The notes under the pieces: generated by a model
What the model was told of the DNA's origin: nothing
The model's database searches: none
Seen by the model: the letters and a program-made list of their open reading frames with translations, nothing else
Part shown: positions 1-64,000 of the stretch, in pieces
How the letters are laid out: each line of letters starts with the position of its first letter
How positions within the stretch are numbered: the stretch's first letter is position 1
Position numbers and translations under genes: made by a program
Source of the DNA: Myxococcota bacterium
GTDB taxonomy: Bacteria; Myxococcota_A; UBA9160; JAFDET01
Direction: 5' to 3'
NCBI GenBank assembly: GCA_028278065.1
Contig: JANQFA010000193.1
Coordinates: 1 to 64,000 of the forward strand
Length of the DNA stretch: 64,000 nt

Positions 1-93
1 CGGCGGCGCGGTGGTTCGCAGCTGTCACTGCACCTGGGTGCGGCCGCAGGAGCTGGCCTCGGCTCCGGGGCGAGCTGATCGGGAGAACGGACG

Positions 94-1053
94 ATGACCG
101 GGTACCGGAAAGCACTCCCCCAGCTCGGGGACGACCTCTTTCTCACCGATGGCGGCATCGAGACGACGCTCATCTTTCACGAGGGCCTGGATCTGCCGCA
201 CTTCGCCACCTTCCCCCTGCTCGAGAGCCCGGGCGGACGAGCGACCCTGCTCGACTACTTCCGGACCTATGTCGAGATCGCGCGCCGTTTCGGGACGGGC
301 CTCATCCTCGAGAGCGCGACCTGGCGCTGCAATCCGGACTGGGGCGAACGGCTGGGCTACGACGCCGCCGACCTGGCGCGGGCGAACCGGGAGGCCGTCG
401 GCCTGCTGGAGGAGCTGCGGGAGGAGTACGCAAACGAGAGCCTTCCCCTGGTGATCAGCGGCTGCATCGGCCCGCGCGGGGACGGCTACGTGTCCGAGAA
501 CGCGATGACCTCGGCAGAGGCCGCGGCCTACCACCGCGATCAGATCGAAGCCCTGGCGCAGACCACCGCCGACATGGTCTGCGCGATCACCATGAACTAC
601 GCAGAGGAGGCCATCGGCATCGCGGTCGCCGCTCGGGCAGCCGAGATGCCGGTCGCCATCTCGCTCACCGTGGAGACCGACGGCAGGCTCCCGACGGGAC
701 AGCTCCTGGGGGACGCGATCGCGGCGATCGACGAGTCGAGCTCGGCCCACCCCAGTTACTACATGATCAACTGCGCCCATCCCTCCCACTTCGAGCCGGC
801 CCTGCGCCAGAGAGAGCCGTGGGTCGAGCGCATCCGGGGCCTGCGCGCAAACGCCTCGCGCATGAGCCACGCCGAGCTGGACGAAGCCGAGGAGCTCGAC
901 AGCGGCGACCCCCTGGAGCTGGGAGCCGAGTACGCGGAGCTCAAGCGCTCGCTGCGGCAGCTCAGTGTGATGGGCGGCTGCTGCGGAACCGATCACCGCC
1001 ACATCGAGCAGATCGCGAGCGCCTGCCTGCCCCTCTTCCGAACGGTGCCCTGA
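94..1053 (+). CDS. homocysteine S-methyltransferase family protein
   Basis: TDGGIETTLIF N-terminus and C-terminal MGGCCGTDHRHI zinc-site motif typical of the family. Confidence 0.9.
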   Translation: MTGYRKALPQLGDDLFLTDGGIETTLIFHEGLDLPHFATFPLLESPGGRATLLDYFRTYVEIARRFGTGLILESATWRCNPDWGERLGYDAADLARANREAVGLLEELREEYANESLPLVISGCIGPRGDGYVSENAMTSAEAAAYHRDQIEALAQTTADMVCAITMNYAEEAIGIAVAARAAEMPVAISLTVETDGRLPTGQLLGDAIAAIDESSSAHPSYYMINCAHPSHFEPALRQREPWVERIRGLRANASRMSHAELDEAEELDSGDPLELGAEYAELKRSLRQLSVMGGCCGTDHRHIEQIASACLPLFRTVP

Positions 1054-1093
1054 CGGCGCGGCACGATCGAGCTCGACGCACCCGTCCACGTCC

Positions 1094-1597
1094 ATGCGCG
1101 ACCCGTCTCGTGATACGCTCCCGGGCGCTTTGCACGATCCTCCGGAGACGAACGCCGGGATGGGACGGGACGGTTGGCTCGCATTCCTCCTGCGCCTGGG
1201 CACGCCGATTCTCGAAGCGGCGTGCGAGGGCCGGCTGGCGGCGGCCATGCCCATCGAGGCGCAGCCCGGCCAGGCGGAGGAGCGGGCCCGCTACGCCGCC
1301 CTCGAGGCGACGGGCAGGCTGCTCGCGGGCATGGGACCCTGGCTGGCGCTCGACGAGGTGCCGCCCGCCGAGCAGGTCGAGGAGGACTGGCTGCGGATCG
1401 GCCTGTTCGGCCACCAGCCCCAGCTGGGCGAGGGCTACATCTGCACCGGGTCGCTCTACCTGGCCTCGGTGGCCTTCCTTCCCATGGGCCTCCCGTCGCA
1501 CCGGCCCTTCTGGAGCGATCCGGCAGAGCCCTGGACCAGTCGCCGCGTCACGCAGGGCGACGACATCCCCGTCGACCACGCGCTCCACGGCGCCTGA
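1094..1597 (+). CDS. short DUF2264-like protein (N- and C-terminal family segments, middle apparently missing); start may be TTG 1130 or ATG 1160
   Basis: WLAFLLRLGTPILEAACEGRLAAAMPIEA...GRLLAGMGPWL joined to GLFGHQPQLGEGYICTGSLYLASVAFLPMGLPSHRPFWSDPAEPWTSRR, resembling the two ends of DUF2264 proteins. Confidence 0.6.
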   Translation: MRDPSRDTLPGALHDPPETNAGMGRDGWLAFLLRLGTPILEAACEGRLAAAMPIEAQPGQAEERARYAALEATGRLLAGMGPWLALDEVPPAEQVEEDWLRIGLFGHQPQLGEGYICTGSLYLASVAFLPMGLPSHRPFWSDPAEPWTSRRVTQGDDIPVDHALHGA

Positions 1598-1620
1598 AGC
1601 AGCACCCGGAGCAGCCACCG

Positions 1621-2100
1621 ATGCCCACCTGGAACGACCTGGAACGCGAGTCGCCCGAGATCGCGCGGGCCGGCTGCCGTCTCCTCGGCGAGGTCGCTTT
1701 CCTGGCGACAGTGAGCGCCCGCGGCCGGCCCCGTCTGCATCCCTTCTGTCCGGCGCTCTGCCGGGGAAGCCTCTGGGCCTTCGTGATGGCGCAGTCGCCC
1801 AAGCGCCGCGACCTGGACGCGAACGGGCACTTCGCGATCCACGCCCTGCCGGGCCCCGAGGACGAGGAGTTCTACGTGACCGGCGACGCAGCGCGCGTCG
1901 ACGATGCGCAAGCTCGCAGCGAGGTGCTCGCGGCGATGCCCTACGACGACGCCGACGAGCAGCACCTCCTCTACGAGCTCCACCTGGAACGGGCGCTCTG
2001 GACCACCTGGGAGAACTTCCAGAAGCCCGGCATGCGCCCCGTCTTCCGCGTCTGGAAGCCGGGCCGGCGACTCCAGGGCGAGCCCGACACCGCGTGGTAG
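1621..2100 (+). CDS. pyridoxamine 5'-phosphate oxidase-family (FMN-binding split barrel) protein
   Basis: EVAFLATVSARGRPRLHPFCPAL pattern; ATG in frame within ORF 1174..2100. Confidence 0.75.
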   Translation: MPTWNDLERESPEIARAGCRLLGEVAFLATVSARGRPRLHPFCPALCRGSLWAFVMAQSPKRRDLDANGHFAIHALPGPEDEEFYVTGDAARVDDAQARSEVLAAMPYDDADEQHLLYELHLERALWTTWENFQKPGMRPVFRVWKPGRRLQGEPDTAW

Positions 2101-2136
2101 CCTTCCGGGCTCGGGAAAGGCAGCAGCGGAGAAGCC

Positions 2137-2559
2137 ATGAACGCCAAGGTCCACGATCTGATGACCGGATCCGTCGTCACCACCGAGCCGCACGCCAGCA
2201 TCGAGCGCGTGGCCCGCATCATGCAGAACAACAAGGTGGGCGCGATCCCGGTGGTGGACGGTGAGGGACAGCCGGTCGGAATCGTCTCCGCCACCGACCT
2301 CGTCTCCGAGCTGAAGCCGGACGCGCCCGTCAGCACGATCATGACCGAGAAGGTGTACACGGTTCCCCAGTACGACGACGTCAGCATCGCCGCCCGGATC
2401 ATGCGCAACCACAAGATCCACCGCGTGATCGTGACCCACGAGCGGAAGGTCGTGGGCGTGATCAGCGCCTACGACCTCCTCGCGCTGGTCGAGGGCCACC
2501 GCTGGGTGGCGAAGAACCCGCCCTCGGCCTCGAAGCGCAAGGGATCGAAGAGGAGCTGA
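2137..2559 (+). CDS. CBS domain-containing protein (tandem CBS)
   Basis: VHDLMTGSVVTTEPHASIERVARIMQNNKVGAIPVVDGEGQPVGIVSATDL and second CBS repeat; SD-like ggagaag. Confidence 0.9.
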   Translation: MNAKVHDLMTGSVVTTEPHASIERVARIMQNNKVGAIPVVDGEGQPVGIVSATDLVSELKPDAPVSTIMTEKVYTVPQYDDVSIAARIMRNHKIHRVIVTHERKVVGVISAYDLLALVEGHRWVAKNPPSASKRKGSKRS

Positions 2560-2564
2560 GTCTC

Positions 2565-2933
2565 ATGGAAGAGAACGAGCGCGTGATTCGTGAGTTCATC
2601 CAGGCGTGGTCGCGCCTCGACCCGGCGGAGCTGGCCGGCTACTTCTGCGAGGACGGCGTCTACCACAACATGCCCATGGGTCCGGTGGCGGGCCGCGAGA
2701 ACGTGGAGAATCTCATCCGTGGCTTCATCGGCTCGTGGACGGAGACCACCTGGGACCTGCTGACCCTCGCCTCCAGTGGCGACGTCGTGATCGCCGAACG
2801 CCTCGATCGCACGCACGCGGGCGACAAGGCCGTCGACCTCCCCTGCGTGGGCGTCTTCGAGATGGAGGACGGCAAGATCAAGGTCTGGCGCGACTACTTC
2901 GACCTGGGCACCTACCAGCGGGCGCTGGGCTGA
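2565..2933 (+). CDS. SnoaL/NTF2-like protein, limonene-1,2-epoxide hydrolase type
   Basis: GYFCEDGVYHNMPMGPVAGRENV...VGVFEMEDGKIKVWRDYFD. Confidence 0.8.
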   Translation: MEENERVIREFIQAWSRLDPAELAGYFCEDGVYHNMPMGPVAGRENVENLIRGFIGSWTETTWDLLTLASSGDVVIAERLDRTHAGDKAVDLPCVGVFEMEDGKIKVWRDYFDLGTYQRALG

Positions 2934-2948
2934 GGCGCGGACGCCGGA

Positions 2949-3728
2949 TCAGTCCTCGGGCGCGAGGCTCGAGCCGCCGCGCCACTCGCCGAGGTGGCCG
3001 GTCGCCTCGGTCCCCGCGGCCACCAGCCCCGTCCAGGCGGCAGCGCCGCCCAGGGTGATGCGCACGACGCCCGAGCGGCTCGAAGACTCGCCCGGATCGG
3101 CGACATCGGAGCGGATCGTCTTCACCCGCGGTCCCTCGGACGGCGGGATCAGGTTGAAGGTGGGACCGCCGAGCGCCCATCCCTGGCGCTGCCAGACGGG
3201 CTCGGGTGCGTGGCGATCGGCACGGAACTCCAGGCGCAGGGTCGCGACGCCGGCCTCGCGGACCTCGCCGATCCATCCCCCCTCCTCCTCTTGCAGACGG
3301 ATCTCCGCCCGGTACTTGGGAAATCCCATGGTGCGCCCGCTCCAGATCGCGACGATCTGGTTCTCCGGCATCGCCAGGACGTGCCAGCCCTCTTCACCCC
3401 GCCAGGTGCAGCGCAGGCTGACGGCGCCGAGCTGGTAGGGGGTGAGCGGCCAGGGACCGACATCCAGATTGTCGGTGACGCGCAACGCGACCAGCGGATG
3501 CTCGGGCAGCTCGAACGGCTCGGGAAGGAGCCGACGGTAGAGAGCGCGATCGGCCGGCTCCACCAGCACGGTGATCGAGCGGGAGGCGCGGAAGTTGGGC
3601 TCGCGGGAGGCGGCAAGCTGCACGACCCAGGCGCCCAGATCGCCTTCCAGGAGGTCGCAGCCCGTTGGCGCGACGAGCAGCATCGCCAGCAATCCCGACC
3701 GGATGCGGTGGCGCGAGCGCGACGGCAT
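2949..3728 (-). CDS. putative lipoprotein with acetoacetate decarboxylase-like fold
   Basis: N-terminal signal with lipobox-like LLVAPTGC; MGFPKYRAEIRL motif resembling the ADC family. Confidence 0.5.
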   Translation of the reverse strand: MPSRSRHRIRSGLLAMLLVAPTGCDLLEGDLGAWVVQLAASREPNFRASRSITVLVEPADRALYRRLLPEPFELPEHPLVALRVTDNLDVGPWPLTPYQLGAVSLRCTWRGEEGWHVLAMPENQIVAIWSGRTMGFPKYRAEIRLQEEEGGWIGEVREAGVATLRLEFRADRHAPEPVWQRQGWALGGPTFNLIPPSEGPRVKTIRSDVADPGESSSRSGVVRITLGGAAAWTGLVAAGTEATGHLGEWRGGSSLAPED

Positions 3729-3806
3729 GCCCGCAATCCTACCCCAAGCCCCGGAGCCCTCCCTTCGGGAGACCTCGAGACACGCACTCCGCTAGCATCT
3801 TCCGCA

Positions 3807-4775
3807 ATGAAGGACCCGGCCACTGCGGACCGCGAGTTCCGGAGCCGACGCTTCCTGGTGCTGGCCTCGATCGTGCAGCTCGCCAAGCGGATCGGCCTGA
3901 GCAAGCAGGTGGTCCGGCTCGCCTTCAGGCGACTCTTCTCGGAGAAGGCGAAGGCGCGTTCCTTCACCGGCTACGAGCCCGACGAACACGACGTCTTCGT
4001 GACCACCTTCGCCAAGAGCGGGACCAACTGGATGATGCAGATCGCCCAGCAGATCGCGCACCGAGGAGCCGCGGAGTTCGAGCACATCCACCAGCTGGTC
4101 CCCTGGCCGGACTCGCCAGGGCCCGGCCCGGTCGCACTGGACGATCCCGCTCCGCGCGACGCCTCGCCCACGGGCCTTCGCGTCATCAAGACGCACCTGG
4201 AGCCCGAGTTCGTCCCCTACGCCGAGGGAGCCCGCTACCTCACGATGATCCGCGACCCCAAGGAGGTGCTGGTCTCGAGCTACTACTTCCTGGGCGGGAT
4301 CCTCGACATCCTCGATCGCGTCACGATCCACGATTGGTTCGATCTCTTCATGGCGCCCGATGCCCTGGCGACGCAGTGGGCGCGACACAGCGCCGGCTAT
4401 TGGAGCTGGCGCGATCGGACGAACGTCGTGGTGATCACCTATCCCGAAGCCGTTGCCGAGCCTCGCGTTGCCGTCGAGCGCGTCGCCCGCGTGATGGGGG
4501 TCGACCTGAACGAGGCGGAGCTGGCCGCGGTTCTCGAACGCAGCAGCTTCGCGTACATGAAGGCGCACGAGTCGCAGTTCGCGCCTCCCCGCCCGGTGTT
4601 CGGCGGAGATCGCCCCCTGATGGTGCGACGCGGAGAGCCCGGTGGCTCCGCCGAGCTTCTCGACGCCACCCAGCAGGTGGAGATCGACCGGCGCTGCCGC
4701 GCCGAGCTGGCCCGCCTGGGCTCCGACTTCCCGTACGCGGAGGCCTTCGACCTGGCCGAGGACGCCGCCGCCTGA
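3807..4775 (+). CDS. sulfotransferase family protein
   Basis: TFAKSGTNWMMQI (5'-PSB loop), YLTMIRDPKEVLVSSYYF (3'-PB region). Confidence 0.9.
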   Translation: MKDPATADREFRSRRFLVLASIVQLAKRIGLSKQVVRLAFRRLFSEKAKARSFTGYEPDEHDVFVTTFAKSGTNWMMQIAQQIAHRGAAEFEHIHQLVPWPDSPGPGPVALDDPAPRDASPTGLRVIKTHLEPEFVPYAEGARYLTMIRDPKEVLVSSYYFLGGILDILDRVTIHDWFDLFMAPDALATQWARHSAGYWSWRDRTNVVVITYPEAVAEPRVAVERVARVMGVDLNEAELAAVLERSSFAYMKAHESQFAPPRPVFGGDRPLMVRRGEPGGSAELLDATQQVEIDRRCRAELARLGSDFPYAEAFDLAEDAAA

Positions 4776-4824
4776 GCGTCCGGCCGCTCGCCCGGCCGGA
4801 CGCACACGCGCTACGCTGGATTCG

Positions 4825-5220
4825 ATGCCCGACGGGCCCGCACCCAACCGCCTCGGGAAGGCCGTCCCCTCCCTTCCGGTGCGCAGCTGCGTCGACTCCC
4901 TGGCCTGGTACTGCGAGAAGCTCGGATTCCGCAAGGACTTCGACGACGCCGTCCTGGGACGGGACGAGATCCTGTTCGCCGGGGTCAGCCGCGACGAATT
5001 CCACATCACCCTGAACCAGCACGACGAGCAGGGCTGCATCGTGATCGTCGGCTGCGACGTCGCGGACGTGGACGCGCTCTACGAGGAGCTCAAGGAGCGT
5101 GGCGTGGAGATCCTCCTGCGGCCGCAGGACGAGCCCTGGGGCGAACGCCACATGGCGATCGTCGATCCGGACGGCAACGAGCTCCACTTCTCGTCGCCGA
5201 TCGCCGCGGAGGATTCATGA
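4825..5220 (+). CDS. VOC/glyoxalase family protein
   Basis: SLAWYCEKLGFRKDF...PWGERHMAIVDPDGNELHF. Confidence 0.85.
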   Translation: MPDGPAPNRLGKAVPSLPVRSCVDSLAWYCEKLGFRKDFDDAVLGRDEILFAGVSRDEFHITLNQHDEQGCIVIVGCDVADVDALYEELKERGVEILLRPQDEPWGERHMAIVDPDGNELHFSSPIAAEDS

Positions 5221-5807
5221 GCGGATCGGTCGAGTTCGTGTTCAGCTTCCGCAGCCCGTACGCGTGGATCGCGGCCCGCCGCGTCCTCCCGATGGTCCAC
5301 CCGGACACCGAGGTCCGCTGGACACCCTTCTTCCCCCTTCCCTCGTTCGCGAACTTCGGAAACCTCATCCCGGTCCGCGCTCGCTACAACATCGAAGACC
5401 TGCTGCGCCTGTCCAGGGCATACGACCTGGAGTTCGGCCGCCCGCCGCTTGCGGAGCCCGACTGGTCCATCCCCCACGCTGCCTTCGTGCATGCCGAACG
5501 CGAGGGGTGCGGCCCGGAGTTCGGCCTCGCCCTGGCCGACTCGCGCTGGCACGCGGGAGAGGACGTGGCGAGCGCCGAGGTGATCGGAAAGGTGGCCGAG
5601 TCGGTCGGTCTCGACGGCGACGCGGCGGTCAGCGCCAGCTCGAACGCGGGACTGCGAGCCCGGCTGACCGAGGAAATCGAGGTCAACTACCGCGAGCGCG
5701 GCATCTTCGGAGTGCCGATGTTCGTCCTGCCCGACGGCCAGCGCTTCTGGGGACACGACCGGATGGAATGGGCGCTCCACTACGGCTACGTACCGTCCGC
5801 CTCGTGA
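5217..5807 (+). CDS. DsbA-family / 2-hydroxychromene-2-carboxylate isomerase-like protein
   Basis: FSFRSPYAWIAARRV N-terminus and RGIFGVPMFVLPDGQRFWGHDRM C-terminus. Confidence 0.8.
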   Translation: MSGSVEFVFSFRSPYAWIAARRVLPMVHPDTEVRWTPFFPLPSFANFGNLIPVRARYNIEDLLRLSRAYDLEFGRPPLAEPDWSIPHAAFVHAEREGCGPEFGLALADSRWHAGEDVASAEVIGKVAESVGLDGDAAVSASSNAGLRARLTEEIEVNYRERGIFGVPMFVLPDGQRFWGHDRMEWALHYGYVPSAS

Positions 5808-5817
5808 GGGAGACGTC

Positions 5818-6570
5818 ATGAGCTCCTCCCTGCGCCGCCACTGGTCGAAGGGCCTGCGCAGCCTGTGGCGCTTCATCACGACGCCGAGCGACCTGGCGAA
5901 CAGCTTCGAGGCGATGTTCGCGCTGGCCGGTCCCACCGTAGAGCGCGAGTTCCAGCGCTTCGCCGAACACCCGGTCGGGCAGCGACTGCTCGCGGAGCGG
6001 CCGCGGCGGGATCTGAACGCCCTCCTCACCCAGCACGAGGCGCTGGCGGCCATGCCGCCCGACAGCTTCGCAGCCGCCTACCTCGCCTACCTGGGTGGCG
6101 AGGACATGGGCTCGGCCGGCTACTTCCTGGAGGCCGCCCACCTGGAAGAGAGCGCCGCCCGCTTCGGCTGGAGCGACGATCACCTCTGGTTCGTGCGGCG
6201 AATGGCCAACAGCCACGACCTCTTCCACGTCGTCGCCGGCTACGATCGCGACGTCACCGGCGAGATCGGCGTGATCGCCTTCACCGCCGGCCAGGTCCCG
6301 CTCCTCCCGCTGCGCCTGCTCCTGCCCTACCTGCTGTCGCTGAAGCCGTCGGAGCCGATCGGCTGGTGGCGCTACGTGGCCGGCGCCTATCGCCACGGGC
6401 GCGAGGCCCCCTCCCTGGCGTGCGTCGACTACGAGGCCATGCTCCCGAAGCCGCTCGCCGAGGTTCGCCGCGAGATCGGGATCCGCCCCGTCGCGGAGGC
6501 GCTGCCGGCGGGCGCGCCGGCGAAGGGCTGGCTCCTCGAGCGCGTCGAACGCAACGTGGCGCTGGTCTAG
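5818..6570 (+). CDS. Coq4 family protein
   Basis: HDLFHVVAGYDRDVTGE matches the HDxxHx11E metal motif of Coq4. Confidence 0.85.
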   Translation: MSSSLRRHWSKGLRSLWRFITTPSDLANSFEAMFALAGPTVEREFQRFAEHPVGQRLLAERPRRDLNALLTQHEALAAMPPDSFAAAYLAYLGGEDMGSAGYFLEAAHLEESAARFGWSDDHLWFVRRMANSHDLFHVVAGYDRDVTGEIGVIAFTAGQVPLLPLRLLLPYLLSLKPSEPIGWWRYVAGAYRHGREAPSLACVDYEAMLPKPLAEVRREIGIRPVAEALPAGAPAKGWLLERVERNVALV

Positions 6571-6582
6571 CAGAACCGTGGC

Positions 6583-6617
6583 TTCCGGGACGCAACGGGA
6601 CGGGCTAGCCTGCGGCG
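6583..6617 (+). promoter_or_regulatory. candidate -35/-10 (TTCCGG-17-TAGCCT) 6 nt before ATG of MOSC gene
   Basis: TTCCGG gacgcaacgggacgggc TAGCCT gcggcg ATG. Confidence 0.45.
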
Positions 6618-7202
6618 ATGCGCAAGCTCACGCCGGAAGCCTACGGGCCCGAGGGAGACGCCTCCCACCACCTCTCTGCGAGCGAGCTGGAGGAAGGCCT
6701 GCGCGCACTCCCCACTCCCGGAAGGGACGCCGGACGGCTGACCCTGATCGTGCGCCGCCATCCGGACGGCGAACGGGAGACACTCGAGCGCACCCGACTC
6801 AGCACCGAGGAAGGCGTCCCCGGGGACGGCTGGAACCGGCGCCCACCGCGCAAGCCCGATGCCCAGCTGGCTGTGATGCGAACCGACGTGGCCGAGCTCA
6901 TCGCCGGGGGACAACCGCTGACCCTCTTCGGGGACAACCTCTTCGTCGAGCTCGACATCACGGCGGCGAACCTCCCCTTCGGTACGCGCCTGCGAGTAGG
7001 CGAGGCCGTAGTGGAGATGACGCCCGAGCCGCACAACGGCTGCCTCAAGTTCAAGGGACGCTTCGGGCTGGACGCCCTCAAGCTGGTCCAGGCGCCCGCC
7101 ACGCGCGACCAGAACCTGCGCGGCGTGTACTGGAAGGTGGTCGAGTCCGGCGACGTGGAGGCGGGCTCGACGGTCGAGGTGATCTCCCGACCCGAAGCCT
7201 AG
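6618..7202 (+). CDS. MOSC domain-containing protein
   Basis: TRLRVGEAVVEMTPEPHNGCLKFKGRFG. Confidence 0.8.
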   Translation: MRKLTPEAYGPEGDASHHLSASELEEGLRALPTPGRDAGRLTLIVRRHPDGERETLERTRLSTEEGVPGDGWNRRPPRKPDAQLAVMRTDVAELIAGGQPLTLFGDNLFVELDITAANLPFGTRLRVGEAVVEMTPEPHNGCLKFKGRFGLDALKLVQAPATRDQNLRGVYWKVVESGDVEAGSTVEVISRPEA

Positions 7203-7675
7203 AGCAGGTCGAGCGCCCGCTGCGCCTCGACGTAGGTGAGCTCGCGCTTCTGCATGAGCTCCGCCAGGACGTCTCCTCCATCGGACGCCGGGGTGACGCC
7301 CCTCGCTCGGGACTGCCCCCTCTCGAGATGACGCGCCACGAGGAGGTCGAGCGGGGCGTCCTCCCAGCCGACCCGAACCAGCAGCTCCCCGAGTGCCTCG
7401 ATCGACGACACCACCACCCGGCGCTCGGCCAGCGCGAAACCGTCCGCCGTCCGCGCGACCACGCGTCCGCGGTCGACGGCGGCCAGCACCCGCCCCGCCG
7501 GCTCGCGTCCGCCCACCACGAAGACGAGGACGGGCTCGCTCTCCGACTCCAGCGCGGGGGAGACCCAGTCGGATACGCCTTCCCAGTCCAGGTCGCTCCT
7601 CGCCGCGCCGAGCGCCACCAGCAGGCCGCCGAGCAGGATCCCCAGGGACAGGAGGGCACTTCGTCGTGCGGGCAT
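7199..7675 (-). CDS. hypothetical protein with N-terminal transmembrane/signal segment
   Basis: 158-aa ORF, hydrophobic N-terminus, overlaps MOSC 3' end convergently. Confidence 0.5.
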   Translation of the reverse strand: MPARRSALLSLGILLGGLLVALGAARSDLDWEGVSDWVSPALESESEPVLVFVVGGREPAGRVLAAVDRGRVVARTADGFALAERRVVVSSIEALGELLVRVGWEDAPLDLLVARHLERGQSRARGVTPASDGGDVLAELMQKRELTYVEAQRALDLL

Positions 7676-7818
7676 GGCATCTCTTCGGCGCGAGGCGGCA
7701 TGGACTTGCCATCGGGAGCCATGGAATGCCGACGTCCTGCGCCCGGGCTGCCGGCGACCTGCACGACCGGTGACGAGCCGTACTTCGGTTGGAGCTCCGG
7801 AGGCCCGATGAGAAGGAC

Positions 7819-8904
7819 ATGCGTTCGGTCGCCCCCGCCGTCCTGCTGGCCCTGGCCTGCTCGGCCTGGTCGTCCTCCGCGCAGGCCGCCTGCCCCAGCC
7901 TCTACGAGCTGAAGGTGGTGCTCCTGGTCAACGAGGAGCGCGCCGCGGAGGACGTCCCGCCCCTCGAGATCGACGACCGCCTCTCGGCGGCCGCCCAGGG
8001 CCACGCGAACGACATGGCCAAGAAGAACTTCGTCTCCCACACGGGCTCGAACGGCTCCGCGTGGGACGCCCGCATCCGCAAGAAGGGCTACCCGAATGCG
8101 GCGATGGGGGAGAACGTAGCCGGCGGTCAGCCCACGCCCGAAGCGGTCGTGGCCGCATGGATGGCTTCGTCGGGTCATCGCGCCAACATCCTGAATCCGA
8201 GCTTCGGCCACATCGGCGTGGGCTACGCCTGGCGCTCGAAGACGACCTATCGACACCACTGGTCCCAGTCGTTCGGAGGCGCCGCGACCCTCGTGAGCCA
8301 GTGCGGCGCGGCGGGGCCCGAGGTGGCTCGCGCCCGCTGCCAGTCCGCCCAGCTCGCCGCCCTGGGCAAGCTCTGCACGACGGAGCTCAAGTGCCACGCC
8401 AAGCGCGCCAAGAAGCCGGCGCACCCCAACGCGACCGCCAAGCTCGCGACGTGCATCGCCAAGGCCGAGGACAAGTTCGCCCGTGCCTGGGACAAGGCGG
8501 CCGAGCAGGCGGCCGCGGGCCTCGCCCTGTGCGCCCGTGACCAGTCGGCGGCGGGCGCCGCCGCCGACTTCGAAGGCGAGATCGACACGCTGGTCGGACC
8601 GGTGGTGCTGGACGAGGACGCGTCCGACAAAGCCGACTCGAAGCTCCGCTCCAGCCTGCTCGGCGAGGCCGGGAAGCTCTGTGGAGGAGCGCTCTCCGCC
8701 GAGGGCAAGCACGCAGCCGGCGGAGACCCCGCGGCGCGGGACACCGCGCGCGACAAGGCGCGTGCCCGCTTCGACGTGAAGGCGGACAAGGCCCATCAGC
8801 GCGCCCTGGATCGCGGTGTGTCGTACGGCGGACCCACCCCGGATGCTCTGGGTGATGGCAGCGAGACCCTGGCCGACGACGCCGTCGCCGACACCTCACC
8901 CTAG
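7819..8904 (+). CDS. secreted CAP/SCP-domain protein with Cys-containing helical C-terminal region
   Basis: Signal peptide; LVNEERAAEDVPPL...HTGSNGSAWDARIRKKGYPNAAMGENVAGG...WMASSGHRANILNPSFGHIGVGYA. Confidence 0.88.
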   Translation: MRSVAPAVLLALACSAWSSSAQAACPSLYELKVVLLVNEERAAEDVPPLEIDDRLSAAAQGHANDMAKKNFVSHTGSNGSAWDARIRKKGYPNAAMGENVAGGQPTPEAVVAAWMASSGHRANILNPSFGHIGVGYAWRSKTTYRHHWSQSFGGAATLVSQCGAAGPEVARARCQSAQLAALGKLCTTELKCHAKRAKKPAHPNATAKLATCIAKAEDKFARAWDKAAEQAAAGLALCARDQSAAGAAADFEGEIDTLVGPVVLDEDASDKADSKLRSSLLGEAGKLCGGALSAEGKHAAGGDPAARDTARDKARARFDVKADKAHQRALDRGVSYGGPTPDALGDGSETLADDAVADTSP

Positions 8905-8920
8905 GATCCCGCGTCCGTGA

Positions 8921-8932
8921 TAGGGTGCGGCC
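8921..8932 (+). promoter_or_regulatory. candidate -10 element (TAGGGT) 6 nt before ATG of VOC gene
   Basis: TAGGGT-GCGGCC-ATG. Confidence 0.4.
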
Positions 8933-9301
8933 ATGACCGTCACCTACGTCAACATCTTCGTCACGGACCTCGAGCGCGCGGTCGACTTCTACACGTCGAA
9001 GCTCGGGCTGAAGCTCGAACAGAGCGACGCGGGCCACGGCTACGCCTCCCTGGATGCGGGCGCGATACGCCTCGGCCTGGCCGCCGTCGACGGCGAGCAC
9101 TCCCGGATGGCCGGACGGCACACCGGGGTGGGTCTGGCCGTGGACGACCTGGTCGCCGAGCACGACCGGCTGCGGGAGCTGGGCGTCCGCTTCACCATGG
9201 CCCCCGAGCGCCAGCCGTGGGGCGGCTTCATGGCGGTGCTCGCCGACCCGGACGGCAACGAGCTGTACCTGGACGAGGTCGCCGCCACCCGCCGCGACTG
9301 A
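8933..9301 (+). CDS. VOC/glyoxalase family protein
   Basis: NIFVTDLERAVDFYTSKLGLKLEQ...PWGGFMAVLADPDGNELYLDEV. Confidence 0.85.
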   Translation: MTVTYVNIFVTDLERAVDFYTSKLGLKLEQSDAGHGYASLDAGAIRLGLAAVDGEHSRMAGRHTGVGLAVDDLVAEHDRLRELGVRFTMAPERQPWGGFMAVLADPDGNELYLDEVAATRRD

Positions 9302-9317
9302 GCGGCGCTCGCGAAGG

Positions 9318-9932
9318 CTAGAGACTGCCCGCGGCCGCCTTCTGGAAGGCCGGGCGGACCTGGAGCCTCGCCAGGTAGCCCTGGGTGCGCGGATGGCGTT
9401 CCGAGAGGACCCCGAAGAGCTGCGCGACCGTCAGGGTGAAGCCCAGCATGACGTCGGCCGCCGAGAACGCCTCCCCCAGCAGCCAGGGACCCTCGCCGAG
9501 CTGATCCTCGAGGAAGTCGAGTGCCTCCGCGGCCCTCCCCTTCTGGTCGGCGACGACCTCGGCGCCTCCCGGCGCGTCGGGCCGGTAGAGCGTGTACCAG
9601 ACCGCGATCCCGATCGGGGGGTAGGCCGTCGACTCGGCGAAGGACATCCACTGCAGGAAGCGGCCGCGCAGGGGCGACTCGAGCGGCGGAGACAGCAGGT
9701 GCTCCCGATCGTAACGCTCGAGGATGAACTGGACGATCGCGCCCGATTCGCACATCACCACGTCGCCGTCCTCGATCACCGGGAGCTTGCCGAGCGGGGT
9801 GGCCTGGGCGTAGGTGGACTCGGTGGGCCGGTTGAACTCGATCGTCTCGAGCTCGTACTCGATGCCCAGCTCCTCGAGGAGCTGGAGGATGCGCACCGAG
9901 CGGGTGCGAGGAGCATGGTAGAGCTTGATCAT
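9318..9932 (-). CDS. glutathione S-transferase family protein
   Basis: MIKLYHAPRTRSVRILQLLEELGIEYE...PLGKLPVIEDGDVVMCESGAIVQFI. Confidence 0.92.
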   Translation of the reverse strand: MIKLYHAPRTRSVRILQLLEELGIEYELETIEFNRPTESTYAQATPLGKLPVIEDGDVVMCESGAIVQFILERYDREHLLSPPLESPLRGRFLQWMSFAESTAYPPIGIAVWYTLYRPDAPGGAEVVADQKGRAAEALDFLEDQLGEGPWLLGEAFSAADVMLGFTLTVAQLFGVLSERHPRTQGYLARLQVRPAFQKAAAGSL

Positions 9933-9992
9933 CGGGAACCCCGGGGAAGAGCCGAGGGTGGCGAAGCCGGTTCCGCGCGGCAAGCGCCGTGA

Positions 9993-10004
9993 TACGCTGC
10001 GCGC
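9993..10004 (+). promoter_or_regulatory. candidate -10 element (TACGCT) 6 nt before the GTG start of the GDPD gene
   Basis: TACGCT-GCGCGC-GTG. Confidence 0.45.
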
Positions 10005-10901
10005 GTGGCACACCCGATCGCCGTCGCGCTCCTCGTGGCCCTCGCGGTCGCCGCCTGCGGGACTGAAGCGCCCCCGCGGCCGGCGCCCACCCTGATCGCC
10101 CACCGGGGCGCATCGGGCCATCTCCCCGAGCACACGCGGCGCGCCTACGATCTCGCCCTCGAGCAGGGCGCGGACTACCTGGAGCACGACCTCCATCGCA
10201 CCCGCGACGGCGTCCTCGTCGTGGTGCACGATGACACGCTCGAACGAACGGCGCGCGGTCCCGCCGAGGACTGCAGCGGAGCGGTCGCGGAGAAGACCCT
10301 GGCGCAGCTTCGCCGCTGCGACTTCGGAGCCTGGTTCTGGGAGCGTCGCCCGCGGCCCGCCCTGCCCCCCGCCGCAGCCGAGATCCTCACCCTGGATCAG
10401 GTGCTGGACCGCTACCGCGATCGCGCCCGCTTCTACATCGAGACGAAGGACCCCGACGAGGCGCCGGGGATGGAGACGGAGCTGCTCGCTGCGCTGGAGC
10501 GCCACGACCTGCGACCCCAGAGCCGCGACGATCGGACCGTGATCGTCCAGTCGTTCAGCCCGAAGAGCCTCGCTCGCCTGCACGCGAGCTGGCCCGAGCT
10601 ACCGCTGGTCCTCCTCGTGGAGGCGGGTGAGCTGCCGCGGCCGCTGGACGCGGGCCTGGAGCGGATCGCCGAGACCGCGGTGGGGATCGGTCCCCATCGG
10701 GGTGACGTGGACGCCGAGCTCGTGGAGACGGCGCACCGGCACGGCCTCGTCATCCACCCGTGGACCGTGAACGACACCGACGAGATCGCGAGGCTCCTCT
10801 CCCTCGGCGTGGACGGCATCTTCACCGACTACCCGGACCGCTTCCGCGAGGTGTGCTGCGAGGAAGCGTCCACACCCGTGCGCGACACGGAGGCCCGTTG
10901 A
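10005..10901 (+). CDS. glycerophosphodiester phosphodiesterase, lipoprotein
   Basis: GTG start; lipobox-like AVAACG; LIAHRGASGHLPEHT...DYLEHDLHRTRDGVLVVVHDDTLERT. Confidence 0.92.
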   Translation: MAHPIAVALLVALAVAACGTEAPPRPAPTLIAHRGASGHLPEHTRRAYDLALEQGADYLEHDLHRTRDGVLVVVHDDTLERTARGPAEDCSGAVAEKTLAQLRRCDFGAWFWERRPRPALPPAAAEILTLDQVLDRYRDRARFYIETKDPDEAPGMETELLAALERHDLRPQSRDDRTVIVQSFSPKSLARLHASWPELPLVLLVEAGELPRPLDAGLERIAETAVGIGPHRGDVDAELVETAHRHGLVIHPWTVNDTDEIARLLSLGVDGIFTDYPDRFREVCCEEASTPVRDTEAR

Positions 10902-12109
10902 CCGGCACCCGCGGCACTCCCGAATCGGTCGTGGACGGCGAGACCAGCACGCCGATCGGCGGCTTCGTCGACCCGGGCTTCGCGGGCGTACGTGAGGCCT
11001 TCGCTGCCAACTTCCGGGAGCACGGGGAGGTGGGCGCCGCCGTGGCGGTGCGCGTCGACGGGCGGGTGGTCGCGGACCTGCACGGGGGAGTCGCCGACCC
11101 GACCACCGGCCGGCCCTGGCGTTCCGACACCCTGGTGAACGCCTTCTCCGTGGGCAAAGGCGTGTTGGCGGCGCTGGTCCTCGTGCTCGTCGAGCGCGGG
11201 GACGTCGAGCTGGACCGCCCGATCTGCGAGTGCTGGCCCGAGTTCGCGACCGCGGAGAAGGACGCGATCACCCTGCGCATGCTGCTATCCCACCGCGCGG
11301 GTCTGCCCGCCATCCGGGAGATGCTCCCCGATGGCGCCTGGCGCGACTGGGATGGGGTGTGCGCCGCCCTGGCCGCGACGCGTCCCTGGTGGGAGCCCGA
11401 CTCTGCGCACGGCTACCACGTGAACATGTACGGCTTCCTGGTGGGGGAGGCGCTGCACCGCGCGACCGGTCGGCGCGTCGAGGATCTGCTGCGCGAGCAC
11501 ATATCGGGCCCGCTCGGCGTCGACTTCCACTACGGGCTCCCCGACGCGCAGCACCCGCGGGTCGCGCGGACGGGAATGCCCGACGTCCACCTGACCACCC
11601 AGGAGCACTTCGAGAAGGCGTTCCCGCCCACCGGCGACGGAGCCTTCGACCTGATGATCTGGCGGGCCTACTTCAACCCACCGGGCGCATCGGGCGCGGG
11701 CACCGTCAACACGGCCGCATGGCGCTCGTCGGTGAACCCGTCGACCTCCGGGACCGGCGACGCGCGCTCGGTGGCCGCGATCTACGCCGGGCTCCTGGCG
11801 CGCCGGGGCGGCCCGGACCTGGGCGTGGGCGCGTCCGTCCTGGCCGACGGGTTGCGGATCCACTCGGACGGACACGACCGCGTCCTCGACCGCCCTTCGC
11901 GCTTCGGTCTGGGCTTCCAGATCTCCTCGGAGAACCGGCCGCTCGGCCGCGGAGAGCGGGGCTTCGGGCACTACGGCTACGGTGGCTCGCTCGGCTTCGC
12001 CGACCCGGAGGCCGCAATCGCGTTCGGCTATGTGACCAACCAGCCCGGGGCACGCTGGAAGTCGCCACGCACCGACGGGCTGATCGACGCTCTCTACGGC
12101 TGTCTGTGA
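10898..12109 (+). CDS. serine hydrolase (beta-lactamase/EstB-like)
   Basis: SVGK active-site motif; LRMLLSHRAGLP; TTG start overlapping upstream stop. Confidence 0.85.
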   Translation: MTGTRGTPESVVDGETSTPIGGFVDPGFAGVREAFAANFREHGEVGAAVAVRVDGRVVADLHGGVADPTTGRPWRSDTLVNAFSVGKGVLAALVLVLVERGDVELDRPICECWPEFATAEKDAITLRMLLSHRAGLPAIREMLPDGAWRDWDGVCAALAATRPWWEPDSAHGYHVNMYGFLVGEALHRATGRRVEDLLREHISGPLGVDFHYGLPDAQHPRVARTGMPDVHLTTQEHFEKAFPPTGDGAFDLMIWRAYFNPPGASGAGTVNTAAWRSSVNPSTSGTGDARSVAAIYAGLLARRGGPDLGVGASVLADGLRIHSDGHDRVLDRPSRFGLGFQISSENRPLGRGERGFGHYGYGGSLGFADPEAAIAFGYVTNQPGARWKSPRTDGLIDALYGCL

Positions 12110-12124
12110 GACGGGCCCGACCGC

Positions 12125-12655
12125 TCACTGGTAGCGGCGGCCCTCGTGCTCGATCCAGCCGTGGGGGTGGCGTCCGGCCGGATCGCGGTGGGTCCAGTGG
12201 ATCACGCCACCCTTCTCGTTCCATTCGTACTCGCCCTTGAAGGAGATCCGGTCGCCCCGGCGCAACGCGTCCACCCGCGGAGCGAGATCGATGTTGTGGG
12301 CGACGAGCACGCTGTGACCATCCTCCAGCTCGACGATGAAGCGCTGGTGGCGGGAGCCGTCCAAGTCGTCGCGCAGGACCGCGCGGACCACGCCCGAGGC
12401 CTGCACCACGAAGTCCGAGCGACCGCTGCGATAGGCCTCGACGATCCGCGCCGCGCCCGCGTCGCGGAGTCGCGGCGCCTCGCCGATTCGTCCGGCGCCG
12501 CCGTCGCCACGTTCCCGCGCCTCCGCGGGCGGGCGGGCGCGCGACGGGAGCTCGCTCCTGCGCTCCAGCAGCGCGAACACCAGCGCCAGGGCGATCAGAG
12601 CCAGCGCGAGGCGGTTCCACCCCCGACCCGAGCGACGAGGAGTGGCGCGGGGCAC
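12125..12655 (-). CDS. DUF3465 family protein
   Basis: GEYEWNEKGGVIHWTHRDPAGRHPHGWIEHEGRRY. Confidence 0.75.
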   Translation of the reverse strand: MPRATPRRSGRGWNRLALALIALALVFALLERRSELPSRARPPAEARERGDGGAGRIGEAPRLRDAGAARIVEAYRSGRSDFVVQASGVVRAVLRDDLDGSRHQRFIVELEDGHSVLVAHNIDLAPRVDALRRGDRISFKGEYEWNEKGGVIHWTHRDPAGRHPHGWIEHEGRRYQ

Positions 12656-12661
12656 GAGCCT

Positions 12662-13540
12662 CTAGCCGGCCAGCTCGGGTGCGGCCTTGGCGAGGGTCTC
12701 GCCGATGGCCGCCGGCGAGCGCGCCACGGCAACCCCCGCCGCCTCCAGTGCCGCGATCTTGTCGCTCGCGCGGCCCTTGCCGCCCGCGATGATGGCGCCG
12801 GCGTGACCCATGCGCTTGCCGGGCGGAGCATTCTGCCCGGCGATGAAGCCGACGACCGGCTTGGACATGTTCGACTGCACGAACTCGGCGGCCTCCTCCT
12901 CGGCCGAGCCGCCGATCTCGCCGATCATGACCACCGCCTTCGTCTCCGCGTCCGCCTCGAAGAGCTCGAGCGCGTCGATGAAGTTGGTTCCGATGACCGG
13001 ATCGCCACCGATCCCGAGGCAGGTACTCTGGCCGATCCCCAGCCGCGAGAGCTGGTCGACCGCCTCGTAGGTGAGCGTGCCGGAGCGCGAGACCACGCCC
13101 ACCGGACCCGGCCGCGTGATCTGCGCCGGCATGATGCCGATGCGGCACTGCTCCGGCACCACCACGCCCGGGCAGTTCGGCCCGACCAGGCGCGTCGCGC
13201 TCTCGCGCAACGCGGTCTTGGCGCGCACCATGTCCAGTGCCGGGATGCCCTCGGTGATGCACACCGTGAGGGACAGGCCGGCGTCGGCCGCCTCCAGGAT
13301 GGCGTCGGCGGCGCCGGGCGGCGGCACGAAGATCACCGAGGCATCCGCTCCGGTCTCGGCCACCGCCTGGCCGACCGTGTCGAAGACCGGGATCCCGTCG
13401 ATCTCGCTTCCGCCGCGCCCGGGATGGACCCCGCCCACGACCTGGGTTCCATACTCGACCGAGAGGCCCGCGTGGAACTGGCCCATGCGGCCCATGCCCT
13501 GGACGAGGAGCTTCGTCTCCTTGCTCGCGAGAATCGCCAC
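12662..13540 (-). CDS. sucD: succinyl-CoA ligase alpha subunit
   Basis: [46 protein letters not shown] phosphohistidine region; GTG start. Confidence 0.95.
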
Positions 13541-13545
13541 GTCGC

Positions 13546-14709
13546 CTACCCCCGCGCCGCTGCCACGGCCTTCTCGCCCGCTTCCTGCAGCGTATCGGCC
13601 GGAATGATGGAGAGGTCGGAGTCGGCCAGAATCTGGCGGCCCTCCTCCGAGTTGGTTCCCTGCAGGCGCACCACGAGGGGTACCGAGAGGCCCATCTCCT
13701 GGGCGCCAGCCACCACGCCCTCGGCGATCAGATCGCAGCGCACGATCCCGCCGAAGATGTTCACCATGATGGCCTTCACGTTCTCGTCTTCGAGGATCAG
13801 CTTGAACGCGGCCACGACCTTGTCCTTGTCCACGCCACCGCCGCAGTCGAGGAAGTTGGCCGGAGCTCCTCCGCACACGGTGATCATGTCGAGGGTCGCC
13901 ATCGCCAGGCCGGCCCCGTTCACCATGCAGCCGATGTCCCCGTCCAGGCCCACGTAGGCCAGATCGATCTCCTTGGCGGCGCGCTCGCGCGCGTCCTCTT
14001 CCTCGGGGTCGTAGAGCTCCGCCACGTCCGGATGCCGATAGAGCGCGCTGTCGTCGAAGTTGAGCTTGCAGTCGAGCGCGAAGATGTCCCCGTCCTCGGT
14101 CACCACCAGCGGATTCACCTCGGCGAGCGAGCAGTCCTTCTCGACGAAGAGGCGGTAGAGTCCGTGCAGGAAGGCATCGAACTTCTTGACCTGGTCGGCG
14201 TCCAGCCCGAGGCCGAAGCCGATCTTGCGCGCCTGGTAGGACTGCAGTCCCAGGTTGGGATCGACCGGCTCGGTGAGGATCTTCTCGGGCGTCTTCGCGG
14301 CGACCTCCTCGATGTCCATCCCGCCCTCGGTAGAGGCGATCACGGCCAGCTTCTCGGTGGCGCGATCGAGCAGGACGGCCAGGTAGAGCTCGCGCGCGAT
14401 CTTCGAGCCCGACTCCACGTAGACCGAGCGCACGAGCTTGCCTTCGGCACCGGTCTGGTGGGTCACGAGGGTCATCCCGAGGATCTCGCTCGCCGCCGTC
14501 TTGGCTTCGGCAGGGGACTTCGCCAGCTTGATCCCGCCGCCCTTGCCGCGGCCACCCGCGTGCACCTGGGCCTTGACCACGACCACCTCGCTGCCGAGTG
14601 CACGCGCCGCCGCCTCGGCCTCGGCGGGGGTGGTGGCCAGCTGACCTTCGGGCACGGCCACCCCGTACTGCCGCAGGAGCTCCTTCGCCTGGTATTCGTG
14701 GACGTTCAT
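13546..14709 (-). CDS. sucC: succinyl-CoA ligase beta subunit
   Basis: [35 protein letters not shown]...[12 protein letters not shown]. Confidence 0.97.
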
Positions 14710-14734
14710 CGGGTCCTTCCGGCTGCTGGCTGGA

Positions 14735-16925
<2,191 letters not shown>

Positions 16926-16963
16926 GGCGCCCGGTGGATACCCGATTCGCGGGCCTCCTGCCA

Positions 16964-17425
16964 TCAGGACGAGGCGTCGTCCCCGAGGGTGCCGAGGGCT
17001 GTCTGCACGCGCGCGATGGGAATGTGCGCCGGGCAGCGGAGCTCGCAGGCACGGCACGCGTCGCAGCTCCCCGTTCCCCCCTCGAGACCCAGACGACGCA
17101 CGTCGATCTCGAGACGGATGGCGGCCAGGACGGCGTCGCGCGGATCGAGGGCCGGCCGACCCGCCGCCTGGGCGCAGGCGCCGGAGCAGAGTCCGCAGGC
17201 CAGACAGGCCTGCGCGGCGTTCTGCAGCTCGCGCAGCTCGGCGCGCGGGCGGCGCACGCCGTCGGCGGCATAGCTCTCCAGGAAGAGCGCTTCCGAGTCC
17301 ACGTCGGGACGCCGGCGTGTCCACTGGCGCAGGACGTGGCGGCCACCCACGCTGAGCTGGAGCACCAGGGCGCGCAGGGAGCCCGTGCGCCGGAACTCGC
17401 GCAGAAAGCCGCGGTAGCCCCTCAC
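16964..17425 (-). CDS. short GlpC/HdrC-like 2x[4Fe-4S] protein
   Basis: [11 protein letters not shown] and [16 protein letters not shown] motifs; GTG start overlapping glpB stop; no room for CCG domains. Confidence 0.75.
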
Positions 17426-18804
17426 CGCACCGCCTCCGAGGCGAGCAGCGCCGCTTCGAGGCCGGCGCGGCGTCCGGAGAGCAGCGCGAAGCCGAGCCCC
17501 GTGCGCTGCAGGGCGGGGTCGAAGCCGCTCACGATCTCTCCCGCCGCCACCAGGTTGGGCGCCGCCACGTCTCCGCCCGCGCCGAGCGGACGGAGACGGC
17601 CGTCCACGCGCACGCCCGCCGTGAACAGGGGCTGGGGATCGCCGAAGCGGCGACGCAGGTGACGGCGGGCGGGGCCGCCGTCGAGTCGCCGGCCGCGGTC
17701 GTCGTAGACCGGGAGCCCGAGCAGTGCTTCCCCGAAGGCCTCTTCCTCCTCGCGCAGGCCCCCTCCGACGAAGCGTCCGGTGGCCAGGACCACCGCGTCG
17801 GCGGGAAGACTCTCGTGTCCGTCTTCGTCGGCGACGACCACGGTGTCCGCGCGCCCGAAGGGCGTTCCGATCGACTCGGCGCGAGCGCGACGCACCAAGA
17901 CCCCCGCGCCTTCGAGCGCTGCGCCCAGGGCGCGGTCCAGACGGAGCCCGGCCGGGCTCCAGGGCGGCGCGCCCAGGAGCTCGGCCACACGCCCGCCGCA
18001 GGAGTCCTCGAGGGTCGCGCGCAGCGCGCCGGTCCGAAGCAGCCCCAGGATCGGCGGGAAGAGGATCAAGCGACCCTCTCCTCCGAGCGGCGCCACCTTT
18101 GCGGCGAGCGCCTCGGCGGCGGACGGATCGTCGAGTGCTCCGGCCAGGCGCGCGGGCGACGCGGCCAGCTCGGCGAGCGCCTGGGGCAGATCGAGACGTG
18201 CGACCCGGATCGAGGGGCCGGGGACACCGAGCGCATCCAGCTCGGCACGCAGCGCGCGCGCCACCGCGTTCGGCGAGAAGCCCGCCAGACCGGGGACGTC
18301 CACGACCACGGCGCCTTCGCCGCGCCCCAGGTCGCCCGCAGCCGCCTCGGCCAGCGCGAAGTCCGCCACCCGGATCGCGCCACGCACGTTGGCCAGGAGT
18401 CGGCTCTCGTCGAGGCTGCCCACGAGCGTGACGCCATGGGGCCGCAGCTCGCCCGACAGGACGTCCAGCGCCTGCTTGATGTCGGGGACGGCGCGGCCGA
18501 CGTCGCGTTCGGGAAAGAGCACGCCGTAGGGATGGGCGGGCCGGCTGTTGAGCAGGTAGGCGACGCGCTCGGCCGGACCGAGGGGCTGGTCGCGCACGGG
18601 GTCGCGCCACGGCAGGCCCGAGCGATCCGGGGACGCGCTGGCGACGTCGATCGTCCCCCAGCACATCCCCGTCGCGCCCGGACCGCTGCGCACGAGTGTC
18701 GTCGCCAGACCCTGGCGGGCCAGGGTCAGGGCCGCGACCGAACCCGCCATGCCGCCTCCGATCACGACCGCGCGGCGCGCGCTCGTCACGGACCGCTCTC
18801 CCAC
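17422..18804 (-). CDS. glpB: anaerobic glycerol-3-phosphate dehydrogenase subunit B (true start possibly GTG at 18789)
   Basis: [61 protein letters not shown]. Confidence 0.8.
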
Positions 18805-18855
18805 GCCGGCGATGCGCCCCTCACGGACCGCTCTCCGACGCCGGGGACGCGCTCC
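18786..18855. repeat. 35-bp imperfect tandem duplication covering the glpB ribosome-binding/start region
   Basis: tcacggaccgctctcccacgccggcgatgcgcccc followed by tcacggaccgctctccgacgccggggacgcgctcc. Confidence 0.9.
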
Positions 18856-18882
18856 TCTCCGGGCCTGGGCGCGGGACGCCCA

Positions 18883-20535
18883 TCATGGCCGACTCACCGT
18901 TCCGGGCGGCGGCGCACTCCAGGGCCGGGCTCCGCGATGGACGGCCCGGTGCACCTCCGCCGCCGCGAGCTGCGACCCCGCCAGCGCCGGGCGCAACGCG
19001 CGCCAGCGCTCGCCGGCGAACTCCGCCACCTCGGCCGCCGCCCGTTCGGCGCTCCAGCCGAGCGCCTCGCCCACGACCTCCGCGGCCGCCCCCGCGCAGG
19101 CGGCCCCCTGACAGGCCCCCACACCCAGGCGCACGCGGGCCGAGCAGTCGGTGAGCTTGCCCAGGCCTTCGCTGCGCGCGACGTGAGCGAGCTCGGCATC
19201 CGTCACCGGCTCGCACGCGCACACCACGTGCGGCCGCGGGCGCGCCGCGAGCACGCGCGCGGCGCGGGATCCGTGCCGGAACGCGACGCGCAGGATCGCC
19301 GGCCAGTCCGTTCGGAAGCGGCGCGCCAGCGCACCCACGTCCGGCCACTCGTCTCCGCCCGGTAGCGGCGTGTCCGCGGTGCGACACACCTCCTCGACGC
19401 CGAGGGCGGCGCAGATCCGGTCGCTCGCGTCTTCCGCCATCAGCCGGTAGGCGGCCAGCTTCCCGCCCGCGAGGCTCCAGAAGCCGGGCACGCCCTGCCG
19501 GGTCCCGTGGTCGATCACGGCGTAGTCGCGCGAGAGCTCGTCCTCGTAGAGCCCGAACCCGTAGAGGGTGGGCCGCACCCCGGCCAGGGTGTGGATGACG
19601 CGGTGTCGGCGGATCCCGGGAATCGAGCGATCCATTGCCTCCAGGACGTAGCGGACCTCGTCCTCCGTCACCTCGAGACGGTCGAGGTCGCCGTAGAAGT
19701 CGTCGTCGGTCGTCCCCGCCATGCTGTTCTGTTCGTGCGGGAAGGTGAACATGTCGCGGCCGTCGATGCCGCGGGCGTAGATCGCCACGTCCGAGACGCG
19801 CCGCTCGAACACCAGGTGGATTCCCTTGGCGGGACGCAGGCGCAGCTCCGCCCCCGCCAGGGCGGCCAGCTGCGACGCCCAGGGACCGGTGCAGTTGAGG
19901 GTGATCTCGGCCTCGATGTTGCGCTCCTCGCCGCTCAGCCGATCGCGGACCCGCGCCCCCCGCACCCTCCCGCTGCCGCCCTCGCGCAGCAGCTCGCGCA
20001 CCTCCGTGTGGGTGTGGACCTCGGCGCCGCGCTCGGCGGCGTCGAGGGCGTTGAGAGCGACGAGGCGCGGCGCATCGACACCCCACTCGTCCAGGCTGAA
20101 GGCGCAGTCGATGCGCGGAGAGAGCGCGGGCTCGAGGCGCAGCGCCTGCTCGCGGGTCAGCCGGGTGTGGGGCCGCCCGTTCTTGAGCGGCTGGAAGCGG
20201 TCGTACATCTCGAGGCCCACCTCGACCAGCTCGGGTCCGATGGGGTCCTCCGGGAAGACGGGCATCAGGAAGGGGATCCGGAAGATCAGGTGCGGCGCGA
20301 TCCGCTGGATCGCGCCGGAGTCTGCGCACGAGTGCTGGGTGACCTCCGGGTCCATCTGCAGATAGCGCAGTCCACCGTGGATCATCCCCGAAGACGCCCA
20401 GGTGGTTCCGGTCCCGAACTCGCCCTTCTCCACCAGCGCGACGCGCACCCCGCGCAGCGCGAGGTCACGCGCCACCCCCGCGCCGTTGATCCCGCCGCCC
20501 ACGATCAGGACCTGGAAGGCGGCGCTGGCGCTCAC
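18883..20535 (-). CDS. glpA: glycerol-3-phosphate dehydrogenase (GlpA-type, with C-terminal Cys cluster)
   Basis: LIVGGGINGAGVARDLALRG; SSGMIHGGLRYLQ; C-terminal CACEPVTDAEL...GACQGAACA. Confidence 0.85.
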   Translation of the reverse strand: MSASAAFQVLIVGGGINGAGVARDLALRGVRVALVEKGEFGTGTTWASSGMIHGGLRYLQMDPEVTQHSCADSGAIQRIAPHLIFRIPFLMPVFPEDPIGPELVEVGLEMYDRFQPLKNGRPHTRLTREQALRLEPALSPRIDCAFSLDEWGVDAPRLVALNALDAAERGAEVHTHTEVRELLREGGSGRVRGARVRDRLSGEERNIEAEITLNCTGPWASQLAALAGAELRLRPAKGIHLVFERRVSDVAIYARGIDGRDMFTFPHEQNSMAGTTDDDFYGDLDRLEVTEDEVRYVLEAMDRSIPGIRRHRVIHTLAGVRPTLYGFGLYEDELSRDYAVIDHGTRQGVPGFWSLAGGKLAAYRLMAEDASDRICAALGVEEVCRTADTPLPGGDEWPDVGALARRFRTDWPAILRVAFRHGSRAARVLAARPRPHVVCACEPVTDAELAHVARSEGLGKLTDCSARVRLGVGACQGAACAGAAAEVVGEALGWSAERAAAEVAEFAGERWRALRPALAGSQLAAAEVHRAVHRGARPWSAPPPGTVSRP

Positions 20536-20981
20536 CGGGAGAGCAGCTCCTGGGCCTTCTCACGCACCTGCCTGCGCTCGCCCGGCGCCACCGTGGGGAT
20601 CTCGAGTGACTGCCCCGGATGAAGAGCATCCGGGTCCTTGATCTGGTCGCGGTTGGCGCGGAACAGGGCCGGCCAGAGCGACGCATCGCCGAGGGCCTCG
20701 GCGGCGATGGTCCAGAGCGTCTCGCCCGGCCGGACCACGTGGATCTCTCCGGACCGCACCCGCCCCTCGACGGCCGCCTCGGCCTCTACAGGCCGCCCCC
20801 CGACGGCCGCCTCGGCCTCTACAGGCCGCCCCTCGACGGCCGCCTCGGCCTCTACAGGCCGCCCCCCGACGGCCGCCTCGGCTTCTACAGGCCGCCCCCC
20901 GACGGCGTCCTCGGCCTGCAGCGCCGCCCCCGAGACCAGGAGCGCCGCGCCGGCCACCCCCGCCACGAGGGTACGGCTCAA
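20532..20981 (-). CDS. secreted LysM-domain protein with repetitive linker
   Basis: HVVRPGETLWTIAAEALGDASLWPALFRANRDQIKDPDALHPGQSLEIP; signal peptide; GGRPVEAEAAV repeats. Confidence 0.85.
   Translation of the reverse strand: MSRTLVAGVAGAALLVSGAALQAEDAVGGRPVEAEAAVGGRPVEAEAAVEGRPVEAEAAVGGRPVEAEAAVEGRVRSGEIHVVRPGETLWTIAAEALGDASLWPALFRANRDQIKDPDALHPGQSLEIPTVAPGERRQVREKAQELLSR
20769..20933. repeat. 33-bp tandem repeat, four near-perfect copies plus one degenerate copy, inside the LysM gene
   Basis: gacggccgcctcggcctctacaggccgccc(c/t)(c) units at 20769, 20802, 20835, 20868 and degenerate at 20901; encodes GGRPVEAEAAV. Confidence 0.95.
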
Positions 20982-22789
20982 GAGCCCGGCTTCCGCACCC
21001 GCAGCGACAGCTCCTGGAGCTGCGCAGGCGGGATCGCGCTGGGCGCCTCGAGGAAGGCGTCTTGTCCGCGCTGGGTCTTCGGGAAGGCGATCACGTCGCG
21101 CAGGCTGCTTCCGCCGGCCATCAGCATGACGAGGCGATCGAAGCCGTAGGCGAACCCGCCGTGGGGTGGCGCGCCCGCGTCCAGGGCGTTCAGCAGGAAG
21201 CCGAAGCGCTCCTCCATCTCCTGCTTGCCGTAGCCCAGCACCTCGAGAACTCTGCGCTGCACGTCGCTGCGATGGTTGCGCAGGCTACCCGACCCGAGCT
21301 CGACGCCGTTGCAGATGAGGTCGTAGTGAGTGGCGCGCACGGAGTGCGGATCGCTCTCGAGGAGGGGGATGTCCTCGTCCATCGGCGCGACGAAGGGCAT
21401 GTGGGCGTAGGTCAGCGAGCCGTCCTCTGCACTCTCGAAGAGCGGGAAGTCCACGACGAACAGCACGTCCCAGGGGCGATCCTCCACGCGACCGAGCCGG
21501 TGACCGAGGTCGTCGCGCAGGCGCGCCAGGATGGCGTTGGCACGCGGCGCCGTGTCGGCCTGGAAGAAGAGAAGCGAGCCCGCACGTGCCCCGCTGCGCT
21601 CGGCGATCGTCTCGCGCTCGGCATCGCTGAAGAACTTGACGATGGGCGACTGCCAGGTGCCGTCCCCGGTGACGCGCACCCAGGCCAGGCCGCGCGCGCC
21701 CAGCTCCTTCTTCGCAAAGGCCTCCAGGCGATCCACGTCTCCTCGGGAGAGCGCATCGGCCTCGTGGATCGGCAGGCACTTCACGATGCCACCGTCCTCG
21801 ACCGCGCCGCGGAAGGCGCGGAACTCGCTTGCGGCGAAGACGTCGGTGAGGTCGACCAGCTCGAACGGAATGCGCGTGTCGGGCCGGTCGATTCCGTAGC
21901 GATCCATGCACTCCCGGTAGCCGAGACGGCGGAAGGGGCGCGGCAGGGCGACCTCCAGCACGTCCTCGAACGCACGCGCAGTCACCTCCTCGAGGACGTC
22001 CAGGACATCGTCCACGCCCACGAAGGCCATCTCCAGGTCCACCTGGGTGAACTCGAACTGACGGTCTGCACGCAGGTCTTCGTCGCGGAAGCAGTGGGCG
22101 ATCTGGTAGTAGCGCTCGAAGCCTCCGATGATGAGGAGCTGCTTCAGGAGCTGCGGGGACTGCGGCAACGCGTAGAACTCGCCGGGATGCATGCGACTCG
22201 GAACCAGGAAGTCGCGGGCGCCCTCGGGCGTGGCCTTGGCGAGGATCGGGGTCTCGATGTCCACGAAGTCGAGCCCCGCCAGGGTGCTGCGAACCGAGCG
22301 GGTGAGGGCGTCGCGCAGGCGCAGGGCGCGCTGCAGCGGGGGGCGACGCAGGTCGTGGATGCGATGACGCAGGCGCACCGGCTCCTCGGCTTCCACCTCC
22401 TCCTCGATCGGGAAGGGCGGCGGAACCGCGATGTTCAGCATGCGCAGCTCGGAGACGGAGATCTCCACCTCGCCTGTCGGGAGGTTGGGGTTGATCGTCT
22501 CCTGGGAGCGGCGCTCCACCACGCCCTTGGCCAGGATCACGAACTCCCCGCGCAGCTGGTGGGCGCGCCGGTGGGCCTCGGGCTGCACGTCGGGCCGGAA
22601 GACCACCTGGACGAGCCCGCTGGCGTCGCGCAGGTCCACGAAGATCACGCCGCCGTGGTCGCGGCGGTGGTGGACCCAGCCCGTCACGACGACCTCGCGG
22701 CCGACATGGTCGGGCCGCAGGTCGTTGCAGGGGTGGGTTCGGCGCAGGGCACCGAGGCCGTCGAGCTGCACGGCGTCGCTGGAGGACAA
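20978..22789 (-). CDS. aspS: aspartyl-tRNA synthetase
   Basis: VTGWVHHRRDHGGVIFVDLRDASGLVQVV; FRDEDLRADRQFEFTQVDLEMAF; GFAYGFDRLVMLMAG. Confidence 0.96.
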   Translation of the reverse strand: MSSSDAVQLDGLGALRRTHPCNDLRPDHVGREVVVTGWVHHRRDHGGVIFVDLRDASGLVQVVFRPDVQPEAHRRAHQLRGEFVILAKGVVERRSQETINPNLPTGEVEISVSELRMLNIAVPPPFPIEEEVEAEEPVRLRHRIHDLRRPPLQRALRLRDALTRSVRSTLAGLDFVDIETPILAKATPEGARDFLVPSRMHPGEFYALPQSPQLLKQLLIIGGFERYYQIAHCFRDEDLRADRQFEFTQVDLEMAFVGVDDVLDVLEEVTARAFEDVLEVALPRPFRRLGYRECMDRYGIDRPDTRIPFELVDLTDVFAASEFRAFRGAVEDGGIVKCLPIHEADALSRGDVDRLEAFAKKELGARGLAWVRVTGDGTWQSPIVKFFSDAERETIAERSGARAGSLLFFQADTAPRANAILARLRDDLGHRLGRVEDRPWDVLFVVDFPLFESAEDGSLTYAHMPFVAPMDEDIPLLESDPHSVRATHYDLICNGVELGSGSLRNHRSDVQRRVLEVLGYGKQEMEERFGFLLNALDAGAPPHGGFAYGFDRLVMLMAGGSSLRDVIAFPKTQRGQDAFLEAPSAIPPAQLQELSLRVRKPGS

Positions 22790-22839
22790 TGAAAAACCTC
22801 AGGGAATTCGTGCGGTTGGTAGCACGGAGGGCGCCGCCG

Positions 22840-24246
22840 TCAATCCCGCGGGAGGTCTCCCAGATCGTTCGCGCTGCAGACCTTGTTGCGCCCGATCGAC
22901 TTGGCCCGGTACATGGCCTTGTCCGAGAGATCCAGGAGCTCCTCGCGCGTGCGACCGTGGTCCGGGTAGGTGGCGACGCCGATCGAGAGCGAGAGCTGCA
23001 TCGACTCACCGCGCCCCCCGTCGAACCAGGTGTCGGCCACCGTCGCGCGGATGCGCTCGGCGATCTGCATGGCGTGGTCGTGTCCGGTATCGACGAGGAG
23101 GATCGTGAACTCGTCCCCGCCGTAGCGGGCCAGGGTGTCCACCTGGCGGACGCAGCCGGCCAGCACCCCGCCCAGCTGGCGCAGCGCCCGAGAGCCGACC
23201 AGGTGGCCGTAGCGGTCGTTCACCAGCTTGAAGCGGTCGAGGTCGAGAAAGAGCACCGAGAGGGGGTTTCCGTAGCGGTCGGCGCGCCGGATCTCGTGGT
23301 CGGCCGCCAGCAGGAGGTAGCGAACGTTGTAGAGCTCGGTGACGTCGTCGATGAACGCCTTCTCGCGAGCGCGGTGGTACTGCTCGGCGTTGCGCAGCGA
23401 GAGAGCCGCGTGGCCTGCGACGATGCGCGTGCGCTCGAGCTCGTTCTCGTCGGGCGGACGCCCCCCGTCCAGGACGAAGAGCACCCCCGACTCGCTCTCC
23501 TCGCCCGACACCGGAACCGCGAGGAGCCCCTCGACGTCGATCCCCGCCTGCCGGAGCGCCGAGTGGACCGGACCACGGGAGCTGGTGCTCAGCTCGCGGA
23601 AGGCATCCACGTCCACCTGCTTCTCGTCCACCAGCAGGTTGTGGATGCGACTCTCCTCACCGTCGCTGAACCCGCGCAGGATCAGTGCGTCGGAGAGCGC
23701 GATGTTGGTGCGCCGGAAGAGCGCGAGGCCGCGTTCGCGCTTGAGGCTCTTCAGCAGGAGGTCGAGACCGACGGCGAAGACCTCGGCTGGATCGAGGCAG
23801 GTCGCCAGACCGCGGCAGGCCTCCACGGTCTGGAGCATGTCGCGCAGCCTCGTGTTCTCCTCCACCAGTGCGCGGCGGGCGAGGAGACGGCGCACCACCA
23901 GGACCAGCTCCTCGGCCTGGATGGGCTTGAGGAGGTAGTCGGCAGCGCCCATGCGCAGGGCACCGATGGCGCTCTCCACGGAGGCCTTGCCGGTCAGGAA
24001 GACGAAGTCGGTGCCGGGCGCCTCGCGGCGGATCCGCTCCAGGAGGTCGAGACCGGAGATGCCGGGCATGGTGAGGTCGGATACGACCAGGTCGGCACGC
24101 TCCCGGGCAAGAGCCGCCAGGGCCTCGTCTCCGCTGGCGCAGAGCTCGAGCCGGACCTCGGAGCGCAGCGCGTCGGCGGCGAGCTCCCGATCCATGCGGC
24201 TGTCGTCCACGACGACGACCCGCGGGCGCTGGGCCTCCCCCCTCAT
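22840..24246 (-). CDS. response regulator with REC, GAF-like and GGDEF domains (diguanylate cyclase)
   Basis: REC (VVVVDDSRMDREL...DLVVSDLTMPGISG...FLTGKAS); YGGDEF active site and RQVD I-site five residues upstream. Confidence 0.9.
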   Translation of the reverse strand: MRGEAQRPRVVVVDDSRMDRELAADALRSEVRLELCASGDEALAALARERADLVVSDLTMPGISGLDLLERIRREAPGTDFVFLTGKASVESAIGALRMGAADYLLKPIQAEELVLVVRRLLARRALVEENTRLRDMLQTVEACRGLATCLDPAEVFAVGLDLLLKSLKRERGLALFRRTNIALSDALILRGFSDGEESRIHNLLVDEKQVDVDAFRELSTSSRGPVHSALRQAGIDVEGLLAVPVSGEESESGVLFVLDGGRPPDENELERTRIVAGHAALSLRNAEQYHRAREKAFIDDVTELYNVRYLLLAADHEIRRADRYGNPLSVLFLDLDRFKLVNDRYGHLVGSRALRQLGGVLAGCVRQVDTLARYGGDEFTILLVDTGHDHAMQIAERIRATVADTWFDGGRGESMQLSLSIGVATYPDHGRTREELLDLSDKAMYRAKSIGRNKVCSANDLGDLPRD

Positions 24247-24431
24247 CCCCTCTCCTGAGCCTTCCCGGCGCCACCCGCGCCCGGGAATCCACCTCTCGGA
24301 TCGTCCTCGCGCGGAAGGCGCTTGAGGGCCGTGGTTGCGTGGCACTATACCCAGGGTGGGTTGTGGGGGCAGCGCAGGCGTCCGCCCGGCCACCGGCCCC
24401 ATTCCCCGCGGGGGATAGCCTCGGAGGAGTC

Positions 24432-26057
24432 ATGTCGGAGCTGAGCCGCGCGCTCGAGCGCCATTGGCGGACCCGGGAGGTCTTCCGCTGGGAGGTCCCG
24501 GCAGCCTTCAACTTTGCCCGGGACGTGGTGGACGGCTTCGCCTCCGGGCGCCCCGCCCTGCTCTGGCGCGACGCCGATGGCGACGAGCGGCGCCTCGACT
24601 TCGGAGCCGTCCAGGAGGGCACGCGCCGGGTGGCCGGGCTGTGGCGCGCTCTCGGCGTGGGTCCGGGCGACCCGGTCATCGTCATGCTTCCCAAGGTCCC
24701 GGAGTGGCACCTGGTGATGGTCGGCAGCCTGCGCGCCGGGGCCCTGGTGATCCCCTGCTCGACGATCCTGCGACCCAAGGACCTCATCTTCCGGGCCGAG
24801 CACAGCGGGGCGGTCGCCATCGTGAGCGGAGCGGACGAGACCGCGATGGTCGACTCGGTGCGCGATCAGCTGCCGGGCGTTCGCCACTTCCTCACCCTGT
24901 CGGCCGATGCGACGCCCGACGGCTGGACCCGCCTCGCGGCGGCCCTGGCCGACGCCTCGCCCGACGACGGACGGATCACCGCGGCCTCCGATCCGGCACT
25001 CGTCTACTACACCTCCGGAACCACGGGCCCGCCCAAGGCCGTGCTCCACTCCCACGCCTATACCTTCGCCCAGCGCTACACGGGCGAGTTCTGGCTGGGC
25101 GTACGCGACGGCGACCGGGTCTGGACCACCAGTGACACCGGGTGGGCCAAGGCCGCCTACAGCGTTCTCTTCGGCCCCTGGAGCGCGGGCGCGGAGGTCT
25201 TCCTGTACGGCGGACGCTTCGATCCGAGGCGCGAGCTGGACCTCCTCGAGGAGGTGCGCCCCGACGTCTTCTGCGCGCCGCCCACCGAGTTCCGCCTGCT
25301 CGTGAAGGAGGATCTCTCGCAGCGCAGCCTTGCGAGACTGCGCGAGTGCGTCTCGGCGGGAGAGCCTCTGAACCCCGAAGTGATCCGCGCCTGGCGGGAC
25401 GCCACCGGGCTCACCATCCGCGACGGCTACGGCCAGACCGAGACGATCCTCCTGGTGGGGAACTTCCCGGGCATGCCGATCCGGCCGGGCTCGATGGGGC
25501 TTCCCATGCCGGGCCACGAGGTGGAGGTCATCGACGAGAGCGGCGCACCGAGTCCGCCGGGTGAGGTCGGGGACGTGGCGGTGCGCGACGGAATCCCCGC
25601 GCTCTTCCTCGAGTACTGGAAGGACCCGGACGCTACGGCGCGCTGCCGGCGCGGTTCCTGGTACGTCACCGGCGACCGCGCCCACCGAGACGAGGAGGGC
25701 TTCTTCTGGTTCGTCGGCCGCGCCGACGACGTGATCATCTCGGCGGGCTACCGGATCGGGCCCTTCGAGGTGGAGAGCGCGCTGATCGAGCACCCGGACG
25801 TGGTGGAGGCCGCGGTCGTGGCCGCGCCCGACGAGACCCGCGGCGCCGTCGTCCAGGCCTACGTGGTGCTGCGGCCCGGTGTGGAGGGCGGCCCGGATCT
25901 CTGCCGCGCCCTGCAGGCCCACGTCAAGGAGGTCACCGCCCCCTACAAGTACCCCCGGCGCATCGAGTTCGTCGCCGAGCTACCCAAGACCGTGAGCGGC
26001 AAGATCCGCCGCGTCGAGCTGCGAGCCCAGGCGGAGGCGGAGACCGGACCGGAGTAG
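24432..26057 (+). CDS. AMP-dependent acyl-CoA synthetase
   Basis: YYTSGTTGPPKAVLHSH; DGYGQTETILLVGNFPG; WYVTGDRAHRDEEGFFWFVGRADDVIISAGYRIGPFEVE; PKTVSGKIRR. Confidence 0.95.
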   Translation: MSELSRALERHWRTREVFRWEVPAAFNFARDVVDGFASGRPALLWRDADGDERRLDFGAVQEGTRRVAGLWRALGVGPGDPVIVMLPKVPEWHLVMVGSLRAGALVIPCSTILRPKDLIFRAEHSGAVAIVSGADETAMVDSVRDQLPGVRHFLTLSADATPDGWTRLAAALADASPDDGRITAASDPALVYYTSGTTGPPKAVLHSHAYTFAQRYTGEFWLGVRDGDRVWTTSDTGWAKAAYSVLFGPWSAGAEVFLYGGRFDPRRELDLLEEVRPDVFCAPPTEFRLLVKEDLSQRSLARLRECVSAGEPLNPEVIRAWRDATGLTIRDGYGQTETILLVGNFPGMPIRPGSMGLPMPGHEVEVIDESGAPSPPGEVGDVAVRDGIPALFLEYWKDPDATARCRRGSWYVTGDRAHRDEEGFFWFVGRADDVIISAGYRIGPFEVESALIEHPDVVEAAVVAAPDETRGAVVQAYVVLRPGVEGGPDLCRALQAHVKEVTAPYKYPRRIEFVAELPKTVSGKIRRVELRAQAEAETGPE

Positions 26058-26067
26058 AGCCCCATCG

Positions 26068-26099
26068 CTCGCGGGGCCGGGGCATCCAGCTCCCGCGAG
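26068..26099. terminator. hairpin (8-bp perfect stem, 16-nt loop) just after acyl-CoA synthetase stop
   Basis: CTCGCGGG gccggggcatccagct CCCGCGAG; no obvious U tract, could alternatively be REP-like. Confidence 0.4.
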
Positions 26100-26261
26100 A
26101 CGGTCTCTTGGTGGGGAGGGGTGCGATCCGCGCACTCTCTCCGACCGAATCGGCGATGGCAACCGCCTCCGACGTCCAGCCGGGCCAACCGAGCCGCAGC
26201 TTCCTGGCAGGATCTCGTTTCAGGGTTGACAGAACAAAACACCGCGGCATTCTACGCAAGG

Positions 26262-26930
26262 ATGAGTCGGCTACAGAAGCAGGAGAACCTCCCCTTCCCC
26301 AGCAGCTGGGGAGGACGGCGCGAGGGCGCCGGAAGGCCCAGGTCGTCCGCCTTCCTGCCGCACGAGAGCCGCGACCCCTTCGCCTCCCGACATCCGGTGC
26401 TGGTGACGCTGAAGGTCCGGCCCGACGTGCCGTCGCTGCGAAGCGTGAAGGTCGTGCGCGAGGTAGAGCGCTCCTTCCGCCAGGCGTGCGATCAGCGGCG
26501 CTTCCGGGTCGTGCACTACTCCCTCCAGTCCAACCACGTCCATCTTCTCGTGGAGGCCGGCGGGGCGCGAGACCTCGGTCGCGGAATGAAGAGCATCGGG
26601 GCGCGGCTGGCGCGCGCGGTCAACCGGGTGTGTTCGCGGAAGGGGCCGGTGCTACTGGATCGCTTCCACCACCGCGTGCTGAAGACCCCTAGGGAAGTCC
26701 GCAACGCACTGGCCTACGTGCTGCTCAACGCGCGGCGGCACGCGGGACGGCTGGCGAGGACGATGGGGACGGTGGATCCGGCCTCCTCCGGACGCTGGTT
26801 CGACGGGTGGAAGCGGAGGATCGCCTCGGTCCGCGAGCCTGCCGGGGTGGCGGAGCCTCACACATGGCTGCTGCGCCGGGGCTGGCGGAGACACGGCCTG
26901 ATTGCGCTGGACGAGGTGCCAGGCGGGTAG
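26262..26930 (+). mobile_element. REP-associated tyrosine transposase (RAYT/Y1_Tnp family)
   Basis: HYSLQSNHVHLLVEA (HUH motif), RFHHRVLKTPREVRNALAYVLLNARRH; N-terminal GGRREGAGRP. Confidence 0.85.
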
Positions 26931-27215
26931 AGCCACGCTGCTAGACTACGCCTGATCCGGCATTGAGATCACGGGATTCAGGGCAGCCGGGGGCTGGTCT
27001 CAGGCCGCGAGCTTTCTCTCGATGGCTCGGATCTGGCGTTGCGAGTCGGGCGCGGCCGCGATGCGGAGCTGGATTCGGCCCGCCGGCCGGGCGATCGCCA
27101 TGCGCCACGACCCGGAATCGGTGTCGAGGCTGGCCCTTTCGGAGTAGAGTGGTGGTTGGCACCGCACGCGCCGCCTGGCGCGGCGGTTGCGTCGCGAGCA
27201 GCGGCCCGTGGCCTG

Positions 27216-28733
27216 CTAGTGCCCGGTGTCCGCCTTGGCGACCTTGGGCTTGGGGAGGACCTTCGTCCACTCGGCGCCGCCATCGGTGCTGCGCATGACC
27301 AGGCCGCGCTGGCCCACGATCATGCCGGTGCGGCCGCTCGGCTCGAAGTCGACGTCGCGCATGAAGGTGAAGATCTCCGGGACCTTCACGTCCTCGAGCC
27401 CGGTCCAGGTGCGGCCGCCGTCGGCCGACTGCCGCGCGTTGCCCTTCTCGCCCAGCGCCAGCGCGGGTCGAGTGCCGGGCGCGACCGCGTAGAGGGCCTG
27501 CTTGGTTCCCGAGTCCCCGTAGCGCCAGGTCTTGCCCCCGTCATCGGAGACCAGGACCACGCCGCCCAGTCCGGTGATGATCCCGTTGTCGTCGTCCTTG
27601 AAGCGCACGCGGAAGAGATACGGGTTCTGGGCGATGTCGATGGTCACCTGGGACTCGTCGGCCCGGCGACCGTCGAGGTAGCGCTGCAGGAAGGTGGGGT
27701 CGTCCTCGAGGAAGTCCTCGTAGTCCCAGGGCGGCGTTCCGCGCAGGCGCAGGCGGTCGGACAGGATCCCGGTCTCCTCGACGATCGCGCGGACGCCCAC
27801 CGAGCGCGAGTCCAGGATGTCGAAGAGCGCCGACGGGTCACCGTCCTCGACGAAGGCGCGCAGCTCGCGCGGCGACGCGTACGCCTCGATCAGGATGTTC
27901 AGGTGCTCCTGGGTGAGGATCGCCTCGACGAACTTCTTGAGCCGCTCCGCGTCCTCGTCCGAGATGTCCGAGTCGTCGAAGCCGAAGGTGATCGGCTCGA
28001 ACTTCTCGGTGCCGACGATCTCGGCGGGCGTCCAGTTCTTGCCGTGGTCGTCGGACCAGAAGATGTAGCCGAACTCGCCCACGATCCAGCAGCGCGTGCT
28101 CGGCGCCGGCCGGCAGTAGATGTCGTTCAGCGAGACGTCCTCGAAGACCATCTCGCCGGCGCGCACCCGCTCCTGCTCGGGCGGCGAGAGCCACACATAC
28201 TGGGGGTGCGTGGTGTCGATGGTGAGCGAGTAGTCCTGCCAGGACGCCCCGCCATCCTCCGTCTTGATGCGCGAGCCCCAGACCCCGATGGCCCAGGCGG
28301 TGTTGGCGTCGAGGGCCTGGACCGAGAAGAGGTGGAAGCCCGAGTCGCTCTTGGGGTTGTCCTGGGGAGCCCAGGTCCGGCCGCCGTCCCGGGTCCGCAC
28401 GATCTTGCCGAGCTGTCCGACGATCCAGCCCCGCTCTTCGTCGGCCATGCTGACGTCGTAGAGGAGCGGGCGCTGTGCGGGAGCGCGGCCGTCCCAGGCG
28501 ATCTCGCGCTCGCTCCAGCTGTCGCCTCCGTCGTCACTGGCGTAGATGGCGCTGCGGTAGCCGACCGCGACCGCCGTCTTCTCGCTGGGCACGGACACCG
28601 CGAAGAGATGGTCGTACAGGTCGATCTCGGCCGGGTCGGCGTGGGATTCGAAGTGGACGTCGTGACAGGCGACCGATCCGATCCCGAGGGCAAGGACGAA
28701 CGCGGTCAGCCGGGCGCAGCTTCGGGGGGTCAT
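27216..28733 (-). CDS. Ycf48/BNR-repeat-like lipoprotein
   Basis: Repeated SDDGGDSW, TRDGGRTW, TEDGGASW, SDDGGKTW, STDGGAEW; lipobox-like GIGSVAC. Confidence 0.85.
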   Translation of the reverse strand: MTPRSCARLTAFVLALGIGSVACHDVHFESHADPAEIDLYDHLFAVSVPSEKTAVAVGYRSAIYASDDGGDSWSEREIAWDGRAPAQRPLLYDVSMADEERGWIVGQLGKIVRTRDGGRTWAPQDNPKSDSGFHLFSVQALDANTAWAIGVWGSRIKTEDGGASWQDYSLTIDTTHPQYVWLSPPEQERVRAGEMVFEDVSLNDIYCRPAPSTRCWIVGEFGYIFWSDDHGKNWTPAEIVGTEKFEPITFGFDDSDISDEDAERLKKFVEAILTQEHLNILIEAYASPRELRAFVEDGDPSALFDILDSRSVGVRAIVEETGILSDRLRLRGTPPWDYEDFLEDDPTFLQRYLDGRRADESQVTIDIAQNPYLFRVRFKDDDNGIITGLGGVVLVSDDGGKTWRYGDSGTKQALYAVAPGTRPALALGEKGNARQSADGGRTWTGLEDVKVPEIFTFMRDVDFEPSGRTGMIVGQRGLVMRSTDGGAEWTKVLPKPKVAKADTGH

Positions 28734-28818
28734 CGAACACTCCCTGTGAGGGTCGGGACACGGTGGGGCCATGAGGCGCATGCGCCCCCGGCCCCACCGG
28801 CAGGATCATGGCACCGGA

Positions 28819-30129
28819 CTAGCGGCCGCGGGTGAGCCGTCCGATGTCGATGTAGCGCCGCACCTTGCCCGTGCTCTTGAGCGGCGTTCCGTTGCTGTCC
28901 CAGAACTCGATGCGGTTGCCCGTACCGGTCTGCACGTTGACGATCATGTCGGAGACCACGCGCAGGTCGCGCGGCGTTTCGACGCCCTTCCATCCCTTGT
29001 ACCAGTCGGGATCCGACTCGCTCCAGCGCTTGTTGTGCCAGAGGATCTTCCAGAGCTCCTCCTTCTGGTCGTAGGCGAAGGAGTAGAGCGGCACGAGGGT
29101 CTGCTTGTCGAGGTAGATGTCCTTGTGGTGGTACGGGTGATCGTCGTTCTTGGGCTTCATCCGCACCTTCACAGCGTTGCGCACCTCCCACAGGTCGTCC
29201 GCATACGACAGGCCGTACGGCCCGAAGTTGTGCTCCTTGTTGTAGGGATAGGCGCGCACCTTGGAGTTGGTCGGCGCGATCATCTCCATCTCGCCGAGGC
29301 ACTCCCAGCTGTACTGGGGAACGATGCCCGCGAAGCTGCGCAGGTCGTCGAGGGTGAAGTCGGTGCCCGAGACGGCGTCGGTGCGCTGGGCGGCCGAGAT
29401 GCGACGGACACGGCGCATGGTGGGCAGGTAGACCCAGGTGTCGTCGTTCTTCGCGTCCGCACGCGCATTGTCCGATGCCTTGTAGCGGTAGGTCATCAGG
29501 TTGATGCCGCGCGCGTCGAACGGAGCGGTCACCTCGATGCCGAACGCGCTCTTGCGGCGCTCCTTGCGGAAGAGGTCGCCCTGCTGCTTGTCGAGGAGGT
29601 CCTTCTCCACCCGGTGGGCGAGCTGGACGGTTCGCGAAGTGCCCTCGTAGTAGAGGGGCAGCTGCTCACCGCGGTCCCAGTAGGAGTAGAAGAAGTGGGC
29701 GAAGGCCCCATCCCCCGACCAGGCGTAGTCGAAGTTCCACATGATCTTCGTCCCGGCCTGGGGATCACCCTTGCAGTCGATCTCTTCCATGGGGAAGGGC
29801 TGGCCGGCGGTGTAGTTCTCGAGGCTGTCATCGGGACCGATGCGCGCCTGCCCCTTGTACGCCTCGGTGGCGTCCTGGTACTCCTTCGCCGGGGTGTAGT
29901 CGGCGTGGAAGGGACCGATCTCGAGGCGCATGCCCTCGTAGAAGAAGAAGTCGCGGTTCGCCCAGAACTCGGGCGGCAGGTACTTCTTCAGGGAGTCCAG
30001 CTTGTCGAAGGTGATGGTGTCGCCTTCCTTGAAGGCCGGACCGGTGACTCCCGCGTCTTCCTGCGCCGACGCCGGCGCAGCGAGGGCCAGCGCGATGGCG
30101 GGGATCAGCAGGCGGTGGATTCGGATCAT
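28819..30129 (-). CDS. DUF1329 family outer-membrane lipoprotein-sorting-like protein
   Basis: Signal peptide; TWVYLPTMRRVRRISAAQRTDAVSGTDFTLDDL. Confidence 0.9.
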   Translation of the reverse strand: MIRIHRLLIPAIALALAAPASAQEDAGVTGPAFKEGDTITFDKLDSLKKYLPPEFWANRDFFFYEGMRLEIGPFHADYTPAKEYQDATEAYKGQARIGPDDSLENYTAGQPFPMEEIDCKGDPQAGTKIMWNFDYAWSGDGAFAHFFYSYWDRGEQLPLYYEGTSRTVQLAHRVEKDLLDKQQGDLFRKERRKSAFGIEVTAPFDARGINLMTYRYKASDNARADAKNDDTWVYLPTMRRVRRISAAQRTDAVSGTDFTLDDLRSFAGIVPQYSWECLGEMEMIAPTNSKVRAYPYNKEHNFGPYGLSYADDLWEVRNAVKVRMKPKNDDHPYHHKDIYLDKQTLVPLYSFAYDQKEELWKILWHNKRWSESDPDWYKGWKGVETPRDLRVVSDMIVNVQTGTGNRIEFWDSNGTPLKSTGKVRRYIDIGRLTRGR

Positions 30130-30231
30130 CGACGACTCCTTTGCGCAACGGGGTTCCCCAGCAGGCGCTTCGGGCGCGCGATCCCCCTGGGAAACCTGGG
30201 GGCTGCCTAGCTTAGCTGCGTGAGGCCGAAG

Positions 30232-30297
30232 AGGCGAGCAAGAACGCCCGGCCGCCTCCCCGGGAGGCGAGCAGGAACGCCCCGCCGCCTCCCCGGA
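30232..30297. repeat. 33-bp tandem duplication between divergent DUF1329 and ABC1-kinase genes
   Basis: aggcgagcaagaacgcccggccgcctccccggg / aggcgagcaggaacgccccgccgcctccccgga. Confidence 0.9.
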
Positions 30298-30338
30298 TAT
30301 GACGCAGCAGGACCTCGATCCGATTCAGGGCGCTCGAT

Positions 30339-30377
30339 TTGTGCCCGGCGCGGACCGGCCGTACGGTGCGAGGGCCC
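30339..30377 (+). promoter_or_regulatory. candidate -35/-10 (TTGTGC-17-TACGGT) 10 nt before ATG of ABC1 kinase gene
   Basis: TTGTGC ccggcgcggaccggccg TACGGT gcgagggccc ATG. Confidence 0.45.
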
Positions 30378-31775
30378 ATGGATCCCGCCCTCGATTCCAC
30401 TCCGCCCCGCCCGCTTCCGGCGGCCGGCGGTGCAGCGCGCCGATGGCCGTCGGCCCGGGCGCTGGGGCTGGTCCAGGGCGCGATCCTGCTCCGCGAGGGC
30501 CTGGTGTGGGCGTGGGTCGCAGGCTGGGGACGCCTCGGCGACCTCTTCGCGACGAGATCCCGGCGCTCCGAGCGACGCGAGGCGCGCCGGGCGCGTCATC
30601 TGCAGCGGCTGGCCGTCGCCCTCGGGCGCCTGAAGGGCGCCTTTGCCAAGGCCGGGCAGTTCGCCGCACTCCGCTACGACGCCCTGCCGCCGCCGGTCCG
30701 GGGCGCCCTGGCCGAGCTCCAGGATCGGGTCCCCCCACTGCCCTTCGAGGCGATCCGGGCGGTGGTGGAGGAGGAGCTCGGTGAGCCGATCGAGGGGCGC
30801 TTCGCCCGCTTCGATCCCGAGCCGCTCGGGGCCGCCTCGATCGCCCAGGTGCATCGCGCGTGGCTCCCGGATGGGCGCGAGGTGGCCGTGAAGGTGCAGT
30901 ACCCCTGGCTGGCCGAATCGCTCCCGGCCGACCTGGCCATCGCCCGACGCCTGGTCCGGCTCTGGACCCGCGGCCGGCGCGGGCCCGTCGACTCGAGCGA
31001 GCTCTTCGACGAGTTCGCCCGCGGCCTCTCCGAGGAGCTCGACTTCGTCCGCGAGGCCGACGTGGCCGAGGAGATCGCCGCCAACCTGGCCGGAGAGACC
31101 GGGATCGTGGTGCCCCGCGTCCACCGCGAGCACTCGGCGCGGCGCGTCCTCACCCTCGACTACCACCGCGGCGCGCGCGTGACCGACCGTGCGGCCCTGG
31201 CTCGCGCGGGGGTGGACCCGGCGGACGTGCTGCGTCTCCTCGCCCGCGCCTACGCCCAGCAGGTCTTCGGCGACGGGCTCTTCCACGCCGACCCCCATCC
31301 CGGCAACCTGTTCGTCGCCGACGAGCCGGCGCCCGGCGGTGGACCCCGGGTGGTCTTCGTGGACTTCGGCCTGGCGCGACGCCTCGATCCGGAGCTCCGC
31401 GCCGCGATGCGGCGCGGCGTCTACGCGCTCCTGCAGCGGAGCCCCGAGACGTTCGTATCCGAGATGGGAGCCGCCGGGATGATCGAGGCCGGGCGTGAGG
31501 AGGACGTGCAGCGCTCGGTGGAGGCGATGTTCGCGCGCATCGCCAGCGCCGGAGCGGCGCCGCTGGGCCTGTCGGGAGGCCAGGTCCTCGACCTCAAGGA
31601 CGAGGCCAAGGCGCTCCTCGAGGAGACGCCGGGGCTGCGCCTCCCCAACGACCTCCTCCTCTGGGCGAAGACCCTCTCCTACCTGCTGGCGCTGGGCCAG
31701 GAACTCGCCCCGGAGGTAGATGTGGTGCGCCTGGTGGTGCCGCACCTGCTCCGGTTCCTGGCGGAGCGTGACTGA
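30378..31775 (+). CDS. ABC1/UbiB (ADCK)-like kinase
   Basis: KGAFAKAGQFAALR (KxGQ), PLGAASIAQVHRA, FHADPHPGNLFV, VVFVDFGLARRL. Confidence 0.92.
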   Translation: MDPALDSTPPRPLPAAGGAARRWPSARALGLVQGAILLREGLVWAWVAGWGRLGDLFATRSRRSERREARRARHLQRLAVALGRLKGAFAKAGQFAALRYDALPPPVRGALAELQDRVPPLPFEAIRAVVEEELGEPIEGRFARFDPEPLGAASIAQVHRAWLPDGREVAVKVQYPWLAESLPADLAIARRLVRLWTRGRRGPVDSSELFDEFARGLSEELDFVREADVAEEIAANLAGETGIVVPRVHREHSARRVLTLDYHRGARVTDRAALARAGVDPADVLRLLARAYAQQVFGDGLFHADPHPGNLFVADEPAPGGGPRVVFVDFGLARRLDPELRAAMRRGVYALLQRSPETFVSEMGAAGMIEAGREEDVQRSVEAMFARIASAGAAPLGLSGGQVLDLKDEAKALLEETPGLRLPNDLLLWAKTLSYLLALGQELAPEVDVVRLVVPHLLRFLAERD

Positions 31776-31803
31776 GCGCTTCGGCGGGCGGCGCTTCCGA
31801 GCG

Positions 31804-31878
31804 TCGCGGCTAGCGGCGCCCGGGGGTCGCGGCTAGCGGCGGCCGGGGGTCGCGGCTAGCGGCGGCCGGGGGTCGCGG

Positions 31879-31895
<17 letters not shown>
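31804..31895. repeat. 23-bp tandem repeat, about four copies, each containing the argG stop (GCTAGC)
   Basis: tcgcggctagcggcggccggggg units at 31804, 31827, 31850, 31873. Confidence 0.95.
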
Positions 31896-33078
<1,183 letters not shown>

Positions 33079-33115
33079 CGTCCGCACCTCCTCGTGGCGC
33101 GGGAAGGTAGCGTCT

Positions 33116-33181
33116 CGTCAGGCCTGGGGGAGACGAGCCGCGCCGGCAGCGCTGCGTCAGGCCAGGGGCAGACGAACCGCG
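33116..33181. repeat. 27-bp direct repeat (39-bp period) duplicating the 3' end and stop of the PAS gene
   Basis: cgtcaggcctgggggagacgagccgcg (33116) and cgtcaggccaggggcagacgaaccgcg (33155). Confidence 0.85.
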
Positions 33182-34101
33182 GTCGTGACCCCCGCGACCG
33201 GATCGGCGACCCGGGCGACCGAGCCGCCGAGGGGCTCGGTCACCGCCGAGAGCGACGCGGGCGCGCACTCGTCCTCGGGCGCGAAGCTCCTCGCGTCGTC
33301 CGGGGGCACCTCGGTGAACGAGAAGAGCACCCCCGCCTTGAGCGCCTTCGCCGTCCAGGTGAAGCGGCTGCCCTCGGGCGCCGCCTCGAGCCGCTCGCGG
33401 GCGAAGCGCACGAAGGCATCCACCAGACGGCCCGGCTCGCCCTTCACCGCGGGCAGAGCCGCGGGCAGCAGGAGCTCGAGCTGGTGCCCCGCGACGCGCG
33501 CGGTGCGGGCGGCGGCGTCGCCCACCTCGTGGGCGCCCGCCAGCGCATCCGCCACCGCCTGGGCGGGACGCTCGGAACGCTGCGCCACCGCGTCGCGCAG
33601 CTCGTCGCTCCACTTGCGCAGGCGCTCGGACGCACGGAGTCCCGTCTCCACCTGCGCGCGAAAGCGCTCCGCCCGGCGCCCGCCGGTCTGCTCCAGCATG
33701 CTGTCGAGGGCCGAGGCGAGCTCGGCGAGGGGCTCCTGGATCTCGCGGTGGTAGGAGAGCACGCGCTCCCCGGCCGGCTCCTCGAAGAACAGGAAGATGA
33801 TCCCGACGTTGGCACCTTCGGCTGCGATCGGCGCCGCCGAGGCGGCGTACGCATGGTCGCCCTCGCGCAGCCGGAAGCGCACCGTGCGCCCCTCGCGACA
33901 GACCCGGTCCGTGGCGGCCAGCACCACCTCGCGGGCGCCGCCGGCGAAGATCTCGGCGAGCGGGCGTCCACGCGTCTCGCCCTCGCAGGTGTCGAAGGCC
34001 TCGCCGAACGCCGGATTGACGTACACCGCCTTGCCGTCCGGATCGGCGACGGCGACCGGAGCCGGCAGGAAGGGGAGGAGCGAGCTTCCGGGCGAGGTCA
34101 T
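33157..34101 (-). CDS. PAS-domain protein with degenerate histidine-kinase-like C-terminus
   Basis: PAS (PAPVAVADPDGKAVYVNPAFGEAF); H-box-like SYHREIQEPLAEL; no recognisable N/G1 boxes. Confidence 0.65.
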   Translation of the reverse strand: MTSPGSSLLPFLPAPVAVADPDGKAVYVNPAFGEAFDTCEGETRGRPLAEIFAGGAREVVLAATDRVCREGRTVRFRLREGDHAYAASAAPIAAEGANVGIIFLFFEEPAGERVLSYHREIQEPLAELASALDSMLEQTGGRRAERFRAQVETGLRASERLRKWSDELRDAVAQRSERPAQAVADALAGAHEVGDAAARTARVAGHQLELLLPAALPAVKGEPGRLVDAFVRFARERLEAAPEGSRFTWTAKALKAGVLFSFTEVPPDDARSFAPEDECAPASLSAVTEPLGGSVARVADPVAGVTTAVRLPLA

Positions 34102-34670
34102 TCAGCGGCCACGACGCCCGCCTCGAGGAGACCGGACAGGGTGCGAAGGGTGTCGAAGGGGTCGAGTCCCGACAGGGAGATCAGGTCGTTCACCGTGGTA
34201 TGGCCGTCCACGAGGGAGAGCAGGAAGCCGGTCGTGGCCGGCAGGTTGAAGCCCATCAGCTGGCGGTCGTTCAGCCGCACTGCGGGCACCGCCTCGAGGC
34301 CGCCGACCCGCTCCCGGTAGCGGGTGAGGAGCTTGCTGCGCACCATCTCGAGGTAGGTCTCCACCTCGATCTGCTCGCCGTCGCGGCGCGCCAGGGTCTC
34401 GAACAGCTCGAGCGCGGCCTCGAGATGCCCTTCGCGCATGAGGCGCATGGCGTCCTCCGCCAGGTCCGGCCGGCGCTCGCGCGCCGGCGCCTCCGGCGCG
34501 CCGCCGTCCTCCTCGAGTGCCTCGAGGTAGTCGCGAGCCTCGGCGTTCTCGGGGTCGAGGAAGAGCGCCTCGCCCCAGCAACGCCCCGCCTCCGCCGCGC
34601 GGCCCTCGCCGTAGTGGTCGAGGCCCGCCTGGAGGAGGCGTGCGACCTGTTCCTGCCGGGATTCCGCCAT
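34098..34670 (-). CDS. TPR protein with C-terminal GFLLSxxDGHT module
   Basis: TPR-like helices; GFLLSLVDGHTTVNDLISLSGLDPFDTLRTLSGLLEAGVV. Confidence 0.65.
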   Translation of the reverse strand: MAESRQEQVARLLQAGLDHYGEGRAAEAGRCWGEALFLDPENAEARDYLEALEEDGGAPEAPARERRPDLAEDAMRLMREGHLEAALELFETLARRDGEQIEVETYLEMVRSKLLTRYRERVGGLEAVPAVRLNDRQLMGFNLPATTGFLLSLVDGHTTVNDLISLSGLDPFDTLRTLSGLLEAGVVAAE

Positions 34671-34679
34671 CGCCCCCGC

Positions 34680-36251
34680 CTACTCCTTCGTCGCGACCTC
34701 GTAGAGCTCGTGGTCCTCGATGATGCGCTCGATCTCGTCCTGCGAGAGCGTGCCCGTGGCGTTCACCGTGATCGACTGCTCCTTGCCCGTGGCCAGGTCG
34801 GTGGCCGAGACGCTGACGATGCCGTTGGCATCGATGTCGAAGCACACCTCGATCTCCGGCTCTCCCTGGGGCGCCTTGCGGATGCCCGACAGGATGAACT
34901 CGCCGAGCAGGTCGTTCTCCGCCGCAGCCTCGGCCTCGCCCTGCAGCACGCGGATCTTCACCGCGCTCTGCCCGTCGCGCGTCGTGGTGAACGTGTGCGT
35001 CTTGCGCACCGGCACCGTCGTGTTGCGCTCGATCAGCTTGGCGAAGTGGCCCCCCACCGTGGCGATGCCCAGGGAGAGCGGCGTCACGTCGAGCAGCAGC
35101 AGGTTCGACTCGTCCGAGGTGAGCGCCTCGCCCTGGAGGGCCGCGCCGATCGCCACGACCTCGTCCGGGTTGACGCCCTTGTGCGGCCCCTTGTTGAAGA
35201 ACTCGCCCACGGCCTTCTGGATGAGGGGCATGCGGGTCTGGCCGCCGACCAGGATGACCCGGTCGACGTCGCCGGGCTGGAGCCCCGCGTCGGCGACGCA
35301 GGCTTCCACGGTCTTGAGGGTCTGGTTGACGAGGCCGTGCACCAGCGCCTCGAGAGTCGCGCGATCCATCTCCAGCTGGAGATGGCGCGGCCCCGAGTCG
35401 TCGCTGGCGATGAACGGCAGGCTGATCTCGGTCTTCTCGCGCTCGGAGAGATCGCACTTGGCCTTCTCCGCGGCGTCCTTCAGGCGCTGCAGGGCCATCG
35501 CGTCCTCGCGCAGGTCGATGCCTTCGTTCTCCTCGAACTTCTCGAGCAGGTGGGCCACGATCATCCGGTCGAAGTCCTCGCCCCCGAGGAACGTGTTGCC
35601 GCCGGTCGCCAGCACCTCGATCACGCCGTCGCTCATGTCGAGCACCGAGATGTCGAACGTGCCGCCGCCCAGGTCGTAGATGGCGACCTTCTCCTCCTCG
35701 CGGTGCCCCGCGCCGTAGGCCATCGCCGCGGCCGTCGGCTCGTTGATGATGCGCAGCACCTCGAGGCCCGCGATCTTCCCGGCGTCCTTCGTGCACTGTC
35801 GCTGGGTATCGTTGAAGTACGCCGGGACGGTGATCACCGCGTCGGACACGGGTTCGCCGACGTACTCCTCGGCCACCCGCTTCATCTCGCGCAGGATGAT
35901 GCCGCCGATCTCCGGACAGGTGAACGTCTTGCCGGCGATCTTGATGCGCGGATCGTCGTTGGCCCCGCGCACGATCTCGTAGGGGCAGAGGTCGATGGCC
36001 TTCTGCACCTCGGGCGCGTCGAAGCGACGTCCGATGAGACGCTTGGAGGCGTGCACCGTGTTGCGCGAGTTCGTCACCGCCTGACGCTTGGCCAGGTGGC
36101 CCACCAGACGCTTGCCGTCGTGCGAGATCGCGAACATCGAGGGAGTGGTCCGGTACCCCCCGGCGTTCGGGATCACCGTGGGCTGCCCGTTCTCGATCAC
36201 GGACACGCACGAGTTGGTGGTACCCAGGTCGATTCCGATCACGCGACTCAT
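34680..36251 (-). CDS. Hsp70/DnaK-family chaperone lacking the C-terminal alpha-helical lid
   Basis: [43 protein letters not shown]; complete SBD-beta; ends at [22 protein letters not shown]. Confidence 0.95.
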
Positions 36252-36284
36252 CGTCTTCCTCCCCTCCACCCGGAGGTGGCTCCC

Positions 36285-37601
36285 CTAGAGCGACTTCAGG
36301 GCCTGCTTGGCCTCGAGATCCCTGGGATCCAGGCGCAGCGCCGTCTTCAGCTCGCGCCGCGCGTTGGCCTTGAGACCGGCGGCGGCGTAGATCTGCCCGA
36401 GCCCTCGGTGGTACTCGGCCTTGTCGGGATCCGCCTCGACGGCCCGCATCGCGTACTCCTTGGCGCGGTGCAGGTCGTCGGCCGCCAGCCAGGCCAGCTT
36501 CGCGGCGACGTGGTTGGCCTCCGGATCGTACGGGCGGAAGATGAGCGCCTCTTCGTAGATGCGCAGCGCATCCTTGCGATCCCGGAACGAGAGCGCGCTG
36601 TCCGCCTCCTTCATGAGCTGGGCGAAGCGGATCTCGTGGGCCTGGGCCTGGACCTCGCCGAAGCGCTCGCGGTAGAGCGCGCTCTTGGGGTCGTAGGCGA
36701 CGGCGAGCCGAAGGCTGGCCGCAGCCTCCAGCCAGCGCTCATCGCTGACCGCAGCCATCGCGGCCTCGAAGAAGCTCTTGGCCTTGGCCTTGCGCTTGGC
36801 GATGAGCCGGCCGAGCGGGCTGAAGGGGGACAGCGCACGCTTGCGCCGGCGCTCGGCGCGCTCGGACGCGGCCTTCGGGTCGGCCGAGTCCGCACCCTCC
36901 ACCGGCGCCGCCTCGGCGTCGGCGCCCAGCGAGCGCTCCATCTCGGCGCGCACCGTGGGGTCGCTCATCAGCTCGTAGGCCTCGACCACCTTGCGGAAGA
37001 TGCGCTCCAGGGGCTCCTTGAACGGCCCGATGTCGCGTCGGAACCAGCGATCCGGATGGAACTCCTTGGAGAGCTGGAAGTAGGCCCTCTTCACCGCGCG
37101 GGCATCGGCGTCGCTCGCGACTCCGAGAATCTCGGCGTAGGGCCGCTCGAGCCGCTCGTGGAAGTCGAGGATCGCCTGCTGCGCCTCCTCGGGGATGTCG
37201 AGGCCGGGATCGAGCGCGGGCAGGTCGGACGCGACAGCCGGAGAACCGGCCTCGGTCGCGGCGGCGGCGGACTCGCCTTCGGGTGACGACGCGTTGGCCT
37301 CGAGCCGGGGCGGAGCTCCCGCTCTCGTGGCGGATGCCCCGTTGACACGCTCCGTCGCCGGGGGCCCCGCCTTGCTCCAGACGACGACACCCGCCTCCGC
37401 CCAGCGCGCCAGGCACAGATCGACATCGTGGGGAGGCAGACCGGCCAGCTGCGAGAGCAGGTCCTTGGGTGTGTGGCCGTCGATCCGCGAGAGCAGGAAT
37501 CCCTCCTGGGGAGACAGGTCCAGGCGCGTGAGATCGCAGTCGGGCGCGAGCGCCGGCACGCGCACGTCCTTCCGATCTCCTGCCGCATCCGCCGAAGACA
37601 T
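36285..37601 (-). CDS. J-domain/TPR co-chaperone with N-terminal GFLLSxxDGHT module
   Basis: J domain PYAEILGVASDADARAVKRAYFQLSKEFHPDRWF (HPD), C-terminal TPR repeats, N-terminal GFLLSRIDGHTPKDLLSQLAGLPPHDVDLCLARWAEAGVVV. Confidence 0.88.
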   Translation of the reverse strand: MSSADAAGDRKDVRVPALAPDCDLTRLDLSPQEGFLLSRIDGHTPKDLLSQLAGLPPHDVDLCLARWAEAGVVVWSKAGPPATERVNGASATRAGAPPRLEANASSPEGESAAAATEAGSPAVASDLPALDPGLDIPEEAQQAILDFHERLERPYAEILGVASDADARAVKRAYFQLSKEFHPDRWFRRDIGPFKEPLERIFRKVVEAYELMSDPTVRAEMERSLGADAEAAPVEGADSADPKAASERAERRRKRALSPFSPLGRLIAKRKAKAKSFFEAAMAAVSDERWLEAAASLRLAVAYDPKSALYRERFGEVQAQAHEIRFAQLMKEADSALSFRDRKDALRIYEEALIFRPYDPEANHVAAKLAWLAADDLHRAKEYAMRAVEADPDKAEYHRGLGQIYAAAGLKANARRELKTALRLDPRDLEAKQALKSL

Positions 37602-37766
37602 GGATCCTCCCGCACGCCTCCCGAGACGGGAGACGCGCCCGTGCGTCTCATCGGCAGATTCCCCCGCCGGACTGAGGGAACTTGGGGTAGTCCCTAGACT
37701 CCGATGTCCCCGAGGGGAGGGGACAGGAGGCGCCGGCAGACCCCCGCGAAGCGCGCGGAGGCGCGC

Positions 37767-38684
37767 TCAGCCGGTGAGGAGGCGCTCCAGGATGGCCTTC
37801 TGTGCGTGGAGCCGATTCTCGGCCTGGTCGAACACGATCGAGCGCGGGCCGTCCAGGACGTCGTCGCTGATCTCCTCGCCCCGGTGAGCCGGCAGGCAGT
37901 GCAGGATCCAGGCGTCCGGCGCGCCACGCAGCAGCTCCGCGTTCACCTGGTAGTCGGCGAAGATGCGGCGTCGCTCCTCGGCCTCGTCCTCCTGGCCCAT
38001 GCTCGCCCACACGTCGGTGTAGACGAAGCCCGCGCCCTCGACCGCCTCCCGCGGGTCGGCGCTCCAGGCGATCCTCGCACCGCTGGCCGCCGCCAGGTCC
38101 CGGGCCTGGGCCCACACGTCAGCGGGTACCCGGTGGCTCTCCGGCGTGGCCAGGCGTACCTCGACCCCGAGAACCGCGCCCGCCAGCACCAGCGAGCTGG
38201 CCACGTTGTTGCCGTCGCCGATGTACGCGATCACCGCCCGCTCCAGGTCGGCCCGCTCGGCCACGGTCACGAAGTCCGCCATGGCCTGGCACGGGTGCAG
38301 CTGGTCGGTGAGGCCGTTGATGACGGGGATGCTCCCCTCCCGGGCCAGCTCGCGCACCAGGTCGTGGCTGAACGTGCGCGCCACCAGGGCGTCGACCCAG
38401 CGCGAGAGGTTGCGCGCCACGTCGCCGCCCGTCTCGCGGCTGCCGATTCCCACCTGCTCGGGACGCAGCAGGATGGCGTGCCCCCCGAGCTGGGTCATGC
38501 CCGCCTCGAACGTGACGTGCGTGCGCAGCGACGGCTTCTCGAAGTACATCGCCAGAGTGCGGCCCTGCAGGGTCTGCGGTCGCTCGCCGCGCTTCCACAG
38601 ATCCTTCAGCTCGCGCGCGCGATCGAGGAGCGCGCGCAGCTCCTGTGCGGGCCAGTCGGCAACGCTGATGAAGTCCTTGGGCAT
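37767..38684 (-). CDS. argF: ornithine carbamoyltransferase
   Basis: MYFEKPSLRTHVTFEAGMTQLGG; ARTFSHDLVRELA; ILHCLPAHRGEEIS. Confidence 0.92.
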   Translation of the reverse strand: MPKDFISVADWPAQELRALLDRARELKDLWKRGERPQTLQGRTLAMYFEKPSLRTHVTFEAGMTQLGGHAILLRPEQVGIGSRETGGDVARNLSRWVDALVARTFSHDLVRELAREGSIPVINGLTDQLHPCQAMADFVTVAERADLERAVIAYIGDGNNVASSLVLAGAVLGVEVRLATPESHRVPADVWAQARDLAAASGARIAWSADPREAVEGAGFVYTDVWASMGQEDEAEERRRIFADYQVNAELLRGAPDAWILHCLPAHRGEEISDDVLDGPRSIVFDQAENRLHAQKAILERLLTG

Positions 38685-38689
38685 CGGAT

Positions 38690-39544
38690 TCACCTCGCGA
38701 TCAGGGTGCCGACGCCACCGTCGGTGAAGATCTCGAGCAGGATGGCGTGCTTGATGCGCCCGTCGATCACGTGGGCGCGCTCGACGCCGCCCTCCACGGC
38801 GGCCATGCAGCACTCCACCTTGGGGATCATGCCCTCGCGGATGGTGCCTTCGTCGATGAGCTTCCTGGCCTCCTCCACGGAGAGCTGGCCGATGAGCTCG
38901 CCGTCGGCGCCCTCCACGCCCTCCACATCGGTGAGCATGAGGAGCTTCGCGGCGCCCAGGGCGCGGGCGATGGCGCCCGCCGCATCGTCGGCATTCACGT
39001 TGTGCGAGACCCCGTCGCCATCCACGCCCACCGGCGCGACCACCGGGACGAAGCCCGCGTCCGCGGCGGCCATCACCGCCGCGGGGTCCACCGCCGTCAC
39101 CTCGCCCACGCGTCCGATGTCCCGCCCGTCCACCGTCTTGCGTCGCACGCGCAGCATTCCGGCGTCCTTGCCGGAGAGACCGACGGCCGAGCCTCCGCCG
39201 CGGTTGACCAGCTGCACGATGTCCTGGTTGATCTTGCCGCCGAGGACCATCTCCACCACTTCCATGGTCTCGTCATCCGTGACGCGCAGGCCGTTCACGT
39301 AGCTGGATTCCTTGCCCAGGCGTCGGAGGGTCTCCTTGATCTGCGGGCCGCCGCCGTGCACCACCACCGGCCGGACACCGATGTACTTGAGGAGCACCAC
39401 GTCCACGGCGAACTGGGCGCGCAGGTCGTCGTCGATCATCGCGTGGCCGCCGTACTTGATGACGAAGGTCTTGCCCCGGAAGCGCTGGATGTAGGGGAGC
39501 GCTTCGACCAGGACGGCGGCCTTCTGGATCAGCGACTGGACCAC
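38690..39544 (-). CDS. argB: acetylglutamate kinase
   Basis: TFVIKYGGHAMID; VVVHGGGPQIKETL; NVNADDAAGAIA; KVECCMAAVEGGV. Confidence 0.97.
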   Translation of the reverse strand: MVQSLIQKAAVLVEALPYIQRFRGKTFVIKYGGHAMIDDDLRAQFAVDVVLLKYIGVRPVVVHGGGPQIKETLRRLGKESSYVNGLRVTDDETMEVVEMVLGGKINQDIVQLVNRGGGSAVGLSGKDAGMLRVRRKTVDGRDIGRVGEVTAVDPAAVMAAADAGFVPVVAPVGVDGDGVSHNVNADDAAGAIARALGAAKLLMLTDVEGVEGADGELIGQLSVEEARKLIDEGTIREGMIPKVECCMAAVEGGVERAHVIDGRIKHAILLEIFTDGGVGTLIAR

Positions 39545-39576
39545 GGGGAACCTCGCTCCGTCGGGGGGCGGACGGA

Positions 39577-41085
39577 CTACGCGGGGTCGCGCGACTCCCG
39601 GCGGGCGCGCGCGACCTCCTCGATCGAATCCACGAGGCTACGGTACAGGAGCACGTTGCGCACGGCCGTCGAGAGGGCGGCGGTGAGCACCTCGCCCGCG
39701 CGCGGCGAGGTGCGCGCGGGAGGGGCGAGGAAGGCACGGAAGACGCCCAGGGTCTTTCCGCGGAAGCGCATGGGCAGACACAGGAACGGGCCGGGCTCCC
39801 CCGCGGCGAGCGTGTCGATCTCCGGATCGAAGCGCGGGTCGCGGGACGGATCGTCGGTCGCCACCGGCCGGCCCGTCTCGAGCACCGTTCCCGTGAGGCC
39901 GCGTCCCGTGGCGAGGCTCTCGCGGTCGCTGGCCTCCCCGGGGCTCCAGGCGCCCTCGCAGGTCAGCCCGCCCTCCGGGTCGCGCAGATGGAGCGCAACG
40001 CACTGGGCGCCGAGCGCCTCCCCGGCGGCAGCGAGCGCCCCGGCGACCACACGCACCGGCTCCACTTCCGCCACGACCGCCTCGCACACGGCCCGCGCCA
40101 TCTCGCCGTCCTCGGATCCGCCCGCCTCGTCGAGGGGCAGGGTCGTCGCCTCGGGTGCCGACACGGAGGGGCCGGCCGCCGCGGCGCCGCTCTCCTCGGC
40201 GCTGAGCAGCGCGGCCGCCTGCTGCGCGAGGACGCGAAGCAGGAGCAGGTCTTCGGGGTAGGGTGTGCCGCCCTCGCGCGGGTCCGTGGAGCAGAGCACA
40301 CCCAGGGCCCGGTCTCCCGCCACCACCGGCGCCACCACGAAGCCGGTCGAGTCGTAACGATCGCGGGTCTTGCGCTCCCGGAAGCGCGGGTCGGTGGTCA
40401 CGTCGCTCACCCACATGGGCTCGCTGCGCGCGAGACACACGCCGGCGACGCCCTCCCCCACCGGCACCGGGTCCATCTCCGCGGCGGGCAGCTTGCTGCC
40501 GGTGGCCGCGGCAACCCGCAGCTCCGAGCCCGTGTCGTCCAGCAGCATCAGCGAGGCCTTGTCGGCACCCAGCACGTCGGACACCGTCTGTGCCACGGCG
40601 GAGTGCAGCTCGGCCGAGTCGCCACCGCTGCGCGCCAGGGTGACCAGACGCGCCGCACCGTGCTGCAGCTGGGCCAGCCGGGAGCGCAGGGCGTCGGCGG
40701 TGGCTGCGTGTTCGTACGTCTCGAGTGCACGCCGGACCGCCAGGGTGAGCTCCTCCTCGTGGAGCGGCTTGGCCAGGTAGTCGGAGGCACCCTGGCGCAG
40801 GGCGTCGATCACGTACGACTGGTCCTGGTGGGCGGACAGGATGATGACGGGGAGCGCGCGCCGCTTCTCGCGGATCTTGCCGAGGACCTCGAGACCGTCC
40901 ATGCCCGGGAGGCGCACGTCCAGCACGACCGCGCCGATGGTGGGCTCGTCCACCATCTCCAACGCCTCCGCGCCGTCCGCGGCCAGCAGGCACTCGAGGC
41001 CTGCTCCCGACAGCGCGTCCTGGATCGCCTCTCGGAAGAAGCGCTCGTCGTCCACGACGAGCACACGGAAGAACCGGCCCTGCAT
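39577..41085 (-). CDS. response regulator with REC and two GAF-like domains
   Basis: VLVVDDERFFREAIQDAL...GAVVLDVRLPGMDG...IILSAHQDQ; two GAF-like regions (DVLGADKASLMLLDD...; PFLCLPMRFRGKTLGVF). Confidence 0.88.
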   Translation of the reverse strand: MQGRFFRVLVVDDERFFREAIQDALSGAGLECLLAADGAEALEMVDEPTIGAVVLDVRLPGMDGLEVLGKIREKRRALPVIILSAHQDQSYVIDALRQGASDYLAKPLHEEELTLAVRRALETYEHAATADALRSRLAQLQHGAARLVTLARSGGDSAELHSAVAQTVSDVLGADKASLMLLDDTGSELRVAAATGSKLPAAEMDPVPVGEGVAGVCLARSEPMWVSDVTTDPRFRERKTRDRYDSTGFVVAPVVAGDRALGVLCSTDPREGGTPYPEDLLLLRVLAQQAAALLSAEESGAAAAGPSVSAPEATTLPLDEAGGSEDGEMARAVCEAVVAEVEPVRVVAGALAAAGEALGAQCVALHLRDPEGGLTCEGAWSPGEASDRESLATGRGLTGTVLETGRPVATDDPSRDPRFDPEIDTLAAGEPGPFLCLPMRFRGKTLGVFRAFLAPPARTSPRAGEVLTAALSTAVRNVLLYRSLVDSIEEVARARRESRDPA

Positions 41086-41152
41086 CCCCCCTCCCCTGCT
41101 GCGGCCAGCGTAGCGCGGTCCCGCCTTCGGATGAACCGCGATGGTCGCTCGG

Positions 41153-42505
41153 CTACAGGATGAACCTCGAGAGGTCCTCGTCCTCGACCAGGCCGCCCAG
41201 CCGATCGCGCACCAGCGTCTCGTCCACTACCAGGCTCGTGCCCGAGAGGTCCGGCGCGTCGAAGCTGACGTCCTCGAGGAGCTTCTCCATGACGGTGTGG
41301 AGCCTGCGGGCGCCGATGTCGTCGGTGCGCTCGTTCACCCTGGCGGCGATCCGCGCGATGGCACGCACGCCGTCCTCCTTGAACTCCACCTCCACCGATT
41401 CGGTGGCGAGGAGGGCGGTGTACTGCCTCACCAGCGAGTTCCGCGGCTCCGAGAGGATCCGCACGAAGTCCTCCTCGGTCAGGCTCGAGAGCTCGACCCG
41501 GATCGGGAAGCGCCCCTGCAGCTCCGGGATGAGATCGGAGGGCTTGGCCACGTGGAAGGCGCCCGCCGCGACGAAGAGGATGTGGTCGGTGCGCACGGGT
41601 CCGTGCTTGGTCTGGACCGTGGACCCCTCGACGATGGGGAGCAGATCGCGCTGCACGCCCTCGCGAGAGACGTCGGGGCCCTGGGCCCCGCCCCCCGAGG
41701 CTCCCGCCGCGACCTTGTCCACCTCGTCCAGGAACACGATCCCGGCCTGCTCGACCCGCTCCACCGCCAGCTCGCGCACCTTGTCCATGTCCACCAGCCG
41801 GCCGGCCTCTTCGGCGGCGAAGGCCTCGCGCGCCGCCGGGATCTTCATCTTGCGCTGGCGCGTCTTCTGCGGGAAGAGGTTGCCGAGCATGTCCTTCATC
41901 TGGATGCCCAGCTCCTCGACACCCTGGGGAGTGAAGATCGAGAGGTTGGGCGAGCCCCCGTCGGCCACCTCGACGTCCACGTCGCGGTCGTCCAGCCGGC
42001 CCTCGCGCAGCATGCGGCGCAGCTTCTCGCGGGTCTCGCCGCCCTCCGGCACCGGGGCGGCGAAGCCGGTCTGGCCCGGGCCGTGCGGAAGCAGCGCGTC
42101 GAGGATGCGCTCCTCGGCGCGCTCCTCCGCCTTGGCGCGGACGCCGCGCTTCTCCTCCTCGGCCACCAGGTTCACAGCCAGGTCGGCCAGGTCGCGGATG
42201 ATCGACTCGACGTCGCGGCCCACGTAGCCCACCTCGGTGAACTTGGAGGCCTCGACCTTGATGAAGGGGGCCTGGGCCAGCCGCGCCAGACGCCGCGCGA
42301 TCTCGGTCTTCCCGACGCCGGTCGGGCCGATCATGATGATGTTCTTCGGGGCGATCTCGTCGCGCAGGTCCTCGGGCACCTGCTGGCGCCGCCAGCGGTT
42401 GCGCAGGGCAATCGCGACGGCGCGCTTGGCATCGCGCTGACCGACGACGTAGCGGTCGAGCTCGGAGACGATCTCTCGGGGAGTGAAGGTGCGCAGGTCG
42501 GTCAT
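41153..42505 (-). CDS. hslU: ATP-dependent protease ATPase subunit HslU
   Basis: [68 protein letters not shown]. Confidence 0.97.
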
Positions 42506-43038
42506 GGGAGGGTTACCACGCTGATCTGGTCGTTGGTGTAGATGCAGATCCCGGCGGCGATGCGCAAGGCCTCCTCGGCCACCGCCTCCGCGGGAAGGTC
42601 GGTATGCGATACCAGCGCACGGGCCGCGGCCAGCGCGTAGGAGCCGCCGGACCCGATCGCGGCGATTCCGTCGTCGGGCTCGATCACGTCGCCGTTGCCG
42701 GACACGCACAGCACGCACTCGGGATCCCCCACCAGGAGAAGGGCCTCGAGGCGGCGCAGGGCGCGATCCGTGCGCCACTCGCGCGCCAGCTCCACGGCGG
42801 CACGACGCACGCCCGCCGGGTGGGCCTCCAGCTTGGACTCGAGGCGCTCGGTCAGGGCGAGCGCGTCGGCCGCCCCGCCCGCGAAGCCCACCAGGGCGCG
42901 GTCGCCCGCGGCCGGCCTCACCTTCTTCGCGCCGTGTTTCATCACGGCGTCTCCCACGGTGACCTGGCCGTCGGAGGCCATGGCGATACGTCCGTCACGG
43001 ACGACCGCGATGACGGTGGTGGAACGGACCGCATTCAT
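42502..43038 (-). CDS. hslV: ATP-dependent protease subunit HslV
   Basis: [52 protein letters not shown]. Confidence 0.97.
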
Positions 43039-43946
43039 CGTCGGCTCCTCGCGCGCGGGTGGGCCTTGTCGTAGACCTCGAGGAGGTGCTCGGCCGACAC
43101 CGCGGTGTACTTCTGGGTCGTGGAGAGGCTCGCGTGCCCCAGGAGCTCCTGGATCTCGCGCAGATCGGCCCCCATGTCGAGCAGGTGGGTGGCGTAGCTG
43201 TGGCGCAGCCGGTGCGGGTGGACCGGCTCTGCCAGGCCCGCGTCGCGCGCGCGGCGCTCGAGGAGCCGCCGCACGTCGCGGGGGCCCAGCCTGCGCGGCG
43301 CTCCCTTGCGCCCGCGGCGCAGGGACGTGAAGAGCGGCTCGGACAGGATGCCCGGGCGCTCGCGCACGCGCAGGTAGGCGGCGAGCGCCTCGCGCGCCTC
43401 GCCCGGGATGGGAACCACCCGCTCCTTTCCGCCCTTGCCCCACACACGCAGCTCGCCGCGGCGCAGCTCCACGTCGCGCACGTCCAGGGAGGAGAGCTCG
43501 CCGATGCGGAGACCGGTACCGTAGAGAACCTCCACCAGCGCGCGGTCGCGGAGGTCCGCCTCGGCGTCCCGACCGCGGGGCGGCGCCTCGGCCAGCACCT
43601 CGCAATCGTCCACCGCGAGGGGTTTGGGGAGCCGCTTCGGCGCCCGGGGCGAAGGGATGCCCGCGGTGGGGTCCGCGGCGCACACGCCCTCGCGAACCAG
43701 GTGGCGGAAGAAGGCACGCAGCGAGGCCAGCTTCCGGCCCAGGGTGGCAGGGGCGAGCTTCCCGTGGCGTTCGGCCATGAAGCCGAAGATGGAGTCGGGA
43801 CGCACCGCAGCCGGCTCCGCCTCCTCGCCCAGCCAGGCGGCGAACTGACGCACGTCGGAGAGATAGGCGCGATGGGTATGCTCGGACAGACCGCGCTCGG
43901 CCCGCAGCCAGAGATCGAAGGAGTGCAGCGCCGATTCGAAGCTCAC
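43035..43946 (-). CDS. xerC: tyrosine recombinase XerC
   Basis: [63 protein letters not shown] start. Confidence 0.92.
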
Positions 43947-45280
43947 GCCGCCTGCACCTCCAGGGCCTCGCGCCACCCGTCCAGCGCGCGCAACGCACGC
44001 TCGGCGAGACGCTCGTTCTTCTGGCGCTTGCCCAGCCTGGGCGGCGCGTCGTCGAGGGCCGGAAAGAGCCCGTAGGTGACATTGCTGGGCTGGAAGCGGC
44101 GCGCGTCGGCCCCACCCGCCAGGTGCCGCATCAGGGCGCCGTGCGCCGTGCGCGGATCGGGCGGCAGCGGCGCCAGGCCGCGCAGCCGCCTGGCCGTGTG
44201 CAAGCCCGCCAGCAGGCCGAGCGCGGCCGACTCGACGTAGCCCTCCACGCCGGCCATCTGGCCCGCCAGGAAGAGGCCCGGTCGCTTGCGGACCTGCAGG
44301 AGGCCGTCGAGCTGGAGGGGGGCGTTCACGTAGGTGTTGCGGTGCACGCTCCCGAAGCGCGCGAAGACCGCCTTCGCGAGACCGGGCAGGGCGCGGAAGA
44401 TGCGCTTCTGCTCGCCGATGCGGAGCTTGGTCTGGAACCCCACCAGGTTGTAGAGGACGCCGTCCCGGTCCTCCTGGCGCAGCTGGACGACGGCGTGGGG
44501 CCGGCGTCCGGTGCGGGGATCGACGAGGCCCACCGGCTTGAGCGGGCCGTAGGCGAGAGTGCGCGGCCCGCGCCGCGCGATCTCCTCCACGGGGAGGCAT
44601 CCCTCGAAGTAGAGCGCCTTCTCGAACGGGTGCAGCGGGACGGTGTCGGCGGCCACCAGCTCGCGCACGAGGGCGTCGTACGCGTCACGATCCAGGGGCA
44701 CGTTCAGGTAGTCGCCAGTCCCGTCCTCCCAGCGCGAGGCGCGGAAGACGACGCCCGGATCGATGGAGTCGGCGTACACGGTGGGCGCGATGGCGTCGTA
44801 GAAGTAGAGGTACTCATCCCCGAGCAGGGCGGCGAGCTCGGCGGCCAGGACGCCGTGGGTGAGGGGACCGGTGGCGAGGATCACGGGGTCGCCGGCCGGG
44901 ATGCGGTCGACCCGTTCGCGGCGCACCTCGATCCCGGGGTGGGCCTCGATCTCGGCGGTGACGCGGGCGGAGAACGCCTCGCGATCGACCGCCAGGGCGC
45001 GCCCGGCCGGAACCCGGGTGGCGTCGGCGGCGGCCAGCACGAGCGACCCCAGGCGCCGCATCTCCTCCTTGAGCAGGCCGACGGCGTTGGCGAAGCGATC
45101 CGAGCGGAGACTGTTGCTGCAGACCAGCTCCGCGAAGCCGTCGCCCACGTGGGCGGGAGAGCGGCTTCCAGGGCGCATCTCGTAGAGCACCACGTCCACG
45201 CCGCAGCGGGCCGCCTGCCAGGCCGCCTCGCAGCCCGCCAGGCCGGCTCCGACCACCACGAGCCGTCCGCTCCCGTTCAC
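43943..45280 (-). CDS. trmFO: methylenetetrahydrofolate-tRNA-(uracil-5-)-methyltransferase
   Basis: [71 protein letters not shown]. Confidence 0.96.
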
Positions 45281-45348
45281 GTCCAAATCCCCCCCCGGGT
45301 GAAGAGACTCAGGATAGCCCACGGTCAGGCAGACCTTGGAGACGTCCA

Positions 45349-46536
45349 TCACCGCCCGCCGGCCGGGCTCGGCGACCGTCCGTCACCACGGGCGGGGCGA
45401 GCCTGGAGACGTCCATCGCGTTCGCGCAGGATGCGGCCCGAGAGCTCCAGCTGGACCAGATCGGCGGCCAGCTCGCCGGCGCCCCGCCCCAACCGTTCGG
45501 CGAGATCGTCGGCTGCCAGGGGCTCGTCGAGCAGGGCCCTCAGGATGGCGCGCTGGCCCGGCGACTCGACTCCCGCCAGGGGATCGCTCGCCACGTAGGC
45601 GGCCGGTGGAAGCCCGAGGGTGCGCAGGACGTCGTCGACCTCGAGACAGACCGCCACTCCCGACTCGCCGGTGAAGCGCAGCAGCGCGTTCGATCCGCGG
45701 CAGACGGGAGCATCCACCGGTCCGGGGACCGCGAGGACCGGAACCCCCTGGTCGCGGGCGTGGCCCACGCTGATCAGCGAGCCGCTCCGCTCCCGGGCCT
45801 CCACCACGACCAGCGCCTGGGACAGCGCACTGATCAGACGGTTGCGGAGCGGGAAGTGGTGGCGCAGGGGCGGCGCGCCCACCGGCAGCTCGCTCACCAC
45901 CGCGCCGCTCCGCACCAGCTCCGCGTCGAGCGAGCGATGCTCGGGCGGGTAGATGACGTCGGGTCCACAGGCCTGCAGCGCCACCGACGTGCCCCCGGAC
46001 TCGAGCGCACCGCGGTGGGCCGCCGCGTCGATCCCGCGCGCCAGACCGGACACGACGACGAATCCCAGATCGGCCAGCCCGGCGGCGAGGCTCCGCGCGG
46101 TGTCGCGGCCACGCGCGCTCGCAGCGCGCGCGCCGACCAGGGCAACGGCGGGAGCGCGCAGCGCGCTGGCGTCGCCGCGCACCGCCAGCAGCGGTGAGGC
46201 GTCGGGAAGCCGGGCAACCCGCACGGGGTAGAGCGGAGATCCCCAGGGCAGGAGCCGCGCGCCGAGCCGCGCGAGGACCTCGATGCGCCGGGCGCGCTCC
46301 GCACGGGTCGGCACCGGAGCTCCCCCAGCGGGCTCCCTGGCGGCGGCAGCATGAACCCGGACCTTGCCCGCGACGCGCGCGGCCGCGCGCGCGGGGTCCC
46401 CGCGGCAGGCCTCCAGCTCGGCTCGCGCCAGGGCGGGACGCAGCGCGCCCACGGCCTGCAGGGCGAGCCATCCGAGCAGCACCTCCCGGGATTCGGGCCG
46501 CGTGTCGCGGGGATCGAGGAGGTCCGGTGTCTCCAG
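45349..46536 (-). CDS. dprA: DNA processing protein DprA (start uncertain)
   Basis: VALVGARAASARGRDTARSLAAGLADLGFVVVSGLARGIDAAAHRGAL; HFPLRNRLISALSQALVVVEA. Confidence 0.9.
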   Translation of the reverse strand: METPDLLDPRDTRPESREVLLGWLALQAVGALRPALARAELEACRGDPARAAARVAGKVRVHAAAAREPAGGAPVPTRAERARRIEVLARLGARLLPWGSPLYPVRVARLPDASPLLAVRGDASALRAPAVALVGARAASARGRDTARSLAAGLADLGFVVVSGLARGIDAAAHRGALESGGTSVALQACGPDVIYPPEHRSLDAELVRSGAVVSELPVGAPPLRHHFPLRNRLISALSQALVVVEARERSGSLISVGHARDQGVPVLAVPGPVDAPVCRGSNALLRFTGESGVAVCLEVDDVLRTLGLPPAAYVASDPLAGVESPGQRAILRALLDEPLAADDLAERLGRGAGELAADLVQLELSGRILRERDGRLQARPARGDGRSPSPAGGR

Positions 46537-46633
46537 ACGCGCCGCTCTCCGGGGACCGGGTCGCGGCGAGGCTAGCGGCGCTTCGGCGCCGGGTCGCCGT
46601 GAACGGGCAGCCCCGGCACCGGGTGGAATCGCG

Positions 46634-48046
46634 CTACTCCTCCTCGAGCTCGACGGCGCGCACCCGTGCGCCCACCGAGATCGACTCGCTGGCACCGCGC
46701 ACCACGCCGGCGGCGCTGCGCGGGAAGGCGGACACCACGATCAGCTCGCCCAGGATCGTCGGCGGAACGTCCACGTCCTTGCTGCGGGCCGCCTCGCGAC
46801 GCTTCCCCACCGGGCGGTAGATCTCGAGCACGTTGCCGATCTCGAGCCCGTCTTCGGTACCCAGATCCAGGAAGACGACGTCCTCGCTGCCGGCGGTGAA
46901 GCGGTCGGCCGGCATGAAGGCCACCTGACCGTCGATCCCCGGCTGCGCCTCCTTGATCTCCACCTCGAGCGGCATCAGCTCGCGCGGGAGAAGGCGATCG
47001 CCGATCTTCATCTCGGCGAAGGACATGCGCACCGACGCCAGGGCGACGTCGCCCTGGGGCTCGCTCACCTCCAGCCAGCCCAGCACCCGCACGTTCCAGC
47101 CCAGCAGGCGACCCGAGGAGGGATCGAACACGCGCTCGCGCGCGCGGAAGACGACGAACTGCTCGCCCGCCTCGACCTCGCCTTCGCCCAGGCCGATGTG
47201 GACGTCGTCCATGGTGCCGAACCACTTGCGCGGCACGGGGCTCGAGACGATGCTCGCCGCCCCATCGAGCTGGTTCTCGGATACCAGTCCGAGACCGTCG
47301 CGCATGGAGTAGCGGAACATCGGCTTCTTGGGCTGATCGGCGTCGGCGGGGAGCGCGTCGTAGGCCACCGAGCCCATGTCGGCGGCGCCGTCGGCGGGCG
47401 CCGCGGCCAGCATCGCCTGGGCCTCCGCGTCGCTCACGCGGCGGATCTCGGTCGGGGACACCCAGAGGGTGTCACCGGGATGGATCACGTGGGGGTTCTC
47501 CACTTCCTGGTTCTCGCTCCAGATCGACGGCCAGACCCACGGTGTGCCCAGGTAGGCGTCGGAGATGTCCCACAGCGTGTCTCCGGACGCGACCGTGTGG
47601 ACGCGGCCCGGATTCCCCTCGGCGTCCTGGCCCACCGGACCGAGACGCACGACGTGGTCGGGGCGCGCCCGCTTGGCCGCGGGCTGCTCGGCGGGGGCGT
47701 CTTCTGCGGCCTCGGCGGGGGTGTCTTCTGCGGCCTCGGCGGGGGCCGCGGCCGCGCCGCTCTGCGCACCCTCGCCGTCGGAAGCGGCTTCGCCGGCGGT
47801 CGCCGCCTCGGTCGCCTGCGCGGCCTCGGAGCCGGTCGTGGACCCGGTCGCCTGCGCGGCCTCGGAGCCGGGCGTGGACCCGGTCGCGGGCGCGGCCTCG
47901 GAGCCGGTCGTGGACTCGGTCGCGGGCGCGGCCTCGCCGGCGGTCTCGGCCACCGCAGCCTCGGCCGTGGCCGGCGCCTCGGCCAGCGCGGGACCGGCCA
48001 GGCCCAGCGCCAGAACAACTGCCAGAGCGCGGGTGAACGGGCTCAT
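46634..48046 (-). CDS. secreted LysM-domain protein with repetitive Ala/Glu/Thr-rich linker
   Basis: VHTVASGDTLWDISDAYLGTPWVWPSIWSENQEVENPHVIHPGDTLWVSP; signal peptide. Confidence 0.88.
   Translation of the reverse strand: MSPFTRALAVVLALGLAGPALAEAPATAEAAVAETAGEAAPATESTTGSEAAPATGSTPGSEAAQATGSTTGSEAAQATEAATAGEAASDGEGAQSGAAAAPAEAAEDTPAEAAEDAPAEQPAAKRARPDHVVRLGPVGQDAEGNPGRVHTVASGDTLWDISDAYLGTPWVWPSIWSENQEVENPHVIHPGDTLWVSPTEIRRVSDAEAQAMLAAAPADGAADMGSVAYDALPADADQPKKPMFRYSMRDGLGLVSENQLDGAASIVSSPVPRKWFGTMDDVHIGLGEGEVEAGEQFVVFRARERVFDPSSGRLLGWNVRVLGWLEVSEPQGDVALASVRMSFAEMKIGDRLLPRELMPLEVEIKEAQPGIDGQVAFMPADRFTAGSEDVVFLDLGTEDGLEIGNVLEIYRPVGKRREAARSKDVDVPPTILGELIVVSAFPRSAAGVVRGASESISVGARVRAVELEEE
47821..47928. 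repeat. 36-bp tandem repeat (three copies) in LysM gene linker
   Basis: cggcctcggagccggtcgtggacccggtcgcctgcg-type units at 47821, 47857 and 47893. Confidence 0.9.
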
Positions 48047-48217
48047 CGATTCCCTCCCAAGCGATGCGCACCGGCGGTCCGGCGCTGGGAGCGTATCGGC
48101 CGATCTCCCCTTTCCCTTGAAACCCGAAGGGTTGTTTCGCATCCGGGCCGCACCCGCGGCGCTCCCCCAGGGGGAGACCCCTGCGCTCCACTGGCGCGGG
48201 TGCTGCTCCGGGCGGGA

Positions 48218-50683
48218 TCAGCTGCCGGCTTCCAGCTTCTGCTGGAGGGCCTGCATGTCGGCGAGCCAGGCGGGGTCGGTGGGCTCCTTGCCGGTGTTCG
48301 CCTTGTAGCTCTTGCGGATCTGCTCGAGATCGGCGAACGCGCGCTCCAGGGCGGCCCGAGCCCGCTCGCGCTCACCCGCTGCCTCGTAGGCCAACGCCAG
48401 GTGGTGACGCACCACCGCCAGGTTGATGTCGTCGGGGCGGAACAGGCCCTCGGCCTCCTTCAGGTAGCCGATGGCGGCACTGGGAATGCCCTTCTTGTAC
48501 AGGACCCAGCCCAGCGTATCGGCGGCGTGGCCGTTCTCGGGCATGCTCGCCTTGGCCTCCTGGGCCAGGTCGAGCGCGCGGTCGAGATCCTGGCCGGACT
48601 CCGCCAGGATGTAGGCGAGGTTGTTCTTGGCCGCCGAGAGGCTGGGATCCATCTGGATCGCCTTCTCGTAGGTCTCGCGGGCCTTGTCCAGATCGCCGTA
48701 GGCCTCGTACAGCGAGCCCAGCACCAGCTGCAGGCCGGCCGAGTCGGGGCGGGTTTCGGCCGCGCGCTCGTAGGTCGCCAGCACCTCGTCGCGACGACCG
48801 GTGAGCGCCAGGTACTGGGCCAGGCTCTGGTACGGCGCCAGGTTGTTGGGGTCGAGCTCGATCGCCTTGCGGAAGCTGACTTCGGCCTCGGAGCCGCGGT
48901 TCGTCAGCACCTGCACCAGCCCGAGCAGGTGCACGAGCCGGGCGTCCTCGGGATTGCTGCGCGCGGCCCTCTCGATGCGTTCCACCGACTCGGCGATGCG
49001 GTTCTCGGCGCGGTCCAGGGTGAGGAGCGCCTCGAGGATCTCCGGGTGGTCGGGCAGCTTCTCGTAGGCGCGCTCGAACTGGACGCGCGCCTCGGCTGCG
49101 TCGCCCTTGAAGCGGTAGACGCGACCCATCGCGTAGAGGGTCTCGCCGGTTCGCTTGTCCTCGGGAATCGCCTTGAGCTCGGCGATGGCATCGTCGAGCT
49201 TGCGCTCGCGCACCAGCGCCTGCGCCACCAGGAGGCGGGTTCCGACGTCGTCGCCGCGGCCGTCGCGCAGGACGCGGCGGCCCTCCTCCGCGGCCAGCTC
49301 GTGCTCCCCGGCCATCGAGTGGATGCGCGCCAGGACCTTGCGCGCCTCGATCAGCTGGCCGTCGATCTCGAGGGCCCGCGTGATCTCGGCGCGGGCGCCG
49401 TTGAGATCGCGCTGGATGAAGAGCGCCGATCCGAGCAGGTAGTGGGCCTCGGCCCAGTCCGGCTTCAGGTCGATGGCACGGCGCAGGTCGCTCGCGGCCT
49501 CGTCGGGCTTCTTCTCGGCCAGGGCCACCTTGGCGCGCACGAAGAGCGCCTCCGGCGAGGACGGCTCCTTCGAGAGCACGCCCTCCACGATGCTCCGCCC
49601 GCGCGCGATCTTCTGCGCGTCCTTCTCGCGGTAGCCGATGTCGAGGAGGAGCTCGGCGCGGCGCAGGCGCGCCGGCAGGTGCTCGCTGTCCACCTCGAGC
49701 GCCGCGTCGGCTGCCTCGAGCGCACCCTCCAGGTCCCCCTGCTTGCCGCGGTACGCGGACAGGACCAGCCACGGCTGGACTTCGTCGGGCTTCGCCCGCG
49801 TGGCCTCTTCGATCATGGCGTCGGCACGCGCCTGGTCGCCGCGCGACGCGTAGAAGCGGGCCAGCACGTAGAGCAGCTCGAGGTCGCCCGGCCGCTCCTC
49901 GAGAGCATTGGTGAGTACCTGCTCCGCCTCGTCGAAGCGCTCGCGCGAGAAGTAGAAGCTCGCGAGCACCCGCTCGGAGAGGATCTTCTGGTCCTCCTCG
50001 GCGACGTCGCGCCCCTTCTTGTAGGCGGCCTCCGCCTCGTCGTCGCGATCGCCGTCCTGGGCCAGGAAGCCGCCGTAGGCCGCCCACGAGCTGAAGCCCG
50101 GCTTCACCTCCGTGATGCGAACGAAGTGCTTCTCCGCCTCGTCGCGCAGTCCCTGGCGCAGGTAGAAGTTGGCGGTGAGGAGCAGAGGGGCGGCCTCGTC
50201 GGGAAAGCGACGCGCGGTCTCCGCGTACGACGCCTTGGCCTCGTCGAAGCGCTTCATCGCCTCGAGGGTCTGGGACTTCAACACCCAGGCCGGCATGTTG
50301 TCCTCGTCCGCCTCGAGGATCGCCTCGGCCTGGGCCAGCGCCTCGTCCAGCTCGCCGGCCAGGCGCGACAGCTGACCGTACTGGATCCGCGCCTCGAGAT
50401 TGGCCGGATCGAGGCGGACGCTCTCGCGCAGCTCCCAGTAGCCCTCGCGCAGCTTGCTCGACGCCAGGTAGGCGCGGGCCAGCCCCCAGTGGGCCTGCGG
50501 GTTGTTGGGCTCGTAGCGAAGGACGTTGCGGTACTCGATCACCGCCTCCGCGTTCTCCTCCGACTCGAGGTATGCGTCGCCCGCGGCGAGGTGCTCGGCC
50601 GCCTTCTCGGCGTCGCTGCCACAGGCCAGCGCGAAGAGGACGAGAGGAAGCAGGACGGCCGCTCGGGACCGGAGCCAGTACAT
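48218..50683 (-). CDS. TPR-repeat lipoprotein, PrsT-like (exosortase/EPS-associated)
   Basis: Lipobox LFALACGSD; about 820 aa of TPRs; ALDLAQEAKASMPENGHAADTLGWVLYKKG end typical of PrsT-like proteins; genomic context. Confidence 0.75.
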   Translation of the reverse strand: MYWLRSRAAVLLPLVLFALACGSDAEKAAEHLAAGDAYLESEENAEAVIEYRNVLRYEPNNPQAHWGLARAYLASSKLREGYWELRESVRLDPANLEARIQYGQLSRLAGELDEALAQAEAILEADEDNMPAWVLKSQTLEAMKRFDEAKASYAETARRFPDEAAPLLLTANFYLRQGLRDEAEKHFVRITEVKPGFSSWAAYGGFLAQDGDRDDEAEAAYKKGRDVAEEDQKILSERVLASFYFSRERFDEAEQVLTNALEERPGDLELLYVLARFYASRGDQARADAMIEEATRAKPDEVQPWLVLSAYRGKQGDLEGALEAADAALEVDSEHLPARLRRAELLLDIGYREKDAQKIARGRSIVEGVLSKEPSSPEALFVRAKVALAEKKPDEAASDLRRAIDLKPDWAEAHYLLGSALFIQRDLNGARAEITRALEIDGQLIEARKVLARIHSMAGEHELAAEEGRRVLRDGRGDDVGTRLLVAQALVRERKLDDAIAELKAIPEDKRTGETLYAMGRVYRFKGDAAEARVQFERAYEKLPDHPEILEALLTLDRAENRIAESVERIERAARSNPEDARLVHLLGLVQVLTNRGSEAEVSFRKAIELDPNNLAPYQSLAQYLALTGRRDEVLATYERAAETRPDSAGLQLVLGSLYEAYGDLDKARETYEKAIQMDPSLSAAKNNLAYILAESGQDLDRALDLAQEAKASMPENGHAADTLGWVLYKKGIPSAAIGYLKEAEGLFRPDDINLAVVRHHLALAYEAAGERERARAALERAFADLEQIRKSYKANTGKEPTDPAWLADMQALQQKLEAGS

Positions 50684-50718
50684 GCGGAAACCCCCCGGAA
50701 ACGGGATGGAACGACGGA

Positions 50719-52197
50719 TCATGATGCGTCGGACCCGAAGTCTAGCGACGCCTCGGCGTCGGGGCCCATCGACTCGGCCCCGTCCGGGGCCTCGTCCTCG
50801 TCGTCGCCGCGGTTGCGGCGCCAGGACGGATGGGTGATTCCCATCTTGCCGATCATGTAGTTGAGCTTGCGCCGGCTGACGCCCAGCAGGTCTGCGGCGG
50901 CCTTCTGGACGAAGCCGCTGCGACGCAGGGCAGCGAGCACCACCTCGCGCTCGACGTCCGCCAGGCTGAAGCTCGTGAGCCCGATCTCGCGGCCGGCCTC
51001 GGTGGGCACGGGAACGGGCGTCAGGACCAGGTCCTCGGGACCGATCCGCTCGCCCTCGGCCATCAGGCTGGCCCGCTCGACCACATTGCGGAGCTCGCGC
51101 ACGTTGCCCGGCCAGGGGTGCGCGCGAAGGCACCTCTCGGCCGCCCGGCTGAAGCCCGCCGAGGGCCGGCCCAGCTCCCGGGCGAAGCCCTCGCGCAGGT
51201 GCTCTGCGAGGAGCAGCACATCGTCCCCGCGCTCGCGCAGGGGCGGAAGGTGGATGCCGATCACGGCGAGACGGAAGTAGAGGTCCTCGCGGAAGAGGCC
51301 CTGGGAGATCGCCGCCTGGAGGTCGTGGTTGGTCGCGGCCACGATGCGCACGTCGGTGTGCAGGGTGGTCGTGCCGCCGAGTCGGTGGAACTCCTGCTCC
51401 TGGAGGACCCGCAGCACCTTGGCCTGGGTGGCGGGGGACATGTCGCCCACCTCGTCCAGGAAGAGCGTTCCTCCGTCGGCCTGCTCGAAGCGGCCCACGC
51501 GCGTACGCTCCGCGCCCGTGAAGGCGCCGCGCTCGTGCCCGAAGAGCTCGGATTCGAGCAGCGTCTCGGGAAGCGCCGCGCAGTTGACCTTCACGAAGGG
51601 GCCATCGGCGCGCGGGGAGCCCGCGTGGATGAGGCCCGCGATCAGCTCCTTGCCGGTCCCGGTCTCCCCGGTCACGAGCACCGTAGAGCGGGAGGGCGCG
51701 GCGCGTTCGGCGAGGTCGACCGCCGCCGCCAGGGCGGGACTCTCGCCCACGATGCGGTCGGCCCCGAGACGGGCGCTGCGCTCGGCGCGCAGATCGCGCA
51801 CCTCGCGCAGGAGCCGCGTGTGCTCGACGGCGCGCGTCACGCGCACCTCCAGCTGGTCCAGCCCCACCGGCTTCTCCACGAAGTCGAAGGCGCCCTGGCG
51901 CATGGCCTCGACGGCGGTCTCCACGCTTCCGAAGGCGGTCATCACGATCACGGCAGTGCGCGATTCGCACTGGCGCGCAGCGCGCAGCACGGCCAGCCCG
52001 TCGGCGCCCGGCAGGCGAAGATCGGTGATCACCACGTCCGGAGCGAGCCCCTCGCCCTCGCTCAGCCGCGCGACGGCGCGGTCGCCACGCGAGAGGGCCT
52101 CCACTTCGTGGCCTGCGTCGCCCAGCGCCATGGCGATGCCGCGACGCAGGGCCTCGTTGTCCTCCACCAGGAGAACCCGGGCGGGGAACGCGGTCAC
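50719..52197 (-). CDS. sigma-54-dependent response regulator (NtrC family)
   Basis: REC; GETGTGKELIAGLIH; ELFGHERGAFTGA; C-terminal Fis-type HTH. Confidence 0.95.
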   Translation of the reverse strand: MTAFPARVLLVEDNEALRRGIAMALGDAGHEVEALSRGDRAVARLSEGEGLAPDVVITDLRLPGADGLAVLRAARQCESRTAVIVMTAFGSVETAVEAMRQGAFDFVEKPVGLDQLEVRVTRAVEHTRLLREVRDLRAERSARLGADRIVGESPALAAAVDLAERAAPSRSTVLVTGETGTGKELIAGLIHAGSPRADGPFVKVNCAALPETLLESELFGHERGAFTGAERTRVGRFEQADGGTLFLDEVGDMSPATQAKVLRVLQEQEFHRLGGTTTLHTDVRIVAATNHDLQAAISQGLFREDLYFRLAVIGIHLPPLRERGDDVLLLAEHLREGFARELGRPSAGFSRAAERCLRAHPWPGNVRELRNVVERASLMAEGERIGPEDLVLTPVPVPTEAGREIGLTSFSLADVEREVVLAALRRSGFVQKAAADLLGVSRRKLNYMIGKMGITHPSWRRNRGDDEDEAPDGAESMGPDAEASLDFGSDAS

Positions 52198-52252
52198 GGC
52201 GAGCCCTCGGCTGCGGGGAGCCGTCACGTCGAGCCCTCGGCTGCGGGGAGCC
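52193..52252. repeat. 30-bp tandem duplication (29/30) at histidine kinase stop / NtrC-type regulator start
   Basis: gtcacggcgagccctcggctgcggggagcc followed by gtcacgtcgagccctcggctgcggggagcc. Confidence 0.95.
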
Positions 52253-53378
52253 GGATGCGGAACAGGGCTCCCTCGCCCTCCCGGCTCTCGAGCTCGATGG
52301 AGCCGCCATGGCTGCTCACGATCTTCTGGGCCTTGGCCAGCCCCACACCGCTCCCGGCGTCCTTGGTGGTGAAGAAGGGGTAGAAGATTCGGTCGCGGAT
52401 CTCGGAGGGGATCCCCGGTCCCGAGTCCGCGATCGAGATCACCACCTCGCGACGCTCCTGGGGATCGGCCGCGGCGCGCAGCGAGCGGCCCGCCACGCGC
52501 ACCGGCGGCTGATGGCCGGGGCGGCGCTCCCACTGCAGGCCGAGGCTGAGGCGCGGCGGCCAGCGGGTCGGTGCCTCGTCCATCGCTTCGAGCGCATTCA
52601 CCACCAGGTCGGTCACGGCCGTCAGCAGCTGCTCGGCGTCCCCGGCCGCGGCCGGCGCATCGGCCGCGTACTCCCGCTCGACCTTGCCGGGGAAGTCGAT
52701 CCGGGCGCACGCGCGGTCGGCCGCCAGGTCGAGGAGCGCGGCCACGTCCACGGCCTCGGGCTCGGGCGCCACGGGGCGCACGAAGTCGAGCGTCTGATCG
52801 AGGGTGCCGGCGACCACGCGAAGCTGCGCCAGCAGGTCGAGGACCAGGGCGTGCGCCTCGCTGCCCTCGTCGAGGCGGCGCTTCAGGAGCCCCGCCATCA
52901 CCTCCATCCCGGCCAGGGGGTTGCGCAGCTCGTGGGCGAGGCCCGCCGCCATCTCGCCCAGCGCGGCGAGCCGGTCACGCAGGCGCATCTGCTCTCCCAC
53001 GCGCTCGTAGGCGGAGAGATCGCGAAACTGGATGGCGGCGCCGCGGACGGCCCCGTGCGGATCGCAGATGCTGAGCAGGGTGAAGCCGATGGTGGTCTCC
53101 GGGGTCGCGCCCCGGCCGGGCAGCACGATCTCGGCTCGCGACGGTCGCGGGCGTCCATCGAGGGCGTCCTCGAGCAGGGCGACGACCTCGGGGCGTCCCG
53201 CCAGCACGGCGCGAAAGTCGCTCCCCAGCCAGTCGTGGGGCTCTCCTGCGAGGCCGCCCAGGATGTGCTTCGCAGCCGGGTTGAAGCCCGTCAGCACCCC
53301 CGAGGCGTCGATCGCGACCAGCCCCGACGAGAGCGAATCCAGAAGCCACTCGGCCAGCGCAGGGTCACGGATCGCCAT
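52224..53378 (-). CDS. PAS-containing sensor histidine kinase (NtrB-like)
   Basis: AAGLAHELRNPLAGMEV H-box; VVNALEAM N-box; ISIADSGPGIP; FFTTKDAGSGVGLA. Confidence 0.95.
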   Translation of the reverse strand: MAIRDPALAEWLLDSLSSGLVAIDASGVLTGFNPAAKHILGGLAGEPHDWLGSDFRAVLAGRPEVVALLEDALDGRPRPSRAEIVLPGRGATPETTIGFTLLSICDPHGAVRGAAIQFRDLSAYERVGEQMRLRDRLAALGEMAAGLAHELRNPLAGMEVMAGLLKRRLDEGSEAHALVLDLLAQLRVVAGTLDQTLDFVRPVAPEPEAVDVAALLDLAADRACARIDFPGKVEREYAADAPAAAGDAEQLLTAVTDLVVNALEAMDEAPTRWPPRLSLGLQWERRPGHQPPVRVAGRSLRAAADPQERREVVISIADSGPGIPSEIRDRIFYPFFTTKDAGSGVGLAKAQKIVSSHGGSIELESREGEGALFRIRLPAAEGST

Positions 53379-53471
53379 GCCCCCCTACATCGGACGGCGA
53401 GCGGCGCGCCCTGAGCCGACGAAGGGAAGGTCCCTGCGAACCGCAGCCTCACACCGGACCGGCTCGGCGCG

Positions 53472-54128
53472 TCAGGCCTCGAGCGGGACGATGTAGCGCT
53501 TGCCTTCCTGAGCGAGCCAGCCGGTGGACTTCAGGTCCTTGACCACGCGCGTCACGGTCTCCCGCGAGGTGCCGATCATGTCGGCCATCTGCTGGTGCGT
53601 CAGGGTCGGCGTCATGCGCACGCCGCTCTCGGGCGATACCTCCGCGAGACGCACCAGGAGGCCCTTGGCGCGGTCCTTCACGCGCAGGAACGAGAGGGAG
53701 CTGGCCTGTTCATCGGTCTCGCGCAGCCGCCGGGTCAGCTCCTGGATGACGTGCAGGGCGAGATCGGCATTGCGTCGCAGGAGCGAGAGGAAGTCCGCGC
53801 GCGACAGGGCCAGCAGGCGCGAGTTGGACAGCGTCTTGACCGTGGCCGAGCGCGGTGCCTGATCGAGGAGCGCCATTTCGCCCACGAAGGCGCCCTCGCC
53901 CATCATCTCGAGGATCTTCTCGCGGCCGTCCTCGGAGAGCTTCGTGACCTTCACGCGGCCTTCGGCGATGACGTACATGTAGTCGCCCGGCAGCCCTTCC
54001 TCCATCACGGTGGCGCCCTTCGGATAGCGCCGCTCGATGAGGTGGGATGCGATCTCCTCGAGATCGTCGTCTTCGAGCTGCTGGAACAGCGGGATCTTTC
54101 GCAGCGAATCGAGCGTTCGCTCGGCCAT
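53472..54128 (-). CDS. Crp/Fnr family transcriptional regulator
   Basis: cNMP-binding domain (YVIAEGRVKVTKLSEDGREKIL...FVGEMALLDQAPRSATVKT); HTH LTHQQMADMIGTSRETVTRVVKDL. Confidence 0.93.
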   Translation of the reverse strand: MAERTLDSLRKIPLFQQLEDDDLEEIASHLIERRYPKGATVMEEGLPGDYMYVIAEGRVKVTKLSEDGREKILEMMGEGAFVGEMALLDQAPRSATVKTLSNSRLLALSRADFLSLLRRNADLALHVIQELTRRLRETDEQASSLSFLRVKDRAKGLLVRLAEVSPESGVRMTPTLTHQQMADMIGTSRETVTRVVKDLKSTGWLAQEGKRYIVPLEA

Positions 54129-54151
54129 GTCGGCTCACCCCCTCCGGAACC

Positions 54152-55249
54152 CTACACGAGTTGGTCCCGCTTGCGGGACTTCAATCGCTCGACCACGCGC
54201 TTCACCTCCGGGCTCCGATCGATCGCGCTCACGAGCAGTGCATCCCCCGTGTCGATCACCGCCAGGTCCTCGACTCCGACGAGGGCGATGGTACGGACAC
54301 CGTCACCCCAGACGAGGTTTCCCGACGCTTCGTGCTCGATCACGTCCCCCCCGAGGACCCGAGTCGTTCCCGGCCCGACGCCGAGCTCCTCGGCCAATGA
54401 TTGCCACGTTCCGACGTCGCTCCAGTGGAAGTCGGCCGGGACCACCCAGACTCGCCGGCTCCGCTCCAGGACCGCGACGTCCACCGGGAGCGAAGGCGCG
54501 CGCCGGTAGGCCCGCTCCAGCGCCGCGGCGGCGGCACGGCCCCGCGGACTCCGGCGAACCGGAGCCAGCGCCCGGTGGATCTCCGGGGCGTGAGCCTCCA
54601 CCTCCTCGAGGAACGTCGCGGCCCTCCACACGAAGATGCCGGCGTTCCAGAGATGGCCCCCGCCCCGAAGGAACCGGCGCGCTCGAGCCGCAGCGGGCTT
54701 TTCGACGAACCGGGCCACCTGGTGTAGGTCTTTGAACACGCCCCCCGCGGGAGGACCGACGCGGATGTAGCCGTAGCCGGTCTCGGGGCGCGTCGGAGCC
54801 ACCCCCACGGTGACGAGCACCTCGGCGGCGTCGGCGGCGGGCGCCGCCCGGCGCATCGCGCGGGTGAAGGCCCGGGCGTCGGGAATCCGGTGGTCTGCGG
54901 GCAGCACTGCGAGAACGGCATCCGGATCTTCCGCGGCGATGCGCACGGCGGCCGAAGCGGCCGCCGGGCCGGTGTTGCGACGCTGGGGCTCGATGATGAC
55001 GCGACGGCGGGCAATTCCCGTGATCTCCATCACACTTCTGGCGTGCTCCCGCCCGCAGACCACCCAGACCTCGCCAGCGAAGCGCTCGGCACGCGCCACC
55101 GTGGCCTCGAGGAGGCTGGGACCGCCGTCCACGGACAGGAAGAACTTGGGAACGGCGGCGCGGGAGGCGGGCCAGAAACGCTCACCGGCGCCCCCGGCGA
55201 GGATGACCGCGTGGATCCGCCGGCGCGGCGGCGCTACCGCCCGACGCAC
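54152..55249 (-). CDS. mannose-1-phosphate guanylyltransferase
   Basis: HAVILAGGAGERFWPASRAAVPKFFL; FVEKPAAARARRFLRGGGHLWNAGIFVW. Confidence 0.9.
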   Translation of the reverse strand: MRRAVAPPRRRIHAVILAGGAGERFWPASRAAVPKFFLSVDGGPSLLEATVARAERFAGEVWVVCGREHARSVMEITGIARRRVIIEPQRRNTGPAAASAAVRIAAEDPDAVLAVLPADHRIPDARAFTRAMRRAAPAADAAEVLVTVGVAPTRPETGYGYIRVGPPAGGVFKDLHQVARFVEKPAAARARRFLRGGGHLWNAGIFVWRAATFLEEVEAHAPEIHRALAPVRRSPRGRAAAAALERAYRRAPSLPVDVAVLERSRRVWVVPADFHWSDVGTWQSLAEELGVGPGTTRVLGGDVIEHEASGNLVWGDGVRTIALVGVEDLAVIDTGDALLVSAIDRSPEVKRVVERLKSRKRDQLV

Positions 55250-56544
55250 GCGTACTCGAAGCCCGCCGCCCGCATCGGTCCGGGCTCGTAGATGTTGCGC
55301 AGGTCCACCACGAGCGGGCGCCTCAGCAGCCCCTTGATGCGCTCGAGATCGAGCATCCGGAACTGGTTCCACTCGGTGACGAGGACCAGGGCGTCCGCGC
55401 CCGCGCAGGCCTCGTAGGCGTCCTTGCAGAGGGTGGCGTCGCCCAGGACGGGTTCGGCCTTCCGCATGGCGACGGGATCGAACGCGCGAACCTTCGCTCC
55501 GCCCTCCTGGAGACCGCGCACGATGTCGATGGCCGGCGCTTCGCGGATGTCGTCGGTCTCGGGCTTGAACGAGAGCCCGAGCACCGCCACGGTGGCCTCG
55601 GAGAGGTCGCCCCCGAGCGCAGCGCGGATCTTCTCGAGCATGCGCGAGCGCTGGGCCTCGTTCACCGCCACGACGGCCTCGATGATCGCGAGCCGCTCAC
55701 CGGCCTCGCGGGCCTGATGGGCGGCCGAGCGCGTGTCCTTCGGGAAGCAGGAGCCGCCGAAGCCGGGGCCCGGGTGCAGGAACTTGGAGCCGATGCGCCG
55801 GTCGAGACCCATCCCGCGCGCCAGGGCATGCACGTCGCCGCCGATCCGCTCGCAGAGATTCGCCACCTCGTTGATGAACGAGATCTTGGTGGCGAGAAAG
55901 GCGTTCGCCGCGTACTTGGTCATCTCCGCCGTCGGGATGTTGGTCATCACGAAGGGCGTCTCGTTGAGGAAGAGGGGCCGGTAGAGATCGCGGATCACGG
56001 CCAGGGCCTCGTCGTCGTCGGCGCCGATCACCACCCGGTCGGGACGCATGAAGTCGGAGACCGCGGCGCCTTCGCGCAGGAACTCGGGATTGGAAGCCAC
56101 CGAGAAGCGGACCTCCTCGCCCTTCGCCTCGAGCTCCTCGCGGATCCAGTCGCGCACCTTGTAGGAGGTGCCGACCGGCACGGTGCTCTTGGTGACGACC
56201 ACCTTGTAGCCGTTCATGGAGCGCCCGATCTCCCGCGCCACCTGCTCCACGAAGCGCAGGTCGGTGCTGCCATCCTCGCGCGGCGGAGTACCCACCGCGA
56301 TGAAGATCACCAGGGAGCCCTCGATCGCGTCCTGCGTGTCGGTGGAGAAGGCGAGGCGCCCCTGGGAGACGTTGCGCGACACCACGGTGTCGAGCCCGGG
56401 CTCGTAGATCGGGATCTCTCCCCGCTCGAGCGCGGCGATCTTGTCGGCGTCGTTGTCGACGCACGTCACCTGCACGCCGAACTCGGCGAAGCAGGCACCC
56501 GTCACCAGACCGACGTAGCCGGTCCCGATCACACAGACGTTCAT
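55234..56544 (-). CDS. UDP-glucose 6-dehydrogenase
   Basis: MNVCVIGTGYVGLVTGACFAEFG; GFGGSCFPKDTR; LGLSFKPETDDIREAP. Confidence 0.95.
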   Translation of the reverse strand: MNVCVIGTGYVGLVTGACFAEFGVQVTCVDNDADKIAALERGEIPIYEPGLDTVVSRNVSQGRLAFSTDTQDAIEGSLVIFIAVGTPPREDGSTDLRFVEQVAREIGRSMNGYKVVVTKSTVPVGTSYKVRDWIREELEAKGEEVRFSVASNPEFLREGAAVSDFMRPDRVVIGADDDEALAVIRDLYRPLFLNETPFVMTNIPTAEMTKYAANAFLATKISFINEVANLCERIGGDVHALARGMGLDRRIGSKFLHPGPGFGGSCFPKDTRSAAHQAREAGERLAIIEAVVAVNEAQRSRMLEKIRAALGGDLSEATVAVLGLSFKPETDDIREAPAIDIVRGLQEGGAKVRAFDPVAMRKAEPVLGDATLCKDAYEACAGADALVLVTEWNQFRMLDLERIKGLLRRPLVVDLRNIYEPGPMRAAGFEYACVGR

Positions 56545-57502
56545 CGACTGGTCCCCCCCGCTCCCGGCGCGCCGACCGGCGCGGCCTCGAGCGTCCGCCT
56601 CAGGCCCGAGCGCAGCTCCACGCGGGCCTCGAAGCCGAGCAGCGTGCGCGCCAGCGACGGATCCCCGACGCTGCGCCGGATGTCTCCGGAACGCGCCGGA
56701 GAATAGGTCGGATCCTCGGACACGCCCGCCAGCTCCGCCAGCCCTTCGGCCAGGTCGCGGATCGAGGTCTCCCGTCCGGAGGCGACGTTCACGGCGCGCC
56801 CCACGGCGAGGTCGCTGGCGGCAGCCAGGAGGTTGGCGCGAACCACGTCCTCCACGAAGAGGAAGTCCCGGGTCTGGGAGCCGTCGCCGTGGATCTGGGG
56901 CGCCTTTCCGGCGTGGCATGCGTCGACGAAGCGTGACACCACGGCGGCGTAGGGCCCCTGGGGATCCTGGCGGGGGCCGTACACGTTGAAGTAGCGGAGC
57001 GCCACGGCCGCCACGCCGTGCAGATCCGCGTAGATCCGGCAGTAGGTCTCTGCCGCCCGCTTCTGGATCGCGTACGGGGATCGCGGATTGGTGGGACCGT
57101 CCTCCCTGCAAGGAAGGGGAGCGTCGTCCCCGTACACCGCGCAAGACGAAGCGAAGACGAGGCGACCCGCCGCCCCCGCCCGGACCGCCTCGAGCGCGCG
57201 CAGCGTCCCCTCGACGTTCGTCGCCCCGGTGGAGATCGGGTCCTCGATGCTGGCCGGAACCGACGCCGCGGCGGCCTGGTGGAACACCACGTCCACACCG
57301 TCGCTCAGTGTCGCCATCGCGTCCGGGTCGCGGACGTCGCCCCGCTGCAGCTCGATCTGGCCCGAGACCGGCTCGAGATTGTCCTCCCGCCCGCTCGAGA
57401 AGTCGTCCAGGACGCGCACCTGCCAGCCTTCTTCGACGAGGGTCCGCGTGAGGTGACTGCCGATGAAGCCCGCCCCGCCCGTGACGAGGGCCCGGCGCGC
57501 GC

Positions 57503-57506
<4 letters not shown>
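56541..57506 (-). CDS. NAD-dependent epimerase/dehydratase (UDP-glucose 4-epimerase-like)
   Basis: LVTGGAGFIGSHLTRTL; SSCAVYGDD; YAIQKRAAETY. Confidence 0.88.
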
Positions 57507-62380
<4,874 letters not shown>

Positions 62381-62383
62381 GCC

Positions 62384-64000
62384 CTACTGCTCCTCCGTCG
62401 GCGCCGTCGGGACGTCGGCCGTCTCGGCCGGACCGCCGGTCAGCAGGTGGGGGCGGTTCACGGCGACGTAGCCGGCGGCGGCGCCGATCAGGACCACTCC
62501 GACCACGGCGGCGCTGGCCATGGCGGTGACCGCGCGGCGGCGGCGCTCGGCCACCCGGTCCGATTCGAGCGTGATGCCCGGAATCTGGGCGAGGACCGGG
62601 AGCTTGATGGCGCTCTGCAGCGATCTCGCGCCGTGGAACGAGTCGTCGGCGGTCTCCAGCAGCACGGCCATCCCGCCGCCCAGCGCCATGCCGAAGATCA
62701 TGCCCAGCGCCATGATGAGCAGGCGGTTCGGCGAGCTGGGCTCGGTGGGCGCCACCGCGGACTCGAGGATGCGCAGCTTCTCTCCCTTCTGGCGCCGCTC
62801 CGCGTTGGCCGCCACCGCAGCCTCCAGCCGCTTGTTGCTGTACTCCTGGAAGCTCGCGAACAGGTGCTCGTAGTCCCGGTCGAGCGCGGCCAGCCGCTCG
62901 GCGACGCGGGGTGTCTCGGCCAGGCGCTGCTGAACCTCGTCGGCCAGGCCCTCGAGACGGGCGATCTCCTCGCGGGCGGACTCCACCCGCAGGCTGGCCC
63001 GCCGGCGCTCGGCCTCGGCCCCCTGCTGCTGCGCCGAGATCGGCCGGCTCGTATCCTCGGCGCTCTCGTCGCGCGCGATCTTCTCGCGCAGCTCCTCGAT
63101 CTCGAAGCGCTTGGCGACGATGTCCGGGTGCTTCTCCGTGTAGCCCCTGGAGAACATCTCGTTCAGCTGGAGCTCCATCAGCTCGAGCCGGCGCTTGGGA
63201 TCGGCGGGATCGAGGCGACCCAGGTCGGGACTGATCAGCGCCTGCTGGCGGAAGAAGGCCTCGTCGCTCTGGGCCTCGGCGAGGTTGCGCTGTGCGATCC
63301 GCAGACTGTCGACGGTCCGCTCGTACAGGCGCTGGTTCGAGAGCAGGTCCTCGGGCAGCTTGCCCGGGTTCTCGGCCTTGACCTGCGCGATGCGCGCCTC
63401 CACGTCCTGGATCTGGACCGCCAGCCGCGACAGCTCGGCCTCGATGAACTCGGAGGTGTCGGTGGACATCTGCACTCGATCGCGGATGTGCTCTTCGATG
63501 AAGTCGTTGGAGAGCCGGTTGGTCACGGCGGCCGCGATGCGGGGCTTGGGGTGCCGGAAGTAGAGCCGGAAGGTGTTGATCTGGATGTCGCGGCGTGGAC
63601 TCAGGAGCTCCTCCTCCAGCTCCGGAAGGACGGGCTCGACGCTGATCTGGTCGCGCATCATCTCGATGACCTCCTCGCGGGTCATCTCCTCGGACTCCTC
63701 TTCGTAGAGACCGAGGTCGTCGATGATGCGCGAGAGGCGCGGCCGGCTCAGGATCTGCATGGTCATCAGGTGGAGGCGCTCGTTGAGGTCGGTGCCCGCC
63801 ACCTGGGCCTCGACCAGCTCGGCGGAGATGGTCTGGGGCTCGACCAGGATCGTGGTGTAGGTCTCGTACTGGTCCGGCAGCACGGCGGCCACGACGATCG
63901 ACGCCAGGAACACGATCCCCGCCACCAGGGCCGCGACCTGCCAGCGACGCGCGAACATGCCGCGCAGGTCGCCGAGCTGGAGTCCTTCGTCCAAGTTCAT
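62384..64000 (-). CDS. Wzz/GumC-type polysaccharide chain length determinant protein
   Basis: N-terminal TM (VAGIVFLASIVVAAVLPDQYETYTTILVEPQTI), long coiled coil, C-terminal PxxPxxP-like TEPSSPNRLLIMALGMIFGMALGG. Confidence 0.92.
   Translation of the reverse strand: MNLDEGLQLGDLRGMFARRWQVAALVAGIVFLASIVVAAVLPDQYETYTTILVEPQTISAELVEAQVAGTDLNERLHLMTMQILSRPRLSRIIDDLGLYEEESEEMTREEVIEMMRDQISVEPVLPELEEELLSPRRDIQINTFRLYFRHPKPRIAAAVTNRLSNDFIEEHIRDRVQMSTDTSEFIEAELSRLAVQIQDVEARIAQVKAENPGKLPEDLLSNQRLYERTVDSLRIAQRNLAEAQSDEAFFRQQALISPDLGRLDPADPKRRLELMELQLNEMFSRGYTEKHPDIVAKRFEIEELREKIARDESAEDTSRPISAQQQGAEAERRRASLRVESAREEIARLEGLADEVQQRLAETPRVAERLAALDRDYEHLFASFQEYSNKRLEAAVAANAERRQKGEKLRILESAVAPTEPSSPNRLLIMALGMIFGMALGGGMAVLLETADDSFHGARSLQSAIKLPVLAQIPGITLESDRVAERRRRAVTAMASAAVVGVVLIGAAAGYVAVNRPHLLTGGPAETADVPTAPTEEQ

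Follow-up and report, generated by a model that had tools for sequence, protein, structure and literature searches.

Gene organization of the module

The window, that is, the whole stretch of 64,000 nucleotides that we analyzed (contig JANQFA010000193.1 of a Myxococcota bacterium), carries four consecutive minus-strand genes, which encode a J-domain/TPR protein (J/TPR), an Hsp70, a TPR protein and a PAS protein in this order. The original prediction had described the same four genes in the same order; the open reading frames bore this out, and its domain calls agreed with Pfam (DnaJ and TPR; HSP70; TPR; PAS). The intergenic gaps were 33 nt between J/TPR and Hsp70 and 9 nt between Hsp70 and TPR, and the overlap of the TPR and PAS genes, which had been given as 3 bp, measured 4 nt. 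No grpE was present in the four-gene operon. The module is located inside an arginine cluster (hslU-argB-argF-[module]-argG), with argF, argB, an RR-GAF-GAF gene and hslU upstream and argG downstream.

37767 to 38720, minus strand: argF, upstream flank of the module (NCBIfam ornithine carbamoyltransferase)
36285 to 37601, minus strand: J/TPR co-chaperone, 438 aa (open reading frame; Pfam DnaJ and TPR; 23-member alignment; model pLDDT 84)
37371 to 37562, minus strand: winged-helix-like domain copy 1, N-terminus of J/TPR (BLASTP against copy 2)
36942 to 37133, minus strand: J domain of J/TPR (Pfam; HPDR invariant in the alignment)
34680 to 36251, minus strand: lid-less Hsp70, 523 aa (open reading frame; Pfam; alignment with E. 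coli DnaK; relatives)
36153 to 36161, minus strand: G31-G32-Y33 signature of the lid-less Hsp70 (residue comparison with other DnaKs)
34683 to 34709, minus strand: C-terminal tail ELYEVATKE of the lid-less Hsp70 (tail conserved in relatives)
34098 to 34670, minus strand: TPR protein, 190 aa (TPR matches below the Pfam cut-off; alignment; model pLDDT 86)
34101 to 34295, minus strand: winged-helix-like domain copy 2, C-terminus of the TPR protein (profile match; predicted fold)
33157 to 34101, minus strand: PAS protein with degenerate kinase remnant, 314 aa (Pfam PAS_4)
31879 to 33087, minus strand: argG, downstream flank of the module (Pfam; same downstream neighbour in many relatives)

J/TPR consists of an N-terminal winged-helix-like domain, a J domain with an HPD motif (Pfam DnaJ, E 5e-12; HPD invariant in the 23-member alignment) and C-terminal TPRs, and it differs from E. 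coli DnaJ in that these TPRs and the winged-helix-like domain are present and neither the zinc domain nor the DnaJ C-terminal domain was matched by Pfam. The Hsp70 is composed of the nucleotide-binding domain (NBD), linker, SBD-beta, a helix A stub and a short tail; its start at 36251 is consistent with the alignment of relatives, and a longer GTG open reading frame also exists. In the TPR protein the TPRs are followed by the C-terminal winged-helix-like domain. The PAS protein had no Pfam histidine-kinase or HATPase match, and none of 26 aligned sequences had a His at the H-box-like position, so the pseudo-kinase of the original prediction is a degenerate kinase that lacks both the H-box His and the HATPase domain. 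The PAS part alone was well conserved, and the kinase remnant was missing in six genomes of family f8. The arginine-cluster setting, the common winged-helix-like domain, the altered GrpE-contact loop and the lidded ancestry described below had not been part of that prediction.

Loss of the lid in the module Hsp70

The Pfam HSP70 match spanned only profile positions 1-520 of 599, which indicated that the lid was missing, and the linker and SBD-beta were present in an alignment to residues 1-522 of E. coli DnaK. The score of the protein was below the cut-off of TIGR02350 and above that of PRK00290. Nearly all complete members of the order had an Hsp70 of 521-524 aa with 137 post-linker residues (range 129-145), compared with 219 in the grpE-linked DnaK, so the Hsp70 was correctly predicted to be without the alpha-helical lid (SBD-alpha). 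Truncation by misassembly or frameshift was ruled out, because dozens of genomes had the same length. The Hsp70 of f12, another family of the class, had 138 post-linker residues, whereas cassette Hsp70s in other classes of the phylum had about 213-223 and thus kept the lid.

A maximum-likelihood tree of 74 rows with a midpoint root, in which the long-branched paralogue L080 had no sure place, put the lid-less Hsp70s of the order and f12 into a single group (100/99). This single lid-less clade, together with the lidded cassettes in other classes, suggests that the lid was lost once, in a cassette that was already established.

Separation from the housekeeping DnaK

In the same tree, the remaining Hsp70s of the phylum grouped with general DnaKs from other phyla in one branch (100/100), and all cassette Hsp70s were outside it. 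A canonical grpE-dnaK-dnaJ cluster, which the original prediction had proposed to look for, was found on a separate contig (C60) of the same genome, and a further full Hsp70 was found on contig C64. Thus the module Hsp70 is not the housekeeping copy, and its predicted distinctness from the housekeeping DnaK was supported by both the second cluster and the tree position apart from all sampled DnaKs. An orthologous relationship to SglK was not supported, since SglK has grpE upstream and no J neighbour (PMC11019930). A defence system was also considered, and PADLOC gave no match. Related-loci searches gave no match with the TPR protein and only general dnaKs with query A2.

Conservation of gene order

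Of the 79 genomes of the order, 72 had a J/TPR homologue, and among the seven that lacked one, four were small (2.2-2.8 Mb). J/TPR was followed by Hsp70 in all neighbourhoods of the order that were read from raw DNA (37/37). Among the 36 readable neighbourhoods, window included, both TPR and PAS genes followed in 17, PAS alone in nine and neither in ten; six loci in which no TPR gene had been matched were inspected directly, and the TPR alignment gave clear matches in about half when run against whole genomes of the order. Several lineages have lost the TPR gene, and several the PAS gene. Outside the order, J/TPR-Hsp70-TPR cassettes were present in other classes of the phylum, often beside arg genes, and no PAS homologue was matched in them.

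The proposed co-occurrence of four genes therefore held for J/TPR-Hsp70 across the order and for J-Hsp70-TPR across the phylum, but all four were together in only 17 of 36 neighbourhoods. Likewise, the module had been called signal-linked, and the PAS gene is indeed in the operon, but its tie to the Hsp70 is one of position, and no PAS gene was observed beyond the order. Judged from its sequence record, this is a real, conserved and dedicated Hsp70 cassette, for which we infer the mechanism and clients below.

Residues of the Hsp70 and its GrpE-contact loop

The catalytic residues D8, K70, E171 and T199 were invariant in 18/18 sequences of the lid-less order clade, as were the J-contact residues R167, N170, Q378 and D393 in this clade, and the module Hsp70 kept most J-contact residues. 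In the peptide pocket of the clade, A429 was replaced by T and V407 mostly by H. The lobe IIB loop was present in the alignment of the module Hsp70 to E. coli DnaK. The loop at E31-G32-D33 of E. coli DnaK, which contacts GrpE in that protein, was altered in the cassette Hsp70s, whether lidded or lid-less: D33Y was found in 37/37 and E31G in 35/37 of those sampled, with G32 kept, whereas E31 was retained in 33/35 other DnaKs. A literature search on GrpE-loop mutants and on lid-less DnaK returned nothing useful.

The C-terminal tail [DE][LI][YF]E[VI] was present in 32/33 genomes with the TPR gene and 8/31 without it, or by genus in 15/16 and 4/17 (Fisher 6e-5; the genomes are not independent). 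Families f7 and f11 kept the tail without the TPR gene, and genus g16 had the TPR gene without the tail; with these exceptions and the non-independent genomes, a model in which the Hsp70 tail docks on the TPR protein in an EEVD-like manner was not accepted and is only a lead.

A winged-helix-like domain common to both co-chaperones

The N-terminal 60 residues of J/TPR were homologous to the C-terminal 60 of the TPR protein (BLASTP 45% identity over 60 aa). Profile A4, which was built from both copies of this domain of about 65 residues, found exactly two copies in the genome, both in the module. When it was applied to nine relatives, five of them (G040, G225, G084, G372 and G125) had exactly two copies each, both in the cassette region; G348 had one in the cassette and a weak one elsewhere, and G233 had five. 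Only the J/TPR copy was found in G010 (f7) and only the TPR copy in G150 (f12), and the pairing is therefore not obligate. In 35 genomes reached via general dnaK loci, the domain was unmatched in 32; a "Deltaproteobacteria" MAG carried three copies, with a distance of 4.9 kb between two of these, and single weak matches were found in one Desulfobacterales MAG and one Oscillochloris MAG.

Foldseek with the TPR protein model gave no match at E below 0.001. In a follow-up structure comparison with the predicted model, copy 2 resembled the winged helix of GATOR1 (Z 10.7, rmsd 1.9 Å, 68 residues); the winged helix of NPRL2/NPRL3 (GATOR1) has the same fold, but the protein context differs. The protein context also differs in the Desulfobacterales signalling-type protein L304, whose domain is similar in sequence and is preceded by a region that we take to be DUF4388/PATAN-like. 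The domain might only mediate dimerisation.

Proposed mechanism and alternatives

On balance, we lean towards a dedicated, adaptor-driven second Hsp70 system of the order with fast and weak client binding. J/TPR would deliver a particular client set to the lid-less Hsp70 through its TPRs and winged-helix-like domain, and its HPD would trigger ATP hydrolysis by the Hsp70. The lid-less Hsp70 may bind peptides weakly with fast release, or its targets may be segments of bulky proteins that are partly folded, so that it would remodel or control specific complexes and not rescue unfolded chains. The TPR protein, which has the same winged-helix-like domain, would probably serve the same partner, either as a second adaptor or as a hand-off factor, and the PAS pseudo-kinase may be an accessory input of the lineage. 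Client delivery, weak and fast binding, and the roles of TPR and PAS are what we infer from the domains and their conservation. Since the lid is lost and two helper proteins have a common private domain, the module is probably a specialised chaperone and not a general one, although the lid loss could instead reflect a regulatory Hsp70 that barely binds peptide. It is also conceivable, though quite unlikely, that the Hsp70 cycle is GrpE-independent, with G31/Y33 abolishing or altering GrpE binding, the TPR/winged-helix protein docked as a dedicated exchange or hand-off factor on the short C-terminal tail that took the place of the lid, and the common domain passing a client or scaffold from J to Hsp70 to TPR.

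A duplicated lid-less DnaK that aids the housekeeping system under stress as a redundant general chaperone, and that is in the arginine operon by chance, would agree with the intact catalytic and mostly intact J-contact residues and with the mild sporulation and oxidative-stress phenotypes of MXAN_3016, a likely candidate counterpart (PMC8265645). However, the separate clade, which has a loop signature and pocket residues of its own, the fixed gene order, and two co-chaperones whose domain is confined to the module in the genome make such redundancy unlikely. A chaperone dedicated to the enzymes or assemblies of the arginine/HslUV cluster could account for argB or argF directly ahead of J/TPR wherever the order's contigs reach, and for the arg genes near the cassette in f12, f27, f44 and f21, with hslU also near the cassette in several of these families and in f18. 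But argB, argF and argG were unmatched beside the cassette in f14, f17, f15 and f19, bacteria without the cassette also conserve the Arg enzymes, and position alone can mean co-regulation, so we regard this dedication as distinctly improbable; with arg genes not near the cassette in all families, the linkage may be co-regulation or inherited position and not function.

StkA takes part in exopolysaccharide control in M. xanthus. By analogy, a regulatory, non-folding Hsp70, StkA-like in outline, would sense a signal via PAS and control a pathway by binding. The pseudo-kinase in the operon has a conserved PAS domain, and Hsp70s for polysaccharide or pilus control are known (PMC4319316, PMC9239167), but PAS is missing in a number of order members and unmatched in other classes, and the catalytic features of the J protein and Hsp70 are kept, and we regard this reading, too, as improbable.

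Comparison with known systems

The module resembles E. coli DnaK-DnaJ-GrpE in its NBD, linker, SBD-beta, catalytic and most J-contact residues, and J domain with HPD, and differs in the missing lid, E31G/D33Y and an operon without grpE. J and TPR also occur in one protein in DNAJC3/p58IPK, with J preceding the TPRs in the module, and Hop-type adaptors are likewise TPR partners of Hsp70, but the module Hsp70 has no EEVD tail, and the module proteins carry an extra winged-helix-like domain compared with Hop and the eukaryotic J/TPR co-chaperones.

In M. xanthus, the locus tags of the J proteins MXAN_3015 and MXAN_2745 adjoin or are near those of the Hsp70s MXAN_3016 and MXAN_2747, the lid of MXAN_2747 is much shortened, and deletion of MXAN_3016 or MXAN_2747 reduced sporulation and oxidative resistance (PMC8265645, PMC11019930). 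The C-terminal tail is absent from MXAN_3016 (same sources), as in the lidded cassette Hsp70s that we found in f44, and by neighbour logic and this absence MXAN_3015/3016 is a likely candidate for the counterpart. A TPR gene, the common domain and arg linkage are not described for these pairs in the literature excerpts seen. MXAN_3015 reportedly binds the essential DnaK1 (PMC11019930), so J specificity may not be private. Nostoc DnaK1-DnaJ3 (T4P/polysaccharide) likewise pairs a second, dedicated DnaK with a J protein of its own, but GrpE takes part there, and a TPR-J protein, a private domain and lid loss are not mentioned in the part of PMC9239167 available.

The findings that stand out most strongly are the fixed loss of the lid, the private common domain and the family-wide loop change. 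To our knowledge, lid-less DnaK is mainly a laboratory construct for the study of lid control over client release. Nature appears to have fixed a lid-less Hsp70 across a whole order, beside two co-chaperones with a private common domain, which offers a natural test of the functions that an Hsp70 can perform in the absence of its lid and of how specialised chaperone circuits are built from paralogues in bacteria. The loop change across a phylum-wide family also makes the question of the nucleotide exchange factor directly testable.

Divergent loci

The cassette takes another form in family f12 (L197, L201 and L264), where the Hsp70 is also lid-less and its tail differs, reading EVAVKG or EVAVRG. 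The profile match of the J protein at these three loci begins only at about position 78-105, and so this protein seems to lack the winged-helix-like domain. Family f7 (L081, 12430-13570) has neither the TPR gene nor the PAS gene, and the space ahead of argG is occupied by a different gene, which by eye looks like a DNA glycosylase.

The genome that carries the cassette encodes a further divergent Hsp70 (G000:C270; L080, 9365-12406), in which the usual lid is replaced by a proline-rich stretch of 385 residues following the linker. Adjoining the gene for this Hsp70 is one for a small J protein, with a frame of 182 aa.

Neighbouring genes

30339-31775 and 27216-30129, ABC1-type kinase gene (opposite strand) and two more genes
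39577-41085, RR-GAF-GAF protein gene, upstream of argB

The ABC1-type kinase gene and its two companions also lie near the cluster in many relatives. The RR-GAF-GAF gene is present upstream of argB in most of the order's neighbourhoods, and its product may be a signalling partner.
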